Part shown: positions 1 through 64,000 of the stretch, one piece after another | Layout of the letters: each line of letters starts with the position of its first letter | Position numbering within the stretch: position 1 is the stretch's first letter | Assembly (NCBI RefSeq): GCF_001742305.1 | Contig: NZ_MJAT01000001.1 | Coordinates: 186,001 to 250,000 of the forward strand | DNA: 64,000 nucleotides | Source of the DNA: Desulfuribacillus stibiiarsenatis | Lineage (GTDB): Bacteria > Bacillota > Bacilli > Desulfuribacillales > Desulfuribacillaceae | Direction of reading: 5' to 3' | The notes under the pieces: generated by a model | What the model was told of the DNA's origin: nothing | The model's input: only the letters and a program-made list of their open reading frames with translations | Databases searched by the model: none | Made by a program: the position numbers and the translations under genes

Positions 1-50
1 TTTTGAGTGCTGTCTAACCCACTTTATGTGGCGATGGCCCCAAAATGCCA

Positions 51-403
51 GGGGGCGTTTTGGATTCGACGGGGATAGTTCGAGCATGAGCTGCGAGTAG
101 GGGACCGTGCCCTCTTTAACAACATGGAAGCCAACAATAATTGGCAAACAAGAATTCGCTTTAGCTGCTTAATATAAAGTAGCTGCCTCACCACTCCATC
201 GCCTGTGTGGCGTGAATGGGGCTCATAAATGCAGGCTAGTCATAGGGCATGCCGATGGTTCTGTGGCGAAACTTCATCGGATAGTCTAGAAGAATCCTGT
301 CGTTGGGATACCTTTTAGGCGAATAACGAAATGACGACTACACTCGTAGACGCTGATGTGGCGATATCTTCGGACACGGGTTCGATTCCCGTCGCCTCCA
401 CCA
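51..403 (+). ncRNA. ssrA: tmRNA (transfer-messenger RNA)
   Basis: This RNA rescues stalled ribosomes by acting as an alanyl-tRNA and then as a short mRNA that adds a degradation tag. The 5' end (GGGGGCG, 51-57) can pair with CGCCTCC near the 3' end, followed by ACCA at 400-403. The 5' region carries the family hallmark GGATTCGACGGGG, and the T-arm reads GGGTTCGATTCCCG. The internal tag frame ends in Ala-Leu-Ala-Ala. The length of about 350 nt is normal. The 3' end is duplicated downstream at 8366 and 10556, so this gene is an integration target. I did not model the pseudoknots. Confidence 0.97.
143..172 (+). other. tmRNA tag-peptide reading frame
   Basis: Reading from GGC at 143 gives Gly-Lys-Gln-Glu-Phe-Ala-Leu-Ala-Ala and then TAA. 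With the alanine charged on the tmRNA the tag would be A-GKQEFALAA. It starts GK and ends ALAA as in Bacillus-type tags. Tags ending in ALAA are delivered to ClpXP-type proteases. The resume codon is inferred from family similarity. Confidence 0.85.
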
Positions 404-419
404 TTAAAACCCTCGACCA
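392..419 (+). repeat. ssrA 3'-end attachment core, copy A (native)
   Basis: This 28-base stretch covers the last 12 bases of tmRNA and 16 bases beyond. It recurs without mismatch at 8366-8393 and 10556-10583. The 3' halves of tRNA and tmRNA genes are classical tyrosine-recombinase attachment sites, so this is read as the intact left attachment site of a series of insertions. Confidence 0.85.
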
Positions 420-450
420 CGATGGTTGGTGGAGTGAATATTGAATGTGA

Positions 451-479
451 AATCCCTTGCAGAGATGCAAGGGATTTTT
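451..479 (+). terminator. tmRNA terminator
   Basis: A 10-base stem (AATCCCTTGC / GCAAGGGATT) with a short loop is followed by a T run. The same hairpin, altered to different degrees, recurs near 10615, 13448 and 15768. Confidence 0.9.
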
Positions 480-506
480 AGTTTTAGAACATTTGACACT
501 AATTTG

Positions 507-515
507 TGGTATAAT
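507..515 (+). promoter_or_regulatory. extended -10 promoter of the antitoxin gene
   Basis: TGG-TATAAT is a consensus extended -10. TTGACA is present at 493-498, but only 11 bases upstream, too close to be a normal -35. It lies about 40 bases before the VbhA-like gene. Confidence 0.5.
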
Positions 516-553
516 ATTTAGTAAAGGATAGGATTAGCAAAGGAGTTGATGAT

Positions 554-754
554 ATGTCTCCAGAACAGCAATCTCGTCGAGTAACAGCAGTTAAGCTTGC
601 CAATGCAGTGAATAAAATAGAAGGTGCTACAGTAACATCTCAAGCGAAAATGCTTTCAGCTAAATGGGCGCGAGGAGAGATTTCGGGTGCAGAAATGAAA
701 GCTGCACTAGTTGCAGAGCACGCGCATTCAGCTGTAGGTAAACCTCATGAATGA
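554..754 (+). CDS. VbhA-like antitoxin of a Fic toxin
   Basis: A 66-residue protein resembling the VbhA antitoxin family, small helical proteins that block the active site of a partner Fic AMP-transferase. The central part (ASVR-like helix, then 'AKWARGEISGAEM') follows the usual pattern of an N-terminal helix and a short 'ry..GeIs.ee' segment. An AAAGGAG site lies 8 bases before the ATG. It overlaps the downstream Fic remnant by 8 bases, the usual antitoxin-toxin arrangement. The antitoxin frame is intact while its toxin is broken. The family call rests on visual similarity and context. Confidence 0.7.
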   Translation: MSPEQQSRRVTAVKLANAVNKIEGATVTSQAKMLSAKWARGEISGAEMKAALVAEHAHSAVGKPHE

Positions 755-1441
755 TCCCTATCTATATGAGGGAAGCTCTGTTCTGCACAATTTATTGAAT
801 ATCCATGATGAAAAGAAATTAGAACTTGATGAAGCCGAACTCTCTCGAGCGAATATGATGTTACTGTACGAAAAGGGCTTTGATGATTTTTCTACACGAT
901 ACATAAAATCTTATTCGAAGATGTGTATGACTGGGCAGGAGAATTTCGTACTATAAACATCCAAAAACATTAGCGTACGGTATGCTGATGTTAGTGACAT
1001 CAAGAGAGAATTGGATTTGCATGGAAAGTTATAGATAAAATCCGATAGGATAAATTGAGTCGAGAGAACTTTGCTGCTCAAATTGCGAGAAAAATCCCCA
1101 CACTATGGCAGGCACATCCTTTCCGTGAGGGTAACACACGAACTATCGTAATACTGATGACTTTTTTTATTGAACATTACGGTTTTCACTTTGATAAAGA
1201 CCTTTTAGCTGTTAGTGCGGGATATGTCCGCAACGCTTTTGTAATGGCTAGCTTTGGTGAATATTCAGAATTTGAACACCTTGAGAATATACTGCTGGAT
1301 GCAATCTGTACGGAGCCAATTGAGTATAAGGATGATTTAGAACAGGAGGAATCAATTCACGGGGCGAAATATCAGACGAAAGACTACACACCTGTTGCAC
1401 ATGAATACCGTGATGATAACGGAGAAGATAAGAAACAATAG
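747..1441 (+). pseudogene. Fic-domain toxin, frameshifted remnant
   Basis: Pieces of a Fic (AMP-transferase) protein lie in different frames. The first frame (747-956) encodes the N-terminal helix region. Around 900-960 another frame reads 'FEDVYDWAGEFRTINIQK', a typical Fic segment. A further frame near 980-1037 reads 'RYADVSDIKRELDLHGKL' and then a stop. The last frame (1055-1441) carries the Fic motif HPFREGNTRT, where the family core is HxFx(D/E)GNGR. At least two frameshifts and several stops make a working toxin unlikely. Together with the upstream VbhA-like antitoxin it was once a Fic toxin-antitoxin pair, and it forms the first module of the tmRNA island. Confidence 0.85.
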
Positions 1442-1480
1442 CTATATAGATTATGGAACACATCTAAATCCACGATTAAC

Positions 1481-1538
1481 AGAGTTTGTGAAGTGAATAT
1501 TGAATTTGGGAGTCTCACTAGAAAAGTGGGGCTTTTTT
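1481..1538 (+). repeat. ssrA downstream-segment copy B (decayed), with terminator
   Basis: The 20 bases at 1489-1508 match the region just after tmRNA (430-449) at 18 positions, and are followed by a G.U-containing hairpin (1511-1533) and a T run, the same order as behind tmRNA. The 28-base core is not recognisable here. It separates the Fic module from the helicase module. The rest of the roughly 300-base gap (1442-1737) holds no convincing gene. Confidence 0.6.
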
Positions 1539-1737
1539 ACATGCTATATTTAACCTTTGAAGCAATGATATTAAAATCGAACGAAAGGATTCTGCAAAGG
1601 GTTAATAGGGTATTGGTATCTGAGATAGCGATAAATACTATTGATACATGGAATTTTGTGTATATCTCTGGTATAATGTGTTAAAATTACTGACGTTAAT
1701 GGTTAAGAGGTTCCGTTAATTCTGAGAGGTGCAAGCT

Positions 1738-4700
1738 ATGGCAAATATTGATTTCAAATTAGACATTTGGAAAAAGAAACTATTGGATTTAGGTAAGAGA
1801 AACCGATTAATTAACTTTCGAGAGTCTAAGCGTTCTAGTTTAAATATTACATCACCTGAGTTGGAAGATCTCTTTCAGCGCCTTGTTGGGGATGAAGATA
1901 CTTTGACATTCCCTTATCCAATGGATAAGCAATTGGATGAAGAAGATTCTTATGAAGCAAGAACAGAAATCATTGGTGGTGACCTCGAAACAGATCATAC
2001 AATAAAAGAGCAACAACGGACACTTAAAGCTCTTCGTGATAAGGCTAAAACAGCTATGGAAGAACAGGGTGTTAATATTCTTTACCTCTCCTTTGGATTT
2101 TTAAATTGGTCTGAAAGTACCGATTCTTCACTTAATATAGTATCCCCTTTAGTTTTAGTGCCTGTTTCTATTACAATAGCATCAATAACAGAGCCTTATA
2201 AACTAACAATTCACGAAGATGAAATTGTTGTTAATCCAACGCTAGCTCACAAATTGGAAAATGATTTTCGAATAATTCTCCCTGACTTTGACTTTCAAAA
2301 CGAAGAAATAACAAATTTTTTAAACCGAGTAGCAGAACTAGTGAAAAGAAGCGGATGGAAAGTTGAGACAAGAACCAGTCTTTCTTTGCTATCTTTTCTG
2401 AAGATTAATATGTACTATGATTTAAACAATAATCTCCAAAAGCTTAAAAACAATGGAATAGTAAAAGCCTTATGTGGGGATTGTAGTGAAGTGACGGAGG
2501 TGCCAGAAGAACTTAATGATTATGATCATGATACAAAGGATAGACCAGTAAATATTTATCAGGTTGTAGATGCCGATTCGAGTCAACAGGATGCTGTAGC
2601 GCTCTCTAAGAGAGGTATTAGTTTTGTTTTACAAGGGCCACCAGGAACTGGTAAAAGCCAAACAATTACTAATATTATTTCTGAAGCTTTAGCTGGCGGT
2701 AAGAAGGTATTATTTGTCTCAGAGAAGATGGCAGCACTTGAAGTGGTTCATAGACGACTCACGCACTCTGGACTTGCTGACTTCTGTTTGATTTTACATA
2801 GCCATAAAGCGAATAAACGTGAAATACTGAAAAGTTTAGGAGATACACTAAGACTAGATCGTGTATCAGTTAAAGAAGATGCTCTGTATCAATTAGAGGT
2901 ATTAAAGAACGAAAGAGAAAAATTAAATGCTTATTGTAAACAATTACATACTACTTGTTTACCACTAAATAGAACAATATATGAAGCTAATGGTATTTTA
3001 GCAAAATTGTACTACGCACCAGATGTGATTTTTTCTTTAGAAAATGTGGTGCAAACTACTCAAGAAGAGTTACGTAAATATAATTATTTATTGTCTACAT
3101 TAGTCAATACTATTGGGAAATTAAGTGAAGACTATGCTACTAATCCTTGGAAGGGATGCATTGTAGAACAAGTGTCGCATGAGCTACGGCAGAATATAGA
3201 CGTACGGCTTAATAAATTACTATCTCAGGTGTCGAGTATTTCCGCAGATATAAATCACGCTTTTCAAAAGTGTTCCCTAGATAATTATTTGACTATCAAT
3301 ACTATGAAAGATTATGAAGAACTGTTTGAATTTTGTGGTACATCAGCTGTAATACCACAATTGTGGCTTGAATGCAGTAATATTAAGGAATTACTATCGC
3401 AAGCAAAGGATTTTGATAAATTAAAGAAGGAACATTCAAATATTGCTACTAAATTATTAAGTGACTATACAAATGACATTTTCGAGTTAGATAGTCAACA
3501 GATAAGTGTGGGTGTAGATGAATGCCTTAAATCCCTTTTTTCTAAACTCGACAATGATTGTTATAAAGAAGAGCGAGATGTCTTTGTCTCAATGGGACGT
3601 CTATTATCGTTATGTAACGACTTAAATGCAGATATTAGAGCACTCTTATCTTTTGCGAATCATATATCAAATGAATTACAAATAAAAGAACCAAAGTCCT
3701 TGGTCGAAGTAAAGAAACTGTATGAATTTACATTTTCTTTCACACAAAAGATATTGCCTTCAGAAAGTTGGTTTGAAGCAGATAAAAGTAAAGTCCGATA
3801 TGACCTACTAAAGCAAGCGAAAGAAAACCAAAAGGTCATAGATTCAATTAAAGCAGATATTTTTTCAGTTTACGAAAAGGAAGTTATAGGTGTTGCATAC
3901 TCGGATATGCTTAAGAGGTTCAAAACTGAATATACTTCTTTTTTTAAAATATTTAAGAAGTCATACAAACAGGATTGTTTGGAAATCAGGGGGTTTCGAA
4001 CCATTCCTGTAAAAAAAATACTAGATAATGAAATACTCGATTTGTTAAATAAATTAAAAACTATACATGAAAAATCTAAGTGGTTTGAAGAGCAGAATGG
4101 TATTTTGAAAGAAATGCTGGGAGGACTCTTTAATAATGAATTTACTAGCTATGAAGATATAGAAAATGCATTTACTGCTTTTGAAAAAATCACAGATTAT
4201 TTTGATCAAATAATACCTTCTAATATTAAACAATTTCTTTTGAGTGGAGAAAATTACAAGATGCACTCTAAGAGAGTTTCTGAAATAGCAGCAACTATGA
4301 ATTCATGTAATATAATTGATTATCGCTCAATTTTGATAGACAAGAATATTGAAACTAATGATTTAAGTGATACTCTGCAAGAGAGTGAAAGAATTGGATC
4401 TCTTCTTACTGTTTTGATGGTTGAATTAAATAAAATTGAATCAGTTTCTAAAGGTCATAAAGACTACGATTTCCATAAAAATAGCCTAGTTAGTCTTATG
4501 CGGTTACAAGAGATTGAAAGGTTAATTAAGACACAGGAGGAAAGGTTAAAAGACCAATATCAATTTTTATATAAAGGCATTGATACTGACTGGGAACACA
4601 TACTATCTTCTCTATTGTGGGCTAGCAAATTCAAAGATTATATTCGGCAGTTTAATCTATCAGCTGAATTTCAGAATATGACAGTGTCGGGTAAAATAGC

Positions 4701-7254
4701 AGAAATAGCAAGTACTTGTGTTGGGCTATTAAGAGAATCGAGTGAACGGATGTCAGATAATATTGAATGGTTTGATAACCTTTTCGCAGATGAATACAGT
4801 ATAAAAGAACTAAATATCTTTGCCTTACAAGATAAAATTGAGGGCTGTCTAGGAAATGTTGCAGGTTTAGAAGAATGGATAGATTTTACAAATGCAAGAA
4901 AAGACTGTGAAACAGAAGGACTGTCTAGTTTTATTAGCTTAGTGCTTGAACAGCGTATTGACAAGTCATTGATTATTGATGCATTTAATAAACGATTTTA
5001 TCGGCTGTGGCTAGATGCAATCTTACCTCAATTCCCAGCAGTGCATGGTTTTCGCAGTCGAAACCATACTGAAACCATAAAAAGTTTTGCGAAACTTGAT
5101 AAGGTTCAAATGGATATCACAAAGTTACGTATTAGAGAAAGGCTGATTTCAAATTTGCCAGATGTGAATAGAATAACATCCGCTGTGGATGAAGTCGGCA
5201 TTCTAAGACGAGAACTTGGAAAACAGAAAAAAATAATGCCTATAAGAAAATTGTTTGCAAGAATACCTACATTACTCCCTTGTTTAAAACCTTGCCTAAT
5301 GATGTCGCCTTTATCAGTAAGTCTATTTCTACAATCTGAAAGTTATAATTTTGACTTAGTAATTTTTGATGAAGCCTCACAAGTCTGTACTGAAAACGCT
5401 GTGGGTGCAATAATGAGAGCAAAACAAGTGGTGATTGCTGGAGATAGCAAACAGTTACCACCTACTAATTTCTTCAATGCCTCTATATCTGATGGGGATT
5501 TCGATACTGATGATGAAGAGCTCGATGATTCTATTGTTTATGAATCGGTATTGGATGAGGCTGTTACTGTACTGCCAGAACGATCCCTGAAATGGCACTA
5601 TAGAAGTCGCCATGAAGATTTAATTGCCTTTTCGAATGCTAAAATATACCGAAATTCATTGGTTACATTTCCATCGCATGTGGATAAAGTACCAGACTAT
5701 GGTGTTGAATATATCTATGTAGAGAATGGGGTATACGATAGAGCTGGGAAAAGAAACAATATTTACGAGGCTAAAAAAGTGGCTTCTCTTGTTTTTGAAC
5801 AGCTATCTGAGTATCCTAAAAGGTCGATAGGTGTCATTACATTTAGTGAAGCCCAACAACAAGCAGTGGATTCTGCTATAAGAAAGTTGCGTATCGAGAA
5901 ACCACTGTTTGAAGAGTTTTTCAATGAAGATAGAGATGAACCATTCTTCATAAAAAATATAGAAAATGTCCAAGGAGACGAAAGAGATACGATTATTTTC
6001 AGCATTGGATATGCTAAAGATGCTAATGGAGTCATGTATATGAATTTTGGACCTTTAAGTAAGGATGGAGGTTATCGTAGACTCAATGTAGCAATAACAA
6101 GAGCAAAATATAACATTAAATTAGTAGGTTCGATCCATCCAACAGACATTAGGCTTGAAAACACTAATGCGGAAGGTGTAAGAATGCTACGAACATATAT
6201 TGAGTTTGCAATCAACGGTACTAGCGTTTTGGCAAATGAACTCACATATGATAAGTTCGTTAATGTTGAATCGCCTTTTGAAGAGTCGGTCTATGATTTT
6301 TTAGTTTCTAAAGGATTTAGCGTGCAGCCGCAGGTTGGTTGCTCTGGTTATCGTATTGATTTAGCAGTAAAACATCCGACGCTAGATGGTAGGTTTGCTC
6401 TTGGGGTAGAATGTGATGGAGCTACATATCATTCTTCTCGTACTGCAAGAGAACGGGATCGTTTAAGACAAAGTGTTCTTGAAGATATTGGTTGGAGAAT
6501 TTATCGCATATGGTCAACTGATTGGATTAAAGATCCTGTAACTGAAGGTGTTAAGCTAGTTGAAGCTGTAAATAAAGCAATTTCAGAATATACAGAAGAT
6601 ATTTCGTATATCAATGCTTCCTTGGATGAACAATCTACACCAGAGATCAGTACTGAAAATTATCTGTTTGTTAACGACGTAGATGAACAAAGCAATGATG
6701 CAATAGATAATAATGGGTTCGGGTTTTCGACATATCAGGAGGCTGATATTTGGTCAATACCAAGAGTAGACTATTCAATAACAGATTTACGCAATATCAT
6801 AGAACTTGTCGTAAAGACTGAGTATCCTATACACTTTGAGTTGCTTTGCAAGCGGGTCGCTCCAGTGTATGGAAATCAGAAAGCTACAGTTAAAATTCGC
6901 CGAGAAGTTGAATATGGATTGAGTAAAATGATGGGCAATATAGTTAGGAAAGGAGATTTCTTGTATCCTGTTAATTATGAGTCTATAATTCCACGCATAC
7001 CAAAAGACAGTGGAAAAATAAGACCAATAATCTATATAAGTCCAGAAGAGCTAAGAAATGCTATGCTAATAATTATCTCCCAAAGTTTTGGAATCACAAA
7101 GCAGAGTCTTTTTCAAGTGACAGCAAGAGAATATCTGTTTAATCGTATGGGAGCTAATATAGTGGCTGCTTTTGATGAAGCATTTGAAATATTAATCATT
7201 AACAAAGAAGTTGAAGTAATTGAAAACAGGGTTACAGTCACCAGAGCTCAATAA
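1738..7254 (+). CDS. DUF4011 / SF1 helicase / Vsr-like nuclease / DUF3320 giant protein
   Basis: An 1838-residue putative anti-invader helicase-nuclease. In order: an N-terminal DUF4011 region; Walker A GPPGTGKS (about 300-307); a long helical insert; Walker B with DEAS (about 1211); motif GDSKQLPPT (about 1235); the SF1 motif VI region RRLNVAITRAK (about 1447); a PD-(D/E)XK/Vsr-like (MTES_1575-type) nuclease around 1511-1600 with 'YRIDLAV' and 'GVECDG'; and a C-terminal DUF3320-like region. I recall this architecture as that of single-gene phage-defence helicases such as Hhe. The ATG at 1738 is chosen over GTG at 1729 because GAGAGG precedes it by 8 bases. It sits alone in its module, convergent with a ParB-like gene. 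No frameshift is seen. Confidence 0.88.
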   Translation: MANIDFKLDIWKKKLLDLGKRNRLINFRESKRSSLNITSPELEDLFQRLVGDEDTLTFPYPMDKQLDEEDSYEARTEIIGGDLETDHTIKEQQRTLKALRDKAKTAMEEQGVNILYLSFGFLNWSESTDSSLNIVSPLVLVPVSITIASITEPYKLTIHEDEIVVNPTLAHKLENDFRIILPDFDFQNEEITNFLNRVAELVKRSGWKVETRTSLSLLSFLKINMYYDLNNNLQKLKNNGIVKALCGDCSEVTEVPEELNDYDHDTKDRPVNIYQVVDADSSQQDAVALSKRGISFVLQGPPGTGKSQTITNIISEALAGGKKVLFVSEKMAALEVVHRRLTHSGLADFCLILHSHKANKREILKSLGDTLRLDRVSVKEDALYQLEVLKNEREKLNAYCKQLHTTCLPLNRTIYEANGILAKLYYAPDVIFSLENVVQTTQEELRKYNYLLSTLVNTIGKLSEDYATNPWKGCIVEQVSHELRQNIDVRLNKLLSQVSSISADINHAFQKCSLDNYLTINTMKDYEELFEFCGTSAVIPQLWLECSNIKELLSQAKDFDKLKKEHSNIATKLLSDYTNDIFELDSQQISVGVDECLKSLFSKLDNDCYKEERDVFVSMGRLLSLCNDLNADIRALLSFANHISNELQIKEPKSLVEVKKLYEFTFSFTQKILPSESWFEADKSKVRYDLLKQAKENQKVIDSIKADIFSVYEKEVIGVAYSDMLKRFKTEYTSFFKIFKKSYKQDCLEIRGFRTIPVKKILDNEILDLLNKLKTIHEKSKWFEEQNGILKEMLGGLFNNEFTSYEDIENAFTAFEKITDYFDQIIPSNIKQFLLSGENYKMHSKRVSEIAATMNSCNIIDYRSILIDKNIETNDLSDTLQESERIGSLLTVLMVELNKIESVSKGHKDYDFHKNSLVSLMRLQEIERLIKTQEERLKDQYQFLYKGIDTDWEHILSSLLWASKFKDYIRQFNLSAEFQNMTVSGKIAEIASTCVGLLRESSERMSDNIEWFDNLFADEYSIKELNIFALQDKIEGCLGNVAGLEEWIDFTNARKDCETEGLSSFISLVLEQRIDKSLIIDAFNKRFYRLWLDAILPQFPAVHGFRSRNHTETIKSFAKLDKVQMDITKLRIRERLISNLPDVNRITSAVDEVGILRRELGKQKKIMPIRKLFARIPTLLPCLKPCLMMSPLSVSLFLQSESYNFDLVIFDEASQVCTENAVGAIMRAKQVVIAGDSKQLPPTNFFNASISDGDFDTDDEELDDSIVYESVLDEAVTVLPERSLKWHYRSRHEDLIAFSNAKIYRNSLVTFPSHVDKVPDYGVEYIYVENGVYDRAGKRNNIYEAKKVASLVFEQLSEYPKRSIGVITFSEAQQQAVDSAIRKLRIEKPLFEEFFNEDRDEPFFIKNIENVQGDERDTIIFSIGYAKDANGVMYMNFGPLSKDGGYRRLNVAITRAKYNIKLVGSIHPTDIRLENTNAEGVRMLRTYIEFAINGTSVLANELTYDKFVNVESPFEESVYDFLVSKGFSVQPQVGCSGYRIDLAVKHPTLDGRFALGVECDGATYHSSRTARERDRLRQSVLEDIGWRIYRIWSTDWIKDPVTEGVKLVEAVNKAISEYTEDISYINASLDEQSTPEISTENYLFVNDVDEQSNDAIDNNGFGFSTYQEADIWSIPRVDYSITDLRNIIELVVKTEYPIHFELLCKRVAPVYGNQKATVKIRREVEYGLSKMMGNIVRKGDFLYPVNYESIIPRIPKDSGKIRPIIYISPEELRNAMLIIISQSFGITKQSLFQVTAREYLFNRMGANIVAAFDEAFEILIINKEVEVIENRVTVTRAQ

Positions 7255-7301
7255 AAGTAATATAGATCAAATAGCTTGGTTGATACTATAATAAATAATA
7301 A

Positions 7302-7348
7302 GGGAGTATCGCAAAACTACAATTACTAAGTAGTTTTGCGATACTCCC
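7302..7348. terminator. 19-bp perfect hairpin between convergent genes
   Basis: Arms 7302-7320 and 7330-7348 are perfectly complementary around a 9-base loop. It lies between the stop codons of the helicase and the ParB-like gene. T-rich sequence follows it only when read leftward. It most likely acts as a terminator; a small inverted-repeat element remnant is also possible. Confidence 0.65.
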
Positions 7349-7394
7349 ATTTACTGGAAGGATTCATTTAAGAATTGAATGTCATAGTCTTATC

Positions 7395-8231
7395 TCATTG
7401 CAAGAGATGAGTTCTATTTAAAGTAGCTGCTAGGTCATTCCAATAAAGTCGATCTGCTTTTGTATTAGTTCTCATATTATCTAATGCATTTTCCCATGAT
7501 TTCAATAGATATTTATCTCCATCAGTTATATCTCTTAAGAGATTCTCAATAAAATTTAGATTGCTAAGTTCATAATCACTAAGTGAGAAATTTTTGAAGA
7601 ATATAATAACATGCTCTAGTTGCCTTTGCTTTAAACGCTTACAATTATTTTTAGGCAAAACTGCTTTATCAAATAAAAACAATCGAATTGGATCAGCTAA
7701 AAACTTTGAACGAGCTATTTGATTGACCATATTGGTTGCATCATTAATTTTGGATAAATGGTTAATGTGATCTGGTATACGCTCACTATACAAATATCTT
7801 GTTATAGATGATAATGGTTGCTTAATAGCTTCACTAATATCAAAAGGTTTCATGTTATGATCATTTATTAGCTTTTTTACGTGATAATGCTTAAATATCC
7901 AAGATGTTTGTTCAAGTGTTATCACTTTATTTAGAATACGTAACAATTGAGCTTTCTCGTTAGACTCAGGTAATACACGGCAAAGAATTTCATTATTAGG
8001 TTCAAGTTCCATTAAGGCAGAGTATTCATTAAATCCTTCAATAAGTGTGTATGTAGAATTTTTATTTTTTTCGACTATCAATATAGGGCGACTGTAGTCA
8101 AAGTTTTTCAAAGTCTTTAGACGCTTTAAAGCTGTATCTGTAGTGATTCGATCATAATAAAATGTAGATATATATATAGGTTTAAGCTTACTGTGCGAAG
8201 CTAGTCTAATAATTGGCGATCTTACTTGCAT
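7395..8231 (-). CDS. ParB-like N-terminal domain protein
   Basis: A 278-residue soluble protein. Residues about 20-90 follow the ParB/Srx fold pattern: a 'RPILIVEK' strand, a short variable loop, then 'YTLIEGFNEYSALMEL', matching the ParB pattern 'P-I-x-V...G..RY.A'. The following helical part, with 'PFDISEAIKQPLSSITRYL', resembles the ParB helix-turn-helix. ParB proteins bind DNA and use CTP, but the usual GERRxRA-type nucleotide motif is not clear here, so it may only share the fold. ATG at 8231 is preferred to GTG at 8240 because GGAGG ends just before it. There is no parA beside it. It shares the module with the giant helicase-nuclease, so a regulatory or DNA-binding role there is possible. 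Confidence 0.6.
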   Translation of the reverse strand: MQVRSPIIRLASHSKLKPIYISTFYYDRITTDTALKRLKTLKNFDYSRPILIVEKNKNSTYTLIEGFNEYSALMELEPNNEILCRVLPESNEKAQLLRILNKVITLEQTSWIFKHYHVKKLINDHNMKPFDISEAIKQPLSSITRYLYSERIPDHINHLSKINDATNMVNQIARSKFLADPIRLFLFDKAVLPKNNCKRLKQRQLEHVIIFFKNFSLSDYELSNLNFIENLLRDITDGDKYLLKSWENALDNMRTNTKADRLYWNDLAATLNRTHLLQ

Positions 8232-8340
8232 TATGAACACCTCCTACAAATATTTTATTAAGGAAGGGGATTGTCTTATTATAGTTATTAAGAAAAAATT
8301 AGGTAGTCGGTTTTTCCGACACACTGATTTTGCAAGAAAC

Positions 8341-8393
8341 GGTCGAGGGTTAAAATTATAGCGGATCGCCTCCACCATTAAAACCCTCGACCA
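8341..8393 (+). repeat. ssrA attachment copy C with inverted-repeat arm
   Basis: Positions 8366-8393 repeat the 28-base tmRNA 3' core exactly. Upstream is an element-specific arm: GGTCGAGGGTT at 8341-8351 is the perfect inverted partner of AACCCTCGACC at 8382-8392. A very similar arm precedes copy D. This is the layout expected of a right attachment site. Confidence 0.85.
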
Positions 8394-8430
8394 AGGGTAG
8401 CTTGGAAGAGAGAATATTTAGAAATGAATG

Positions 8431-8457
8431 AAAGCCTTGCTGATGCAAGGCTTTTTT
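8431..8457 (+). terminator. terminator behind attachment copy C
   Basis: AAAGCCTTGC / GCAAGGCTTT with a 4-base loop and a run of T. It occupies the place of the tmRNA terminator after the attachment core, although its sequence has diverged. Confidence 0.85.
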
Positions 8458-8549
8458 GCTGCTAATGGATTTAGGGGTGGCAAGTTTTTTTTGTGTATAA
8501 GACATTAGAACAGGGGGGATTAACTTTTTATATAAAGATTTTTAAAGAT

Positions 8550-8578
8550 TTGACAATTCGAAAAGAATCTATTATTAT
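8550..8578 (+). promoter_or_regulatory. sigma-A promoter of the padR-SEDS operon
   Basis: TTGACA at 8550-8555, a 17-base spacer and TATTAT at 8573-8578. Transcription would start near 8585, about 48 bases before the padR ATG. Confidence 0.8.
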
Positions 8579-8612
8579 ACATAGATAATCGATGCATAGA
8601 ATAACTATGTAT
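8577..8612. promoter_or_regulatory. probable PadR operator
   Basis: ATACATAG (8577-8584) and CTATGTAT (8605-8612) form a perfect 8-base inverted repeat that overlaps the -10 element and the start site. PadR regulators commonly repress their own operon from such ATGT/ACAT-type dyads. Assignment to the adjacent PadR is inferred. Confidence 0.6.
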
Positions 8613-8632
8613 AATGAGGGGAGGTGAGATAC

Positions 8633-8983
8633 ATGTCGGTAAATAAGGAGATGCTTAAAGGTAGTACTGTAGTATTAGTTTTAAGTATGCTTGACCGTGA
8701 ATCCATGTATGGTTACCAGATGATTAAAGAAATTGAAAAGGAATCAAGCGGTATCTTTAGTTTCAAAGAAGGAACCCTTTATCCTATTCTCCACTCGTTA
8801 GAGTCAAAAGATATGATAGAATCCTATTGGTCTGGAAATGAAGGCAGAAAAAGAAAATATTATTGTATTACTACTAAAGGTAAATCAGAATTAAAGGAAA
8901 AACAACAAGAATGGGTTATATTCCGTTCAGCAGTTGATAAAGTTTTAACAGGGGGGAGGTTTTTGCATGGACTTAGGTCATAA
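8633..8983 (+). CDS. PadR-family transcriptional regulator
   Basis: A 116-residue winged-helix repressor. It shows the PadR core: 'VLSMLDRESMYGYQMIKEIEKES' followed by 'FKEGTLYPILHSLESKDMIES' and the wing 'GRKRKYYCITTKGKSEL', plus the C-terminal dimerisation helix. ATG at 8633 is chosen because GGGGAGG ends 8-10 bases earlier; GTG at 8624 overlaps the site. It overlaps the following SEDS gene by 17 bases. PadR genes are often paired with proteins that carry a HAAS-type N-terminal domain, as here. The ligand is unknown. Confidence 0.93.
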   Translation: MSVNKEMLKGSTVVLVLSMLDRESMYGYQMIKEIEKESSGIFSFKEGTLYPILHSLESKDMIESYWSGNEGRKRKYYCITTKGKSELKEKQQEWVIFRSAVDKVLTGGRFLHGLRS

Positions 8984-10271
8984 TAAAGAAATTCAGAATT
9001 ATATTAGCAAAGTATGCACACAAGTTAGATTTCATGATGTCCATCAAGATGTAAAATTAGAACTAGAAGCTCATATACAAGAAATTATAGAAGAATATTC
9101 AAAACAAGGCTTTTCTGAAAAGCAAGCTGTCAAGCAGGCCCTTGTTCAAATGGGGGATGCTGATATTGTAGGAAAACAGCTAGATTTAGTTCACAAACCT
9201 AAGCCTGACTGGACCATTTTAGTACTATCCTTTCTTTTTGTGAGTATGGGATTATTAGCAATGTACTTGATACAGAAACAGAGTTTGCTTACATATGATA
9301 TCAAATTATTTGAAAAAAGTTTACTCTATTCACTAATGAGTTTAATTGCTATTATCGGTTTGTACTATATTGATTACAGAAAACTAGAAAGGTTTTCTAA
9401 ACATATTTATCTAGGTACCTTTATAATTCTCATTTTTACAGTTTTCTGGGGTATTCAATTAAATGGTAGTAAAAGTTGGTTAATAATAGGGCCATTTAGT
9501 GTTAATTTTGTAGCAGTAAGCCCTTTTTTATTTATCGCAGCCCTGTCAGGTATCTTTAATAAATGGGACTGGAGAAACCATTTTAAGTTGTTGCAAGGTT
9601 TAGCATTGTTCGCAATGCCGCTAATTTTGATTTTAATAGCACCTTCAATTTCAACAGGTGCTATTTATGTAGTAGCTGGTATTGTTTTAATGATTGTTTC
9701 AGGTGCAAAACTGAAGCAGATCCTATTAATACCAGGTTCAATTATGGCTATGCTAATTCTGTTTATTATGACTGAGCCACACAGACTTAATAGACTCTTT
9801 ACATTTTTAAATCCTGAAAGCGATCCATCAGGAAGCGGATGGTTAAACATTCAGCTAAGTGAAATAATCTCTCATTCAGGGCTTTTGGGTCAAGGACTTA
9901 CGTTTAACCCCCAAATAATACCTGAGCTTCATACTGACTTTGTTTTTGCCTTTATCACTTATACCTTTGGGTGGATAGCAAGTATTTTGCTTATTACTTT
10001 TGTTGTTATATTTTTGGTTCGCATTGGGGGTATAGCAAGACAAGTAAAAAGTAATTATGGCAAACTATTAATAAGTGGTTTTCTTCCCATTCTAGTAATA
10101 CAGTTTTTATGGAATATATTTATGAATTTAGGACTAGCACCTTTAACAACAGTGGGATTACCTTTTATAAGTTATGGTGGTTCACAGCTCATCATTAATG
10201 CAGCGCTAGTTGGAATTATATCAAGCATTTATAGGCGAAAGAATATTTCCCAAAACTATTCATTATCTTAA
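8967..10271 (+). CDS. HAAS domain fused to a SEDS (FtsW/RodA/SpoVE) protein
   Basis: 434 residues. Residues 1-75 are a soluble helical HAAS/permease-prefix-like domain with the 'GFSEKQAVKQALVQMGD' signature. The rest has about ten membrane helices and SEDS hallmarks: 'LNGSKSWLIIGPF', 'PELHTDFVFAF' with the conserved Asp region, and 'GLPFISYGGSQL' near the end. SEDS proteins polymerise or handle peptidoglycan precursors; FtsW and RodA act with class B PBPs. No PBP is adjacent, so this is not a standard divisome or elongasome copy. GGGGGAGG precedes the ATG. It is translationally coupled to padR and probably repressed by it. Confidence 0.9.
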   Translation: MDLGHNKEIQNYISKVCTQVRFHDVHQDVKLELEAHIQEIIEEYSKQGFSEKQAVKQALVQMGDADIVGKQLDLVHKPKPDWTILVLSFLFVSMGLLAMYLIQKQSLLTYDIKLFEKSLLYSLMSLIAIIGLYYIDYRKLERFSKHIYLGTFIILIFTVFWGIQLNGSKSWLIIGPFSVNFVAVSPFLFIAALSGIFNKWDWRNHFKLLQGLALFAMPLILILIAPSISTGAIYVVAGIVLMIVSGAKLKQILLIPGSIMAMLILFIMTEPHRLNRLFTFLNPESDPSGSGWLNIQLSEIISHSGLLGQGLTFNPQIIPELHTDFVFAFITYTFGWIASILLITFVVIFLVRIGGIARQVKSNYGKLLISGFLPILVIQFLWNIFMNLGLAPLTTVGLPFISYGGSQLIINAALVGIISSIYRRKNISQNYSLS

Positions 10272-10531
10272 TTTATAACAATCTTTTATGATTTTGCGAG
10301 CTCCGTAGTTCTTGTGACTTGCATGAAAGTTATCTATTAGCTACTAGTGTATCGTCAGGCTGATGCACGTTAGCTTCATAGTAATAGCTGCTTCGCGGTA
10401 GTCGTATGACTTTACACATTGCTGTTATCAAGTATTTGTGTAGATTCTGGGTAATCACATTTACTTTAGCCTAGTATCAGCGTTGCTTGCTCTAAAATAC
10501 CATTCCCCATTAAAAGACGCAGTTTTATTAC

Positions 10532-10643
10532 GGTCGTGGGTTAAATTTTAGCGGATCGCCTCCACCATTAAAACCCTCGACCATGATGGTTGGTGGAGTA
10601 CATATTGAATGTGAAATCCCTTTCAGAGATGCAAGGGATTTTT
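10532..10643 (+). repeat. ssrA attachment copy D with full downstream segment
   Basis: The 28-base tmRNA core recurs exactly at 10556-10583, preceded by an arm like that of copy C (GGTCGTGGGTT at 10532, one mismatch in the inverted repeat). Beyond the core, the 60 bases up to the terminator hairpin (10615-10643) match the native tmRNA flank with only a few differences. It is the best candidate for the original right flank of the youngest insertion set. The 260 bases between the SEDS gene and this copy hold nothing recognisable. Confidence 0.85.
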
Positions 10644-10707
10644 CTCCAATCATCATTTATCTTCATCCGCTAATAGCACTCAATATTAACCCATTTTTTG
10701 GATAATA

Positions 10708-10716
10708 TGCTATAAT
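10708..10716 (+). promoter_or_regulatory. extended -10 element
   Basis: TGC-TATAAT matches an extended -10. It lies about 120 bases before the membrane protein gene. A GGAGATGAT followed by a 13-codon GTG frame (10747) lies between; I see no basis to call it a gene. Confidence 0.4.
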
Positions 10717-10835
10717 TAATTAACAAAAAATGGAGATGATAAGTAAGTGATTATTTATTGCTGTGCTGAAGTTGAAAAACTAAGATAAAGTGAGAAAACA
10801 GAAGAAAATAAACTTTATAGTGGGAGGTGACCGCT

Positions 10836-11270
10836 ATGGAAGAAGAGGTGAAATTCCGTGTAATTCACCCAAGACTGGTAGTGCAAATTATTACTACTTC
10901 TATATCAGGAATTATAATATTTATTAATTCTGGAAAAGACAGTTACATAAATATAGTATTTCTTCTATTGATTATTTTCTATATAGGCTTTCTAATTAGA
11001 AGGAAATATTTTACAAAATTAAGTTTGACTTTAGGTTTGAATTATATTGTGACAAATAAAGGGGAAAAGTATGATAGCTCCCAAATAGAGGTTATTTATA
11101 TAGCTTTAGATAGAGTAGGCTTTAAATTAACTGGGGCTAGTATTATACCTATTGATTTACACATAAGTTTTCCTATTGAGATAGAACGTCAAGCCATGAA
11201 TTCTATTAGAGAATGGGCAATGCGTAATAATAAACAAATAATAATTAAGCGTTTTATTTCGTGGTTGTAG
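10836..11270 (+). CDS. small membrane protein with PH-like tail, function unknown
   Basis: A 144-residue protein not assigned to a named family. Two membrane helices (about residues 17-33 and 39-56) are followed by a soluble part with short strands and a final helix, reminiscent of bacterial PH-like domains. The ATG at 10836 follows GGGAGG by 8 bases; GTG at 10827 overlaps that site. It stands alone in its module and ends before a strong hairpin at 11390. The protein at 26141 has a broadly similar layout but no obvious close identity. Confidence 0.6.
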   Translation: MEEEVKFRVIHPRLVVQIITTSISGIIIFINSGKDSYINIVFLLLIIFYIGFLIRRKYFTKLSLTLGLNYIVTNKGEKYDSSQIEVIYIALDRVGFKLTGASIIPIDLHISFPIEIERQAMNSIREWAMRNNKQIIIKRFISWL

Positions 11271-11389
11271 TGAAGATTTCGGGTAAGGGTATGAATATTA
11301 ATAAGGCCGCAGCATAATTATTCCTTAACATATGATTATGGAGTTCTTCAATCATTCATATTGAAAATTTTTATATCCGTTAAAATAAG

Positions 11390-11437
11390 AACAGAATGTA
11401 TATGAGCTTCATAATATAGAAGCATATACATTCTGTT
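11390..11437. terminator. bidirectional terminator
   Basis: AACAGAATGTATATG (11390-11404) pairs with CATATACATTCTGTT (11423-11437), with a further short stem inside the loop. It lies between the convergent membrane protein and collagen-like genes. Confidence 0.75.
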
Positions 11438-11553
11438 TATTTAACTACCTATTCTTCAACTATTTTAGAACAACGATGGGATCAAGCTAGAATAATTCTT
11501 AGTATGATTATCCCTTAGATAGCTATAATATCTCAGCAGGTAACTGGAATTGG

Positions 11554-12150
11554 CTAAATGATAGATACTCCAGCACTTGCAAAACCACTAACAATGGTAG
11601 CAATATCGATACCGCCTGTCACTGCGACCGAGAATACCATCATTATACGGGTTTCAGCCGTTACAGGAATGGAGAGACCAGTGGTGATACCACTAACATT
11701 AGTACCGATATTGACAATCCCAGTTAAAGATGGGGTTAGATTTACAATTGTACCTGGTATTGGACTAAAATTGTTATCCGGTGTAGTGGAGCTGTAAAGC
11801 TGTGCTGTGATGCTGACTTCACTTCCTATTAGCGATAACTCAGCTCCTACGCTAAAATAGGCAGCGATAGACGTGATTTCACCATCTCTCGGCATTGAAA
11901 AGGAAAAGCTTTCCAATCCAGTAGTGTCGATGATTCCACCAACGAGTAATGCAACTGTATTTGCTCCAAATCCAACTAGAGATTGAGTTCCAGCTAAGCC
12001 ACCTAATACAGTTGTTAAGGTGGTAATAGGCCCTGAAGCAAATGGGATTATGGAACCTGGCCCTGGAGGCCCTTCTGGTCCTGGAGGTCCTTGAGGTCCT
12101 TGAGGTCCTTGAGGTCCTGGAGGCCCAGGAGGTCCTGGTAGTATACCCAT
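11554..12150 (-). CDS. BclB-like collagen-repeat spore-surface protein
   Basis: 198 residues. Residues about 5-32 are Gly-Pro-X triplets (GPPGPPGPQ...), a short collagen-like stalk. The remainder is a beta-rich domain with segments such as '[21 protein letters not shown]', '[14 protein letters not shown]', '[15 protein letters not shown]' and '[17 protein letters not shown]', characteristic of the BclB C-terminal family of exosporium proteins. Such proteins trimerise and form spore-surface filaments. An AAGGA site precedes the ATG. The collagen stretch is short compared with Bacillus BclA/BclB, and the repeat-rich DNA could vary in length. It lies inside the tmRNA island next to a coat-type gene. 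Confidence 0.88.
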
Positions 12151-12374
12151 ATCATCATATCCTTTCTGTTTGTTTTATATTTCGCATTTCTAATATATGT
12201 TTGGAAGCATAAAAATGTTTGAGATTCATTCAAAATGTGTGTTCTGATCACACGAAAAACAAAATACTTTTCATATAGGTTGTTACATAAAACATCCTAA
12301 TGGTGGACATGCACTATTTGAGCTAAAACGGTATATGCTAATTGAGAGAATGTTACAACATGGAGGAGAGAAAA

Positions 12375-13415
12375 ATGGGGTATCTTCCCTTGATAGGCAT
12401 TATGGTTTCTACAAATAGGGGCAGAATCTATGCTTTAAAACGATACCAGCAGCCTTATAATCTAGATATGAGAGTTTTCGCATTCACTCCAAAGGATATT
12501 AATTGGAAGAGTCGACGTATTAATGGAGTAAGTTGGACAAGGGGAGGATGGAAAAAGAGATCATTTCCATTTCCTGATGCGGTATACAACCGCTGTTATA
12601 ATAAAACAAACACTATTAATAATTCGATTGAAAAGGCTATTGGTAAAAAATGTTTCAATATGATCACTTGTTTTAATAAATGGATTATATACAATATGTT
12701 AAAAAATTCGCAGATGGAAGAGTATCTACCAAATACTTTTCTCTATCATGAAGTAAACGTTGCTAATGTCCTAGAACAGTATAAACTGATGTATCTCAAA
12801 CCAGTTTATGGTTCACAAGGTATCAATGTAAATCGGATAGAGCTAGTAGAAAATGGAGAAATCTTAATTTCCTCGCACAGCTTGCCACCAAGATATATTA
12901 TTAGAGAAAATGAAGGAATACAAGAAAAGTTAAGTGAAGTTGTAAAACAAAAGAGTCGATATATATTGCAAGAAGGCATCAGCCCAAAACAGATAGAGCA
13001 TAGTGATTATGATTTGCGAGTATTAGTACAAAAAAATATGAATGGTGAATGGGAAGCTACTACTATTTCGAACAGAGTGGCTTATGACAATTATTTTAAT
13101 ACATCAATATATAAAGCGATTTATAATGCCGAGATATATTTGCCTGAAATTTTGTTCAATAAAGAGGAAGGCGAAAGAATTCTTCAAGAATTGAAAGAAG
13201 TAAGTGTTAAAGTTGCCAGTATATTAGATTATCAAATTGGTTTATTAGGTGAGTTGAGTGTAGACTTTATGTTGGGTGAGAACAATAAACTAAAGATTAT
13301 TGAGGTTAATGGAAGACCACAGAAAAATATTTATGACGATATAGAGGATTTGAAGAATAAAGATATAATTTACAAAAGACCTCTCGAGTACGCATGGTAT
13401 TTATCGAGATTATAG
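12375..13415 (+). CDS. YheC/YheD-family spore-coat-associated ATP-grasp protein
   Basis: 346 residues. The N-terminal part reads 'LIGIMVSTNRGRIYALKRYQ' and 'DAVYNRCYNKT', and an ATP-grasp body follows: 'YLKPVYGSQGINVNRIEL' as nucleotide-binding loop, 'ILQEGISPKQIEHSDYDLRVLVQK' and 'DFMLGENNKLKIIEVNGRPQK' with the metal-binding acidic and Asn residues. This matches the endospore coat-associated YheC/YheD family; the substrate is not known. The start at 12375 follows GGAGGAG by 6 bases, whereas ATG 12360 and TTG 12342 lack a site. It is divergent from the BclB-like gene, so this module appears spore-related. Confidence 0.85.
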   Translation: MGYLPLIGIMVSTNRGRIYALKRYQQPYNLDMRVFAFTPKDINWKSRRINGVSWTRGGWKKRSFPFPDAVYNRCYNKTNTINNSIEKAIGKKCFNMITCFNKWIIYNMLKNSQMEEYLPNTFLYHEVNVANVLEQYKLMYLKPVYGSQGINVNRIELVENGEILISSHSLPPRYIIRENEGIQEKLSEVVKQKSRYILQEGISPKQIEHSDYDLRVLVQKNMNGEWEATTISNRVAYDNYFNTSIYKAIYNAEIYLPEILFNKEEGERILQELKEVSVKVASILDYQIGLLGELSVDFMLGENNKLKIIEVNGRPQKNIYDDIEDLKNKDIIYKRPLEYAWYLSRL

Positions 13416-13447
13416 AACAATAAACGGTTGATTATTATTGTGTTTTG

Positions 13448-13478
13448 AAATCCCGTGCAGAGATGCAAGGGATTTTTT
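13448..13478 (+). repeat. ssrA terminator copy E
   Basis: The hairpin and loop 'GCAGAGATGCAAGGGATTTT' are the same as behind tmRNA apart from a change in the left arm (CCCG for CCTT). The attachment core is no longer recognisable. It acts as the terminator of the YheC/D gene and marks another old module boundary. Confidence 0.7.
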
Positions 13479-13540
13479 GGTACATCAGAATTTATAAATT
13501 TTATCTGATGTATAAGTGCAACTAAGGTATTCTCTTCGTT

Positions 13541-13568
13541 AAAGCTTGGCGAATGCCAAGTTTTCTTT
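13541..13568 (+). terminator. terminator-like hairpin
   Basis: AAAGCTTGGC / GCCAAGTTTT with loop GAAT and a T-rich tail. It lies between the YheC/D and CBO0543 genes. The rest of this 270-base gap has no gene. Confidence 0.6.
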
Positions 13569-13685
13569 ATCGTAAGTTTTCAAGAAAACGTAATATTAGT
13601 ACTATATCGGGGGAATGTTATAAAGGGATTACTGATGCAATTTACATTTTATGCAAATTAATGTCATCAAGCTAAGGGGTTAATC

Positions 13686-14285
13686 ATGAGCGAATATATC
13701 GAATTGATGAAAGAAATTTTATCTCAGCCTATGGCTCCTGATTACGAATTGGTAAAGGAGATGAAGTGGCAGTTATGGGTTGTTTCATTAAATCACTGGT
13801 ACTTCGATGATATAAGGAAATGGACCTGGTGGTTAAGCTTAGCCTTCACCGTTGTTCCTCTGTATATTTGGTGGAAGGTGGTAGATAAGAAAAGACTTTT
13901 GGAAATAGTTATCATAGGACTATTAGCAAATATAACTTCTTCATTTTTGGATATTGTCGGTTCAGAAGCAGTACTTTGGGGCTATCCCGATCGGTTATTT
14001 CCTAATCTTCCAAGAGTTCTGCCAGTCGATTTTACCGTTATCCCCGTAACTTATATGTTGATTTATCAATACTTTCCTACTTGGAAGCATTATATAATTG
14101 CAATCGTGAGTATGTCTCTTCTTTTTTCCTTTGTTGCAGAACCTATCCTTGTTGCAATTGGTTTATATGAAATATATTATTGGGAATATATCTACTCGTT
14201 TCCGATATATATTGCTATGGGTATTGTCATTAGGTGGCTAACGGATACATTCCGAAATATTTATTTACTTCACAATAAACATTGA
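13686..14285 (+). CDS. CBO0543-family membrane protein
   Basis: 199 residues with about five membrane helices. The order of features (short soluble N-terminus, 'TWWLSLAFTVVPLYIWWKVVD', then 'LPVDFTVIPVTYMLIYQYFPTW' and a C-terminal helix pair) matches the CBO0543 family of Bacillota integral membrane proteins, whose function is unknown. AGGGG precedes the ATG. It is convergent with the following three-gene membrane cluster across a shared terminator. Confidence 0.75.
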   Translation: MSEYIELMKEILSQPMAPDYELVKEMKWQLWVVSLNHWYFDDIRKWTWWLSLAFTVVPLYIWWKVVDKKRLLEIVIIGLLANITSSFLDIVGSEAVLWGYPDRLFPNLPRVLPVDFTVIPVTYMLIYQYFPTWKHYIIAIVSMSLLFSFVAEPILVAIGLYEIYYWEYIYSFPIYIAMGIVIRWLTDTFRNIYLLHNKH

Positions 14286-14314
14286 GGTAGTTAAGCTCTA
14301 TAGAATCCAAAACA

Positions 14315-14352
14315 AAACGTGCTACCCTGGCAAACAGGCATAGCACGTTTTT
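14315..14352. terminator. bidirectional terminator
   Basis: AAACGTGCTA / TAGCACGTTT around an inner CCTG..CAGG stem, with T runs on both sides. It serves the CBO0543 gene and the leftward membrane-protein operon. Confidence 0.88.
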
Positions 14353-14357
14353 AATGC

Positions 14358-14816
14358 TCAATCCAATTTGGCGACCCCCAGGGCCAGATGTTCCCAGAGG
14401 AGTGCCTCCGTTTTCTCTATAAGTGCTTCCGAACACTTAACAACTAATATTACTTCTGCTTTTTTTCCCTTTATTACCCTTGTTCTTCTGTGAATCACTT
14501 TATATATGACATAATCAATAGCGAATCCTATAATAAATCCAGTAACAGCTCCAATCATTCCCCAAAAGATAGGACCCCATTCCAGCACAAAACCTACACT
14601 TGCTCCAATCACGGAAAATGCGGTTCCAATCGCTGCACCCTTGTCAAACAAGCTAATCCCGTCAGCTCTGTGGAGCGTATCAAATAAACGTCTTTCTTCT
14701 ACTCGATTATCCAAAGAAACACAAAGAATATTTTCTCTTTTTACTCCCGCTTCTTCCAATGCAGAAATTGCTAGCTCTATATAACTTGAATGCTCAAAGA
14801 TAGAAAAGACCTGCAT
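14358..14816 (-). CDS. glycine-rich membrane-hairpin protein, stress-protein-like
   Basis: 152 residues, last gene of a three-gene leftward operon. The N-terminal 60 residues look like a small alpha/beta domain ('VFSIFEHSSYIELAISALEEAGV', then a strand) as in general-stress 17M-type proteins. Two closely packed membrane helices rich in Gly follow ('IGTAFSVIGASVGFVLEWG' and 'MIGAVTGFIIGFAIDYVIY'), then a short beta-helix tail. GAGGTG lies 5 bases before the ATG and overlaps the previous stop codon, suggesting coupling. The family resemblance is weak and the function unknown. Confidence 0.6.
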   Translation of the reverse strand: MQVFSIFEHSSYIELAISALEEAGVKRENILCVSLDNRVEERRLFDTLHRADGISLFDKGAAIGTAFSVIGASVGFVLEWGPIFWGMIGAVTGFIIGFAIDYVIYKVIHRRTRVIKGKKAEVILVVKCSEALIEKTEALLWEHLALGVAKLD

Positions 14817-14818
14817 TA

Positions 14819-15223
14819 CTACACCTCATTTGACAAGTCTGGAAATTTCACACGATACTGTTGGTAAAGTTTTTTGAAGAATTTTTTCTGTTCACTTTCA
14901 AAGAGTTTGTTATTTTCCACAGTATTCACATAAGAGTCATAAATGGCAAACCCGATGTGAGATGGTATGAATAGAAACCACTGGGGATTTAGTGCCTGTG
15001 TCGCTTCTTGAATATTTCCAAGGAAGATCAGATGAACAGCAACTAGGAAATTGGAAAAATATATAAAGACAATCATAAAAACCATCGTGAATACAGCTGT
15101 AAGAACTCGATGTATGTATAGTTGTCCCAATCCTGGAGTGAACAGTGACCACAAAACAGCCATTGCTGGTCTTCTTTTATCCAAATAGTTAAGGACCAAT
15201 GGTATAGGAATTAAAATCAGCAT
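14819..15223 (-). CDS. TM2-like membrane protein, paralogue 2
   Basis: 134 residues with about four membrane helices and a charged tail. The 'FTPGLGQLYIHRVLTAVF' segment fits the PGxGxxY turn of TM2-type domains. It is clearly related to the protein encoded just upstream: both share 'PG.G', a 'L.P.W.L..P' stretch and 'DSY...V..NK' near the C-terminus. Its start lies 35 bases inside the upstream gene and has only a weak GGGAA site, so translation is probably coupled. Function unknown. Confidence 0.65.
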   Translation of the reverse strand: MLILIPIPLVLNYLDKRRPAMAVLWSLFTPGLGQLYIHRVLTAVFTMVFMIVFIYFSNFLVAVHLIFLGNIQEATQALNPQWFLFIPSHIGFAIYDSYVNTVENNKLFESEQKKFFKKLYQQYRVKFPDLSNEV

Positions 15224-15599
15224 TTTCCCGTTCTGCCAATAGGAATACTTTGTTCATATCAACGGAGGTGCGATAGCTGTCCCATATTCCAAATACATAA
15301 ACAGGGAGATAGAGAAGCATCCATTTTGGATCCAAAACTTCCTTCGCCATTTCCGGTCTGCCTGTAAAAGTATACATAATGCCCAAATTGATGTTTGCCA
15401 TATTATTTACAAGGATTTCCCAAAGAAATAGTGCATAGCCCCTTAAATATTTTGACAAGAGAAGATGTCCAAACCCAGGAAAAGCAGCTGACCACCAGGC
15501 TATGATATATGGATTTCGTAAATGCAGCTGTGTTGTGCCAACAACACTGACATGGGCTTTAAACCTACGTTCATTGTTGGTTGATTTAAAATTATTCAT
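15189..15599 (-). CDS. TM2-like membrane protein, paralogue 1
   Basis: 136 residues, first gene of the leftward operon. It has membrane segments 'PYIIAWWSAAFPGFGHLLLS' and 'LYLPVYVFGIWDSY' and the PGxGxx(L/Y) turn. ATG at 15599 is preferred over the upstream frame extension because AGGGG lies at the right distance. It and the next gene form a tandem duplication, which suggests a paired or hetero-oligomeric membrane role. I cannot name the function. Confidence 0.65.
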   Translation of the reverse strand: MNNFKSTNNERRFKAHVSVVGTTQLHLRNPYIIAWWSAAFPGFGHLLLSKYLRGYALFLWEILVNNMANINLGIMYTFTGRPEMAKEVLDPKWMLLYLPVYVFGIWDSYRTSVDMNKVFLLAERENADFNSYTIGP

Positions 15600-15767
15600 A
15601 AGGAAGCCCCTCAATCTATGTTGCATTTAGGTCTTGTTATGTAAGGAATATTTCTATGTAAGTAAAGCAATGGTAGTAATATGTATTATGTTCCGAGATA
15701 TGGTAAATATGCAATAACTCGCACAACAAAACCATCGGCCGTTGGTGCATTACACGTTGACTATGAG

Positions 15768-15794
15768 AGTTCTTGCAGAGATGCAAGGGCTTTT
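15768..15794 (+). repeat. ssrA terminator copy F (decayed)
   Basis: The string 'TTGCAGAGATGCAAGGG' is identical to the tmRNA terminator loop and right arm; the left arm is changed but still pairs with G.U. It lies just before a truncated gene and is the outermost recognisable copy. The 270 bases between the membrane operon and the remnant contain nothing else recognisable. Confidence 0.6.
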
Positions 15795-15868
15795 AGTAGT
15801 CGCTTACAAAGTTGTAAATAGTATCTTTTTATAATCGGAATTACTATTTTGAAAAAAATATCTCCTAA

Positions 15869-16270
15869 CTATCCAAAGTTAGTTCATTCTTAAAACATGT
15901 CCAGATTATAGTTCACGAATATACCCATTCAGTATCAAATTCTTTGCATAACAGTATTGGTAGATCGGCCGAATGGCTTTCTGAAGGGGTCTCTGTTTAT
16001 GAGGCGAATCAATTTAGAAACCCAAAAGATTTTAACTATATTAGGGAAAATCAGTTTTCTACTCTAAGTGAATTGAGTGATACTAATAATACAAAAGAGT
16101 ATGATCTAGGGTATGTGGTCGTTGAATTTATCCAAGTAACATGGGGAATTGATGCATTAAATAATCTAATTAAAAGTGGCGGTAATGTATCTGCCACTTT
16201 AAAAATCTCTACGCAAGAATTCGAAAAAGAATGGAATCAATATATTAGAGAAAAATATTTGAAAAGTTAA
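15869..16270 (+). pseudogene. 5'-truncated peptidase MA-like zinc metalloprotease
   Basis: An open frame from a stop codon at 15866 to 16270 encodes the C-terminal part of a gluzincin-type protease. It contains HEYTH (zinc-binding HExxH) and, 17-18 residues later, 'EWLSEGVSVYEA' with the expected third-ligand Glu. The tail 'DLGYVVVEFIQVTWGIDALNNLI' is typical of peptidase MA-like domains. There is no start codon or signal sequence before the HEYTH, so the N-terminus has been lost, close to the outermost copy of the tmRNA terminator. Translation could begin only at an internal ATG after the zinc motif, which would not give an enzyme. Confidence 0.7.
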
Positions 16271-16290
16271 ATTCTTAAAAGTGATTCCCC

Positions 16291-16323
16291 AAGCCCTTAC
16301 AAATCTGAAAGGGCTTTTGTTTT
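16291..16323 (+). terminator. terminator
   Basis: AAGCCCTT / AAGGGCTT with a 10-base loop followed by TTGTTTT. Confidence 0.8.
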
Positions 16324-16471
16324 GGAATTATAAGGACTATTAAGGGCTTTGGAAGCTAGGTTTCTTTATATAGGGTTTACTATGATTGCCTATTTCTATA
16401 AGATAGGTATAGACGATATCCCGTAGGTTTGAGGGCCCGTAATAATTACAAACGTTATAAGAGGTGGAACG

Positions 16472-17011
16472 ATGGAAAAGCTATACATATATAAGTATGA
16501 TTCACCGATTGGTACACTTACGGTCGCTAGTGATGGACACGGTATTACTGGTCTATGGACTAAAAACGAGCCATTTATAGAAAACGACGATACAATCCAA
16601 GAAGTTACCGCAAAAGAACTAGCGATTTTCGAGCAGACAAGACGTTGGTTGGACGCGTATTTCGCCGGGAAAGATCCTGGTTTCATACCTCCAGTGAAAA
16701 CAGAGGGAACTGAGTTTCGGGAATCTATATGGAAAATCCTTTGCGAGATTCCACATGGACAGGTTATAACCTATGGTGATATCGCTAAGAGAATAGCGCT
16801 ACAAACGGGGAAAGCAAAAATGTCGTCCCAGGCGGTTGGTGGAGCAGTCGGCAGCAACCCTATTTCTATCATCATTCCTTGTCATCGAGTTGTTGGTAGA
16901 AAGGGAGCCCTGACAGGCTATGCTGGTGGGATTGATGTGAAAGCCCGTTTATTAGAAATTGAAGGTCATGATATGTGCAAATTTAATAATCAGCATCAGA
17001 AAGAAGGTTAG
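16472..17011 (+). CDS. ogt: methylated-DNA--protein-cysteine methyltransferase
   Basis: 179 residues. It removes alkyl groups from O6-alkylguanine by transfer to its own cysteine. The active-site motif PCHRVV is present, followed by 'GALTGYAGG'. The DNA-binding helix-turn-helix region 'IPHGQVITYGDIAKRIA' and the N-terminal 'YDSPIGTLTVASD' are typical of the Ogt/MGMT family. An AGAGGTGG site precedes the ATG. The short C-terminal tail after 'LLEIEGHD' is unremarkable. The next gene starts 4 bases after its stop, so the two may be co-transcribed, though the functions are unrelated. Confidence 0.95.
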   Translation: MEKLYIYKYDSPIGTLTVASDGHGITGLWTKNEPFIENDDTIQEVTAKELAIFEQTRRWLDAYFAGKDPGFIPPVKTEGTEFRESIWKILCEIPHGQVITYGDIAKRIALQTGKAKMSSQAVGGAVGSNPISIIIPCHRVVGRKGALTGYAGGIDVKARLLEIEGHDMCKFNNQHQKEG

Positions 17012-17015
17012 AAAT

Positions 17016-17915
17016 ATGAGAAGAAAAACTATTATTTTAGGGATGATTTTAATAGTAACACTAGCTGTGCTTATTACAGGTTGTTTTGCGAAAGATACCA
17101 AAGAGACAATTGCTACGCCAAAGTTCACACTAGAAAACTATCCGAAAGTAGACGGATCTACAGTTACAATACCTTTATCGGAAGCTGTTGCAGCGAAATT
17201 GACTGGCAGTACATTGGAGCAAGTTCGCCCATACATATTACACAATAAGACCCATGAAGCATATGTCAATTTAATCGAAAAGAAAGCAGATATTATTTTT
17301 GTTACAAGTCCTTCGGAAGACGAATTAGCTTTAGCGAAAGAGAAGGGAATTGAGTTAGAAGTGATTCCAATTGTCAGCGAAGCCTTTGTCTTTTTAACGC
17401 ACCGAGATAATCCAGTAAAAGGTTTAACGCTAGAACAGGTGCAAGGCATTTACGCAGGAAAGATAACCAACTGGTCACAAGTTGGGGGGAGCGATTCTCC
17501 CATTATTGCGTACCAACGCCCTGTGAATTCTGGTAGTCAAACAGGATTTCTTGATCTTGTAATGAAGGATATCACACCTATGGAGCCGCCAAAAGAACAA
17601 GTGATAGCTGGCATGGGAGAGCTTATTGATACCGTAGCAGCCTATGATAATAAAGCGAATGCATTAGGCTATTCCTATTATTATTTTGTCATGGATATGT
17701 GGGGAAATGAGAGTGTCAAATTACTAGAAATAGACGGAGTCTATCCAGATTCAGAGTCAATCAGGACCGGTGCATATCCTGTGACAACAGCCTATTACGC
17801 TGTGATTCGAAGCGATGAAGCACAGGACAGTTCCGTAAGAAAAATGCTTGCATGGATTCTTTCTGAGGCTGGTCAAAATGTGGTAGAGGAGGCAGGGTAT
17901 GTTAAGATTCAGTAA
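17016..17915 (+). CDS. PstS-like substrate-binding lipoprotein
   Basis: 299 residues. A lipoprotein signal ends in 'AVLITGC', so the mature protein is membrane-anchored outside the cell. The body is a PBP-like domain of the phosphate-binding type: 'YPKVDGSTVTIPLSEAVAAKL', 'GKITNWSQVGGSDSPIIAYQRP.NSGSQTGFL' and a late 'GYSYYYFV'. The SGSQT segment is the usual phosphate/oxyanion contact region. No pst permease genes are adjacent, so it may sense or scavenge rather than feed a local transporter. Start at 17016 (MRRK) is chosen for its signal peptide. It overlaps the next lipoprotein gene by 17 bases. Confidence 0.85.
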   Translation: MRRKTIILGMILIVTLAVLITGCFAKDTKETIATPKFTLENYPKVDGSTVTIPLSEAVAAKLTGSTLEQVRPYILHNKTHEAYVNLIEKKADIIFVTSPSEDELALAKEKGIELEVIPIVSEAFVFLTHRDNPVKGLTLEQVQGIYAGKITNWSQVGGSDSPIIAYQRPVNSGSQTGFLDLVMKDITPMEPPKEQVIAGMGELIDTVAAYDNKANALGYSYYYFVMDMWGNESVKLLEIDGVYPDSESIRTGAYPVTTAYYAVIRSDEAQDSSVRKMLAWILSEAGQNVVEEAGYVKIQ

Positions 17916-19395
17916 GCTTGTTGTTGTTCTAATTTCAACAGGAATGCTTTTAACAGCCTGCATATCGCCAAAGTCCACACCGCCGAACGCACAGCCAGTT
18001 TCTCAGTCTTCAGTAAACCCAGCATCTCAACCAAACAATATCGTTTCTCCTGTAGCTACCTCTTATGTGGTGGATAACTTGATCGAGATTGAGACAATTA
18101 ATGAGACAACCGAGGAGAATCACCAAAGAAGTTATATTCAAATTCGTGGACTCAAGAATCAAGCCATAGAAAATAAAATTAATAAGCAGATTGAAGATTT
18201 GTACCGGCAAATGCTGGTATATGCTAGTGGGGAAAAAGTAGTTCCTTACCGAGGGGCGGCAGCGATTGCTACGCCAGATACGGAAGTTGATTATAGCTAT
18301 TTATCAATATCTAGCGATTTTAATTCGAATCAAGTATTATCTGTTGTAGCGAGCCTATCGGGAGCTTATAAAAACCCTGAGGTGCATTTTGCAAATTTTT
18401 CTATGGTCGAGACATTGAACTTCAATCTTGTGACGGGGGATACCTTCGGACTCCAACAGGTTTTTGCCGATGATGTGAATGAATTAGAAATTGCAAACGA
18501 GGCAATCCTTGCGTACTTAAAACGCAGATCCCTTACGCCAGATTTTGATTTTGATTATTATGCCAATTTTGAATTAATTGCACCTTTCAGAGGAATAAAG
18601 CCAGATCAGAAGTTCTATTTAACGAATCATGGTGTGAATCTTGTAATTGACTATGATAATCCAGAATTTCATGTTGGATTGTCCCATGTAACTGTGACAA
18701 TCCCGTATTACGAGTATGTAGCAATCACGGAACGTTTTATCGACCGCGAATATGGAACCGATTCGATTTATACACAAGATAGCTCGAGCGTACAAAGAAA
18801 GCGATTTCTCAATGATTTTCAGCATGAAGTGAAGCGCGAAAATCTATCCTATGAGAAAAATGGAGTACAGTGGTACGTAACAACTGGATATCCTCCGAAT
18901 ATATCAAATGAATTGGTAGAGTTTATTCATAAGTTAAAGGTACAGAAAGAAAATGAGGTAACAATTGAGAGTCATACTGAATCGCCAATGTATGCTGAAT
19001 TGAATCTATATGCCTTTAGAATGGGGCCATATGTGAATATTTCTTATCATTTATATTATGCAATAGATGATAAACCATTGTGGCAAGAGAAAAACTATGT
19101 GTTCACCCATAATGGCCAACGCATCGAGCTTGAGGATTTATTTGTAGAAGGGTACGATTATCGAGGTGTTATGCAAAAGCATATGCTACAATCCATTAAT
19201 AACTACGGCATGTCTATCAATATAGATACTGTTGACCTTGAGGATATTTCGTTTACCATCAATGATACACACGTATCGTTTGCAACGAGTGCTTACACCA
19301 CTTATCAGAATGAAGTGGGTATGACGCCAATCCACTTTTCCGTTTCTTATGAAGAGTTTGGCTTTGAATTTTTGAAATTATTTTCTATGCAATAA
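17899..19395 (+). CDS. lipoprotein with DUF4163/DUF3298 (RsiV/PdaC-like) repeats
   Basis: 498 residues. A lipoprotein signal ends in 'LLTAC', followed by a Ser/Pro/Gln-rich linker. The region of about 60-275 has the pattern of DUF4163 followed by DUF3298 seen in RsiV and PdaC N-termini: 'IQIRGLKNQAIENKINKQI', 'HFANFSMVETLNFNLVTGD' and 'NLVIDYDNPEFHVGLSHVTV'. The second half (about 310-495) looks like a second, divergent copy. These domains bind cell-wall ligands such as lysozyme in RsiV; here there is no anti-sigma helix. It overlaps the PstS-like gene, so the two surface lipoproteins are probably made together. Confidence 0.75.
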   Translation: MLRFSKLVVVLISTGMLLTACISPKSTPPNAQPVSQSSVNPASQPNNIVSPVATSYVVDNLIEIETINETTEENHQRSYIQIRGLKNQAIENKINKQIEDLYRQMLVYASGEKVVPYRGAAAIATPDTEVDYSYLSISSDFNSNQVLSVVASLSGAYKNPEVHFANFSMVETLNFNLVTGDTFGLQQVFADDVNELEIANEAILAYLKRRSLTPDFDFDYYANFELIAPFRGIKPDQKFYLTNHGVNLVIDYDNPEFHVGLSHVTVTIPYYEYVAITERFIDREYGTDSIYTQDSSSVQRKRFLNDFQHEVKRENLSYEKNGVQWYVTTGYPPNISNELVEFIHKLKVQKENEVTIESHTESPMYAELNLYAFRMGPYVNISYHLYYAIDDKPLWQEKNYVFTHNGQRIELEDLFVEGYDYRGVMQKHMLQSINNYGMSINIDTVDLEDISFTINDTHVSFATSAYTTYQNEVGMTPIHFSVSYEEFGFEFLKLFSMQ

Positions 19396-19473
19396 ATATA
19401 CACATAATTTTTAGACGGATGCAGCTGACACCTGCTACACTAGTGGTAAATAACTAGTTGGAAGGTGTTGTGT

Positions 19474-20100
19474 ATGAAGAAAAGTTTGTCAATATTATTT
19501 ATTATTATTTCAATCTTGGCAGTAAATATTGTGTTCGCAGCAGAACCAGCACCAGCGAACGTAACCGTGCATGTAAACGGGAATAAAATTACTTTTGATC
19601 AAGAGCCAGTCATCGTAAGTGGTCGAACGCTAGTCCCGTTACGAGCAATCTTTGAATCATTAGGGGCTTCTCTCAATTGGAATGAACAAACGAAAACAAT
19701 TACAGCTACTAAAGGAGCCGATAAGATTATATTAAAAGTTGGTAACCTCGTAGCAACAGTCAATAATAAGCAAACTCAACTGGAAGTTGAACCAATCGTT
19801 GTAAATGGTCGAACGCTCGTACCTGCGCGGTTTATTGCAGAATCATTTGGTATGGTGGTGGGCTGGGATGCATCAACACGGAAGATTAGTATCGATGCTA
19901 AGGCAGCACAATTGAATGCTGAAGGCTTGTTACAAGCAGGTTGCATAACTTGTCATGGAATAAACACTATTTATCAGCAACGTTCAAAAACGGAATGGCC
20001 TGAAATCATTAATCGTATGGTGGGTCGCAGTAGCTATCCTTGGAAACCAGAAGAGGTGAAAACGATCTCTGATTTCCTGATTAATACTTACGGAAAATAG
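19474..20100 (+). CDS. secreted stalk-domain protein with c-type haem motif
   Basis: 208 residues. A cleavable signal peptide ends near 'VFAAEPAP'. A copper-amine-oxidase N-terminal ('stalk') domain follows (about 30-145), recognisable by two 'V.GRTLVPLRAIFESLG.....W' and 'V.GRTLVPARFIAESFG.VVGWD' units. The C-terminal 60 residues contain CITCH, a single CxxCH haem-attachment site, then 'W.EIINRMV' and 'TISDFLINTYGK', like small monohaem cytochromes. The combination suggests an exported electron-transfer or sensor protein anchored by the stalk. Start at 19474 (MKKS) fits GGAAGG; the upstream GTG frame adds only three codons. No partner redox gene is adjacent. Confidence 0.85.
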   Translation: MKKSLSILFIIISILAVNIVFAAEPAPANVTVHVNGNKITFDQEPVIVSGRTLVPLRAIFESLGASLNWNEQTKTITATKGADKIILKVGNLVATVNNKQTQLEVEPIVVNGRTLVPARFIAESFGMVVGWDASTRKISIDAKAAQLNAEGLLQAGCITCHGINTIYQQRSKTEWPEIINRMVGRSSYPWKPEEVKTISDFLINTYGK

Positions 20101-20168
20101 GGATGACCAATTCGCAACTTGGTTGTAAATATCGATTGTGTTAATAAATTCTTAATATGAAACAAGGG

Positions 20169-20197
20169 TAAAAGCTATTGCGACGCAATAGCTTTTG
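20169..20197 (+). terminator. terminator
   Basis: AAAAGCTATTGC / GCAATAGCTTTT with a 2-base GA turn. Confidence 0.88.
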
Positions 20198-20317
20198 TCA
20201 TATACTGTAATTAGATAATTGTCTAATTATTTAAATGTTTAAAAACAAGGGGCACTATACGCTAAAGAAATCGCAATAAAGATTGTTGAAGAATGTTGAT
20301 ACTATGAGGTGAAAGGT

Positions 20318-20584
20318 ATGAATGAAACGTTTAAAGCACTGTCGGACCCAACGAGACGAAGAATCCTTGAATTGCTCAGGGAAAGAAATATGACAGCAGG
20401 TGAAATTGCGGATAATTTTGATATGAGCAAGCCTTCCATCAGCCATCACTTAAGTATTTTGAAAAATGCAAATTTAGTTCTCGCTGACAAACAAGGACAG
20501 AACATTGAATATTCTTTAAATACCACAGCAGTTCAAGAAGTAACGAAATGGTTTTTTGATTTTCGAGACAGGGGGAAGGAATAA
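20318..20584 (+). CDS. sdpR: SdpR-type ArsR-family autorepressor
   Basis: 88 residues. The sequence 'MNETFKALSDPTRRRILELLRE' and recognition-helix region 'MSKPSISHHLSILKNANLV' are typical of SdpR and related ArsR regulators that lack metal-binding cysteines. In Bacillus subtilis SdpR represses sdpRI until SdpI, bound to toxin, sequesters it at the membrane. The gene order here, sdpR then sdpI with stop and start overlapping (TAATG), is the same. ATG at 20318 is chosen over GTG 20309. Confidence 0.9.
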   Translation: MNETFKALSDPTRRRILELLRERNMTAGEIADNFDMSKPSISHHLSILKNANLVLADKQGQNIEYSLNTTAVQEVTKWFFDFRDRGKE

Positions 20585-21222
20585 TGAATATGAAAATTAA
20601 CAAAGGGATTTGGTTCGTAATAGCTTTATCAATTGTAGGGACATTTGTGATATATCCTAGTTTGCCAGAGCAGATACCAGTGCACTGGAATGTAAAAGGT
20701 GAAATCGATCGATATTCTGATAAATGGTTTGCTATTGTGACCGCATCGTTTCCGATACTATTTGCAGCACTAATGATATTCTTGCCTAAGATTGATCCGC
20801 GAAGGGACTCGTATCAAAAGCATCAGAAAGCTTACGTTATTTTCATGAATGTTCTATTAGTTTTCTTTGTACTGCTTCATTGGGTTACCGTGGGAGTTTC
20901 ATTAGGGTATGAAATAAATGTTGGGTTATTCATTGGATCTGCTGTCGGGGTTCTGTTCATTGTTATCGGGAATTATATGGGACAGATTCGACATAACTAT
21001 TTTTTTGGAATCCGTACCCCGTGGACATTAGCCAATGAACAAGTGTGGTTTAAGACCCATAGAAGGGGTGGCTGGATTTTTATCATTGCAGGGATTCTTT
21101 TTATCATCAATGGATTCACTGGGAATGAAACGCTAATCATTGGATCGTTAATTTTCCTATTCACATCAATCGCATATATTACAGTCTATTCGTACCTTGA
21201 ATTTCGTAAAATTGAGAAATAA
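20584..21222 (+). CDS. sdpI: SdpI-family immunity/signalling membrane protein
   Basis: 212 residues with six predicted membrane helices. The N-terminal half is a DUF1648 region ('YPSLPEQIPVHWNVKGEIDRYSDKW'). The C-terminal half has the SdpI signature 'GNYMGQIRHNYFFGIRTPWTLANEQVWFKTH'. SdpI gives immunity to the SdpC cannibalism toxin and captures SdpR. No sdpABC toxin genes occur in the window, so this pair may protect against toxins of other cells or control the downstream CPBP gene. Its start overlaps the sdpR stop by one base. Confidence 0.92.
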   Translation: MNMKINKGIWFVIALSIVGTFVIYPSLPEQIPVHWNVKGEIDRYSDKWFAIVTASFPILFAALMIFLPKIDPRRDSYQKHQKAYVIFMNVLLVFFVLLHWVTVGVSLGYEINVGLFIGSAVGVLFIVIGNYMGQIRHNYFFGIRTPWTLANEQVWFKTHRRGGWIFIIAGILFIINGFTGNETLIIGSLIFLFTSIAYITVYSYLEFRKIEK

Positions 21223-21278
21223 TCAAAGTCAACGACTTAAGCTTTTCAAACAGAATATTACTGTGAAGGAGAATCGTT

Positions 21279-22178
21279 TTGAAAAAATATAAGAAAGCTC
21301 TTGTGTTTACCGCACTCACATATGTAATAAGCTTTTTGTTCATTTACTCCTTTATATTAGGAGGGGGGCAATGGGGGACGTTATTCGCTACTGCTGTAGC
21401 AATAGTTTACATGGCAATTCCTATGATTGTCTCGATATTTTTACTAAAAATTGTTTATAAAGAGCCATTGAGGAAAAGCCTCGGCATTTCATTTCGCTGG
21501 AATCGTTGGTTTGTCGTCGCTTGGTTCCTGCCTATAATATTGGTATTTCTAACTTTAGGAGTCAGTATGCTAATACCTGGAATTGTCATTACCCCTGGTA
21601 TGGAAGAGATGTTTGCCAAATATGAAGGTTTAATTCCTCCAGATCAATTAGAACTATTGAAGGAACAAATCGCTTCTTTACCAATACACGTATTCTGGTT
21701 TGGAATTTTGCAAGGACTAGTTGCCGGGATTACAGTGAATGCGGTAGCGGCATTTGGAGAGGAAGCTGGATGGCGTGGATTTCTCCAAAGAGAATTTGCA
21801 GATTTAGGTTTTTGGCAATCATCCTTGGTCATTGGCATCATTTGGGGATTTTGGCACGCACCATTGATACTACAGGGACATAATTATCCTGAACACCCCG
21901 TTGCAGGTGTATTTATGATGGTTGTCTTTACAGTCCTGTTATCGCCACTAATCAGTTATGTGCGATTAAAGGCACGCTCTGTCATTGCGGCTGCAATTAT
22001 GCATGGTACTATAAATGGCACGGTTGCTTTAGCAGTCATTATGGTCAGCGGTGGTACTGATTTGCTCGTTGGTGTAACCGGATTAGCTGGTTTGGTTGCT
22101 CTGGGTTTTATGAATATAGTCTTATGGATTTACGATAGAAAATTTGCAAAAGAGCCAATTCAAGTAAAAGCATGTTAG
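21279..22178 (+). CDS. CPBP-family intramembrane metalloprotease
   Basis: 299 residues, about eight membrane helices. The abortive-infection/CAAX-protease motifs are present: 'EEAGWRGFLQREF' (EExxxR), 'WGFWHAPL' (FxxxH-like) and a late 'HGTINGT' region. These enzymes cleave within the membrane, and many are linked to bacteriocin immunity or peptide maturation. A TTG start at 21279 is supported by AAGGAG 7 bases upstream. Its place after sdpR-sdpI suggests an immunity or toxin-processing role. Confidence 0.9.
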   Translation: MKKYKKALVFTALTYVISFLFIYSFILGGGQWGTLFATAVAIVYMAIPMIVSIFLLKIVYKEPLRKSLGISFRWNRWFVVAWFLPIILVFLTLGVSMLIPGIVITPGMEEMFAKYEGLIPPDQLELLKEQIASLPIHVFWFGILQGLVAGITVNAVAAFGEEAGWRGFLQREFADLGFWQSSLVIGIIWGFWHAPLILQGHNYPEHPVAGVFMMVVFTVLLSPLISYVRLKARSVIAAAIMHGTINGTVALAVIMVSGGTDLLVGVTGLAGLVALGFMNIVLWIYDRKFAKEPIQVKAC

Positions 22179-22279
22179 TCATAATATATCCTTTGCTGCC
22201 TTTATATTACATCTAAATCATCATGATTATATACAAATCGTATATAATCATGTGATATAACGAGTCGGTTGACTCAGTC

Positions 22280-22563
22280 ATGCTTGAGTGCAATGGTTCG
22301 GTACTCGTGAACGCATTAATCTTTGGTGGTTTCCATTTAGTTAAGAATTTCGATAGGGAAGCTTTTATTAATAAAATTGAAGAACTAGAATCAACAGTGT
22401 ATACATCACGGTTGATAGACGCAGTCATTGCTGCGGATTTAGAGCGCAAGTGAATACGATGATAGAATCTGATGAAAATCTAGACTTTCAGGATTCGAAC
22501 GGATGGACTTCTACACCACTTATGCTTGCAATTAAGCAAGGAAATAGAGACGTTGAATTATAA
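22280..22563 (+). pseudogene. ankyrin-repeat protein remnant
   Basis: Two short frames in different phases. The first (22280-22453, 57 codons) is a helical stretch. The second (22459-22563) encodes 'NLDFQDSNGWT', an extra 'ST' and 'PLMLAIKQGNRDVEL', which is an ankyrin repeat apart from the two inserted residues. The frame switch and early stop indicate decay. The ankyrin reading is by eye from one repeat, and the link to the first frame is inferred from adjacency. Confidence 0.45.
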
Positions 22564-22671
22564 GAACCTATAAATAACGTTTTGCAGATTGTAGATATTG
22601 TGGCATAAATAGATAAACAGGCAGGTTGTAAAATAATACTGCTTGTCTGTGTTTATCTAGGTTAAAAATAC

Positions 22672-22700
22672 TTGCATAAAAGTAAATTGCGTGGTATATT
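22672..22700 (+). promoter_or_regulatory. promoter of the 22.7-kb RNA candidate
   Basis: TTGCAT (22672-22677), a 17-base spacer and TATATT (22695-22700) fit a sigma-A promoter. Start would be near 22707. Confidence 0.55.
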
Positions 22701-22706
22701 CTAAGT

Positions 22707-23100
22707 AGTAAGAAGAACATCACATTTTAAGAGGCTCAACCATTCTATTCGGTGTTATTTTAAGTAAAATAGCTACGTTTAGAACAAAATTTACAAGTTT
22801 ACCTATTTATGTTAGTAAAGTTAGTGGTTTGTTAACTTTAGTAAGTGTTTAGTATTTAGGTTAGTTGATTAAATTTATTGGTTGAGTATCGAAAGAGCTT
22901 TGGTTAATTGTTTTGTAATACGATGCAGTTAGTTCTAGATTCAAGTTGGTGTTTTCTGAATTCGGTAAAAGCTTAGTAAGATTATCTGGATTTGAAAGTG
23001 GTTTACAGATTTATGAACCAAGCACCGATGGTTGAGCCTCTTAAGATGTGATCGGGAAAAGGTGTTAATTGTTGACGAAAGTTAACGATTAACACCTTTT
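22707..23100 (+). ncRNA. candidate structured non-coding RNA closed by a long end-to-end stem
   Basis: No gene is found from 22564 to 23227. Positions 22721-22743 pair with 23028-23050 (23 bp, one G.U). After a 6-base bulge, 22750-22754 pairs with 23023-23027. The 268 bases inside are poor in C and contain repeated TTAGTAA-like strings. A promoter precedes it by about 20 bases and a strong terminator (23057-23100) follows directly, so it forms its own transcription unit of about 390 nt. I do not recognise it as tmRNA, RNase P, SRP RNA, 6S or OLE. An alternative is a 330-bp inverted-repeat (MITE-like) element, but no clear target duplication is seen. Confidence 0.55.
23057..23100 (+). terminator. 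terminator of the RNA candidate
   Basis: AAAAGGTGTTAAT (23057-23069) pairs with ATTAACACCTTTT (23088-23100), extended by an inner GTT/AAC stem. Confidence 0.85.
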
Positions 23101-23227
23101 GCTATGTCTACGAACTTTAGTTGTTGATGTACGGGGAAATTATAAAAAGCACTTCAATTTGTCCTTGCGAAGCTGTTTCATCGTGTATAATATAGATAGA
23201 ATATAGAGTTAGAAAAGGAGAGTTTCA

Positions 23228-24586
23228 ATGGATACAGTAGTAATTGTAGTTCTTGTGATATTAGTAGCCCTTAATACTGCAATCATAATAAAGCTTAGCA
23301 AGGACTCAGGACAGGCTAAAGCGATATCAGAATTAAAAGCACAATTAGATATCATTGGGAAGCAACAGGAACAGGCAGATCATAGAATTCGTCAGGAGTT
23401 CGCCAATAATCGGAATGAAAGTAGTACCAACCTTCGTCATATTCGCGAAGAGCTATCGAATCAATTGGGTAAATTGATAGATTCCAATGAACAAAAGCTA
23501 GAGAAAATGCGCGAAACAATTGAAGAGAAGCTAAAGCTATTGACGGAACAAATCAATCAAAATGCTTTTCAAAATAGAGAAGAATTGCAACGCTCTTTAG
23601 AAAAAATGCGCGAAACGATTGAAGGCAAGCTAAAAGCATTACAGGAAGACAACAGCCAAAAGCTTGAACAGATGCGTGCGACGGTAGATGAGAAATTACA
23701 ATCGACCCTTGAGAAACGTCTAGGGGAATCGTTTAAGCAGGTAAGTGACCGTTTAGAACAGGTACATAAAGGGTTAGGGGAAATGCAATCCTTAGCAACT
23801 GGGGTAGGAGACCTTAAGAAAGTATTAACAAATGTTAAGAACCGTGGAATTCTTGGAGAAATTCAACTTGAGAACATTCTTGAGCAAATTCTAACGCCAG
23901 AGCAATATGAGAAGAATGCTGCGATGAAGAAGGGAAGTAGTGAACGCGTAGAGTTCGCCATTAAGCTACCAGGACCTGATGAAGATACCAATAATATTTG
24001 GCTTCCAATTGATTCGAAGTTTCCACTAGAAGATTACCAAAGGCTCGTGGATGCCTATGAACAGGCCAATCCATTGTTGATTGAAGAAGCGATGAAACAG
24101 CTGGAAACGACAATAAAGGGCTGTGCCAAGACTATTCGTGATAAATACATTGTTCCTCCAAGTACAACAGATTTCGCAATTATGTTCTTGCCAATAGAAG
24201 GTCTCTATGCGGAAGTATTAAGAAGAAATGGACTATTCGAGACGTTACAGCGAGATTTCAAAGTCATAGTCACAGGCCCGAACACATTAGCAGCCCTATT
24301 AAATAGCTTGCAAATGGGCTTTAGAACCCTTGCGATTCAAAAGCGTTCCAGTGAAGTATGGACGTTGTTGAGCGCAGTAAAGACGGAATTCGGTAACTTC
24401 GGTAAAATTCTTGATAAAACCCACAAGAAACTAATAGAAGCAAGTAATCAAATCGAGACGGCAAGCAGGAAAACGCGCACGATTGAGCGCAAACTTCGTC
24501 AGGTTGAGGAACTTCCAACATCAGAAGCAGCGGCACTATTAGGCAGTTCAGATGATTTAGAGGAGATTGAAGGGGATATTGCGTGA
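23228..24586 (+). CDS. rmuC: DNA recombination protein RmuC
   Basis: 452 residues. An N-terminal membrane helix (about 4-23) is followed by a long coiled coil with repeated 'LEKMRETIEGKLK' units. The conserved RmuC nuclease-like core follows: 'KNRGILGEIQLENILEQIL', 'VEFAIKLPG', 'WLPIDSKFPLEDY', 'DFAIMFLPIEGLYAEVLR' and 'VTGPNTLAALLNSLQMGFRTLAIQKRS'. RmuC limits inversions at short repeats in E. coli, and its fold relates to PD-(D/E)XK nucleases. AAGGAG precedes the ATG. It is monocistronic behind the RNA candidate's terminator. Confidence 0.96.
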   Translation: MDTVVIVVLVILVALNTAIIIKLSKDSGQAKAISELKAQLDIIGKQQEQADHRIRQEFANNRNESSTNLRHIREELSNQLGKLIDSNEQKLEKMRETIEEKLKLLTEQINQNAFQNREELQRSLEKMRETIEGKLKALQEDNSQKLEQMRATVDEKLQSTLEKRLGESFKQVSDRLEQVHKGLGEMQSLATGVGDLKKVLTNVKNRGILGEIQLENILEQILTPEQYEKNAAMKKGSSERVEFAIKLPGPDEDTNNIWLPIDSKFPLEDYQRLVDAYEQANPLLIEEAMKQLETTIKGCAKTIRDKYIVPPSTTDFAIMFLPIEGLYAEVLRRNGLFETLQRDFKVIVTGPNTLAALLNSLQMGFRTLAIQKRSSEVWTLLSAVKTEFGNFGKILDKTHKKLIEASNQIETASRKTRTIERKLRQVEELPTSEAAALLGSSDDLEEIEGDIA

Positions 24587-24665
24587 GAATAGGTTCTCGG
24601 GCAATTGTCATAGCACTTGAAGATTCATAACTGAGTATAATGTGAAAATGGAGGGGTGAGCGAAG

Positions 24666-26057
24666 GTGAATATCTCAAGAAAGCATATAGCTTTATTAGT
24701 GATGGTTACTACCATACCTATGATCTTAGGTTATATATTTACACAATATCCTGAAGTACACTGGAACGCTCCCGAATTCCATTATTATTATATTATTTTA
24801 AGTAGTATTGGGAGTCTTTTTGTAGGGATATTTGCATACAAAGAATACACAAAATCTCAGGATTTTAAGATATTTTTACTCAGTATAGGTTTTATAGGAA
24901 TCACGATATTCTATAGCATGCACGGATTCGTTACTCCAGGAAAGTCAATCACCGATTTTGCGCAACACGCACACCATATTAATGCGTTTGTGTTCTTTGG
25001 TGACTTAAGTCGATATTGGATTGGTGTGTTTTTATTCTTTTTGGTAATGAGTACTAGAAATACGACGTATTCGTTCAACAAGTTAGCAATTTTTTTGATA
25101 GTTATACTGATACTGGTCAGTTTTTCTCTCGTAGCGGTACAATTTCCTGATATGATTCCAACAATCAAGGATGAAAACGGTCGCGATACTCACTATGCAG
25201 AGCTAATTAAGGTAGTTACCCTGGTACTTCTAGGTGTTGCTTGCACTCGGTTTTTAGATTCGTATCGTATATTAAATAACACACCAATTCTTACCCTTGT
25301 AATTGCTTGTATTCTGATTATGGAGACTGTTGTACTCTTTATGTTATCTACACCATGGAGTTTATTATGGTGGATGGCCCATAACTTGTACCTATTGAGT
25401 TTTGTCAGTGTTGGGTTTGGGTTATATATGAGCAATCATTGCTCCGAGAAAATTGAATATTTCAATATCCAAAGTCAAATAAATGACTATATTAATCAGT
25501 TGAATGAAAAGCAACAGGAATTACTAGATACGAATCAGAAACTGAATGAGTTGGCGAGGAAGGATCCACTTACTGGATTACCAAATCGTAATTATATCAA
25601 TTATTACATGGGAGATATTTTGGCTCAGAAAAAGAAGGCGAATGCTCCAATTGCCATTTTATTTATCGATCTTGATGGATTCAAAAGCGTGAATGATCAA
25701 CATGGTCATGATATTGGAGATAAACTTTTGAAGGCGGTAGCAGAGTTGTTGCAGACCTGCGTTCGCGCCAATGATATCGTTTCCCGACTCGGTGGCGATG
25801 AGTTTCTAGTGATTTTACAAGAAGTTTGTAATCGAAAAACGGTGGTAATTGTTACAGAACGAATCATGGAATCTCTTACACAGCCAATTCAAGTAGATAA
25901 TAAGAACTGTACAATCGGGGCAAGTATCGGCATTAGTATGTATCCGCAAGACGGGGAGGAGTTTGAACAGCTCATCCGTAAAGCCGATGTTGCGATGTAC
26001 TGGGTCAAGGAAAATGGGAAGAACGCCTATAGCTTTTATGGAGAAACAGTTAAATAG
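24666..26057 (+). CDS. membrane diguanylate cyclase (GGDEF)
   Basis: 463 residues. The first 260 residues hold about seven to eight membrane helices with a His-rich 'HAHHINAF' loop. A coiled linker follows ('QLNEKQQELLDTNQKLNELARKD') and then a complete GGDEF domain. The catalytic motif GGDEF lies at about 376-380, preceded by an RxxD inhibitory site (RAND, about 367-370), so it should make cyclic-di-GMP and be feedback-inhibited. GTG at 24666 is the start; GAAGG and GAGGGGTGA lie before it. The membrane part is a sensor of unknown ligand. Confidence 0.93.
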   Translation: MNISRKHIALLVMVTTIPMILGYIFTQYPEVHWNAPEFHYYYIILSSIGSLFVGIFAYKEYTKSQDFKIFLLSIGFIGITIFYSMHGFVTPGKSITDFAQHAHHINAFVFFGDLSRYWIGVFLFFLVMSTRNTTYSFNKLAIFLIVILILVSFSLVAVQFPDMIPTIKDENGRDTHYAELIKVVTLVLLGVACTRFLDSYRILNNTPILTLVIACILIMETVVLFMLSTPWSLLWWMAHNLYLLSFVSVGFGLYMSNHCSEKIEYFNIQSQINDYINQLNEKQQELLDTNQKLNELARKDPLTGLPNRNYINYYMGDILAQKKKANAPIAILFIDLDGFKSVNDQHGHDIGDKLLKAVAELLQTCVRANDIVSRLGGDEFLVILQEVCNRKTVVIVTERIMESLTQPIQVDNKNCTIGASIGISMYPQDGEEFEQLIRKADVAMYWVKENGKNAYSFYGETVK

Positions 26058-26140
26058 CGAAAAATGATTCTATGCATATTTAGCATCCTTTCTTTATACA
26101 CTGGCTATAGAGAGGATTTGTTTTTTCTAGGAGGATTTCT

Positions 26141-26641
26141 ATGAATCCAACGTTAGAGGACAGTGAATATGTAGTTGATTCAAAAACGTTTGCGATGAAT
26201 CTTTTATTGTATTGGTTCAGAGTACAAGCTGTGATCACAAACCATAACTTACGCATTACTATGCCGACTTTATTATTATTAGTGGTTCCATACCGGAGAA
26301 CACATCAGAAGATTTTAGTGAAAGATATTCAGAAAGTAGAGATGCAAGCAGTATTTATGGTTAAGCGATGTATGCTTGGAATCATCGTTGGATATTTTGC
26401 TTTCTTAATGAGTAGCTCTTCACTGATATTGTCCGTATTCTTGTGGTGTATGAGTTTTATATTAATCTTGAATTCCCGGCCTGTAGTAGTGGAAGTTTTG
26501 GGTGCAAAGCATGATATATTAAGGATTGAAGTCTGTTTTTATGAAAAGAGTCATATAAGGGATTTTTTGAAGAATATGAATCAAGAGGAAGACAATTTGA
26601 TATCGTTTCATGAAAGCTTTAAAACAACACATGTTTTATAG
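26141..26641 (+). CDS. PH-like membrane protein, function unknown
   Basis: 166 residues, not recognised. A soluble N-terminal part with beta strands ('VQAVITNHNLRITMPTLLLLVVPYRRTHQKILVKDIQKVEM') looks like a bacterial PH-like start. Two membrane helices follow (about 88-118), and then a C-terminal strand-helix 'VEVLGAKHDILRIEVCFYEKSHIRDFLKNM'. AGGAGG precedes the ATG. It is monocistronic between the diguanylate cyclase and DUF438 genes. Confidence 0.6.
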   Translation: MNPTLEDSEYVVDSKTFAMNLLLYWFRVQAVITNHNLRITMPTLLLLVVPYRRTHQKILVKDIQKVEMQAVFMVKRCMLGIIVGYFAFLMSSSSLILSVFLWCMSFILILNSRPVVVEVLGAKHDILRIEVCFYEKSHIRDFLKNMNQEEDNLISFHESFKTTHVL

Positions 26642-26795
26642 CTTTTTTTTTAGATTTTTACTATGATGGAGATACTACATACATAAAGTACAGCATGAAC
26701 TAACACACTAGTAAATGTGAGATAATTCACTGATAAGTTTTGGGAAATAGGGTATAAAGATAGTAGAAGGAAAAAAGTGTCTAGGGGGAAAACCA

Positions 26796-28019
26796 ATGAG
26801 CGAACTAATTGATAACCATCAAGTAAGGAAAGAAAAATTAAAGAGCATCATTAAAAAGCTTCACCAAGGAGTATCTTTTGAGGAAGTAAAGAAAGAATTC
26901 CAACAGGAATTTGGTAGTGTTTCCACTGTTGAAATTGCTCAAATGGAGCAAGCGTTAATGGAAGAAGGCATGCCAGCAGAAGAAATTCGCAGATTGTGCG
27001 ATGTTCATGCTGAGGTGTTCAAAGGTAGTATCGAAGACGTACATAAGCCGACGAAAAACTGGGACGCTGTTCCGGGCCACCCAATTCATACGTTTAAGTT
27101 AGAGAATAGAGAAATTGAGAAGGTCATACAAGCAGTAGAGTCGAAATTAGCAGAATATGAAAAGCAACCAACAAAGGATGCTGGATATCAATTATTAGAG
27201 CAGTTAAACTTACTTTGGGATATTGATAAGCATTATAGCCGTAAGGAAAATCTATTGTTCCCGTACATTGAACGTCATGGTGTCACAGGACCTGCAAAAG
27301 TTATGTGGGGCGCAGACGATGAGATTCGCGGTTTGATTAAAACGGCAATTAAAATGTTGAAACAGGATGACGAAGGAAACCGCACGGAAGTCATTGCTAC
27401 CATCAAAGCAGCTATTGAGAAGATTGCAAGTATGATATTCAAGGAAGAAGATATTCTTTTCCAAACAGCCAGTAGATTTCTATCAGACGAAGAATGGTAC
27501 AAAATTGCCGAAGAGAGCGATGAAATTGGTTATTGCTTAACTGCACCAGCAGCAAAATGGAAGCCTGCTTCTATCCAAGATACAGATGTGACGGCTGATG
27601 AGCAAGCTCCGAAAGGGTATATCAAGTTTGATACAGGAATTCTAACAGTTCAAGAAATTAGTGCGATTTTCAATCACTTACCGATTGATGTTACGTATAT
27701 TGATAAAGATGATGTCGTAAAGTACTTTAGCCATGGACAAGAAAGAATTTTCATGAGAACAAAGGCGGTTATTGGACGTAACGTTTCTAACTGTCACCCA
27801 CCGCACAGTGTTCATATCGTTGAGACATTAGTGAATGACTTCAAATCTGGTAAGAAAGATAGTGAAGACTTCTGGATTCCATTAGGAGAAATGTATGTCC
27901 TCATCCGTTATTTTGCAATCCGTGATGAAAAGGGCGAATACATGGGCGCATTGGAAGTTACACAGAATATTAAGCCATTACAAGCGATTACTGGACAGAA
28001 GAGATTATTAGCTGATTAA
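26796..28019 (+). CDS. DUF438 / hemerythrin / PAS protein
   Basis: 407 residues, cytoplasmic. The N-terminal DUF438 domain ('LKSIIKKLHQGVSFEEVKKEFQ', 'EIRRLCDVHAEVFKG') is followed by a hemerythrin-like four-helix region with conserved His/Glu metal ligands: 'HPIHTFKLEN', 'DKHYSRKENLLFPYIERHG', 'WGADDEIR' and 'FKEEDILF'. The C-terminal PAS domain reads 'LPIDVTYIDKDDVVKYFSHG', 'RNVSNCHPPHSVH' and 'FWIPLGEMYVLIRYFAIRD'. Such proteins are thought to sense or handle oxygen, NO or iron in anaerobes. The Cys-His-Pro 'CHPP' loop could bind haem or metal. A GGGGG site precedes the ATG. Confidence 0.92.
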   Translation: MSELIDNHQVRKEKLKSIIKKLHQGVSFEEVKKEFQQEFGSVSTVEIAQMEQALMEEGMPAEEIRRLCDVHAEVFKGSIEDVHKPTKNWDAVPGHPIHTFKLENREIEKVIQAVESKLAEYEKQPTKDAGYQLLEQLNLLWDIDKHYSRKENLLFPYIERHGVTGPAKVMWGADDEIRGLIKTAIKMLKQDDEGNRTEVIATIKAAIEKIASMIFKEEDILFQTASRFLSDEEWYKIAEESDEIGYCLTAPAAKWKPASIQDTDVTADEQAPKGYIKFDTGILTVQEISAIFNHLPIDVTYIDKDDVVKYFSHGQERIFMRTKAVIGRNVSNCHPPHSVHIVETLVNDFKSGKKDSEDFWIPLGEMYVLIRYFAIRDEKGEYMGALEVTQNIKPLQAITGQKRLLAD

Positions 28020-28040
28020 AGATAAATATAAAAATATAGG

Positions 28041-28077
28041 CAGCTAGGGAGTTTTTTTACATCCTTAGTTGTTTTTT
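28041..28077 (+). terminator. weak terminator
   Basis: CTAGGGA and TCCTTAG can pair with a T-rich loop, followed by GTTTTTT. The hairpin is imperfect. The rest of the 287-base gap shows nothing else. Confidence 0.45.
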
Positions 28078-28306
28078 ATATGCCAAATTTTTTATATGCT
28101 AAGTTTTGTTTGAATGCTTAGTTTTTATATAATATTAAATTTCTATAAAATACACAAATCAGCAAAGGATAATTCGTACACTTGTGGAATATATAAGGAA
28201 GTCTATAAGTCTTGCTATACCTAATTTTTAAGTCTTCTTTAAGGTTCATAGACAATAATGGACATTGTAATTTGTATAAATGGCATTAGGGAGGCAATTA
28301 TCACAG

Positions 28307-30001
28307 ATGAAATTAAAGCTTAAGGTTGGTCAGAGAATTTTTATTGGATTCGGTGTATTATTATTGTTAATGGTAATTTCGGGGATTGTTACGTTCTATA
28401 ACATGAACAAAATTGAGTCGCTGAATAATCAGATTCTAGACGTTAACTATCCGAGTGTAAAAGCAGCAGAGCGGGTCCTCTTTATTACGTTAAATAAAGG
28501 GATGGATTTAAGCGAGTTTTTAATGACTGGTGATGAAAAGTATCTGAAAAATTATCAAGATAGCAAACCAAATCTATTGGCGGCCTTAGACGAAGTAGAA
28601 CGCTTAGCAATTGATGATTCCGAACGGGAGAATGTCGCAGCTTTACGGAAATTAATTGAGCAGTACGATCAAAAGGCTGAACAAGCGATTGATTTAAAAC
28701 GCAAAGGCTTGGGAGTCATTGCATCTGATGTTATGGTGCAACAAGTAATGCCTGTGTATAGGAAGATTAAAGTAGACGTCGATGTGGCGATAGCAGCGAA
28801 GCAAGCGGATACGAAAGTCTATGAACAAGAAATATTGGATAGCATTAGTATCGCAGAAAATGTTTCCACAATACTTACCATTACGAGTTTGATATTTGCT
28901 GGGCTGATTTCATGGCTTGTTGGTATTAGTATTACAAGACCGATTGCAAAGCTTTCAGAAGTGGCGAAACTAGTGGCAAATGGAGACCTACGAAATACAG
29001 TAGATAGTCAAAATGAAGACGAGATTGGACAGCTATCGAAGACGTTTAACACGATGGTCGTAGACTTACGCTCGGTAGTGGGGAAGGTCATGGAAACTTC
29101 GGAGAAGTTATCTGCTACTAGCCAGGATTTGGCGGCATCGACAGAAGAGACGGCTGCTTCCACGGAAGAAGTTGCTAAGGTTGTTACGCAGCTTGCAGAC
29201 GGTGCAAGTGACCAAGCGAAACACGTAGATGATACAGTATCGGTGATTAATCAATTGTCTGTAGGGGCCAAGCAAGTGGCTTCGAATGCGTCTAGTGTCA
29301 ATCTTTCTGCACAGAATGCGAACGAAGCAGCAAAGCAGGGCGAGAGAAGCTCTAAGCTTGCAATGAAGAAAATGGAGCAGTTACAGGATAGTATTCGAAA
29401 TATTGCCAATACAATTAGTGAATTAGGGGATAGTTCTAAGCAAGTAGGACAAATCATAGATGCAATTAAAGCTATCGCGAGTCAAACCAATTTATTAGCT
29501 CTAAATGCTGCTATCGAAGCAGCGAGAGCTGGTGAGCAAGGTAGAGGATTTGCTGTTGTAGCGGACGAAGTTAGAAAGCTGGCAGAAGAATCTAGTAATT
29601 CGGCAGACACAATTAACAATCTTATCATTGCGATTCAGAATGGAACGGATAGAGCTGTGCATGCCATGGGAAAAGGTACGCAAGAAGTAAGTGAAGGTGT
29701 GTCTACAGTGAAACAAGCAACAGACGCATTTGAACTGATTGTGCGTGAGATTGACTTAGTTGCACAGCAGATTGATCAAGTAACCACCGCAAGTCTTCAA
29801 ATGGCATCAGGTAGTGAACAGGTGGTGCAAGTGATGGAGACGATTTCTAATGTTGCGACAGAAACGGCGGCAAGCGCAGAAGAGATTGCTGCGTCCACTG
29901 ATGAACAGAACTCTGCCATTGAAGCGGTTGCCGAACGTGCTACTGATTTAGCGCATTTGGCCGAATCCTTACAGCAGGCTGTAGCAAGATTTAAGGTGTA
30001 A
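28307..30001 (+). CDS. methyl-accepting chemotaxis protein
   Basis: 564 residues. A first membrane helix (about 8-30), a periplasmic-side four-helix-bundle ligand domain (4HB_MCP type, with '[19 protein letters not shown]'), a second helix ending '[11 protein letters not shown]', HAMP ('[23 protein letters not shown]') and a cytoplasmic signalling domain with the hairpin tip '[41 protein letters not shown]' region. It feeds signals to CheA/CheW. The ATG at 28307 is preferred over 28280, because AGGGAGG (28288-28294) lies inside the longer frame. No che genes are nearby. Confidence 0.94.
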
Positions 30002-30040
30002 TATCTATCGGATAACAAATTATATAGCGTTAAAATATTC

Positions 30041-30078
30041 AAGCTGGTATCTGTCTGAGGCAGATACCAGCTTTTTAT
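30041..30078. terminator. bidirectional terminator
   Basis: AAGCTGGTATCTG / CAGATACCAGCTT, 13-bp perfect stem, T run on the right side. It lies between convergent genes. Confidence 0.9.
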
Positions 30079-30102
30079 CTCTTGAAAATTGTCTTTAGTA
30101 GC

Positions 30103-31050
30103 CTATGGGCGGTTGCTTAAGCCTTTCACCAAAATCCCTACGTTGTGCTTCATCATATCAACATAAGACTCTGCATTGCTTCCTTCTTTTCCAATAGCGT
30201 CGGTGTAAAGAGCGCCTGCGATTGGTACTTTCGTTTCATTTTCGATGGTTTTCATATAACGGGTATCAACAGTGGTCTCGATAAAAAGTGCAGGCAATTG
30301 CTTCTGGCGTACGATATCTACTACTCTGGAAATTTGTTGTGGTGTGCCTTCTTCGTGGGCGTTTAACTCCCAGATTCCGACCGTTTCAAATCCATACGCA
30401 TCGCCAAAATACTTCAGTGCGTTCTCACTCATGACAATCACTCGATATGATTCAGGTATCTTTGCAATTTCATCCAAGGTCCAATGATGCAGTTCACTTA
30501 GTTGTTGGATATACTCTTGTGCATTATCGTATAGTACTCTTGCATATTCTCGCTTCTGTTCTGAAAGAGCGTAATAGATGGTTTCGACATACGATTTCAC
30601 TAGTGTTGGATTTAACCAAGCATGCGGGTCTGGTTCCGTACTTCCTTCTAGAGGAATCGGGGTAATATCTTCTGCTGCGAATACAACTGGAGCATTGGAA
30701 ACATTTTGTAATGTGCGCAGAATCATATTTTCTAAGCCAAGGCCATTGAGAATCACTACATCCGCATCGTTGATTTTTCTCATATCACTTGGGATCATCT
30801 CATAGTCTTCTGGACTTTCGCCGATTGGGACGAGGTATTCGACCGTTCCGAGATCCCCGACAATGTTACTTGTAATATCAGCTAATATGGAAGTACTCGT
30901 GACAATATACATTCCTTCTTTCGCTACTGTTTCACGATCAGGAGAGCATCCCCCAAGAAATGTAGTCAAGAACAATAATATAGTTAAGCCAAGGGCTAGA
31001 ATCAGTACGCGACTGTTATATGGGAAAAGATTTTTAAAGATATCTTTCAT
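30103..31050 (-). CDS. Mn/Zn ABC transporter substrate-binding lipoprotein
   Basis: 315 residues, TroA/PsaA family. A lipoprotein signal ends in 'FLGGC' (Cys35). Expected metal ligands are His143 (DPHAWL), Glu209 (SENALKYF) and Asp284 (YTDAIG), and the Glu fits the manganese-type binding proteins. The first ligand differs: where the family has DPHEYE, this protein has SPEDYE, putting Glu81 in place of His. It is the last gene of the operon with permease and ATPase. The divergent regulator has a complete MntR metal site, so manganese is the likely substrate. It ends before a strong terminator. Confidence 0.92.
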   Translation of the reverse strand: MKDIFKNLFPYNSRVLILALGLTILLFLTTFLGGCSPDRETVAKEGMYIVTSTSILADITSNIVGDLGTVEYLVPIGESPEDYEMIPSDMRKINDADVVILNGLGLENMILRTLQNVSNAPVVFAAEDITPIPLEGSTEPDPHAWLNPTLVKSYVETIYYALSEQKREYARVLYDNAQEYIQQLSELHHWTLDEIAKIPESYRVIVMSENALKYFGDAYGFETVGIWELNAHEEGTPQQISRVVDIVRQKQLPALFIETTVDTRYMKTIENETKVPIAGALYTDAIGKEGSNAESYVDMMKHNVGILVKGLSNRP

Positions 31051-31080
31051 TTGATTGTACTCCTTTTAGAAAATAGTTCC

Positions 31081-31953
31081 TTATGTTTTTGCAATTTGCA
31101 TTTTTCGAGAACGCCATTTCTGGGTGATTAGCCCTTGTTTCGGTGAGAATAAGAAGCTTAATGCAAATAATGTGGATGCGACTAGTACGATTGATGCACC
31201 AGTTGCTATATCATAGATAAAAGAAAAATAAACGCCAACTACCGATGAAAATACACCAAATACACTGGATAACAGTATCATAATCGGTAGTCGATCTGTA
31301 AGTAAGTAAGCAGTGGCACCTGGTGTAATTAACATGGCAACAACTAAGATAATTCCGACAGTCTTTAAAGAAGCTACCGTCACTAACGAGAGCAATAGCA
31401 TGAGTCCATAATGAATTAGATTGATTGGCAGCCCGATAGCCTGTGCCATTGTAGGATCAAATGTACTAAGAAGGAGCTGTTTATAGAATAGAGCGATAGA
31501 AATCAAAACAATAGCTCCAATGATCGCAATCATTAATAAATCGCTTTGAGAAACGGCTAACACATTGCCAAAGAGTATATGCCATAGATCGACACCTGTA
31601 CCTCTACGCATCGTGATTAACACAACACCAAGAGCAAAGGCAGCAGTAAACATAATGCCAATGGCCGAGTCGTCCTTAAGCTTACTGTGGCGCGAGATGT
31701 ATCCAATCCCTAGTGCTGTTAGAACTCCAGTGAACACTGCTCCAATGAAGAAATTCAACCCTAACATATAGGCGACTACAACCCCTGGAAGAACCGCGTG
31801 TGAGATGGCATCCCCCATCAGCGCCATGCCTCGTAGAATTATAAAGCAACCGATTACACCGCATATGATTCCAACTAGTACTCCGGCAATCATCGCATTC
31901 TGTAGATATTGATAACTACCAAGCGCTTCGATAAAAAACATCAATTGATCCAT
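31081..31953 (-). CDS. Mn/Zn ABC transporter permease
   Basis: 290 residues with about eight membrane helices, ABC-3 family. Landmarks are 'GVIGCFIILRGMALMGDAISHAVLPGVVVAYMLG' near the N-terminus, 'MAQAIGLPINLIHYGLM' (the cytoplasmic coupling region) and 'KTVGIILVVAMLITPGATAYLLTDRL'. Its start codon shares a base with the ATPase stop, indicating tight translational coupling. It forms the membrane channel for the binding lipoprotein encoded downstream. Confidence 0.94.
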   Translation of the reverse strand: MDQLMFFIEALGSYQYLQNAMIAGVLVGIICGVIGCFIILRGMALMGDAISHAVLPGVVVAYMLGLNFFIGAVFTGVLTALGIGYISRHSKLKDDSAIGIMFTAAFALGVVLITMRRGTGVDLWHILFGNVLAVSQSDLLMIAIIGAIVLISIALFYKQLLLSTFDPTMAQAIGLPINLIHYGLMLLLSLVTVASLKTVGIILVVAMLITPGATAYLLTDRLPIMILLSSVFGVFSSVVGVYFSFIYDIATGASIVLVASTLFALSFLFSPKQGLITQKWRSRKMQIAKT

Positions 31954-32714
31954 TAATGATTCACCACCAATAACCCGTTTCTATTTCCGAACGACGCTAC
32001 TTTACCGTCATACGCTTCACGCAAGCAATCTACCTGGAATACTTCTTCGCTTTTTCCATAAGCAATTAAACGGTTTTTCAATAAAAGTAAGCTATCAAAA
32101 TAGTTCTCTGCCTTACTGAGATCGTGATGTACAACAAATAGAGTTTTGCCCTGATCCCGGATATCTTTCAAAATCTCCATAATCATCGATTCTGAAACAG
32201 CGTCAATCCCGACAAATGGTTCATCAAGAAATAGAACACTTGCTTCTTGTGCCAATGCCCGCGCTATGAATACGCGCTGTTGTTGCCCACCAGACAATTG
32301 ACCAATCTGGCGTTTGCGAAATTCGTTCATACCAACCAGTCTCAGACTTTTTGTCACAATATCTCGATCCTTTTGATTCGGCCAACCATACCATGAAATA
32401 TGAGGGTGTCTACCCATCATAACAACGTCCTCTACAAGAACCGGGAAATCCATATCGATCGATGAACGTTGCGGTACATAAGCAAGTTGTTTCCGTACAT
32501 TATCAACCGACTGATTCCAAAAAGAAACCGTCCCTGTGTCCGATGGTATGAATCCTATCATTGCTTTTATTAAAGTAGACTTACCAGCACCGTTGGGGCC
32601 AATGATTCCAATAATTTGTTTAGGGGTCACAGAGAATGTTATATTTTCAAACACTTTTTTTCCAAAATAAGAAACTGACAGATTATTTACCTTAATGACA
32701 GAATGTGCGCTCAT
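31953..32714 (-). CDS. Mn/Zn ABC transporter ATP-binding protein
   Basis: 253 residues. Walker A GPNGAGKST, Q-loop 'YVPQR', signature LSGGQQQR, Walker B 'VLFLDEPF' and H-loop 'VVHHD' are all present. The order ATPase, permease, binding protein is a common layout for Mn/Zn importers. AGGAGGGC stands 4 bases before the ATG. The gene is divergent from mntR across a 325-base region containing a palindrome (32728-32744). Confidence 0.96.
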   Translation of the reverse strand: MSAHSVIKVNNLSVSYFGKKVFENITFSVTPKQIIGIIGPNGAGKSTLIKAMIGFIPSDTGTVSFWNQSVDNVRKQLAYVPQRSSIDMDFPVLVEDVVMMGRHPHISWYGWPNQKDRDIVTKSLRLVGMNEFRKRQIGQLSGGQQQRVFIARALAQEASVLFLDEPFVGIDAVSESMIMEILKDIRDQGKTLFVVHHDLSKAENYFDSLLLLKNRLIAYGKSEEVFQVDCLREAYDGKVASFGNRNGLLVVNH

Positions 32715-32727
32715 CTAAGCCCTCCTC

Positions 32728-32744
32728 TCGAACAACATGTTCGA
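32728..32744. promoter_or_regulatory. palindrome before the metal ABC operon
   Basis: TCGAACA-ACA-TGTTCGA is a perfect 7-base inverted repeat, directly upstream of the ATPase ribosome site. It is a plausible operator. It resembles a LexA box but has five bases between GAAC and GTTC instead of four. The regulator is unknown. Confidence 0.45.
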
Positions 32745-32829
32745 TTGTAAAAAGTTAACCACGACTAAAACTTTGACAATAGTACTATATTACGCTTGAG
32801 TGGTTTTGGTGTTTGTCTTTTTATAAAGA

Positions 32830-32872
32830 AAATTAGAGTTCAGATGGAGTTTTACTCCAGCTGAACTCTAGT
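32830..32872. other. two-tier hairpin in the divergent region
   Basis: An outer stem AGAGTTCAG/CTGAACTCT encloses an inner TGGAGT/ACTCCA. There is no T tract immediately after it. It lies between the promoters of the ABC operon and mntR and may be structural or a terminator of a divergent transcript. Confidence 0.45.
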
Positions 32873-33039
32873 TGCACTTATTTCGCCTGTGCCCCTTGTG
32901 GGTAAAGCTTGGCAGCACTTATCTCCCACTTTAGAAGAGGGAGTATCAGTAAACGCCGCTGAGATAAAGTAGACAAATGGCATATCATACAGCAAATTAA
33001 CATATTCTGTAGTATGAGGTGGCGTTCAGGGGTGATGAT

Positions 33040-33543
33040 TTGGCTGACAAAGAGAAGTTCTTCACCGCAAGGGGTTATGAAATATCAGCAGATGAGGACA
33101 CACTAACACCGAGTATGGAAGACTATATCGAGATGATTTATCGCCTTAGTGGTAACGTAGGGCATACTAGGACCCATGATTTGGCTAGTAGTTTAAACGT
33201 ACAACCCCCATCGGTAACAAAAATGATTCAAAAGCTCAATGATAAGAACTTAATTGTGTATGAGAAGTATGGAAATATACAATTGACTGTGCAAGGACAG
33301 GAGCTAGGGAAATACTTTCTAGAACGGCATAACATTGTGAAAAATTTCCTCATAGTATTAGGTATAGAGGAAAATGTGCAGAAGCACGTCGAGCAAATCG
33401 AGCATTATATAGGCTGGAATACGTTTCAAGCATTCCAGACCTTCGTAGAATTTATGGAAGAAAATGAACATATCCAAAAACAATACATTACGTTTCGAAA
33501 CAATCGGGAAAAGTTCTTACTTTCTGAAAAAAATACGTTATAA
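33040..33543 (+). CDS. mntR: manganese-responsive DtxR-family regulator MntR
   Basis: 167 residues. All manganese ligands of Bacillus subtilis MntR have counterparts: Asp and Glu in 'TPSMEDYIEMIY', His in 'ERHNIVKNFL', and Glu, Glu, His in 'HVEQIEHYIGW'. The recognition helix 'VQPPSVTKMIQKLNDKNLIVYEKYG' is also conserved. MntR represses manganese uptake when manganese is plentiful. TTG at 33040 is preferred because AGGGGTGAT lies just before it; GTG at 33019 has no site. Compared with B. subtilis MntR it has about 20 extra N-terminal residues, so the start is uncertain. It is divergent from the metal ABC operon. Confidence 0.92.
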   Translation: MADKEKFFTARGYEISADEDTLTPSMEDYIEMIYRLSGNVGHTRTHDLASSLNVQPPSVTKMIQKLNDKNLIVYEKYGNIQLTVQGQELGKYFLERHNIVKNFLIVLGIEENVQKHVEQIEHYIGWNTFQAFQTFVEFMEENEHIQKQYITFRNNREKFLLSEKNTL

Positions 33544-33580
33544 TGGAATAGGGATCGTCTGAATAGGTAGGAGAGATCGA

Positions 33581-34036
33581 ATGACTAGACAAACTATTAT
33601 TCCTATTTCCATTTTTGTATTGTGTATGGTGTTACTTATGGGATGCGGAGGTGCGAAAATGGGAAATGAAGATACTAAACCAACAATGAGTGATGTTGAT
33701 TATGAAATTATTGATATTGAAGAATTAGAACTTAAGGAAAAGGAAGAAATCGTTACTTGGTACGATGATGTATTCGACCAAGAAGGTGTTCATAGTATGG
33801 ATGGAACCAAAGGTTTTAGTAAGTATACGTATATATTAATAGCAGACGGTGAAAAGGCGACTGGCGGCTACGCAATCCAAATTGAGTCTATGAAAGGTAA
33901 CGAGGATGAAATTCGGATTGTTGCGAAGGTAAGAGAACCGCAAAAGGGTGAATTTGTAACACAAGCGTTTGGTTATCCGCATTTGCTTCTACGCATTAAT
34001 CAAGATTCCAGGAAAATACTCCTTGAAAAACAGTAG
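33581..34036 (+). CDS. PrcB-like lipoprotein
   Basis: 151 residues. A lipoprotein signal ends in 'LLMGC'. After an acidic linker, residues about 80-148 match the PrcB C-terminal domain: 'YILIADGEKATGGYAIQIE', 'DEIRIVAKVREPQKGE' and 'AFGYPHLLLRI'. PrcB was first described as a subunit of an outer-surface protease complex in Treponema; the Bacillota proteins have no known role. A GGAG site precedes the ATG. It may share a transcript with mntR, whose stop is 38 bases upstream. Confidence 0.8.
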   Translation: MTRQTIIPISIFVLCMVLLMGCGGAKMGNEDTKPTMSDVDYEIIDIEELELKEKEEIVTWYDDVFDQEGVHSMDGTKGFSKYTYILIADGEKATGGYAIQIESMKGNEDEIRIVAKVREPQKGEFVTQAFGYPHLLLRINQDSRKILLEKQ

Positions 34037-34064
34037 CTTTCACGAGTATCATAGAATTAAGATT

Positions 34065-34100
34065 AAAGAATCAAGCGATTGACTCGTTTGATTCTTTTTC
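34065..34100 (+). terminator. terminator
   Basis: AAAGAATCAA / TTGATTCTTT flanking an inner CGA/TCG, followed by TTTTC. Confidence 0.8.
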
Positions 34101-34167
34101 AATCACATAGGTGTTTCTACGACGATGTTCGTTGTAATTGAAATAAATAACTACATCAGGAGGAAAT

Positions 34168-35634
34168 ATGACTAACAGATTAAATATACAATTGCGCTTC
34201 TATCTTTTAGCTGCTTTTATAATGACAATCATTTTAATAGTTTCAGTTACTACGACGGAGGCGAATACAAACCGAGATATTCGTGTGTTTGTCGATGGAA
34301 AGTCCGTGCAATTTCCTGACGTAAAGCCTTATATTGACGTGAACAATCGAACTTTAGTACCGCTTAGGGCAGCAGGGGAAGCGGCTGGTGCTAGTGTCGA
34401 GTGGAATGGTTATCTAAACCAGGTAACATTAATGAAAGGTAACAGAACTGTGGTGCTAACAGCAAATTCCTCCATTTATACTGTCAATGGACAAGCGCTC
34501 ATGATGGATACGTCAATGGTCTATAACAAGCCTTTAGGACGTAACTATGTTCCGCTTCGTTTTGTTATGGAAGGTTTAGGTGCGGAGATTGAATGGCAAA
34601 TGGTAGATAAAACGGATGTAATCTACGCTTTCACGCTTTATCAATCACAGGATCTAAAGCAATCTATGAAAATCGATATTAATCATGCGGTGAAAAAAGA
34701 AAACCTATTAAACAATAAGAGTTTCCAAGATTTCCGTAAAATGCTTATAAGCTTACCTTCCCACCTTGGATCTGGGTCGAATGTTTTGAGCTATGTGCAA
34801 TACTACCTTCAGGTGCCAAGCGATTTCTATAAGAATACGAGTATCGAGTACTTTAAGAATCAGCCTGTGTACACGCAGAAAATGGATAACGATTTAATTG
34901 AATATTTAGCGCGCTTTGAATATGCAGATAAGGTTTCCGTACTCACATATCATCATTTACTAAAAGCTAGCGAAAATACTAAATTTCAGAATAATAGTGC
35001 TGTAATTTCCGTAGAGAGTTTTGAAGAGCAAATGAAAGTTTTGCATGAAAATCGATACCAAGCGTATGATCTTGCTGTACTAGAGGACTATGTAAAAGGC
35101 AAAATCAAGCTGCCGAAGCATAGCGTGTTTATTACCTTTGATGATGGCTATTTAAGTAATTACGTGTATGCGTACCCAATTCTCAAAGCTTACGACTATA
35201 AGGCAACAATCTTTGTTGTAACAGGAATGCTGAACAGTTATCCTGATTCATTCAATGCCGATAAGTTGAATTTTATTAGCTGGCAAGAGCTGGACAAGCA
35301 TAGAGATGTTTTCCGTATTGAAGGGCATACACATGATCTTCATAAGCTGACGAATAACGTGAGTCATCTCGTCTCTCAGCCAAGTGAAATTGTTAGAAAT
35401 GATTTGTTACTAAGTAGACAACTAATAGACGGTAAGTACTTTGCCTACCCATACGGGCAAGTCGATGCCACTGTGATTAATCTATTGAAACAAACTGGCT
35501 ATACTATGGCATTTACGAATCGCTTAGGAACGGTTAGTCCAGGGAATGATATATACGTGTTAAAGCGCTATGGAATATACCCAAATACAAGTGTCTATGA
35601 TTTTAAAGGCTATGTAGGTATTCCTCAGTGGTAA
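34168..35634 (+). CDS. stalk-domain polysaccharide deacetylase
   Basis: 488 residues, exported by an N-terminal hydrophobic signal. Residues about 35-150 are a copper-amine-oxidase N-terminal ('stalk') domain: 'NNRTLVPLRAAGEAAGASVEW' and 'NYVPLRFVMEGLGAEIEW'. Residues about 250-480 are a NodB-type deacetylase with the metal/catalytic motifs 'FITFDDGY' and 'EGHTHDLHKL', and 'YFAYPYGQ', as in PgaB/IcaB-type enzymes. It probably removes acetyl groups from a cell-wall or exopolysaccharide glycan. AGGAGG precedes the ATG. A second stalk-domain protein is encoded at 19474. Confidence 0.92.
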   Translation: MTNRLNIQLRFYLLAAFIMTIILIVSVTTTEANTNRDIRVFVDGKSVQFPDVKPYIDVNNRTLVPLRAAGEAAGASVEWNGYLNQVTLMKGNRTVVLTANSSIYTVNGQALMMDTSMVYNKPLGRNYVPLRFVMEGLGAEIEWQMVDKTDVIYAFTLYQSQDLKQSMKIDINHAVKKENLLNNKSFQDFRKMLISLPSHLGSGSNVLSYVQYYLQVPSDFYKNTSIEYFKNQPVYTQKMDNDLIEYLARFEYADKVSVLTYHHLLKASENTKFQNNSAVISVESFEEQMKVLHENRYQAYDLAVLEDYVKGKIKLPKHSVFITFDDGYLSNYVYAYPILKAYDYKATIFVVTGMLNSYPDSFNADKLNFISWQELDKHRDVFRIEGHTHDLHKLTNNVSHLVSQPSEIVRNDLLLSRQLIDGKYFAYPYGQVDATVINLLKQTGYTMAFTNRLGTVSPGNDIYVLKRYGIYPNTSVYDFKGYVGIPQW

Positions 35635-35774
35635 TAGATTTGTAGAAGTTGTAATAGTAGTTGTAGTAATAACTTAGGAAATAGAGAAATTAGAAAAATG
35701 TACTTGTCATACCTGAGATTGATTCAGTATAATAAAATAGCTGGTGGAAAAATAATGCTGCAACATCAGCTTGC

Positions 35775-35850
35775 GGGGCCTTAGCTCAGCTGGGAGAGCG
35801 CTTGGCTGGCAGCCAAGAGGTCAGGGGTTCGAGCCCCCTAGGCTCCACCA
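35775..35850 (+). tRNA. tRNA-Ala(GGC)
   Basis: A complete 76-nt cloverleaf: acceptor GGGGCCT/AGGCTCC, anticodon arm CTTGG-CTGGCAG-CCAAG with anticodon GGC, T-arm AGGGG-TTCGAGC-CCCCT and encoded CCA. Its 3' two-thirds are duplicated at 38108, so it is the attachment site of a small island. Confidence 0.98.
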
Positions 35851-35853
35851 AAT
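35792..35853 (+). repeat. left direct repeat (attL) of the tRNA-Ala island
   Basis: 62 bases from the tRNA D-region to just beyond CCA, repeated at 38108-38169 with one mismatch (35846 C versus T). The functional tRNA is kept on this side. Confidence 0.92.
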
Positions 35854-35859
35854 CGCAGA

Positions 35860-35890
35860 AATACGAACTTCGTTTAAGTTCGTATTTTTA
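35860..35890 (+). terminator. tRNA-Ala terminator
   Basis: AATACGAACTT / AAGTTCGTATT with a short loop and T run. Confidence 0.88.
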
Positions 35891-35920
35891 ATGTGTAGGA
35901 AAATAATTACTTTTTGAGGC

Positions 35921-36019
35921 ATGAGTGTAGACAGAGAGAAATTAAAACTCATAATCGATCAAATATCGGATCAAGATGCGTTGGAAGTATATGACTTTGT
36001 CGCAAACTGCTTTAGATGA
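35921..36019 (+). CDS. short ORF (32 aa), possible gene fragment
   Basis: Encodes a 32-residue helical peptide starting 'MSVDREKLKLIIDQISDQDALEVYDF', which resembles the N-terminal helix of small antitoxin-like or DUF2281-type proteins. The only GAGG is a single base before the ATG, too close for good initiation. Further coding-like sequence follows in another frame up to about 36065. I read it as a remnant rather than an active gene. Confidence 0.25.
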   Translation: MSVDREKLKLIIDQISDQDALEVYDFVANCFR

Positions 36020-36078
36020 ATTAGCTGGTATTCGTGCATATCCACCAGATGTCAAAGAATCTCCACCAATGATAAAGA

Positions 36079-36110
36079 ACACGATTCTCGTAACGAGGGT
36101 CGTGTTTTTT
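36079..36110 (+). terminator. terminator of the ACACGATTCTC family
   Basis: AACACGATTCTCG pairs with CGAGGGTCGTGTT (two G.U pairs), then TTTTTT. Similar hairpins occur at 38177 and 43485. Confidence 0.85.
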
Positions 36111-36186
36111 GCAATAAATCAAAAAAGTAGTTAAAAATTTTAACTCGACAAAAAAAGACAAAATTCGGGCAAGGAATTATTGGTAG

Positions 36187-36195
36187 TTTGTCGAA
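36187..36195 (+). promoter_or_regulatory. Spo0A-box-like sequence
   Basis: TTTGTCGAA matches the 0A-box consensus TTTGTCRAA. An inverted copy with one mismatch lies at 36144-36152. About two exact matches are expected by chance in a window this size, so the evidence is weak. Confidence 0.25.
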
Positions 36196-36256
36196 TGAGG
36201 TAAGATAATAATCAAATTTACTATAAATGGTTAATTTAGTGTGGGAGGGTGGTAAT

Positions 36257-36895
36257 GTGAAAAAAGAAATAATAATTTTAACAAAATCAATAAAAAGAAA
36301 TGAGTACTGTGTTGCGGGAATAGAAGTATCAACAGGAGAATGGATTAGAATTGTGTCAAATGATAGATCTTCTGAATATGCAATACTAAAGAAGCATATG
36401 AATTATGCAGATGGAACAGAAGCAGATATATTTGATGTTGTTGAAGTAGATTTCATTAAACCAGTAGGTACTGACATTCAGCCAGAAAACTGGTTACTCA
36501 ATGATGCAATTAAATGGGTAAAACGCAGGAAATCTAATGTAAGTGAGATACTACAGTTGCATCCATTTGATACACCAAGCTATATTTTTTATAATACGTC
36601 TAATGCAATTACAAAAAGAGAAATTGATTTAAATAACCATCGCTCTTTGCTGTTGGTAAAAGTTTCGAATGCATCTGTGTTTATAAAGACTTATGAGCGC
36701 AAAAGATACAGTATATGCTTCTCATATAATGGAAATAGTTATAAATTTATCTCAATCACAGATATACCGATTCGTAGTAAATTTAATAACAAAATCGATG
36801 GTTTTTATAATCTTGGTGATAATATTTCTGTAGTTTTTAGCCTTGCGGATGAATACAAAGGTCAATATTATAAAATTGCTGCACAAATTTTATAA
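36257..36895 (+). CDS. dual-OB-domain-like protein
   Basis: 213 residues, cytoplasmic. The opening 'EIIILTKSIKRNEYCVAGIEVSTGEWIRIVSND' followed by 'DIFDVVEVDFIKPV' is the pattern I associate with the dual-OB (DuOB) domain family; the second half 'RSLLLVKVSNASVFIKTYERKRYSICFSYNGNSYKFISITD' fits a second beta barrel. The domain is thought to bind nucleic acid and is often found with DUF488 genes, as here. A GTG start at 36257 follows GGGAGG by 8 bases; the ATG at 36227 lies before that site. It is the first gene of the tRNA-Ala island. Confidence 0.7.
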   Translation: MKKEIIILTKSIKRNEYCVAGIEVSTGEWIRIVSNDRSSEYAILKKHMNYADGTEADIFDVVEVDFIKPVGTDIQPENWLLNDAIKWVKRRKSNVSEILQLHPFDTPSYIFYNTSNAITKREIDLNNHRSLLLVKVSNASVFIKTYERKRYSICFSYNGNSYKFISITDIPIRSKFNNKIDGFYNLGDNISVVFSLADEYKGQYYKIAAQIL

Positions 36896-36941
36896 TATTG
36901 ATTTATCAGATTACATAAGTTGAACCTCAGGAGGATATTTG

Positions 36942-37007
36942 TTGGGATTAAAGTGCGTTTTCATATATAATAATCCTAAGAATAACTTAAAGGGGATTTT
37001 AAATTGA
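36942..37007 (+). CDS. possible 21-residue leader peptide before the first DUF488 gene
   Basis: A perfect AGGAGG (36929-36934) lies 7 bases before TTG at 36942. The frame encodes 21 residues and ends with TGA at 37005-37007, overlapping the TTG start of the DUF488 gene (37004). Such an overlap would couple translation. It might instead be a chance site, or mark an old start. Confidence 0.35.
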   Translation: MGLKCVFIYNNPKNNLKGILN

Positions 37008-37636
37008 AAAAGCTTTATACTATAGGTCATTCTACTCATTCAAACGAATATTTTTTAACGTTATTAAAACAAAATCAAATAAATTGTGTCATTGATGTTA
37101 GAAGTATGCCTTATTCAAAATATGCGTCTCAATATAACAGAGACGAACTTAAGAAATATTTAAAGAACAATGGATTATTTTATATATTTATGGGTAAGGA
37201 ATTTGGTGCACGTCAAACAGATAAATCGCTGTTTTCAAGTGACGGTTACGTAGATTTTGAAAAAGTAATTAAAACTCCTTCATTTAAAAATGGAATGGAC
37301 AGGGTTTATGATGGATTACAAAAAGGGTTTAATATAGCTTTTATGTGTGCAGAAAAAGACCCAATGGATTGTCATAGAAATATTCTTGTAGCTAGAGCGT
37401 TTTATGTGCAAAATTGTCAAGTTGTTAACATTCTTAATGATGGAAGACTGGAGACTCAAGAAGAAGTTTATCAGAGGCTTTTAGATTATTATTTTCCCAC
37501 TAGAGAACAAAGAACAATTATGGATTTTTTAGATGGGGAAAAATCAGAAAATGAATTAATACAAGAAGCATTACGCTTAAGAAATAAAAAGATTGCTTAT
37601 AGCGAAGATGAGAGCGAGGCGGTGCCGTTAATATGA
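37004..37636 (+). CDS. DUF488 protein, long form
   Basis: 210 residues. DUF488 hallmarks are present: 'TIGHSTHSNEYFLTLL' at the N-terminus, 'VIDVRSMPYSKY' (31-40), 'GKEFGAR' (64-70) and the conserved Cys115-x7-Cys123-His-Arg ('CAEKDPMDCHR'). A 45-residue acidic C-terminal extension follows. DUF488 proteins have been linked to the rhodanese-like fold and to nucleic-acid-related conflict systems, but the reaction is unknown. TTG start at 37004 with GGGG upstream. It overlaps the next DUF488 gene by four bases (ATGA). Confidence 0.88.
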   Translation: MKKLYTIGHSTHSNEYFLTLLKQNQINCVIDVRSMPYSKYASQYNRDELKKYLKNNGLFYIFMGKEFGARQTDKSLFSSDGYVDFEKVIKTPSFKNGMDRVYDGLQKGFNIAFMCAEKDPMDCHRNILVARAFYVQNCQVVNILNDGRLETQEEVYQRLLDYYFPTREQRTIMDFLDGEKSENELIQEALRLRNKKIAYSEDESEAVPLI

Positions 37637-38079
37637 AGCTATTTACCATAGGTTTTACAAAGAAGCCTGCCAGTACATTTTTTGATTTGCTAAAAAACAA
37701 TAATGTAAAGACGGTAATAGATATTAGACTTAATAATTATTCTCAGTTAGCGGGATTTGCAAAAGGGAACGATCTGAAATATTTTTTGAAAGAAATTTGT
37801 AATATTGATTATACTCACAACATTGATTTAGCACCAACAAAGGAAATATTAGATAATTATAAGACAAAGAAAATAATCTGGTCAGAATATGTAGATCAAT
37901 TTACTGATCTTTTAGAAAACCGATATATGGCTGAGTATATCTCAAAAAATATTAGTGAATTTGAAAACGCGTGTTTGCTTTGTAGTGAACTGAAACCAGA
38001 CAAATGTCATCGGAGCTTAGTAGCTGAATATATAAAAAAAAGTTATCAAGAATCAAATTTCGAAATTAAACATTTATAA
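37633..38079 (+). CDS. DUF488 protein, short form
   Basis: 148 residues, a different DUF488 subtype from its upstream neighbour. It has 'TIGFTKKPASTFFDLL', 'VIDIRLNNYSQLAGFAKGNDLKYFL' (29-53), 'LAPTKEILDNY' (66-76) and Cys117-x7-Cys125-His-Arg ('CSELKPDKCHR'). The NYSQLAGF and LAPTK segments are typical of the short single-domain members. The ATGA overlap with the preceding gene indicates one operon, so the two paralogues probably work together with the dual-OB protein. It ends 29 bases before the right direct repeat. Confidence 0.9.
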   Translation: MKLFTIGFTKKPASTFFDLLKNNNVKTVIDIRLNNYSQLAGFAKGNDLKYFLKEICNIDYTHNIDLAPTKEILDNYKTKKIIWSEYVDQFTDLLENRYMAEYISKNISEFENACLLCSELKPDKCHRSLVAEYIKKSYQESNFEIKHL

Positions 38080-38107
38080 AAATAAGGGTAGTGAAACTAA
38101 CTCTAAC

Positions 38108-38169
38108 GGGAGAGCGCTTGGCTGGCAGCCAAGAGGTCAGGGGTTCGAGCCCCCTAGGCTCTACCAAAT
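38108..38169 (+). repeat. right direct repeat (attR) of the tRNA-Ala island
   Basis: A 62-base copy of the 3' part of tRNA-Ala(GGC) with one mismatch in the acceptor stem. It lacks the 5' acceptor strand and so is not a tRNA gene. It ends the 2.3-kb island. Confidence 0.92.
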
Positions 38170-38176
38170 ACAATAA

Positions 38177-38213
38177 AAACACGGTTCTCAAATTAAGAGG
38201 ATCGTGTTTTTTT
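38177..38213 (+). terminator. terminator of the ACACGATTCTC family
   Basis: AAACACGGTTCTC pairs with GAGGATCGTGTTT and is followed by TTTTT. It probably was the original terminator behind tRNA-Ala before the insertion. Confidence 0.8.
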
Positions 38214-38234
38214 AGATATTGAGAAAAGACATTT

Positions 38235-38432
38235 CTAATCTTTTTGAGGGTCAAGATTTTCAGAGTTGTTTAAAATTTGAATCGTATTTTTATTCTCTAT
38301 GTTGATAGGTGAAAAAGTTTGTAATTTTTCTTTAGAGTATCTCTTTCTAAAGTACCATATCAAAAGATATATTCCTGCGATAATTTCCCAAGGATTTGGG
38401 CTTCTTAAAATATCATTACTTAAGCGACTCAT
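38235..38432 (-). CDS. small hypothetical membrane protein
   Basis: 65 residues with one possible membrane helix ('PWEIIAGIYLLIWYF') followed by a basic stretch and a polar tail. GGAAG lies 4 bases before the ATG, a modest site. No family is recognised. It lies just outside the tRNA-Ala island. Confidence 0.35.
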   Translation of the reverse strand: MSRLSNDILRSPNPWEIIAGIYLLIWYFRKRYSKEKLQTFSPINIENKNTIQILNNSENLDPQKD

Positions 38433-38877
38433 TAGACTTCCTATTAGTATTACTATGCTTACAATGTGAAAATTTACAAATGCTAACCAGAGCCAGCTTA
38501 CTAATATATTGATAATCTGGATAAATGCTAAGAAATGCTAAGAAATGCCTCATATAAACACCTCAATTGTTTATTATTAGCAATTACCTATTCTAGATTA
38601 ATTATTCATTTTTATATATTGTATGTGCTGAAAAATAGCAGTTAGAAATCAAATTAACCAAAAGACTGTTTTTCATATGTGGTGGGATGTAATTTTTTAT
38701 GATTTATTTATATATTTAAGTATTTCTAATTCAAGATATTGCATGAAAAGTAGTAAGGATCATATTTTAATTAAAACAAATAGAACTATATAATGCCATG
38801 CGGTCAAGTTCGCATGGCATCAGCCTTTTATCCTCGATTTTCCCATCATACTCATAGATGAATTGAGACTTTTTCAG
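38433..38877. other. 445-base region without recognisable gene
   Basis: AT-rich. It holds a short tandem repeat of AAATGCTAAG (38525-38550) and a hairpin ATGCCATGCG/CGCATGGCAT (38793-38820) that may be a terminator remnant for the leftward methyltransferase gene. Nothing else was recognised. Confidence 0.6.
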
Positions 38878-39480
38878 TTACTCCCCTTTTTTCACTGCTA
38901 AAATAGTATAGATAGCATCATTAATTTTAGTCTTCTTCACAATTGTAAAACCAGTTGATGTCAATGCTTTTTCAAGATCCTTTGAGCCAATACGAATGGA
39001 CATTGGTGGTCCTTCTACTATTAAGTCGTCCTTTTCGTACTCCAGACATAACAAGTGCCCCTCTATTTCTAGAACCTCAAATATATTTGAAAGTGCTTTA
39101 GTAAGAGAACTCACTTCGTGGAGTATTAAGGATGCCATAGCAAAATCAACACTATCATTATTAATACTTAAGTTTTCAATATATTCTGGAACAAGCTCAA
39201 TATTAGTAAGTCCTTTTTCTTTAGCCTTTTCCTCTATAAAGCTGAGCATACGTCTATCAGGATCCATAGCGTATACTTTGCTAGATGTGCTTTCTGCCAT
39301 GGGAATTGTAAAAAAGCCTGAGCCGGCACCGACATCGAGTAAAGTATGATTTTGTTGAATTGGCATCTGGCTAATAAGTGCTTCAGGTGGTATGAGGCGC
39401 TCCCGTTGCTTGCTTTCTAAAAAGGCAATTTTGTTTTTAAATATTTGATCCAGTTGGTTGTAATGATGCATGTGATTCAT
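38878..39480 (-). CDS. class I SAM-dependent methyltransferase
   Basis: 200 residues. The SAM-binding motif I is 'HTLLDVGAGSGFFTIPMAE', with acidic loop 'VYAMDPDRRML' and motif 'SVDFAMASLILHEVSS'. It is a Methyltransf_11/25-like enzyme of the arsenite or small-molecule type; no arsenite-type cysteines are seen, so the substrate is open. GGAGG precedes the ATG by 7 bases. Its upstream region contains a 21-base site (39505-39525) that closely matches one before the neighbouring Rrf2 gene, so Rrf2 probably controls it. Confidence 0.88.
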   Translation of the reverse strand: MNHMHHYNQLDQIFKNKIAFLESKQRERLIPPEALISQMPIQQNHTLLDVGAGSGFFTIPMAESTSSKVYAMDPDRRMLSFIEEKAKEKGLTNIELVPEYIENLSINNDSVDFAMASLILHEVSSLTKALSNIFEVLEIEGHLLCLEYEKDDLIVEGPPMSIRIGSKDLEKALTSTGFTIVKKTKINDAIYTILAVKKGE

Positions 39481-39504
39481 AATAATACCTCCTATAAAAT
39501 ATAA

Positions 39505-39525
39505 TGCAGACTGTAAATATCTATA
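39505..39525. promoter_or_regulatory. shared dyad, probable Rrf2 operator 1
   Basis: On the minus strand the site reads TATAGA-N9-TCTGCA, with ACAGTCTG conserved relative to 39986-40006. It lies about 25 bases before the methyltransferase start. Confidence 0.55.
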
Positions 39526-39533
39526 ATTAAGCT

Positions 39534-39580
39534 AAAAAAATGAGCAGACACAACTGCTTATATTTCAAGCTCATTTTTTT
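39534..39580. terminator. terminator of the Rrf2 gene
   Basis: AAAAAAATGAGC and GCTCATTTTTTT flank a long loop with T runs on both strands. It overlaps the last codons of the Rrf2 gene. Confidence 0.7.
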
Positions 39581-39959
39581 ACACAATGTCATAAATACGT
39601 TTTTCTTTAAGCTGATTCACCATTTTCTCTTCGGCGTCTCTCATGACCATTTCTATTTGACAAGTGCGATTATCGCCCATTTCACAAGTGAAAAGCGCTC
39701 CGCTACCTTCAATGGCTTGGATTACGTCATAAAAGCTTATTTCAGTCTTAGGTTTCCTAAGACTATAACCTCCATTTACTCCTGGTGTAGACTGAATAAG
39801 GTCAGCTTTGACTAATTGAGTTAGTATCTTGGACAGGTAGGTAGGTGATATATTCATGTGATTAGCTAACGGCTGAAGACTTAAATTGTCTTTTCCTTCT
39901 TGCTTAACGAAATAGGCCATTATATGCAAGGCATAATTCGTTGCTTTCGTATACTTCAT
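39579..39959 (-). CDS. Rrf2-family transcriptional regulator
   Basis: 126 residues. The winged helix is typical: 'MKYTKATNYALHIMAYFVKQ', 'LANHMNISPTYLSKILTQLVKADLIQSTPGVNGGYSLRK' and 'ISFYDVIQAIEGSG'. Only two cysteines (CEMGDNRTC) occupy the Fe-S loop, where NsrR and IscR have three, so a classical cluster is uncertain. ATG at 39959 is preferred over the longer frame because GAGGG precedes it. It shares a promoter-proximal dyad with the downstream methyltransferase gene. Confidence 0.9.
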   Translation of the reverse strand: MKYTKATNYALHIMAYFVKQEGKDNLSLQPLANHMNISPTYLSKILTQLVKADLIQSTPGVNGGYSLRKPKTEISFYDVIQAIEGSGALFTCEMGDNRTCQIEMVMRDAEEKMVNQLKEKRIYDIV

Positions 39960-39985
39960 AGTTGCCCTCGCCCTCAAGAAGATAA

Positions 39986-40006
39986 CACAGACTGTATTTA
40001 TCTATG
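39986..40006. promoter_or_regulatory. shared dyad, probable Rrf2 operator 2
   Basis: On the minus strand CATAGA-N9-TCTGTG is a near-perfect dyad. It matches the methyltransferase upstream site at most positions. It is located 27-47 bases before the Rrf2 start codon. The remaining 295 bases up to the NfeD gene contain no convincing gene. Confidence 0.55.
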
Positions 40007-40302
40007 ATTATACAATGTAGGTTTTACTATGTCAATAAGATAATGCCTTTAGATAATTTCCCCTCAGTAAAAGGTACGCATGGCCCATATCATTGAGAAA
40101 CGTGGATGATCTTTCGGTTTTCGGTGAAGGATGGCTGGTTTATATTTCAAGGCAACTGATAAACGAAACTATTTTACAAATTATGAAAATATTTGATAAA
40201 GAAAGGGTAATAGAATCAATACGTCGAATATCCTTAAATAGAATAGAATTTTGCAAGTTTATACCAGGATCGAATACTGTAATTACTGGGGGTGCATAGA
40301 AA

Positions 40303-40728
40303 TTGTTTTCAGAGTGGATATGGCTAGGGATTACTATTTTATTCATTATTCTTGAAGTTGCCGTTACAAGTTTTTTGTTTATTTGGTTTGCAATAGGGGC
40401 GCTTGCTGCTTTCTTATTTAGCTTTTTTATTGATAATATGTGGATTCAAATAACGATATTTGTTGTCGTATCTACTGTTGCTATTTTTGTTACAAAACCC
40501 TATGTCAAAAAATTAAAGGTTGGTAATGTAAAGACAAACGTCGAAGGGCTTACTGGGCAGGAGTGCCTTGTTATCGAGACAATTGATAACTCGTTAGATC
40601 TAGGCAGGGTAAAACTAAGGGATGTTGATTGGAGAGCTGTATCGATTCGTGATGAAATTATTGAAAGCGGAGTTCGTGTTGTAATAGAGGAAGTCGAGGG
40701 GAATGTTTTAAAAGTTCGAAAAAAATAA
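40303..40728 (+). CDS. NfeD-like membrane protein
   Basis: 141 residues. Two to three membrane helices ('ITILFIILEVAVTSFLFIWFAIGALAAFLFSFF', 'WIQITIFVVVSTVAIFV') are followed by an OB-fold tail ('NVEGLTGQECLVIETIDNSLDLGRVKLRDVDWRAVS...G..VVIEEVEGNVLKVRKK'), the standard short NfeD architecture. TTG start at 40303 with GGGGGTG upstream. It precedes an SPFH gene by 19 bases. NfeD and SPFH proteins act together in membrane microdomains. Confidence 0.93.
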   Translation: MFSEWIWLGITILFIILEVAVTSFLFIWFAIGALAAFLFSFFIDNMWIQITIFVVVSTVAIFVTKPYVKKLKVGNVKTNVEGLTGQECLVIETIDNSLDLGRVKLRDVDWRAVSIRDEIIESGVRVVIEEVEGNVLKVRKK

Positions 40729-40747
40729 ACGATTGAGGGGAATCTGG

Positions 40748-41668
40748 ATGGAAATACTATTAATTGTAATTTTGGTGTTTATTGTTATAACTGTGTCTAA
40801 TGTTCGTATTGTTCCGCAAGCGAAATCCTATGTTATTGAAAGGCTAGGCGGCTATCATTCCACATGGGGAGTTGGCATTCATATTAAGATACCGCTAATT
40901 GATAGAATTGCCAATAAAGTATCACTAAAAGAACAAGCGATTGATTTTGCTCCACAGCCTGTAATTACTAGAGATAATGTAACGATGCAGATTGATACGG
41001 TAATTTTCTTTCAAATTACTGACCCAAAAGCGTATACATATGGAGTCGATAATCCAATTCGTGCACTAGAGAACTTATCTGCTACGACATTGCGTAATAT
41101 TATTGGTGATATGGAATTAGATAGCACATTGACATCTAGGGATACTGTAAATGTAAAGATGAGAGCAATTTTGGACGATGCAACAAATCCATGGGGAATT
41201 AAAATCAATCGAGTAGAGCTGAAGAATATTATTCCTCCGCAAGAGATCCAAAAGGCTATGGAAAGACAAATGAAAGCTGAGCGAGAGCGCAGGGAGAAAA
41301 TCATTCAAGCAGAAGGTGAGAAAATGTCGCTTGTATTAGTTGCGGAAGGCCAAAGAGCAGCAATGATTCTCGATGCCGAAGGTAAAAAGCTTTCTATGAT
41401 TTTGGATGCGGAAGGAAAAAAGGAAGCAGCTATTCGTGAAGCTGAAGGGGAAGCACAGGCAATTTTAACCGTTCAAGAGGCTACAGCTAAAGGGTTACAA
41501 ATGATTAAAAATGTGCAAGCAGATGAAAGTTTATTAAGACTTAAGAGTCTTGAAACCTTTGCTGCTGTTGCAGATGGTCAGGCGACGAAGATTATCATAC
41601 CTTCTGAAATTCAAAACATGGCTGGATTACTGACGAGTCTTACTGAGGTAGCTAAAGATAAAAAATAG
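40748..41668 (+). CDS. SPFH/stomatin-like (paraslipin) protein
   Basis: 306 residues. One N-terminal membrane helix ('EILLIVILVFIVITVSN') is followed by an SPFH domain: 'RIVPQAKSYVIERLGGYHSTW', 'DNVTMQIDTVIFFQITDPKAYTYGVDNP' and 'WGIKINRVELKNIIPPQEIQKAME'. A coiled coil with repeated 'DAEGKK' units ends the protein. These proteins form large membrane-bound rings and recruit proteases or NfeD partners. ATG at 40748 follows GAGGGG. Co-transcribed with the NfeD gene and ended by a strong terminator. Confidence 0.96.
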   Translation: MEILLIVILVFIVITVSNVRIVPQAKSYVIERLGGYHSTWGVGIHIKIPLIDRIANKVSLKEQAIDFAPQPVITRDNVTMQIDTVIFFQITDPKAYTYGVDNPIRALENLSATTLRNIIGDMELDSTLTSRDTVNVKMRAILDDATNPWGIKINRVELKNIIPPQEIQKAMERQMKAERERREKIIQAEGEKMSLVLVAEGQRAAMILDAEGKKLSMILDAEGKKEAAIREAEGEAQAILTVQEATAKGLQMIKNVQADESLLRLKSLETFAAVADGQATKIIIPSEIQNMAGLLTSLTEVAKDKK

Positions 41669-41694
41669 TTTGTTTATTTACACAGAAGACGAAA

Positions 41695-41735
41695 GGAAAG
41701 CCATGTTCTTTTATGGAACATGGCTTTCCTTTTTA
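41695..41735. terminator. terminator
   Basis: GGAAAGCCATGTTC / GAACATGGCTTTCC, 14-bp perfect stem, followed by TTTTT. Confidence 0.92.
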
Positions 41736-41894
41736 TTCATAATTTGACTTTTCATCAATCAAAACGCCTTTTTCATTTACTTCTTGTAATACGTGGATTT
41801 GGTTTTCTTTGCAATCAATCATACCACCCGAGTATCCAAAAGGAGTAGACTGAATACCACAGCTTGGACTACCATCAATCCCAACGATCGCTTC
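41733..41894 (-). pseudogene. TudS/DUF523-like fragment
   Basis: 53 codons read leftward, opened by an in-frame stop (41895-41897) rather than a start codon. The sequence 'AIVGIDGSPSCGIQSTPFGYSGG' matches the Cys-containing SPSCG loop of TudS/CD3072-type desulfidase proteins. Only the C-terminal part is present, so it is a remnant. The 300 bases to its right contain nothing recognisable. Confidence 0.6.
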
Positions 41895-42191
41895 TTACTT
41901 ATCTTCATTCTCGTTCATCCTTATCAAGTGAGATGTTGAATGATTTTCATGCATGATTGTTATTTTTTGTGCGTATTTAATGCATTTTTGATAAAAGATA
42001 AATTATAAATGTCGTTAAATGGATACGTTACTATTCGTGCAACTTATACTGTTATAACTAATATTTACAAGTCAAGAGGAAATAGTAAGTTCATTAAAAG
42101 CATTGATTTATTGGTCAAATACATAAAAAGAGTTTAATATATGTCTCAAAGGTATATAAATACAGGGCTAATTCTAAAAGGAGGGGTTTAT

Positions 42192-42575
42192 GTGTTAAAA
42201 CTAATAATTGAAGCGGATTGCGGTAATTCCCCGGAAAAAGTGTTCCTTAAAGAATTTAATATTGCATTTGCAAAGGGTGATAGTAGCTTTATCATTGATA
42301 ATGTTAGTGAAGATATAACATGGAACTTTATTGGAAATATGCTGATTCAAGGGAAGGACGAACTTGCGAAAGCATTTGAGGACATGAAAAACGATATAAT
42401 AGAGGAATTCACTATAAATAGTATTATTGCCGATGGAACAGAAGGGGCTGTAAATGGTTTGTTGAAAATGGAAGATGGAAGAATCATTGCTTTCTGTGAC
42501 ATTTACAAGTTTTGCAGTGCTAAAGGTTCTTGTATAAAATCAATTACATCCTATGTAATTGAAATAAAAGAGTAA
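42192..42575 (+). CDS. NTF2-like (SnoaL-type) protein
   Basis: 127 residues. The pattern 'FLKEFNIAFAKGDSSFIIDNVSEDITWNFIGNMLIQGKDELAKAFEDM', then 'EFTINSIIADGTEGAVNGLLKMEDGRIIAFCDIYKFCSAKGSCIKSITSYVIEI', fits a cone-shaped NTF2-like domain as found in small isomerases and sigma-factor-associated domains. No catalytic role can be assigned. A GTG start at 42192 follows AAAGGAGGGG; the longer frame contains that site. It lies 19 bases before a VOC gene, probably one operon. Confidence 0.75.
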   Translation: MLKLIIEADCGNSPEKVFLKEFNIAFAKGDSSFIIDNVSEDITWNFIGNMLIQGKDELAKAFEDMKNDIIEEFTINSIIADGTEGAVNGLLKMEDGRIIAFCDIYKFCSAKGSCIKSITSYVIEIKE

Positions 42576-42594
42576 ACAGAAGGGGGTAAATATT

Positions 42595-43476
42595 GTGCAA
42601 AAGATAGTTCCGCATTTATGGTTTGACAAAGAAGCGGCTGAGGCGGCGACATGGTATGTAAGCTTGTTTGAGGATTCGAGTATCATTGGCATTACTACGC
42701 TTCCAGACACCCCATCAGGTGATACTGAGATTGTTGACTTTAAACTTGCAAATTTTAGATTTTCAGCGATTAGTGCAGGTCCATATTTTACTTTGAATCC
42801 ATCCGTTTCTCTAATGATAGCTTGTGGTACTAGTGAAGAAGTGGATAGACTTCATGAGAATCTAAGTGCTGGCGGGAAAGAACTCATGCCTTTAGATGAG
42901 TATCCTTTCAGTAAAAGGTATGCATGGATAGAAGATAAATATGGTCTCAACTGGCAGATAATGTTAGTTGGAAATACAGATGAACATCAAAGAATAAGAC
43001 CAGCACTTCTATTTTCAGGAGATGCATGTGGAAAAGCAGAGGAAGCCATTAACTATTATGTTTCGACCTTTAAAGAAGCGAATAAAGGCTTCATAAATCA
43101 CTATGCTCCAGAAGAAGCAATGGATAAAAGGGCAAAAGTAAACTATGGAGAAGTAAATCTCTATGGAACTCAATTCATAGTTATGGATCATGGCTATGGT
43201 GCTGATTTTACCTTCAATGAAGCTTTCTCGTTCATGGTACTTTGCGAAAATCAAGAAGAAATAGATTATTATTGGGATAAGCTTTCCTTTGTCCCCGAAG
43301 CTGAACAGTGCGGGTGGATCAAAGATCAATTTGGACTATCTTGGCAGATTGTACCTGCTAATTTTAACGAAGTTCTAATGAAAGGCACGAAAGAAGAAGT
43401 AAAACGTGTGACAGAGGCATTTCTGAAAATGAAGAAGTTTGATCTGGCTGCACTTGAAAAGGCAAGATTAGGGTAG
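42595..43476 (+). CDS. tandem PhnB-like VOC protein
   Basis: 293 residues with two copies of the PhnB/3-dmu-9 glyoxalase-fold domain. Copy 1 (about 2-130) has 'IVPHLWFDKEAAEAATWYVSLFEDS' and 'YAWIEDKYGLNWQIML'. Copy 2 (about 135-270) has 'PALLFSGDACGKAEEAINYYVSTF', 'VMDHGYG' and 'CGWIKDQFGLSWQIVP'. Members with this layout have unknown substrates. GTG start with GGGGG upstream. It is followed by a terminator of the ACACGATTCTC family. Confidence 0.9.
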   Translation: MQKIVPHLWFDKEAAEAATWYVSLFEDSSIIGITTLPDTPSGDTEIVDFKLANFRFSAISAGPYFTLNPSVSLMIACGTSEEVDRLHENLSAGGKELMPLDEYPFSKRYAWIEDKYGLNWQIMLVGNTDEHQRIRPALLFSGDACGKAEEAINYYVSTFKEANKGFINHYAPEEAMDKRAKVNYGEVNLYGTQFIVMDHGYGADFTFNEAFSFMVLCENQEEIDYYWDKLSFVPEAEQCGWIKDQFGLSWQIVPANFNEVLMKGTKEEVKRVTEAFLKMKKFDLAALEKARLG

Positions 43477-43484
43477 ATTATATG

Positions 43485-43517
43485 GACACGATTCTCATGA
43501 AGAGAGTCGTGTTTTTT
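43485..43517 (+). terminator. terminator of the ACACGATTCTC family
   Basis: ACACGATTCTC pairs with GAGAGTCGTGT around ATGAA, followed by TTTTTT. Confidence 0.88.
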
Positions 43518-43535
43518 CATATATTTATTTTTTTG

Positions 43536-43564
43536 TTTACATACAAAATGCAAATTGCTATACT
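43536..43564 (+). promoter_or_regulatory. promoter of the metal-resistance operon
   Basis: TTTACA (43536-43541), 17-base spacer, TATACT (43559-43564). Start near 43571, directly before the operator. Confidence 0.75.
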
Positions 43565-43572
43565 AAAAAATA

Positions 43573-43606
43573 GTTGAGTATTTGAAGATTTATTCAAATA
43601 CTCAAC
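43573..43606. promoter_or_regulatory. ArsR/SmtB-type operator
   Basis: Two 14-base arms, GTTGAGTATTTGAA and its exact complement, are separated by six bases. The centre TGAA-N6-TTCA is the core of the SmtB/CadC/CzrA operator class. It overlaps the start of transcription of the adjacent ArsR-ATPase operon, so binding would block the promoter. Confidence 0.85.
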
Positions 43607-43673
43607 TGCACTCAAAAAATACTTAAAACCAATGAACTTACTTAAAAGTTGTAAGCACACTAGGAGGAATACT

Positions 43674-44090
43674 GTGGATAAGAATCAAGTAATTAATTGT
43701 TCTCATGATCATAAGTGTCTAGATGGTCATAGCTGCTCTCATGATAACAAATGTTCCAGTGAACAGGCGCTTCATGCTGTAATTAAGGATATGCCTGATG
43801 ATGTTTTTTTCCTTCGTTTAGAGGAATTATTCAAAGCTATGGGTAGTCAAACACGACTAAAAATTATTTATTCATTAATGGGAGCTAAGGAGTTATGTGT
43901 TGAACATTTGGCGGAAACGGTCAACATGAGTGTCTCTGCGATATCCCATCAGCTACGGGGACTTCGCCAATTGCGCTTGGTCAAAGCTAGAAAAGAAGCC
44001 CAAAGTGTGTACTACTCTTTGGATGATGACCATGTAGCATTACTATTTGATACAGCGCGTTCACATTTATCTGAGGAGGAAGGTTGCTAG
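43674..44090 (+). CDS. metal-sensing ArsR/SmtB-family repressor
   Basis: 138 residues. The N-terminus is rich in Cys and His ('CSHDHKCLDGHSCSHDNKC'), followed by a winged helix with 'ELCVEHL' (Cys near the alpha-3 site) and 'SVSAISHQLRGLRQLRLVKARKEAQSVYYSL'. The C-terminal helix has the alpha-5 zinc-site pattern D-x-H-x10-H-x2-E ('DDHVALLF....SHLSEE'). It therefore may use both a thiolate site, as in CadC, and an alpha-5 site, as in SmtB/CzrA. GTG start after AGGAGG. A matching operator lies 70-100 bases upstream, and the P-type ATPase overlaps its stop codon. Confidence 0.94.
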   Translation: MDKNQVINCSHDHKCLDGHSCSHDNKCSSEQALHAVIKDMPDDVFFLRLEELFKAMGSQTRLKIIYSLMGAKELCVEHLAETVNMSVSAISHQLRGLRQLRLVKARKEAQSVYYSLDDDHVALLFDTARSHLSEEEGC

Positions 44091-46009
44091 TGAAACAATT
44101 TTATACAGAGCATTTGCGAGACTTTAATATAGCTATTATTACTGCAATTTTGATAATTCTTTCTATAACCGACTTGCTTCCGGAAATATTTCTTATAGAC
44201 ACGGCACTTATTGCAGCGCTTATCGGTGGGTTTCCAATCTATAGTAGTGCGGTTCGTGCTTTATTATTTCAGCGAAAAACAAAGATTGGCCTTTTAGTTA
44301 CGATTGCCATGATAGCAGCAATCTCCATTGGGGAGTATCTAGCGGCTGCGGAAGTGGCGTTCATTATGATTATTGGTGAATTGCTAGAAACATATTCGGT
44401 CAGAAAGTCCGCGAAAGCCTTAGAACACTTGTTACATATAGTACCAACGGAAGCAAGAAAGGTAAGCGCGATTCACGATTCCGCAGAGACTATCATATCT
44501 ACTAATGAAATTAAAATAGGAGATATATTACTTGTAAAACCCGGGGAACGAATTCCTGCCGATGGCTCCGTAGTCGCGGGCAATACATTTGTAGATGAAT
44601 CTCCCCTTACAGGTGAATCAAAGTCTGTTGAGAAATGTATAGGAGAATCTGTTTTTGGCGGCAGCTTAAACCAGAGTCAAGCCATCTACGTACAGGTAGA
44701 TAAAGTAGGGGAAGACTCCCTGATTGGTCGAGTGTTGCAGCTTGTGAAGAAGGCCCAAGAAGAAAAAGCGCCTATCCAAAGAATCATAGATCGCGTGGCA
44801 AGTTGGTTTGTACCTATGAGTGTAACGATAGCAGCAATCGTTTTTTTGGTCACACAAGATATAGTTCGTGCGGTAACAGTGTTAATAGTTTTCTGCCCGT
44901 GCGGGATGCTTTTAAGTACTCCTACTGCTGTCATGACGGCTGTAGGTAGGGGAGCGCAACTTGGTATTTTAATCAAGGGAGCACAGGCACTGGAATCGAT
45001 CAGTAAAGTGAAGACGATTATATTTGATAAAACGGGTACCCTTACGAAAGGCGAACCTGAGGTTATTGATATTGTGGTAACAGACTCAGAGTGGAATCAG
45101 AAACGTTTATATGAGGTAGCAGCGAGTCTAGAAGGATTTTCTGAGCATCATATAGCAAAGGCAATTACAAAAGCGGCTACGAAGAATGGCATCACTTGGG
45201 AACTAGCGAGTGAGTGGGAAACTGTAGCAGGAATTGGAATGGAAGGAACAGTAAATGGTGTAAAAGTATTTATAGGTAATGAAAAAGTATTGGAACATCT
45301 CCAAGAGGAAATACCAAAGACTGCGATAGATACGCGGAAAATTTGGGATGATACAGGACACACGACAATCTATATCGTTCATAAGGATAAACTCGTTGGA
45401 ATGATTGCAATCGACGATCCTATCCGAGAAAATGCTCTAGCTACGGTGCGAGAATTAAGAAAAGCAAAGATACAAGACATTCGAATGGCCACAGGTGACA
45501 ATGAATATGTGGCAAAGAGAATTGCTACTAGATTAGAAATCGGAAATGTATATGCCTCTTTACTGCCAGGTCAGAAATTAGACCTTGTAAAGGAGCTTCA
45601 GAAGAGTGGACACAAAGTGCTAATGGTTGGCGATGGAATTAATGATGCTCCTGCACTGATGCAAGCAGATGTTGGAGTAGCCATGGGGAAAACGGGAACG
45701 GATGTGGCAATTGAAGCAGCGGATATAGCCCTTCTTTCAGACTCGATTGACAAAATTCCACAGGCTATTCAATTAAGTAAACGTACGGTAAATACTATTA
45801 AAACAAATCTCTGGCTGGCGAATGGCATTAACGTACTTGCATTAATCGCAGCGGCGTATGGGTGGATTGGTCCTGTAATGGCAGCTATTGTTCATAACTT
45901 CGGTGCTATCATCGTTGTATTAAATTCATTACGTCTGTATCGATTCCATAGACAGAAAAAACAAGATCATTCTATTATTGAGCAAGAATTGATAATTGGA
46001 CGAACATAA
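44090..46009 (+). CDS. heavy-metal translocating P-type ATPase
   Basis: 639 residues, P1B type, lacking an N-terminal HMA domain. TGES (about 175), the membrane metal motif CPC (about 269-271, here CPCGM), DKTGT phosphorylation loop (about 313), 'MATGDN' and 'MVGDGINDAPAL' are present. The usual SEHP motif of the nucleotide-binding domain reads SEHH (about 351-354), an unusual change of the conserved Pro. It is likely to export Cd, Zn, Pb or a related ion. GTG at 44090 shares one base with the ArsR stop codon (TAGTG) and follows GGAGGAAGG, so the two genes are translationally coupled. Confidence 0.94.
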   Translation: MKQFYTEHLRDFNIAIITAILIILSITDLLPEIFLIDTALIAALIGGFPIYSSAVRALLFQRKTKIGLLVTIAMIAAISIGEYLAAAEVAFIMIIGELLETYSVRKSAKALEHLLHIVPTEARKVSAIHDSAETIISTNEIKIGDILLVKPGERIPADGSVVAGNTFVDESPLTGESKSVEKCIGESVFGGSLNQSQAIYVQVDKVGEDSLIGRVLQLVKKAQEEKAPIQRIIDRVASWFVPMSVTIAAIVFLVTQDIVRAVTVLIVFCPCGMLLSTPTAVMTAVGRGAQLGILIKGAQALESISKVKTIIFDKTGTLTKGEPEVIDIVVTDSEWNQKRLYEVAASLEGFSEHHIAKAITKAATKNGITWELASEWETVAGIGMEGTVNGVKVFIGNEKVLEHLQEEIPKTAIDTRKIWDDTGHTTIYIVHKDKLVGMIAIDDPIRENALATVRELRKAKIQDIRMATGDNEYVAKRIATRLEIGNVYASLLPGQKLDLVKELQKSGHKVLMVGDGINDAPALMQADVGVAMGKTGTDVAIEAADIALLSDSIDKIPQAIQLSKRTVNTIKTNLWLANGINVLALIAAAYGWIGPVMAAIVHNFGAIIVVLNSLRLYRFHRQKKQDHSIIEQELIIGRT

Positions 46010-46199
46010 AATATTACAAAGAGTCAAGTCGCTTTTTTCAATCTGAATGAGTGATTCTTACAGATCAAGTGAAAAGTATGAAGTGGCGGGCTTGGGGGAT
46101 AATAACGACTAGAGTAGTTGAAATTTCGCTTTACTGCTCCAACATGCTAAGATATCAAAAAAGCTATAGTCATTTAACACAACGAAGGAGGAATAAGCG

Positions 46200-46781
46200 A
46201 TGAAGAAATATTGTTTATTAGTACTCATTGTTTTGCTAGGCATATCATTATTTACAGGCTGTAGTTGGGGCAAGAGCGACAATAATGTAAAGACGCCTGA
46301 CACACCAAACAATCCAAGTACACCAAATACACCTGAGACGCCAAATACACCAAATACTCCAGAAACACCAGCGACAAAAACGGTCACCATCTATTATGTC
46401 AACGTTGAATATGCTTTGACAGGAAATGAAGATTTGAAATCAGTTTTACCAGTAGAGAGACAGATAACTATAGGTAATAAGGCTATTGAGGAATTGATTG
46501 TTGAGGAACTTCAAAAAAAACCTATAGAACAAGGGTTGGCAACAGAGCTTGAGCGGCTTACAATATTGAATGTCTATACCGAAGGGGATACAGCGTTTGT
46601 TAACTTTTCTGAACAAAATCTGAATGGTGGATCCCTTCAAGAGAGTTTAGCTCTTAGTCAGCTTGTAAGTTCATTAACAGCATTAGAAGCAATTAATCAA
46701 GTGCAGATTCTTGTGAATGGAAATGTCACGGAAACGTTTATGGGACATATTTCAATTGAAGAGCCACTGAGGAACGAGTAA
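46200..46781 (+). CDS. GerMN-domain lipoprotein
   Basis: 193 residues. The lipoprotein signal ends in 'ISLFTGC'. A linker of Pro-Asn-Thr/Pro-Glu-Thr repeats (about 32-58) is followed by a GerMN domain (about 62-185): 'VTIYYVNVEYALTGNEDLKSVLPVERQI', 'AIEELIVEELQKKPIEQGL', 'TAFVNFSEQNLNGGS' and 'QVQILVNGNV'. In Bacillus such domains occur in GerM (germination and sporulation) and in YlqF-like envelope proteins. AGGAGG precedes the ATG. The repeat DNA is probably length-variable. Confidence 0.9.
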   Translation: MKKYCLLVLIVLLGISLFTGCSWGKSDNNVKTPDTPNNPSTPNTPETPNTPNTPETPATKTVTIYYVNVEYALTGNEDLKSVLPVERQITIGNKAIEELIVEELQKKPIEQGLATELERLTILNVYTEGDTAFVNFSEQNLNGGSLQESLALSQLVSSLTALEAINQVQILVNGNVTETFMGHISIEEPLRNE

Positions 46782-46817
46782 AAACAGGAAAGCGCCATTA
46801 GGTGCTTTCCTGTTTTA
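46781..46817 (+). terminator. terminator
   Basis: AAAACAGGAAAGC / GCTTTCCTGTTTT around GCCATTAGGT. Confidence 0.9.
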
Positions 46818-46951
46818 TTCAAATCAATTAAAGAATTATAAGAGGGGCAAAATTTTTATATAGTCCTATAATGCTATTTGTGGTAATGTATAACTTAGTT
46901 TTAACTACGGTCGATTACCGCACTCATTGTTTGACGTAATGGGGGAGCAAC

Positions 46952-48169
46952 ATGATATTGAACCTAAATGAGTTTCTGATGGCAGTATCCAAAGCTTTAG
47001 ATTTCATAGAAGAAGATTTATTCGGTGTACCTACAAATCACTCCAAGAGGATTACATTGATAGCGTTGAAAATTGGGAAAGCTTTCGATATGACACAAGA
47101 GGAGCTCTATGATTTAGCTTCAATGTCATTATTACATGACAATGGGGCAAGTCTGAAGATTCTACACGATAATCTTCGCGGCAACCAAAAAGAAAAAATT
47201 ATATCAATAGAAAGCATGCAAGAACACTGTATAATTGGTGAGGAAAATGTAAGAAGTTTTCCTTTTCTAACGAAGCCTATAAATGTGATTAAATATCATC
47301 ATGAGCATTATGATGGATCAGGATTTTTCGGTTTGTCAGGAGCGGATATTCCTTTGATGTCTCAGATTATCCGCTTAGCAGATCAATTGGACTTAACTCT
47401 CAACTTACCGGAAGTGGCTGAGTCCCAATCTCAGATTTCAGATATCATAAGATATTTAGTAAAGCATAAGGGAACAATCTTTTCGCCAGTTGTAGTAGAG
47501 GCTGCAGAGGATTGTATGTCCTTCTCTGTTTTTTGGGACGAGCTAAAAGATGAGTCTATAGACCAAGCTTTGGCCGATCTTACACCTGCCTTTTACATAG
47601 ACTACGACTATAAGAAAGTTCGTGACATAACAAAAACATTTTCAAAGGTTATAGATGCGAAGACTGCTTTTACACAGTTTCACTCAAGCTCATTAGCAAA
47701 GAGACTAGAGATAATGGTTAATAATTATTATGAGATGGATTCTGAAACAGTTGAGCAGCTACTGATTGCTGCGGACCTCCATGATTTGGGGAAACTAGCA
47801 ATTAATAATAAAATATTAGATAAACCAAGCGCGTTGAGCGCTGAAGAGTTTTTAGAAATACAAAGACACCCTCAAATTGGATATATATGTTTACAGCAAA
47901 TAAAAGGCTTTGAAAAGATTTCAGAATGGGTGCACAATCATCACGAAAAACTAGATGGTACTGGTTATCCACGCGGTATCAATCAAGATAGCCTAGATTT
48001 CCCCTCACGCTTATTAGCTTGCGTGGACATCTATCAGGCTATTAGGGAAGAACGACCGTACCGCCCAGCAATGAGTCATGAGCAAACAATGGATATCCTT
48101 GCTGGTCTCGTTGCAGATCATAAAATAGATAGGAATATAGTCAATGACATTGACAAGGTATTTGGTTAA
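46952..48169 (+). CDS. tandem HD-GYP protein
   Basis: 405 residues, cytoplasmic, with two HD-GYP-type phosphodiesterase domains and no sensor domain. Domain 1 (about 15-180) has 'NHSKRITLIALKIGKAF', 'LLHDNGAS', 'EHCIIGEENV' and 'HHEHYDGSGFFGLSG'. Domain 2 (about 215-395) has 'HSSSLAKRLEI', 'DLHDLGKLAI', 'HPQIGY' and 'HHEKLDGTGYPRG'. Both keep the HD dyad and the HHExxDGxG loop; only the second has the full GYP. Such proteins hydrolyse cyclic-di-GMP or related cyclic dinucleotides. GGGGGAG precedes the ATG. Confidence 0.93.
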   Translation: MILNLNEFLMAVSKALDFIEEDLFGVPTNHSKRITLIALKIGKAFDMTQEELYDLASMSLLHDNGASLKILHDNLRGNQKEKIISIESMQEHCIIGEENVRSFPFLTKPINVIKYHHEHYDGSGFFGLSGADIPLMSQIIRLADQLDLTLNLPEVAESQSQISDIIRYLVKHKGTIFSPVVVEAAEDCMSFSVFWDELKDESIDQALADLTPAFYIDYDYKKVRDITKTFSKVIDAKTAFTQFHSSSLAKRLEIMVNNYYEMDSETVEQLLIAADLHDLGKLAINNKILDKPSALSAEEFLEIQRHPQIGYICLQQIKGFEKISEWVHNHHEKLDGTGYPRGINQDSLDFPSRLLACVDIYQAIREERPYRPAMSHEQTMDILAGLVADHKIDRNIVNDIDKVFG

Positions 48170-48181
48170 TTGCGATGAGGG

Positions 48182-48209
48182 GAACTGACAGTTAAATGTC
48201 GGTTCTTTT
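48182..48209 (+). terminator. terminator
   Basis: GAACTGACA / TGTCGGTTC with loop GTTAAA, then TTTTC. Confidence 0.85.
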
Positions 48210-48322
48210 CTTATTGCTCAGGGTGATTGAATACAAGGATATGTGATTTCATGATATGATAAATATAGGATGTGCAAGTGCTCGTGCAAAATCGAATAAA
48301 CTTTAATAGAAAGGAACTACAT

Positions 48323-50617
48323 ATGACAGCAAAAAAACACCCTGATTATAAAGGGGAAGTGAATCGCCTAGAGTTAACGAAAGAATACATTGATAAGACA
48401 TTAGATGCAACAGAGACGTACCAAAAAATTTACAGTGATAATATTAAAGAGGCTATGATTGAGCTTGACTATCTCGACAGCTCGCAAAGCTATATTAACA
48501 TCTTAATTAACAATAAGTTTATGGAAATGGCAGAGAAGAACTTTGAAAGCCTGACGAAATCAAGGAATAAACCATACTTTGCGCGGATTGATATCAAACA
48601 ACAGACGAAAGATTTGGATCAATTTTACATTGGCAAGACATCTTTATTTAAAGCTGAGGATGGTACGCCACTAATTATTGATTGGCGATCACCAATTGCC
48701 AACCTGTATTATGAGAGTAGGCTGGGGGAAACCTCTTATGAGGCAGAAGGGCAAACACAACAGGGCGAACTAATACTTAAAAGACAATACACCATAGAGA
48801 ACGGACAACTTGTCGATATATTAGATATCGACATTACGACTAACGATACTTTTTTACAAGCATCATTAGAAGCGCACGCTGACCAGCGATTAAAGGACAT
48901 CGCCTCGACCATACAAGCGGAACAAAATCGCGTGATTCGCGCGGATATGGGAAAACCGCTTATTGTGCAGGGAGTAGCGGGTAGTGGGAAAACAACAATT
49001 GCGCTACATCGAATCGCCTATTTCATCTATACATACGAGAAAACCTTTAAACCTGAAAACTTGATGATTATGGCACCAAATCGTCTGTTTATCAATTATA
49101 TATCTGAAGTTTTGCCGGAATTAGGGGTCGAGCGGGTAAAGCAAACGACATTTATTGACTTCATGGTAGAGGTTCTAGGTAATAAATACAAGATGATTGA
49201 TCCTACGAATACCCTGATAGATATAATTCATAGAACAGGTCATGACGGTTCCAATAAGGATATCGAGTCGATACTTTGGACTATACGCTTTAAAGGCTCA
49301 ATGGATTTTAAGGGATTGTTGGACGAGTATGTGAAAGACATAGAAACACAGTTTATACCAAAAGGCGACTGTTCCTTAGTTGGATACACAGTTATGTCAG
49401 AAACAGATATACGGGAAATGTTTACGAAAGATCTTAACTATTTGCCTGTATATAAGAGGGTGAAACTACTCAAAGCCAAATTATCAAAACAATTAAAACA
49501 GGTAGAGAAGGACTTGTTAAAAGAAATTGAAGAATTCTATGACCAAAAGATTGATCGACTCAGAGTGCAGGTGGAGGCAACAGAAAAGAGAAGGCTGAAA
49601 ATTGTTTCTCTCCTTGATAGAAAAGAAGAAAAGCTCGAAACAGTGAAAAAGGCAGCGAAGGTCGCTGTAAAAAAATACATCGATAGACTTCCGAAGTTAA
49701 ATGTATTCGAATATTACAATAAGCTCATGGTGGAAGAAGGTTTATTTGAGTTATATTTCAGTCGTCATTTAGGTCAAGCGGCACCGTTAGCGAATACGAA
49801 TACTTTATGCGTACAAACAGCTAAACTTTTAAAAGAAAAGAAAATTACAGTGGATGATTATGCACCTATTGTGTATATCAAGTCAAAATTATTTGGATTT
49901 GATGAAAATATTACCGTCAAAGGGCTTATTGTTGATGAAGCTCAGGATTTTAGCGTGTTTCAATATTATGTCTTAAAGCATATTTTGATGACGAATGTCT
50001 TTACATTATTAGGTGATCTATCGCAGGGGATACATTCGTATCGAGGAATCAATGACTGGGATGAGTTACGGGAGCATGTCTTTGGACGTGAGAATAGCAC
50101 GTACTTAACTCTTGTACAAAGCTATCGAACGACAATTGAAGTAATGAATTTAGCAAATAGAGTAATCCGAAAATTGAACAATCCGAACATCGTATTAGCG
50201 CAGCCTGTCATTCGTCATGGACAAAGGCCTGAAATCAAAGAGTTTGCCGAGAAATTAGACTTACTCAAGACGCTACATAATACAATAATAGAATTGAAGA
50301 AAGAGAATTTTAAATCCATTGCAATGATTTGTAAAACGAAGCAAGAGTGTGTGCTTGTGCAAAAATATCTATCGAAACATGCAAAGATAGAAACTAAAAT
50401 TTTAGATGAAAAAGAAGAGAACTATGAAGCAGATGTTGTAATTGTTCCTTCATATTTTGTGAAGGGGCTAGAGTTTGATGTCTCCATCATCATCAATATT
50501 GAGGAGAAGTACGAGGATATAGAACTAGATATTAAGTTGTTATATGTAGCTCTGACAAGGCCTCTACACAGATTATATATGTATCACTTACCAAACATGA
50601 TGCCATTACTATCCTAG
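48323..50617 (+). CDS. helD: HelD-type UvrD-like helicase (RNA polymerase recycling factor)
   Basis: 764 residues. The N-terminal coiled coil (about 1-90) is followed by 'YIGKTSLF...PLIIDWRSPIANLYYE' (the HelD-specific region), Walker A 'GVAGSGKTTIALHRIAYF', a long coiled-coil insertion in the middle, 'LIVDEAQDFS', 'LLGDLSQGIHSYRGI', 'LVQSYRTT', and C-terminal 'SYFVKGLEFDVSII' and 'LLYVALTRPLHRLYMY'. HelD frees stalled RNA polymerase from nucleic acid by a power-stroke. ATG at 48323 follows AAGGAA; the longer upstream frame has no site. Monocistronic. Confidence 0.93.
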   Translation: MTAKKHPDYKGEVNRLELTKEYIDKTLDATETYQKIYSDNIKEAMIELDYLDSSQSYINILINNKFMEMAEKNFESLTKSRNKPYFARIDIKQQTKDLDQFYIGKTSLFKAEDGTPLIIDWRSPIANLYYESRLGETSYEAEGQTQQGELILKRQYTIENGQLVDILDIDITTNDTFLQASLEAHADQRLKDIASTIQAEQNRVIRADMGKPLIVQGVAGSGKTTIALHRIAYFIYTYEKTFKPENLMIMAPNRLFINYISEVLPELGVERVKQTTFIDFMVEVLGNKYKMIDPTNTLIDIIHRTGHDGSNKDIESILWTIRFKGSMDFKGLLDEYVKDIETQFIPKGDCSLVGYTVMSETDIREMFTKDLNYLPVYKRVKLLKAKLSKQLKQVEKDLLKEIEEFYDQKIDRLRVQVEATEKRRLKIVSLLDRKEEKLETVKKAAKVAVKKYIDRLPKLNVFEYYNKLMVEEGLFELYFSRHLGQAAPLANTNTLCVQTAKLLKEKKITVDDYAPIVYIKSKLFGFDENITVKGLIVDEAQDFSVFQYYVLKHILMTNVFTLLGDLSQGIHSYRGINDWDELREHVFGRENSTYLTLVQSYRTTIEVMNLANRVIRKLNNPNIVLAQPVIRHGQRPEIKEFAEKLDLLKTLHNTIIELKKENFKSIAMICKTKQECVLVQKYLSKHAKIETKILDEKEENYEADVVIVPSYFVKGLEFDVSIIINIEEKYEDIELDIKLLYVALTRPLHRLYMYHLPNMMPLLS

Positions 50618-50653
50618 TTTATTCTATTAAGAAGGAATCTACTCAATAATAAA

Positions 50654-50693
50654 AAGACACATGAGATACCTATAAAACGGGTTCATGTGTCTT
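50654..50693. terminator. bidirectional terminator
   Basis: AAGACACATGA / TCATGTGTCTT with an 18-base loop, between convergent helD and UspA genes. Confidence 0.82.
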
Positions 50694-50697
50694 GTAT

Positions 50698-51117
50698 TTA
50701 TTTCACGATCATAACAGGACAATTAGCCCCTTTTGCCACTTTATGACTGACACTGCCTAACATTAACTCTTGTAAGCCATTAAGGCCACGACTTCCAATC
50801 ACAACTACATCGAAGTTGTTTTCATTGGCATATTCTATGATGGTAGGTGCTGGCTCACCTCTTAAGAACTTTATCTCATATGTAATACCAGCTTCAGTTG
50901 CTTTATTGATTGTATCTTTAAGACGTTCTTTGCGCTTTTCTAATACCCCAAAATTATCTAGCTGTTGCAATGCATCCGCTTTCGAGGTTTTACTGTCCAC
51001 TACGTTCACAACTTCTACAATAGAATTCTCAGTTAATTTTGCCAAGGCGATTGCTCGATCGGCAGCTCTGAGAGAGTGTTTCGAACCGTCAGCTGCTAGT
51101 AATATCTTTTTATACAT
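50698..51117 (-). CDS. universal stress protein UspA-like, copy 1
   Basis: 139 residues. 'KILLAADGSKHSLRAADRAIALAK' at the start and 'VVIGSRGLNGLQELMLGSVSHKVAKGANCPVMIV' at the end give the ATP-binding G-x2-G-x9-G(S/T)-like loop of UspA proteins. ATG at 51117 follows GAGGAGG by 8 bases; the longer frame is rejected. A close paralogue of the same length is encoded at 52990, on the other side of a SulP transporter gene, so they probably arose by duplication. Confidence 0.94.
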   Translation of the reverse strand: MYKKILLAADGSKHSLRAADRAIALAKLTENSIVEVVNVVDSKTSKADALQQLDNFGVLEKRKERLKDTINKATEAGITYEIKFLRGEPAPTIIEYANENNFDVVVIGSRGLNGLQELMLGSVSHKVAKGANCPVMIVK

Positions 51118-51424
51118 AGTAACGTCCTCCTCTATGGCAAGTTTGGCCATCTGTCCTCAAAAATATCATACATGATAATGGTAAGTTATGAAAGCAATTT
51201 GGGAAAAATACTAAGGAATATCTATAGAAACAATTTTGTTAAATAAAAAGCATTATGGAGTCTCATAGAGAACACAAAAGTATACGGTAGGTGACATGTG
51301 ATAACGGAATTTTGTATCATGTTCATTCAATGATAAAATAGACTCTTATTGATTACGGATGCTATACCTAGAGTCAAGAGAAAGAGGCATGAATCCAATC
51401 AAAATTTAGAAAAGAGGTGGTAGC
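51118..51424. other. divergent intergenic region, no gene
   Basis: About 300 bases between the divergent UspA and SulP genes. It should carry both promoters. I see no convincing -35/-10 pair, operator dyad or hairpin. Confidence 0.5.
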
Positions 51425-52885
51425 TTGAATATTCAAGCAATACGTAATGAATGGTTTAGCAATATTAAAGGAGACACACTAGCAGGAATGGTAGTAGCAC
51501 TGGCATTGATTCCAGAAGCTATCGCCTTCTCTATCATCGCGGGATTAGACCCAATGGTAGGATTGTACGCTTCTTTTAGTATCGCCGTTGTAATTGCCTT
51601 TATTGGCGGGCGCCCTGGAATGATTTCGGCGGCCACGGGAGCAATGGCGTTGGTCATGATTACTTTAGTAGCAGATTACGGTTTACAGTACTTATTAGCA
51701 GCAACAGTTCTAACAGGTGTCATTCAAATCTTGTTCGGTGTATTTAAACTGGCGAAATACATGAAATTTATTCCAAGGTCTGTTATGGTTGGCTTTGTAA
51801 ATGCGTTAGCGATCCTAATTTTCATGGCGCAGTTAGAGAATTTCGTAGACGTAACTTGGGTAATGTACGCGTTGGTTGCACTGACTCTTACAATCATTTA
51901 TATATTGCCTAGACTTACGAATGCAATCCCTTCCACATTAGTCGCAATTGTTGCCGTAACAGCAATTGCCATTTATGGTGACTTAGGAGTTAGTACGGTG
52001 GGGGATATGGGTGCTTTACCTAGCACATTACCTGTGTTCTTAATTCCTTCTATCCCATTAACCATCGAAACGCTAATGATTATTTTGCCATTTTCTCTTG
52101 CTTTGGCAGTAGTTGGCTTACTGGAATCTTTACTGACAGCTCAAATCGTTGATGATATGACGGATACAGATAGCGACAAGAATAAAGAGAGCCGTGGACA
52201 GGGTATCGCAAACGTTGTGACAGGGTTCTTCGGTGGAATGGCAGGTTGCGCGATGATTGGTCAATCGGTAATTAACGTCAAGTCCGGTGGCAGAGGACGT
52301 CTATCCTCACTAGTGGCTGGAATATTTTTGATGTTCTTAATACTTGTACTTGGTTCTGTTGTGGTGGAAATCCCGATGGCTGCCCTTACGGGTGTCATGT
52401 TCATGGTCGCAATCGGGACTTTCGATTGGAACTCGCTTAAGACCTTGCATATGGTCCCAAGAACGGATGCAACTGTAATGGTGATAACAGTATTTACCGT
52501 AGTGTTTACTCATAACTTAGCAATTGGTGTATTAACTGGTGTTGTGCTAAGTGCATTGTTCTTCGGAGCTAAGATTTCTAAAGTTAAGGTCACTTCAGCC
52601 CTTTCTTCTGACAAACAAAAGAAAACTTATTATGTGGAAGGGCAGTTATTCTTCGTTTCTGTTACAGACTTTGTAGATTCCTTTGATTTCAAAGATGATG
52701 TTATGGAAATTGAAATTGACTTTACGCGCGCTCATCTATGGGATGACTCAGCCATTGGAGCAATAGATAAGGTAGAAACGAAATATGAACAAAATGGAGT
52801 GACTGTTACCCTTACCGGAATGAACAAGGAAAGCTCATTGTTGATGGACCGTATTGGTGGACTTTCTAAGAAATCAGGTCATTAA
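51425..52885 (+). CDS. SulP-family anion transporter with STAS domain
   Basis: 486 residues with about 11-12 membrane helices. SulP landmarks are '[36 protein letters not shown]', '[19 protein letters not shown]', '[19 protein letters not shown]', '[27 protein letters not shown]' and a C-terminal STAS domain (about 395-480). The family transports sulfate, bicarbonate or dicarboxylates. TTG start with AGAGGTGG upstream. It is flanked by two UspA-like genes; SulP-UspA pairs are seen elsewhere, and bicarbonate is a common substrate of such loci, but the substrate here is not shown. Confidence 0.95.
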
Positions 52886-52989
52886 AAATTTATGATAAAG
52901 CGAACTTTATTCAGATGGAGATTAAATCTTCACCTGATTCTTAAGAGACTTATTTCAAGGATGATAATAATAAGTAAGGAGGGCTATTC

Positions 52990-53409
52990 ATGTTTCAAAA
53001 CATTTTGCTAGCGGCAGATGGATCTGATCACTCCGTTCGTGCAGCGGAACATGCTGTTCGATTAATTGCAGATAGGGAAAACGCTTTTGTTACAGTTGTA
53101 TATGCAGTTGACGGCTCAACATCAAAGTATGATGTTCTGCATAACAAAGACAAGATTGAAATCTCTATAAAACGTAAAGAGAAGCTCAAAGGGGTAATCG
53201 AGATTTTAGAAGCTGCCAACGTGAAGTACGATAGTAAGATTCTGCACGGTGAGCCAGGAGAGGCAATCGTTGAATTTGCCAACAAGAACAGATTTGATTG
53301 TCTTGTCATTGGAAGTAGAGGACTCAATCGCTTACAAACGATGGTTCTCGGCGGGGTTAGTCATAAAGTTGCGAAGGGTGCCCAGTGCCCAGTAATGATA
53401 GTCAAATAA
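52990..53409 (+). CDS. universal stress protein UspA-like, copy 2
   Basis: 139 residues, clearly paralogous to the protein encoded at 50698 (same length; same 'ILLAADGS.HS.RAA..A..L' start and 'VIGSRGLN.LQ...LG.VSHKVAKGA.CPVMIVK' end). It contains the nucleotide-binding loop. AAGGAGG precedes the ATG. It is about 100 bases after the SulP gene with a weak hairpin between, so co-transcription is plausible. Confidence 0.94.
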   Translation: MFQNILLAADGSDHSVRAAEHAVRLIADRENAFVTVVYAVDGSTSKYDVLHNKDKIEISIKRKEKLKGVIEILEAANVKYDSKILHGEPGEAIVEFANKNRFDCLVIGSRGLNRLQTMVLGGVSHKVAKGAQCPVMIVK

Positions 53410-53415
53410 ATGTTC

Positions 53416-53441
53416 AAAAGTCCTTGTATAAGGGCTTTTTT
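53416..53441 (+). terminator. terminator
   Basis: AAAAGTCCTT / AAGGGCTTTT with loop GTAT, followed by a T run. Confidence 0.8.
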
Positions 53442-53511
53442 CTTTGTTTATAAACTTGTTACATATTTGTGACGGGGATTTGTATAAAAAAGTAACAAAA
53501 ATTTTAAGTTT

Positions 53512-53554
53512 TGTGACAATCGTCACATACAATTCATTTCAGAAATATTACAAT
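53512..53554 (+). promoter_or_regulatory. FNR-activated promoter of nrfA
   Basis: TGTGA-CAATCG-TCACA (53512-53527) is a perfect CRP/FNR-family palindrome. TACAAT at 53549-53554 serves as -10; the start would be near 53561, placing the palindrome centre at about -41.5, the class II activator position. Because FNR controls anaerobic respiration in Bacillus, this fits the nitrite reductase gene. Confidence 0.8.
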
Positions 53555-53599
53555 GAATTATGTAGAAAAGATAAAGATTAGAAAGGTGGACGAACAAAA

Positions 53600-55171
53600 A
53601 TGAGTAAAACAAAATTAGTATTCGTATTTGCTCTAGTGGCGATGTTTTCATTATTCGTAGCTGTTGGTTGCGAATTAGAAGCAATGCCAGAAACTCCAGC
53701 TGCTACAGCTCCACAAGAGCCTGCTAAAGTTGGAACAGGACTTGATCCTAAAGAGTATAACAACCTAGCATTCAAAGATTTATTCCCAGCACATTGGACT
53801 TCTTACATGAAGAACAGTGATGACACAGTAATGACGAAATTTGCTGGATCAGTACCACACCAAAAACATAATGCAGTTGACGCTCTTCCTAAAGGTCACG
53901 CTGCACAAGCACAACCTTACTTAAAGAACCTATGGTTAGGTATGCCGTTCATGTATCAATATGATCGCGCTCGTGGTCACGTATTTGCAATCGATGATGT
54001 ACTTCACATCGACCGTATTGACCGCTATTCAGATACACCAAACTTCGGAGCTGCTTGCTATGCTTGTAAATCAACTACAATTCCTAAGTATGTTGAGCAA
54101 TATGGCGATAAGTTCTGGAGCATGAACTTCAATGAATTCCGTGGTGAGCATAATGGACAGATGCACTCAATCGGATGTTCAAACTGCCATGATCCTGTAA
54201 CAATGAAGTTAGTAATTACACAACCTTCACTTGACGAAGCATTAAAGCGTCAAGGTAAGGACTGGAGAACAGCTTCTCATAACGATATGCGTGCACTTGT
54301 TTGTGCTCAATGTCACGTTGAGTATTTCTTCGAAAAAGGTGTTGACGGTGGTACACAATTAAAGCCGCGTTTCCCTTGGGATAAAGGTATGAACCCTACT
54401 GATATGTGGGCTTACTATGAAAGCGGTCGTGGAGCAGAAGATGGATTTAAGGGTCGTTTTGCTGACTTCACTCATGCTGCTTCAGGCGTTCCAAGTATTA
54501 AGGTTCAACATCCAGAGTATGAAATGTGGAAAGATGGCGTACACGGTGCTGCTGGCGTAACTTGCGCAGATTGCCATATGCCAAGAGTGACTGTTGATGG
54601 TCAGAAGATTTCTTCTCACCAATGGACATCTCCACTTAAGAATGATCAAATGATTAAAGACTCTTGCTTAACTTGCCATGCTGGCAAGACAACTGACTTC
54701 TTAAAGTCACGTGTTGAGTTCCACCAAGAGAAGACATTTAAGCAATTGTTAATTGCACAAGGTGAAAACGTTCGTGCTCACGAAGCAGTTCGTTTAGCTA
54801 GATTAGTAGAAGGTCATGACGCTGCATTATTAGCACAAGCAGTAACGAAGACTCGTGAAGCTCAATTATACTGGGATTATGTATCTGCAGAGAACTCTGT
54901 AGGATTCCACAACCCAACAAAGGCAATGGAAACATTAATTCTTTCTGAAAGAGCATCTCGTGACGCTGTAGAACTTGCTAAGAGAGCAACTGGAAATAAG
55001 ATTAATGCTCAAATTGAGGGTGACATCAAGACAATCGTACCTCCAATTGAGAAGTTTAGCCGTGAATTACACATGGACGCTGAGTATTTAAAGACTAATA
55101 AGTGGTTATCATTATTAAAGCCACTTGAGAAGAAAGAAATGCTATGGGATGGAAATAAGAGATTAAAGTAA
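53600..55171 (+). CDS. nrfA: ammonia-forming cytochrome c nitrite reductase, lipoprotein form
   Basis: 523 residues. It reduces nitrite to ammonium with five c-type haems. The catalytic haem site is CYACK (153-157), the lysine-ligated CxxCK typical of NrfA. The other four are CSNCH (193), CAQCH (235), CADCH (322) and CLTCH (356). 'KVQHPEYEMW' and 'MPRVTVDGQKISSHQWTSP' carry further ligands. The N-terminus is a lipoprotein signal with Cys24, so the enzyme sits on the outer face of the membrane. No nrfH quinol dehydrogenase is adjacent: the upstream gene is UspA and the downstream gene is on the other strand. The promoter is FNR-type. Confidence 0.97.
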   Translation: MSKTKLVFVFALVAMFSLFVAVGCELEAMPETPAATAPQEPAKVGTGLDPKEYNNLAFKDLFPAHWTSYMKNSDDTVMTKFAGSVPHQKHNAVDALPKGHAAQAQPYLKNLWLGMPFMYQYDRARGHVFAIDDVLHIDRIDRYSDTPNFGAACYACKSTTIPKYVEQYGDKFWSMNFNEFRGEHNGQMHSIGCSNCHDPVTMKLVITQPSLDEALKRQGKDWRTASHNDMRALVCAQCHVEYFFEKGVDGGTQLKPRFPWDKGMNPTDMWAYYESGRGAEDGFKGRFADFTHAASGVPSIKVQHPEYEMWKDGVHGAAGVTCADCHMPRVTVDGQKISSHQWTSPLKNDQMIKDSCLTCHAGKTTDFLKSRVEFHQEKTFKQLLIAQGENVRAHEAVRLARLVEGHDAALLAQAVTKTREAQLYWDYVSAENSVGFHNPTKAMETLILSERASRDAVELAKRATGNKINAQIEGDIKTIVPPIEKFSRELHMDAEYLKTNKWLSLLKPLEKKEMLWDGNKRLK

Positions 55172-55182
55172 TACAGTAAACG

Positions 55183-55209
55183 AAAAAAGCCGCATAAGCG
55201 GCTTTTTTA
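55183..55209 (+). terminator. nrfA terminator
   Basis: AAAAAAGCCGC / GCGGCTTTTTT with loop ATAA. Confidence 0.92.
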
Positions 55210-55218
55210 CATACATAA

Positions 55219-55262
55219 AAGAAACCGTAAGCTCTAATCGTTAGAGTTTACGGTTTCTTCAG
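55219..55262 (-). terminator. terminator overlapping the end of the HD-GYP gene
   Basis: AAGAAACCGTAA and TTTACGGTTTCTT pair around CTCTAA/TTAGAG. The stem includes the last codons and the stop of the leftward gene. Confidence 0.75.
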
Positions 55263-58065
55263 TTAGAGAATTATGTTCCAATTCGTTCATACAATCGACG
55301 AAAATCGATACAATATCGGGATCAAATTGTTTTCCTGCCTGCGCTTGAATCTCGTTCAATGCTGCTTGTTTGTTCATTGCATCTCTATAGGTTGTGCTAT
55401 TCGTCATACTATCGTATGCTTCAGCAACTAATAGAATTCTAGAGTTTAGAGGGATTTCTAACCCACTAAGACCCTTAGGATATCCTGACCCATCCCAATG
55501 TTCGTGATGGGTTAGCACGACATCAGCCATGTTAGCCATTTCATTAACGGCGCTAAGAATTCGGTAACCTATCTCCGGATGGCGCTTCATTTCTATCCAC
55601 TCATCAGCATTTAGTGAACCTGGTTTACTAAGAATCATAGGATTAATAGCAACTTTACCTATATCATGGATTAAAGCAGTTGTTTTTAATTCTTCTATCT
55701 CATGATCAGAGTATCTTAATTTCTTCGCAATCGTTTCACATAATTGACTAACGCGGATGGCGTGATCCTGCTCTTGTATATTCACAGTATGTAACTGTTG
55801 ATTCACAGCCTCTACCATCGTACGTTTTACCTTTGGGCTAATCAATAGCTTATGACGATACATATAATCTTCGGCCTTTTTGAAAACATCTTGAATTTCT
55901 TCCGTTGCAGCGGTTTTTGTGCTCCAGCCGATTGCTAAGGATAATATCGCAGGTTCGAAACAAGCTTCTTTCTCTTGTTTTTTGATTCTATTCACAACTG
56001 CTTGCGTTTGCTCTAGGTTTGTCTTAGGAAGTAGCACAACGAACTCATCACCGCCCCAGCGTGTGATAATATCATCGGCACGACAAGCACTCTTGATTAC
56101 CTCCGCCGTTTTCTGAATGAGTTGATCGCCGACAACATGACCAAAGGCATCGTTAATGAGCTTTAGACCGTTTACATCAATTATAATGATACTTAACGGG
56201 AAGTTAGTTGTTATATTTAAACGTGGTAGCTGTTCTTCGAAATATCTACGATTATAAAGACCCGTTAGTTGATCATGATAACTTAAATAAGTGATTTCCT
56301 GTTGGCGTTTCGTCTCCTCGGTAATATCACGGAAAACAACAACCACACCTTGAATCTTTCCATCTGCATCTAAAATCGGTGCTGCATTATCGGCAATTTT
56401 AGTATAGGTCCCATGCTTTGCTACTAAGATTTCGTGTTCTTCTAAACTATTAATCTTACCCGTTTGGAACACTTGTTGCACAGGGTCTCTGCAAGCTTCT
56501 CCTGTTTGTTCATTAATAATTTTATACACATCACTAAAATTGCGTCCCAAGGATTCTGTTTCTGAAAAACCCGTTAGTTTTTGCGCTACTTCATTTATCA
56601 TAATGACATTTACATTTTTGTCCGTTACAATAATTCCGTCACCAACGGATAACAGAGTAGTGCGCAGACGTTCTCGTTCTTCAATAGTAGCTTTTTCTAG
56701 ATTGATCCGCTCTGTGATATCAAAGCAGATGACAGCAAATTGCCCTTTTTTCGGGCTGAAGGAAGTTATAGAGAAATGTTTACCAACATCCGTTGAATAA
56801 TTCTCGAATTTTATATAACTCCCTTCTAGTGCGACCTTTCCATAGGTTTCAATCCAATGAAGTTCGATATCGGGGAAGATTTCTAATACGCGCTTATTAA
56901 CAACATCCGCTTTTCGCAATCCTGTCATTTCCTCAAAAGCATTATTTAGGTCGAGGAACCGATAGTCAATCGGTTGACCATCCTGATTACAAATGATTTC
57001 ATGAAGGGCAACGCCTTCCTGCATGTGATCGAATAAGGCACGGTATTTCTCTTCGCTTTTCGTTAATGCTTGCTGAGTCTCAATCTGTCCACTTATGTCT
57101 CTAAAGATATAGATGCGACCACGATTACCATATTGGCCATCATCGACACGGCTCCACTGTATATCAAACCACACTTTCTTGTCTTCAGTAGCCCAATGAC
57201 CTTCCTGTTCAATACCTACGAGTAAAGCATCCACCGATGTTCCAATGCGCTCGGTTCTGCCACCAAAGTACTGTGATGCGACAGGATTCATATCAATTAT
57301 GCGATTATGCTCATTCGTAACGATAATGGCGTCTTTAAGCATCTCGAAAATAACAGCCTTTGACAACGTTGCTGAACGGAACATGTTAAAGTAATTGGTG
57401 TTAAAAATATAAATAATGGTAGTGATAATCGCACTTAATGGTGTTATATCTAAATTCATCGGGCTATTTCTTGTCGTAAAGATAATGGAAGTAATCCATG
57501 GTATGCTCGATGATAGAGCGATTAATAGAAATCTCAAGCTGTTTTTATCGTCTTTAAATTTATAGAAACTGTAAAACAATAAGGTATTTCCTGCGAAAAT
57601 TGCCAGCGTTGTGAATGCGAGGAAGCCATAAAACCCGAATTGATAGTCTACACTTGTAATCATTAAACCATTCATATGTTCGATTTGGACATTAGTATAG
57701 AGTAAAGAGTCTACAAATGGTGTATTTACAATTAGTAGGGTTGTCACAGGGACTACCCAGATCCATATCATCCGTATAGGTGTTAGCCAACTTGACCACC
57801 CACAATACCGGATGGTAAAGAAGAGCCATAGAGCTGGAATAGCAGCAACGCCTAAATATTGAAAACGAAGCCAAGCGGCGGCCATCTGAACGTTTTCACT
57901 TTGCAAAGAAAAGAAATAGCCAATTGAATAGATTGCAACGGATATAAGCATTAATGCAAAACTCCAGGAGCCATCTACTTCATGGTGGCGAATAGCAAAG
58001 GCCGCTATTAGTAAATATAATACTGTTGCAATAAGTAACCCGAATAATACCAAAGCACTGTCCAT
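55234..58065 (-). CDS. 7TM-PAS-GGDEF-HD-GYP cyclic-di-GMP protein
   Basis: 943 residues. An N-terminal seven-helix membrane module (histidine-kinase N7TM type, about 1-225), three PAS regions (about 230-345, 350-470 and 475-600), a GGDEF domain (about 610-755) and an HD-GYP domain (about 765-930). The cyclase motif is intact (RWGGDEF), with an RxxD inhibitory site five residues before it (RADD). The HD-GYP has 'IHDIGKVAI', 'RHPEIGYRIL' and 'HHEHWDGSGYPKG'. It can therefore in principle both make and degrade cyclic-di-GMP. It is convergent with nrfA and divergent from the EAL gene. Confidence 0.94.
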   Translation of the reverse strand: MDSALVLFGLLIATVLYLLIAAFAIRHHEVDGSWSFALMLISVAIYSIGYFFSLQSENVQMAAAWLRFQYLGVAAIPALWLFFTIRYCGWSSWLTPIRMIWIWVVPVTTLLIVNTPFVDSLLYTNVQIEHMNGLMITSVDYQFGFYGFLAFTTLAIFAGNTLLFYSFYKFKDDKNSLRFLLIALSSSIPWITSIIFTTRNSPMNLDITPLSAIITTIIYIFNTNYFNMFRSATLSKAVIFEMLKDAIIVTNEHNRIIDMNPVASQYFGGRTERIGTSVDALLVGIEQEGHWATEDKKVWFDIQWSRVDDGQYGNRGRIYIFRDISGQIETQQALTKSEEKYRALFDHMQEGVALHEIICNQDGQPIDYRFLDLNNAFEEMTGLRKADVVNKRVLEIFPDIELHWIETYGKVALEGSYIKFENYSTDVGKHFSITSFSPKKGQFAVICFDITERINLEKATIEERERLRTTLLSVGDGIIVTDKNVNVIMINEVAQKLTGFSETESLGRNFSDVYKIINEQTGEACRDPVQQVFQTGKINSLEEHEILVAKHGTYTKIADNAAPILDADGKIQGVVVVFRDITEETKRQQEITYLSYHDQLTGLYNRRYFEEQLPRLNITTNFPLSIIIIDVNGLKLINDAFGHVVGDQLIQKTAEVIKSACRADDIITRWGGDEFVVLLPKTNLEQTQAVVNRIKKQEKEACFEPAILSLAIGWSTKTAATEEIQDVFKKAEDYMYRHKLLISPKVKRTMVEAVNQQLHTVNIQEQDHAIRVSQLCETIAKKLRYSDHEIEELKTTALIHDIGKVAINPMILSKPGSLNADEWIEMKRHPEIGYRILSAVNEMANMADVVLTHHEHWDGSGYPKGLSGLEIPLNSRILLVAEAYDSMTNSTTYRDAMNKQAALNEIQAQAGKQFDPDIVSIFVDCMNELEHNSLTEETVNSND

Positions 58066-58343
58066 CTAGCTGCCCTCTATTCTACTATTTTAAAAAAAAC
58101 TAAAAATCACTATTCAATTATTTCTACTCAAAACGCGAAAATCCTGCTAACTTAAAGAATGAAAAGGTTAAAAAACGACACATATATCTAGCAATTCTTG
58201 TATATTTAAACTGCTTGTTAATCTGCAATTTCATGATTTATAATTTTCCTTCATCATACGTATATAAAAGTGACTTGGTTTGTGGTACTATGGTAGAAAC
58301 GTACTAGTCAGACATAGATGAGAAAAGGCAGAGGAATAACTAC

Positions 58344-60752
58344 GTGCAGAATTTTATTGCCAGCAAACCAGAGGATATAGTAAACAAAAAGAAACTAATA
58401 CATCTTCCATTGTTAATAGGTTTATTAGCAATTTTAACTGTGGCCTTTTTTACATATCAAACAAGTAAATATTTATTGCTAGAGCAAATGAGAAATGATG
58501 GAATTAACATTGCGAAAATTTCTGCCAAGAAGATAGAACTAGAAAAAAAGAGTATGGATATTATAGATACATTGGTGGAAGAGAAAATTGCTATCGCTGG
58601 GCAAATTATTGCCAGTCATAAAGAGTTGGGCATCAACAACGACATTCTCAGAGAAATTGCAACGGATACATTTACAGATGAAATTAACTATTTTAGTGCC
58701 GAAGGAATCATTCTTTATTCCACTATGGACGACTATATTGGATTAGGGCCAGTTGAAGGGCATCCAATTGAGGTTTTTCGTGCTAGTGGACTTGATGAAC
58801 TCTATGAAGAGATTCGTAATGATACGGTGACGGGGGTTCCTATCAAACATGGATATAAGAGATTTAGTGATGGAACGTTTGTGCAAATCGGTATTCTGGA
58901 GAGTAAGTTCCAAATCTACAGCTATGTGTTTCACCAACAAAAAAGTGTAAAAGATTTGGCAAAGGAAGAAAACATCGCATACGCACTCATTCTCAACACC
59001 GATTTTCAAGCGATTGCAGATTCGGATATAGAAGATATTGGTGCAGAATATACAGATGATGAAGATTATGCGAGGGTACTACAGGGAGAGAGTCATTCGT
59101 TCTATTGGTTCTACGAGATGGCCAATACTGAGGTTCTAGAAGTAGCAGTACCAATCTACGAAGATGATATAGTTGTAGGAGTATTGGGAATAGGACTTTA
59201 TTTAGATGCAGTGAAATCTTCGATTTATATTAATTTATTGATTACATTTGGCATAACGATTTTTGCAGCATTATCATATATTTATGTGAGTAATCGTAAT
59301 ATTATACAGCCAGTTTTAAGTCTGAATCGTAATATCCACAGTATTGACGTGGTGAACCACAGAGGTTACCGTATCCCGTATAAGGATAAAGATACTTTTA
59401 GCGGACTCTCGAAATCTATCAATCAAATACTTGATGAAATTAACGCATATATCTCCCTATTACACCAGAAAGATCAACGGATTAAACACATAGCGTATCA
59501 CGACATGTTAACGAGTCTGCCGAATCACCGTTCGTTTGTAGAGAATCTTAAAGGCGAATTAGATAATCACCAAGCGGGTACTGTAATTCTACTAGGGATT
59601 GATAATTTCAAAGGGATTAATGCAACATTAGGGCATGTCTATGGGGATGAGATTCTGAAGAAAATTGCAGATGATCTCATGCAGATTCAACATGAGCAGT
59701 TACTCATTTCTAAATTTGATGGGGATAAATTCTTCCTTATTATGAAAGAAACAGATGAGACTGTCATAGAAGAAAATGTGCAAAGGATTTTATCGATTTT
59801 CAGGAATAACTTTACCATTGAGGGAAGTGAGCTTTATGTAACTGTTAGCATGGGGATTACTCGTTATCCGCAAGATGGGCATGATGTCAGTACATTAGTT
59901 ATGAATGCAGATATGGCATTAAATGCTATGAAGAAGTCAGGGAAGAATGGATATTATTACTTTACCAACGAGATGGCTGAGGTTCTAAATGAAAAAATTC
60001 ATGTAGAACATATCTTAAGAGGGGCTTTGAAGGAACAAGACTTCAAACTTCTGTATCAGCCTCAAGTGGACACGATGAATGGGGAAATCGTCGGATTTGA
60101 AGCGCTAATCCGTCTGAAGAATCATACACTTTCGCCGATGCAATTCATCCCTATTGCCGAAGAGACAGGAATGATTATAGAGATCGGAAGATGGGTCACT
60201 TCTGAGGTCATACAGCAATTAGCTCGCTGGAAACAGTTGGGTTTACCAGAGAAACCAGTCTCTATTAACTTCTCTGCAAAACAATTGCAAGATACGCAGT
60301 ATATACAATTTTTAAAAGAACAACTAGATGCGCACAGTATTCCGGCAAAGCTAATCGAGATAGAAATCACAGAGAGTGTACTCTTTTATAAGAAAGATGT
60401 AACGATTGACTTTATTAAACAAATTAAAAATCTTGGGATTCAAATTGCAATCGATGACTTTGGAACAGGTTATTCTTCCTTTAGTTATTTAACATTGTTA
60501 CCACTAGATAAGATTAAAATTGATAAATCGTTTATCGATGAAGTGATGAAAAGTAAGCATTATAAGATTCTCCGGGGTATTATTAAAATTGCCCATAGTA
60601 TCGACTTAAAAATCGTTGCTGAAGGTGTTGAGAAGAAAGAGCAGTATGAGATATTGAAACGCGAAAACTGTCAATATCTCCAAGGATATCTATTTAGTAA
60701 GCCTTTGGAGATAGAGAATGCTACAGCCATTTACGACCAAAAACTTATATAG
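58344..60752 (+). CDS. membrane EAL phosphodiesterase with degenerate GGDEF
   Basis: 802 residues. A membrane helix (about 22-40), an extracytoplasmic sensor region (about 45-290, Cache-like), a second helix (about 290-310), a degenerate GGDEF (about 370-540) where the motif reads DGDKF, and an EAL domain (about 545-795). The EAL part keeps 'EALIR', 'ITES', 'DDFGTGYSS', 'KIDKSFI' and 'EGVE', so it should hydrolyse cyclic-di-GMP, while the GGDEF may bind GTP as a regulator. GTG start at 58344 with GAGGAA upstream. Confidence 0.93.
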   Translation: MQNFIASKPEDIVNKKKLIHLPLLIGLLAILTVAFFTYQTSKYLLLEQMRNDGINIAKISAKKIELEKKSMDIIDTLVEEKIAIAGQIIASHKELGINNDILREIATDTFTDEINYFSAEGIILYSTMDDYIGLGPVEGHPIEVFRASGLDELYEEIRNDTVTGVPIKHGYKRFSDGTFVQIGILESKFQIYSYVFHQQKSVKDLAKEENIAYALILNTDFQAIADSDIEDIGAEYTDDEDYARVLQGESHSFYWFYEMANTEVLEVAVPIYEDDIVVGVLGIGLYLDAVKSSIYINLLITFGITIFAALSYIYVSNRNIIQPVLSLNRNIHSIDVVNHRGYRIPYKDKDTFSGLSKSINQILDEINAYISLLHQKDQRIKHIAYHDMLTSLPNHRSFVENLKGELDNHQAGTVILLGIDNFKGINATLGHVYGDEILKKIADDLMQIQHEQLLISKFDGDKFFLIMKETDETVIEENVQRILSIFRNNFTIEGSELYVTVSMGITRYPQDGHDVSTLVMNADMALNAMKKSGKNGYYYFTNEMAEVLNEKIHVEHILRGALKEQDFKLLYQPQVDTMNGEIVGFEALIRLKNHTLSPMQFIPIAEETGMIIEIGRWVTSEVIQQLARWKQLGLPEKPVSINFSAKQLQDTQYIQFLKEQLDAHSIPAKLIEIEITESVLFYKKDVTIDFIKQIKNLGIQIAIDDFGTGYSSFSYLTLLPLDKIKIDKSFIDEVMKSKHYKILRGIIKIAHSIDLKIVAEGVEKKEQYEILKRENCQYLQGYLFSKPLEIENATAIYDQKLI

Positions 60753-60815
60753 TGCATGGTATTGTGATTGATATAGCTATTTACGGGTTGACCAACCCAT
60801 GTAGTCGTAGAATAC

Positions 60816-60992
60816 TCAATAAGCAAGTCCACCTTCAATAAATTGAGAAACAGCTATGACTGTCGCCCAGATTCCCTTAGAACCCTTTAAAGTTCTAGTG
60901 GCAACAAGAAGCAACAGGAGGATACCAATCATCACACGGATCATGCGATCGATATCGCCTAAGTTCTTTTGAAAATCTAAATGATATTTCAT
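60816..60992 (-). CDS. DUF2892/YgaP-like small membrane protein
   Basis: 58 residues, too short for many gene finders. The start 'KNLGDIDRMIRVMIGILLLLL' is the DUF2892 signature ('N.G..DR.iR...G'), and a second helix ends 'FIEGGLAY'. AGGAGGGATT lies 6-8 bases before the ATG, a strong site. The domain forms a small membrane hairpin and is often fused to rhodanese domains; its function is unknown. Confidence 0.8.
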   Translation of the reverse strand: MKYHLDFQKNLGDIDRMIRVMIGILLLLLVATRTLKGSKGIWATVIAVSQFIEGGLAY

Positions 60993-61171
60993 GATAAATC
61001 CCTCCTTGTGTTATTATGTGGGATTTATTTTTTTACATTCATTATTTTGCATAGATAAGAAATAGTTGTATTATCGACTTATTTTTTGAATTACGTTGGA
61101 AATGCTATGCGGATAAAAAGATATTCTGTGGTCCATACTATTACCATCTTATGGAGAAAGTAGGTGGTAAT

Positions 61172-61525
61172 ATGAATAATACAGCGATGGCATTAGTAGT
61201 TAAATTTGTTTTGACATTTGGAGCTGCAATTCTTGCGTTTTATATGATTGATGGTAATCCTATCGGTTGGGTATTCTTTGTAGCATTAATAGGTACTGTA
61301 GCTAACTATATTCTAGGGGACTTAATCGTCCTTCCAGCTTACGGGAATGTATTTGCAGCGTTTGGCGATGGAGTCATGGCAGCAATCATTGCATATGGAG
61401 TCGCTATGTTTAGTACTGTATTTATAGTTAGTAACACTTCTCTTTTTGTTTTCCTCGCAATTGTTGTAGTGGCAGAGCTATTCTTCCATATGTATTTAAA
61501 GAGGGATAGAAAAGTTGCACCTTAG
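61172..61525 (+). CDS. DUF2512 (YndM-like) membrane protein
   Basis: 117 residues with four membrane helices and almost no loops, ending in 'HMYLKRDRK'. The pattern 'MALVVKFVLTFGAAILAFYM', 'GTVANYILGDLIVLPAYGN', 'FGDGVMAAIIAYGVAMF' is typical of DUF2512/YndM of spore-forming Bacilli; function unknown. ATG at 61172 follows AGGTGG and is preferred to ATG 61151. Confidence 0.85.
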   Translation: MNNTAMALVVKFVLTFGAAILAFYMIDGNPIGWVFFVALIGTVANYILGDLIVLPAYGNVFAAFGDGVMAAIIAYGVAMFSTVFIVSNTSLFVFLAIVVVAELFFHMYLKRDRKVAP

Positions 61526-61574
61526 CTTGTTTAATATCATAGGTTGTAAAAGCTTTCAATTCGTAGAGCAGCTT

Positions 61575-61614
61575 AAGAGAGACCAGTCTTTATTGGGGAC
61601 TGGTCTCTTAGTTT
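61575..61614. terminator. bidirectional terminator
   Basis: AGAGACCAGTC / GACTGGTCTCT with a short loop, between convergent genes. Confidence 0.85.
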
Positions 61615-61622
61615 TACGATGA

Positions 61623-63683
61623 TTATATTCTTTTAATATGCACAAAAGAATGATAGAAAGCAATGCCTTTACTCCCCGTCGAATGTGTTCCCATGTCTGT
61701 CTTTTCACCTGTTATTAAGTCATTCACAAATGAATTTGAATTGTTTAACCATCCTTGATAATATAATACAACGTTCGGTGCAACATCGCGCGATATTTTA
61801 ATTTTCCCAACAATATAACCTTTCGCATTGTAGATTTGAGCTAGTGTCCCTTCAGCAAGCATTTCTTTTTTTGCTATAGCTGGATGGATAATGATATGCG
61901 GTTCTAACCCTAATTGCTGAATCCATGGCATATTCTGAAATTGCGAGTTAATAGCAAATTGTGCATGGGTTGTAAGAAACCAATAAGGATACGGTGATGT
62001 CTTCAAATCTATAATATCTGCAGGCAAACCTGCCATAGGAGAAAGTTGTGTATCTTCCGCTCTTTTAGAGAAAAACTCGAATTTTCCAGAAGGAGTTTGG
62101 AAATTTAGGTCACTCCAAGCTGTAGGTAGTTTCATTTGTTTAGGACTCTCTAATAACTCTCGCCAATGGGTAATCTCTAGCTGCTGATAAATTTCATCAG
62201 TAAACTCTTGATCGATTAATTGCTCAGGCGTCATATTTGTTGGGAATTTGCAATAACCAGGCTTTTTTTGATTTAATGTTTTTGATAGTAGCTGAGCAAT
62301 TTCTAATTCGCTTTTACTTTCAAAATATGGGTTAATTGCTGGTTGATTTATAGCAATCCAATGATGCCAGTAACTAGTTACTACATCCCATTCCTCAAAT
62401 TGAGTTGTGGTGGGCAACAAAATATCTGACTGTTGAGCCGTAGGAGTTAAAAATTGGTCTACTGTGACAATTAGATCAACACTTTTTAAAGCTTGCATTA
62501 AGGCTTTTCGATTTGGTGATTGTGTGAGGAGATTACGTCCAGAAATCCACAATAGTTTGATAGGAGGATCATTGATTCTTGCTAATTCGTTAGTAAAGTC
62601 GTTAATATCATAGAATCGCGTATTCGTATTTTTTTCTCGCATGAGTATGTTATAAGTAAATTTCGATGTTTCTTGGTGAGCGTAGTGGACACCACCACCG
62701 AGAAGGCCTATATTCCCTGTTAAAGCAGCTAACGCATTTATTGCACGGATGGTTTTGCCGCCATGTATATGACGTTGCAATCCAAACCCTGCCCATAAGA
62801 ATACCGGCTTTGATTGACTTATAAGGGAAGCTAGAGTTTCAATTGCTTCTACGGATTGACCACATTGCTTCGCGATAAATTGTAAGTCGAGCTGTGATAA
62901 ATATTGCAAATACAATTCCCAACCGTGCGTATATCTTTGTATAAATTCGTTATTTTGCCAGTTTTTTTCACAAATAACTTTGGCTATTCCTAGTGCTAAA
63001 TAGATATCTGAGCCTGGGCTGACTTGGAAAAAGTGGTCTGCCTTCTTAGCTGTTGTAGTATATATGGGATCAATGACAATAATTGTTGCGCCATTTGCTC
63101 TCGCTTGAAAGATAAACGGCATACTATGGACGGCTGTCCAAGCTGGGTTTACACCCCAGAGCACAATTACTTTAGCATGTATGATGTTGAACGGGTCCGA
63201 TGTTAAGGAATTTCCATAGTCGTAGAATTGTGCATCTAACCCTGCAGACCAGCAGGGCGAACCAATAGCCTGAGTTGTATCTCCGAGGCTGTTGAACATC
63301 CCTTCTACCGCGTGATGGAGTAATCCGAAATTACCGGAGTATTTATTTAGTGCAAGTGATAAATGGGAGGCATATCTATCGTGCAAACTTATAATACGAT
63401 TAGCAATTACATCCATGGCCTCGTCCCAACTTACTTCTTTCCAACGACCGGACCCTCTATGTGATTGTATCATGGGACGTTTTACTCGCTCCGGATGATA
63501 CACGCGGTTTACATAGCTATAGCCTTTAGCGCATAACTTGCCATTTGTATAAAGATGTTTAGGGTCACCTTCTACCTTTTTTAATACACCATTTTGAACA
63601 TAGGCAAGAATACTACAAGTATCGTAGCAATTTCTCGGACATGCATGGCGTGTTATAGTGAAGGGATTATCATATAATGACAT
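61623..63683 (-). CDS. molybdopterin oxidoreductase catalytic subunit, YyaE-like
   Basis: 686 residues, DMSO-reductase superfamily. The N-terminal [4Fe-4S] motif is CPRNCYDTC with the fourth Cys in 'GKLCAKGY'. 'WKEVSWDEAMDVIANRI' and 'VIVLWGVNPAWTAVHSMPFIFQARANGATIIVIDP' are Mo-bisPGD contacts; 'GSPCWSAGL' is a candidate for the Mo ligand. The C-terminal 'PYWFLTTHAQFAINSQF' is the usual cap. There is no Tat signal, so it is probably cytoplasmic, like YyaE. ATG at 63683 follows GGGGTG; the longer frame adds a poor N-terminus. It is divergent from an iron-sulfur subunit gene, suggesting a two-gene reductase of unknown substrate. Confidence 0.92.
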   Translation of the reverse strand: MSLYDNPFTITRHACPRNCYDTCSILAYVQNGVLKKVEGDPKHLYTNGKLCAKGYSYVNRVYHPERVKRPMIQSHRGSGRWKEVSWDEAMDVIANRIISLHDRYASHLSLALNKYSGNFGLLHHAVEGMFNSLGDTTQAIGSPCWSAGLDAQFYDYGNSLTSDPFNIIHAKVIVLWGVNPAWTAVHSMPFIFQARANGATIIVIDPIYTTTAKKADHFFQVSPGSDIYLALGIAKVICEKNWQNNEFIQRYTHGWELYLQYLSQLDLQFIAKQCGQSVEAIETLASLISQSKPVFLWAGFGLQRHIHGGKTIRAINALAALTGNIGLLGGGVHYAHQETSKFTYNILMREKNTNTRFYDINDFTNELARINDPPIKLLWISGRNLLTQSPNRKALMQALKSVDLIVTVDQFLTPTAQQSDILLPTTTQFEEWDVVTSYWHHWIAINQPAINPYFESKSELEIAQLLSKTLNQKKPGYCKFPTNMTPEQLIDQEFTDEIYQQLEITHWRELLESPKQMKLPTAWSDLNFQTPSGKFEFFSKRAEDTQLSPMAGLPADIIDLKTSPYPYWFLTTHAQFAINSQFQNMPWIQQLGLEPHIIIHPAIAKKEMLAEGTLAQIYNAKGYIVGKIKISRDVAPNVVLYYQGWLNNSNSFVNDLITGEKTDMGTHSTGSKGIAFYHSFVHIKRI

Positions 63684-63731
63684 TAAGAGCACCCCAATAT
63701 ATAATGAAGGTAATGTGAATGATTGGATTAT

Positions 63732-63750
63732 AACACAAATCGTTTGTGTT
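63732..63750. promoter_or_regulatory. palindrome between the Mo-enzyme and ferredoxin genes
   Basis: AACACAAA-TCG-TTTGTGTT is a perfect 8-base inverted repeat in the 79-base divergent region, just before the ferredoxin ribosome site. A shared operator for both genes is plausible; the regulator is unknown. Confidence 0.5.
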
Positions 63751-63762
63751 TGGAGTGATACC

Positions 63763-64000
63763 TTGAATAAACAAAAGGGCTTTCTTATCAACTTAGACAA
63801 ATGCATTGGATGTAAAGGGTGTGAAATGGCCTGTCAAAATGAGCATAGGTTGTTAGAAAAACGGAGAAGGAAAATAACTGGTTTTGATGATCGGCAAAGG
63901 GATGTTTCCGGTTTTATTTCGATGGCATGTAATCATTGTGAGAGCCCAGCGTGTATAGCGGTGTGTCCAAAACATTGCTTTAAGAAACGCAGGAACGGTA
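63763..64000 (+). CDS. DmsB-like [4Fe-4S] electron-transfer subunit (5' part)
   Basis: The first 79 codons of a gene cut by the window end. It has the four-cysteine motif CIGCKGCEMAC followed later by CNHCESPACIAVCPKHC, the arrangement of DmsB/PhsB-type polyferredoxins that pass electrons to molybdopterin reductases. TTG start at 63763 with GGAGTGAT 3 bases upstream. It is the likely partner of the divergent YyaE-like subunit. No signal peptide is seen. Confidence 0.9.
   Translation, partial: MNKQKGFLINLDKCIGCKGCEMACQNEHRLLEKRRRKITGFDDRQRDVSGFISMACNHCESPACIAVCPKHCFKKRRNG

Follow-up and report, generated by a model that had tools for sequence, protein, structure and literature searches.

A stem-closed structured RNA of Desulfuribacillus stibiiarsenatis, very probably a member of a new lineage-restricted noncoding RNA family

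The window analyzed here is a 64,000-nucleotide stretch of the Desulfuribacillus stibiiarsenatis genome with a G+C content of 37%. On its forward strand, a candidate promoter, two complementary 25-nucleotide arms separated by 284 nt, and a terminator-like hairpin follow one another (Table 1). The arms, AUCACAUUUUAAGAGGCUCAACCAU and AUGGUUGAGCCUCUUAAGAUGUGAU, form an end-to-end closing helix, P1, of 24 Watson-Crick pairs and one U·G pair, and the whole is very probably a genuine noncoding RNA gene. An earlier note on this DNA had described a 28-bp closing stem. The 25 bp of P1 are certain and exceed the 23 bp claimed for its main part, while the proposed continuation, which pairs 22750–22754 with 23023–23027, has a competitor described below. 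Upstream of the RNA, a short open stretch at 22459–22563, MIESDENLDFQDSNGWTSTPLMLAIKQGNRDVEL, resembles an ankyrin-repeat remnant, which suggests a decayed gene; the imperfect inverted repeat between this stretch and the promoter may terminate the unit that lies upstream. Farther along the window, positions 38098–38155 match the tRNA model in part and with a borderline score (29 bits, model positions 8–63); ARAGORN does not report this site, which is possibly a tRNA remnant.

Table 1 Features of the RNA gene and its surroundings (window positions) and loci of the B copies
Feature	Position	Strand	Remarks
Imperfect inverted repeat, TAGATAAACAGGCAG...CTGCTTGTCTGTGTTTATCTA	22610–22659	+	Read from the sequence; not listed by the terminator scan
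Candidate promoter	22672–22700	+	-35 TTGCAT 22672–22677, 17-nt spacer, extended -10 TGg-TATATT 22692–22700
P1 5' arm, AUCACAUUUUAAGAGGCUCAACCAU	22719–22743	+	Inverted repeat; compensatory changes over four copies
Local 5' hairpin	22754–22773	+	22754–22761 with 22766–22773; mean pair probability 0.93
Internal domain	22801–22861	+	Closed by ACCUA/UAGGU, 22801–22805 with 22857–22861; mean pair probability 0.90
Hairpin of UUAGUAA-like strings, inside the internal domain	22812–22824 with 22832–22844	+	Mean pair probability 0.86
Mimic of P1 3' arm, UUGGUUGAG	22878–22886	+	Candidate folding placeholder; could bind the 5' arm while the 3' arm is still untranscribed
P3 5' strand, UUGGUGUU	22946–22953	+	Pairs with 23021–23028, AGCACCGA; mean pair probability 0.73
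P3 3' strand	23021–23027	+	Overlaps AAGC motif; alternative partner of 22750–22754
P1 3' arm, AUGGUUGAGCCUCUUAAGAUGUGAU	23028–23052	+	Inverted repeat; compensatory changes over four copies
Candidate intrinsic terminator	23057–23100	+	Inverted repeat, 20-nt arms, GAAA loop, then TTTT
B copies of the RNA	L045:1496–1837 and L061:1493–1866		

The sole DNA-search match to the element in the window's genome (G000; 3,117,468 bases in 39 contigs) is the element itself. In related genomes, where the earlier note had suggested looking, the DNA search revealed an orthologue, G001a, in a second genome of the same bacterial family, G001 (E = 2e-22, 69% identity); the match covers both P1 arms, which are identical in the two sequences. 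With a mismatch pattern for the arm, each genome yielded one more copy: G000b, which is highly diverged, in the window's genome, and G001b in the other. We refer to the window element and G001a as the A copies and to G000b and G001b as the B copies, so that all comparisons below draw on four copies in two genomes, one A and one B in each. The RNA measures 323–374 nt over the four copies. The interiors are greatly diverged and hardly alignable between A and B, and the A orthologues share identical blocks such as GTTAACTTTAGTAAG. Short open reading frames compared over the four copies have no counterpart between orthologues and no shared frame, and a coding reading is rejected.

The A and B loci each lie in orthologous neighborhoods across two genera. 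The genes immediately flanking the A RNA differ between the two genomes, and farther downstream both share a block encoding a DUF438-like hemerythrin/PAS protein, a metal-binding lipoprotein, an ABC permease, an ATPase, and an MntR-like regulator, names that we assigned by reading the sequences. Both B copies lie downstream of genes for a two-CBS-domain protein and a release-factor-like protein and adjoin, on their other side, a conserved DEAD-box helicase gene and a conserved ABC-F gene. No gene neighbor common to the A and B loci was identified. Vertical inheritance of one A and one B gene per genome most simply explains this sequence-level arrangement. A non-coding core between long terminal inverted repeats is also the architecture of a MITE, and the earlier note had named as its main alternative such a non-autonomous mobile element, whose 25-bp terminal repeats would fold by default. 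The copy search that it proposed gave a single diverged paralogue in the window's genome instead of many near-identical copies, and no target duplication is seen at the window copy. In none of the four copies do the repeats enclose the promoter or the terminator, and both copies occupy orthologous positions in two genera. With only one diverged paralogue and both copies at conserved loci, the mobile-element explanation is largely refuted, and we regard it as extremely improbable.

The window promoter has a weak -35 hexamer and an extended -10 element that ends 18 nt before the closing helix, which would place the transcription start near 22707. By eye, a sigma-A-like -35/-10 pair with a 17-nt spacer occurs in each of the four copies and ends 18–27 nt upstream of the helix (TTGCAT/TATATT in the window, and TTGATA/TACACT, TTGTAA/TATACT, and TTGTTA/TATAAT in the others). 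The candidate terminator starts 4 nt after the helix, has arms that are 90% complementary, and is followed by only four T residues; a hairpin followed by T residues is also found by eye at the equivalent site of the other three copies. Consensus scans list neither window signal: the hairpin is missed because only four T residues follow it, and promoter-like sites are common by chance in A+T-rich DNA. The weight of both signals, therefore, comes from their recurrence in the relatives. Thus, the promoter and the independent terminator proposed in the earlier note stand as recurrent signals identified by eye, not as scan-supported sites. The order of promoter, RNA, and terminator is identical in all four copies.

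A four-copy alignment of P1 has 99 of its 100 cells paired. Two-sided compensatory changes, for which the earlier note had recommended looking, are present at 5 of the 25 pairs (A-U/C-G, A-U/U-A, U-A/C-G, A-U/G-C, and G-C/A-U). In 500 shuffles, neither the observed percentage paired nor the count of two-sided changes nor the covariation score is ever reached. Slid controls are 30–44% paired. The inner nine pairs, CUCAACCAU/AUGGUUGAG, are invariant in the four copies and constitute the one long sequence common to A and B. From these inner bases, pairing extends outward by 15–16 bp in the four family members, versus 0–2 bp in 21 contigs chosen solely for having the inner 9+9 bases at similar spacing (20 of them viral, one from a genome of the phylum). 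This comparative evidence demonstrates, at the level of the alignment, that the closing helix is selected. Matched changes of this kind would by themselves fit RNA or DNA equally, and both strands of the element can fold, so the arms could instead act at the DNA level, as a cruciform or as paired binding sites, with the matched changes arising when one arm is copied into the other. We consider this very improbable: the transcription-unit layout and orientation around all four copies are identical, the RNA strand of the window copy folds far better than its complement, all four RNA strands are C-poor, and the U·G pair of P1 is kept in both A copies.

The forward strand of 22672–23100 folds with an energy of -130 kcal/mol (z = -9.3; none of 100 shuffles reaches so low an energy) versus -86.5 kcal/mol for the antisense strand, and the z-scores of the four copies are -9.3, -11.1, -8.4, and -7.4. 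Without the closing helix, the window interior has a z-score of about -1.1, not significant against shuffles, so much of the excess stability of the window fold stems from P1 and the terminator hairpin; the corresponding interior value in G001a is -5.6. The C-poor interior described in the earlier note is borne out, with 8.8% C in the window copy and 7.7–12.3% C versus 20.5–24.3% G over the four RNA strands. The TTAGTAA strings that the same note had reported do occur in the window interior, three times; they are mostly arms of a predicted internal hairpin, largely paired with each other. Folding of G001a predicts an equivalent of the local 5' hairpin as well as of the ACCUA/UAGGU domain (0.87) and the UUAGUAA-like hairpin (0.97). 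The interior helices draw on folding energy and few compensatory pairs; with two-sided changes so scarce there, the interior model is provisional. With only four sequences, covariation support resides mainly in the closing helix.

A second predicted helix, P3, closes the 3' domain. Its equivalent in G001a has a mean pair probability of 0.96, a likely counterpart in G001b, UACAUCAG/CUGGUGUG, reaches 0.97, and the AAGC motif at its 3' strand is present in all four copies. P3 competes with the 22750–22754/23023–23027 extension of P1 because of the near-copies UUCGGUG and UUGGUG: UCGGUGUU (22749–22756) and the P3 5' strand vie for one 3' strand, and both are retained in G001a. The consensus fold of a MAFFT alignment favors the extension, whereas single-sequence ensembles favor P3. 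Keeping two near-copies in both A sequences could reflect alternative structures of the modeled RNA.

A further candidate for conformational exchange lies in the middle of the RNA, where all four copies have bases resembling UGGUUGAG that, in truncated transcripts, can bind the 5' arm. In truncated window transcripts, UUGGUUGAG is predicted to pair with the 5' arm at a probability of 0.98, and likewise in G001a. The match is perfect in the A copies, with probabilities of 0.90–0.98 once the mimic is transcribed, and it is weaker in the B copies, with one mismatch. This internal mimic of the 3' arm could serve as a folding placeholder for the 5' arm. Since 25 of 500 and 20 of 500 shuffles rival its duplex energy in the A copies, a borderline result, and the energies in the B copies are ordinary, the idea of a 5'-arm switch is a lead only.

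The window element has no match in Rfam 15 at gathering score, and its best matches at a permissive threshold have E-values of about 1 and are eukaryotic models; the remaining three loci yield nothing up to E = 1. In size and rod-like outline, the RNA recalls 6S or large SRP RNA and might be a strongly diverged housekeeping RNA (6S, RNase P, SRP, OLE, or tmRNA), a reading with hardly any probability left. The 6S gene (RF00013, 70.9 bits) is found elsewhere in the window's genome, the RNase P (RF00011, 272 bits) and OLE genes (RF01071, E = 6e-148 and 1e-153) elsewhere in both genomes, and the tmRNA at window positions 51–403. With true genes and strong scores elsewhere, the 6S, RNase P, OLE, and tmRNA identities are refuted; bacterial SRP models match none of the four loci, and none of the copies fits an Rfam family. 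The impression recorded in the earlier note that the RNA is unlike the common large bacterial RNAs is upheld. The full-length OLE RNAs map to G000:C12:103652–104280 (L087) and G001:C1:376314–376942 (L086).

Searches beyond the two genomes returned no relative. Among 398 genomes from the class and 398 from the phylum, arm-pair patterns identified paired arms in this bacterial family and, outside it, one chance pair; in viral contigs, they picked up only chance pairs with 0–2 bp of extension. Scanning GTDB genomes for exact 18-mers produced three hits, all unpaired. These arm searches depend on the CUCAACCAU core, and the paired pattern on a 270–300-nt gap, so that they address relatives with this same helix and would miss those with another. 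No phage or plasmid sequence matches the RNA, and an origin from either is rejected. A 45-nt DNA-search match in one further genome, G044, is probably due to chance. Two genomes of a single genus each have two copies of an arm-like sequence, GTTTAAGAGGCTCAGCCAT, which is not a paired arm; the copies point the same way and lie 382 bases apart (L034/L043, G218:C8:107794–108194; L035/L044, G333:C1:87221–87621). Among the matches listed, no paper mentioning Desulfuribacillus deals with its RNAs by title. Because the copies share one layout and a covarying helix, match no Rfam model, and have no relatives in the class, phylum, viral, and GTDB searches, we conclude from sequence comparison that they very probably constitute a new, lineage-restricted family of structured noncoding RNAs, known from four copies. 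The undescribed class tentatively put forward in the earlier note finds its backing in the orthologues of both copies, the covariation of the helix, and the lack of an Rfam 15 match.

Several known RNAs resemble the stem-closed RNA in part. 6S RNA, which has two paralogues in Bacillus subtilis, is likewise rod-like and closed by a terminal helix, but is smaller, at about 190 nt, and contains a central bubble; RF00013 does not match here. Y RNAs are about 100 nt long, and their two ends form a long terminal stem with a conserved stretch that docks the Ro protein. The end-to-end stem of our RNA also carries a conserved stretch, but neither genome encodes a TROVE-domain Ro protein (no match to PF05731), and a Ro/Y RNA identity is rejected. 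In rRNA precursors, a long helix joins both ends and is an RNase III substrate. P1 likewise joins both ends, but its inner sequence does not vary from one paralogue to the other, a constancy that plain RNase III processing would not call for. Bacteria have few known classes of large structured noncoding RNA, and the best known of these, OLE, ROOL, and GOLLD, are without a settled biochemical function. OLE is a large structured noncoding RNA of Gram-positive extremophiles and anaerobes that is part of a ribonucleoprotein (PMC9723947, PMC12265935). Like our RNA, it is large and structured and is carried by both genomes, but it is about 600 nt long, occupies a separate locus, and its model, RF01071, does not match this RNA. 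ROOL and GOLLD are large ornate noncoding RNAs without known function, encoded by discrete genes that phages and prophages carry, frequently close to tRNA genes; they range from 659 nt for one ROOL to over 800 nt and form homo-oligomeric cages (PMC12286853). They differ from the stem-closed RNA in their larger size and phage-borne nature; the latter matches no model and lacks phage or plasmid relatives.

We propose that the RNA core, 22719–23052, would be transcribed from its own promoter and that its internal domains would fold first, after which the 3' arm would pair with the 5' arm to yield a sealed rod. The 25-bp closing helix may hide both ends from exonucleases, and RNase III possibly trims P1, much as it does the stalks of rRNA precursors. 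Its invariant half, CUCAACCAU/AUGGUUGAG, would most likely dock a protein partner common to A and B, and the differing interiors may provide the two paralogues with different clients or regulation. As one whole explanation, an independently transcribed, stem-closed RNA with end sealing and partner docking has, in our estimate, a probability of roughly 0.7. Its chief rival, which we judge unlikely, is that these are trans-acting regulatory sRNAs in which the helix serves stability only and the single-stranded, C-poor interior pairs with mRNAs. The candidate promoter and terminator of its own, the C-poor interior, the two paralogues with different interiors, and the identical blocks of the A orthologues, such as GTTAACTTTAGTAAG, all suit an sRNA; the RNA, however, exceeds most sRNAs in size, its best-conserved blocks fall within predicted helices, and the closing helix, its most conserved sequence, cannot seed pairing.

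Within the proposal of a sealed, partner-docking RNA, a role as the trans-acting scaffold of a ribonucleoprotein is a tentative suggestion, well short of even odds. A bolder and rather doubtful extension would see here an undescribed class of large RNA in OLE-carrying anaerobes, a second large RNP type in which the shared helix docks a common protein and the mimic holds the 5' arm until transcription ends. Since both genomes also carry OLE, their large structured noncoding RNAs are of at least two kinds. A small, vertically inherited, and duplicated family makes a clean comparative system in which a shared helix can be set against differing interiors. Because the closing helix is common to both paralogues, it could be assayed as a protein-docking module.

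Follow-up and report, generated by a model that had tools for sequence, protein, structure and literature searches.

Described Systems of the DuOB-DUF488 Kind

A function in DNA-end processing during biological conflicts was reportedly predicted by Burroughs and Aravind in 2023 for a clade of systems that combine a dual-OB protein (DuOB) with DUF488 proteins. The DuOB, DUF488-N3 and mSLOG-DUF4326 conflict systems are presumably those represented by the Pfam families PF22557, PF22751, PF22565, and PF14216. The 2023 study, which appears as a citation in PMC12419801, is probably also the comparative work behind the association of dual-OB and DUF488 proteins named in an earlier interpretation of the present locus that was made from the nucleotide letters alone (the sequence-only reading). 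The database PADLOC-DB 2.0 contains a related defence candidate, PDC-M45, with models for three proteins designated A, B, and C. Candidates of this sort were put forward in a preprint about defences that are embedded in immune systems; most of them are unvalidated (PMC12988326). The literature search found no paper on DuOB and none naming PDC-M45.

The locus described here is found in a stretch of 64,000 nucleotides from Desulfuribacillus stibiiarsenatis, in the following called the window. Its three adjacent genes form one operon and match PDC-M45 A, B, and C, respectively; since all three proteins match, the set is an intact further example of an already catalogued defence candidate and not a new kind of system. 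Nothing decisive separates it from PDC-M45, the copy in the window being the sole cargo of a tRNA-docked insert without an integrase. It shares with the DuOB-DUF488 conflict systems the DuOB Pfam domain and an adjoining pair of DUF488 proteins with a Cys...Cys-His-Arg loop, while it differs from the DuOB/mSLOG-DUF4326 systems in having a long DUF488 protein as the third subunit. When compared to tRNA-integrated genomic islands, the insert has the duplicated tRNA 3' end at its borders and the foreign G+C content, but it lacks an integrase and comprises only 2.3 kb and three genes. The sequence-only reading regarded the locus as typical of defence or conflict systems. The catalogue entry and the mobile insertion at a tRNA gene agree with this, the anti-phage role being a putative one.

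The Three Genes and Their Products

The three genes are all on the plus strand, and they are the only substantial open reading frames of that strand between the repeats (36227/36254-36895, 37004-37636, and 37633-38079), as expected for the single operon-like gene set proposed earlier. Gene A (36254..36895) encodes DuOB, a protein of 213 amino acids matching PF22557 (1e-56) and PDC-M45A (1.2e-37). An alternative ATG start is found at 36227, but the GTG at 36254 is the likelier one due to the GGAGGGTGG-like ribosome-binding site upstream of it. Gene B (37004..37636) has a TTG start and encodes a long DUF488 protein of 210 amino acids (PF04343, 5e-23; PDC-M45B, 1.8e-63), while gene C (37633..38079) encodes a short one of 148 amino acids (PF04343, 2.6e-21; PDC-M45C, 5.6e-61), which also matches DUF488-N3a (PF22751, 4e-10). 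Genes B and C share the bases ATGA at 37633-37636, and a gap of 108 nucleotides separates DuOB from the long DUF488 gene. Upstream of this gap, at 36862-36901, an inverted repeat with perfect arms of 16 nt and a loop of 8 nt spans the stop codon of DuOB; it is a possible signal for RNA processing or attenuation.

The sequence-only reading had noted the overlap and a Cys-x7-Cys-His-Arg center in both DUF488 proteins, and the alignments bear this out. The motif is C115/C123-H-R in the long protein, where it is invariant among 83 aligned sequences, and C117/C125-H-R in the short protein, where it is invariant among 122. In DuOB the residues Cys19, Gly22, and Arg32 are invariant across 97-103 sequences, and all the invariant residues of DuOB and of the DUF488 proteins are intact in the window. 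Plain DNA binding alone would not require the invariant Cys19 and Arg32 in DuOB.

For none of the three proteins did a sequence search of solved structures give a credible match. The structural comparisons were made using predicted models. In the DuOB model (pLDDT 96.7) the N-terminal half is similar to OB domains of telomere end-binding protein and BRCA2 (Z 8.1, rmsd 2.4-3.4 over 84-93 residues). The C-terminal half resembles the OB domain of the phage restriction factor BrxL (Z 7.1, rmsd 2.9 over 80 residues). Foldseek ranked the HIN-200 DNA sensors first for the whole DuOB (E 2.7e-4), but with TM values of only 0.33-0.43, and HIN-200 was absent from the top 50 of VIA-align. Among viral models, baculovirus LEF-3 was ranked first by Foldseek, but this match was not significant. 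The models thus point to a tandem OB protein of the DNA-binding type, in keeping with the nucleic-acid binding suggested earlier, and imply no kinship to the matching proteins. The tandem or single DNA-binding OB folds of HIN-200 (AIM2, IFI16, p202) and of the telomere end-binding proteins may resemble the tandem OB fold modelled for DuOB, but the identity is about 5-11%, and the Cys19/Arg32 site is DuOB's own.

The best matches to the model of the short DUF488 protein (pLDDT 92.2) were phosphatases of the PTP fold and diphthine synthase (Z 6.4-7.5, rmsd 3.0-4.0 over 98-114 residues). The invariant C117 ends the strand 113-117, and the invariant R127 lies in the helix 126-137. In the model the cysteine thus closes a strand and the arginine is placed in the next helix, as in the cysteine phosphatases of the rhodanese-phosphatase superfamily. 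The spacing is different, however, as PTP has C-x5-R while the short DUF488 protein has C-x9-R, and its loop contains a second Cys-His.

Conserved Gene Neighborhoods

In the genome collection a profile of the short DUF488 protein matched at least 578 encoded relatives, of which the loci of 80 were examined; in viral contigs it matched 34. The cassette is small, intact, and widespread. Among the matches listed, DuOB adjoins the short DUF488 gene in 44 of the 49 genomic loci with both flanks present, a count that includes one fusion (L070), and in 19 of 22 fully flanked loci from viral contigs. The association named in the sequence-only reading is therefore upheld, and the DUF488 proteins are found together with dual-OB proteins well outside the window. 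The three genes move as a set among bacteria, and even among archaea.

DuOB and the short DUF488 protein are nearly always accompanied by a second enzyme, which is either a long DUF488 protein or mSLOG-DUF4326. The main gene orders are B-C-A, A-B-C, and A-C-D, where D denotes DUF4326, also with an mSLOG domain. A few Bacillota have yet another kind of partner, a separate DUF488-N3a protein; in four loci (L034, L040, L041, and L042) that form a Bacillota branch of cassettes, it replaces the long DUF488 protein as the second enzyme. Judged from these gene orders and partner types, DuOB and the short DUF488 protein are a constant core, and the third subunit is swappable. The set of dual-OB, long, and short DUF488 proteins named in the sequence-only reading therefore holds for the first and the last of these, while the long protein is interchangeable with at least two other partners. 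In a quick tree of the C proteins, in which many forks are weak, the D-type cassettes are largely found on one branch, and solo C genes fall inside the branches of the cassettes. Natural fusions also occur: L070 encodes A and B as a single polypeptide, and L163 does so for B and C. These fusions suggest that the three proteins act together. As far as checked, three points go beyond the earlier picture, namely the exchange of the third subunit, the fusions, and the docking at tRNA 3' ends that recurs in other loci as described below.

The Insertion at tRNA-Ala and Recurrent Placement at tRNA Genes

The integration target is a tRNA-Ala (GGC) gene found by ARAGORN at 35775..35850 on the plus strand. 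Its last 59 bases and three flanking bases form a 62-nt direct repeat, present as a proximal copy within the intact tRNA (35792..35853, plus strand) and a distal copy (38108..38169, plus strand) that lacks the 5' 17 bases of the tRNA. The two copies are identical at 61 of 62 positions with a spacing of 2316, so the repeat claimed earlier, with its one mismatch and the 2.3 kb it frames, is as described. When the 15 kb downstream of the tRNA were scanned, the distal copy had a score of 45, and since the maximum for shuffled sequence was 12, it is not a chance match. The insert has a G+C content of 30.2%, while stretches of the same size across the window have a mean of 36.8% (sd 2.6%). As the sequence-only reading stated, no integrase is found in the 2.3-kb insert, neither among its open reading frames nor in any frame of the 5' gap at 35851-36260.

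One genome of the same family, G001, was compared. It has the tRNA-Ala gene and the same upstream gene order (corresponding to 26796-34036 of the window), but no DuOB and no cassette. The terminator following its tRNA can be aligned to the sequence flanking the distal repeat, where a terminator of the same type is found at 38179..38207 on the plus strand, and not to the flank of the proximal repeat. Since the tRNA of G001 lacks the cassette and its terminator matches the distal flank, the cassette is an insertion. This fits a model where the element brought a new tRNA 3' end, while the old end, now the distal repeat, was displaced 2.3 kb downstream together with the ancestral terminator. The genes farther downstream of the tRNA differ between G001 and the window, and G001 is therefore not an exact empty site; none was found with this single same-family genome. 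The empty site proposed as a check is thus matched by the tRNA and the upstream synteny, but not by the downstream genes.

Presumably the element was inserted by a tyrosine recombinase that either acted in trans or was lost later. Five tyrosine recombinases are encoded elsewhere in the same genome. In the stretches checked none of them lies by a tRNA-Ala gene, and the one that has tRNAs in its locus adjoins those for Asp, Met, Leu, and Val, so this source was rejected.

Placement at tRNA genes is a repeated pattern. In the 80 genomic loci, taken from at least 578 relatives, seven tRNA genes were found in the 144 kb within 1 kb of a cassette versus four in the 914 kb farther out (odds about 11, Fisher p 2e-4). 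In all seven loci (L062, L101, L103, L108, L110, L114, and L130) the 3' end of the tRNA faces the cassette, as it does in the window; the chance of this is 1 in 128. They include Pseudomonas (L110), a Methanosarcinaceae archaeon (L114), and Gastranaerophilales (L101). The neighbors checked in these three are ordinary chromosomal genes, among them those for SAICAR synthetase, saccharopine dehydrogenase, MatE, SepSecS, and an outer membrane efflux protein. A home-made profile, crude enough for a divergent integrase to escape, found no integrase in any of the seven loci. Convincing direct repeats were not found at these cassettes, clear borders being kept in the window alone. Cassettes that recur at tRNA 3' ends and have no integrase raise the concrete question of how such minimal units move. 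In the Streptomyces locus L108 (7089-8345 and 10555-10643) the cassette has a tRNA-Ser gene on one side and a Prim-Pol gene on the other, and is possibly carried as cargo by an integrative element.

Distribution and Genomic Settings

Among the 101 relatives searched, DuOB is confined to the window's own genome, and across the phylum it was found in 13 of 398 genomes, which belong to 13 genera. The genes are thus not a core set among the relatives. DuOB was absent from the phage records searched, where the short DUF488 protein matched just distant proteins of Gordonia phages. Used as a lone query, DuOB gave no match in viral contigs, unlike the short DUF488 protein.

Cassettes of the A-C-D type are found in many viral contigs and on 4.2-kb plasmids, such plasmids carrying cassettes in Klebsiella and Citrobacter; other cassettes are found on plasmids of Acinetobacter and Moraxella. 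On an Agrobacterium plasmid the cassette adjoins a CBASS operon (cyclase/HORMA/AAA). In Escherichia coli one cassette is part of an e14-like prophage near mcrA, and another is found in a small integrase-bearing island at ffs; in the latter the first protein is named "dual OB domain-containing protein" by NCBI. Within the same loci, 186 PADLOC families were found near the cassettes versus 98 in the distal genes, families and not genes being counted and defence genes occurring in both sets. On plasmid pH205 (L046, 132-5820) an ISEcp1-blaCMY-36 unit separates a shortened DuOB from the DUF488 and DUF4326 genes, leaving the cassette broken. Short DUF488 genes without DuOB are found on IncHI2 and Acinetobacter plasmids (L184, 7001-7432; L187, 7001-7441), where the neighboring genes encode UvrA or UvrB, a formaldehyde-responsive repressor, and cytochrome bd.

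Possible Functions of the Cassette

The explanation that we tentatively prefer is that the set is a mobile three-protein defence candidate in which DuOB binds invading DNA, possibly at its ends, and two cysteine phosphotransferase-like enzymes act there. The tandem-OB protein would bind the DNA of the invader, probably as single strands or broken ends, which would be exposed during the entry and replication of a phage or plasmid. It would carry a two-enzyme unit consisting of the DUF488 paralogues, each predicted to have a phosphatase fold and a cysteine loop. The pair would remove or transfer a phosphate-linked group on the bound DNA end, and such processing would block replication or repair of the invader. 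We infer the complex, its DNA-end substrate, the enzyme chemistry, and the anti-phage outcome. The explanation as a whole is favored by the repeat with its foreign G+C content, the site without a cassette in G001, the PDC-M45 matches, the adjacency of DuOB and the short DUF488 gene, the fusions, the patchy distribution, the carriage on plasmids and prophages, the two cases of a CBASS or mcrA neighbor, and the predicted folds. The prediction that DUF4326, a sister domain, acts on terminal phosphates (PMC9503650) also counts in its favor. Against it count the cassettes found among ordinary chromosomal genes, the invariance of Cys19 and Arg32 in DuOB, and the structural Z-scores of just about 7-8, as a common fold does not prove a common function. 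If the cassette defends, metal-independent chemistry of a phosphatase fold would enter phage immunity, and there would be a bacterial parallel to the tandem-OB DNA sensors.

The cysteine enzymes could instead act on derivatives of NAD+ or ADP-ribose or on free nucleotides, with DuOB linking this chemistry to DNA or RNA, and defence would then come about by making, destroying, or depleting a nucleotide. The mSLOG domain of the DUF4326 partner is consistent with this, as are the fusions to SLOG, Macro, and NADAR domains that led to the proposal that DUF4326 processes terminal phosphates on ADP-ribose (PMC9503650). The cassette in the window has no SLOG domain, however, and DuOB resembles OB folds that bind DNA, which makes a nucleotide-signal system somewhat unlikely. 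A more far-reaching form of the preferred DNA-end explanation regards DuOB as a prokaryotic HIN-200-like sensor of foreign DNA ends, activating a two-headed DUF488 enzyme whose third subunit can be exchanged, in a bare integrase-less cassette that docks at the 3' side of tRNAs in both bacteria and archaea. Taken as a whole this is doubtful.

Repair or damage tolerance, where the proteins would clean damaged ends for the element or the host as an accessory trait and not as immunity, is quite unlikely. The similarity of DuOB to the OB folds of repair and telomere proteins would fit such a role, and so would the DuOB-less short DUF488 genes beside uvrA or uvrB and formaldehyde-responsive regulators, together with the solo genes placed inside the cassette branches of the tree. 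The full set, on the other hand, has a patchy distribution of the mobile-element type, and no repair genes adjoin the cassette in the window. That the set serves its carrier, be it a plasmid, prophage, or island, and not the cell, for instance through addiction, competition, or counter-defence, is very unlikely. Its genes are compact and overlapping, and A-C-D cassettes are carried by 4.2-kb plasmids and many viral contigs, but no toxin-antitoxin match was found in Pfam, two conserved enzymes and a subunit of the DNA-binding type are different from the known toxin-antitoxin pairs, and none of the phage records searched has DuOB. It is hardly credible that the repeat is a decayed tandem duplicate of the tRNA and the genes are old residents outside any island, as neither an integrase nor an exact empty site might suggest, given the low G+C content of the insert, the ancestral terminator side retained at the distal copy as in G001, and the lack of DuOB in all the other 100 relatives.

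Other Features of the tRNA-Ala Region

A candidate third copy of the tRNA at around 36060 was rejected, as it is merely a terminator motif following about ten tRNA-like bases, and the motif recurs at 43486 and twice in G001. Nearly identical terminator hairpins (ACACGRTTCTC...GAGNRTCGTGT) are found in the window at 36079-36105, 38179-38207, and 43486-43512 and in L168 near 7522 and 9318, and they occupy several unrelated sites in genomes of the family. A single frameshifted small gene is suggested between the tRNA and DuOB (35922-36080), where short peptide-like stretches occur in two different frames; they have no match in Pfam. A second integrase-less insert at tRNA-Ala (GGC) is found in another genome (G039, L167 1291-3201). 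It is about 1.8 kb long, is bordered on both sides by a 75-bp repeat at 88%, and carries a glyoxalase-like gene, an HTH gene, and a small unknown gene.
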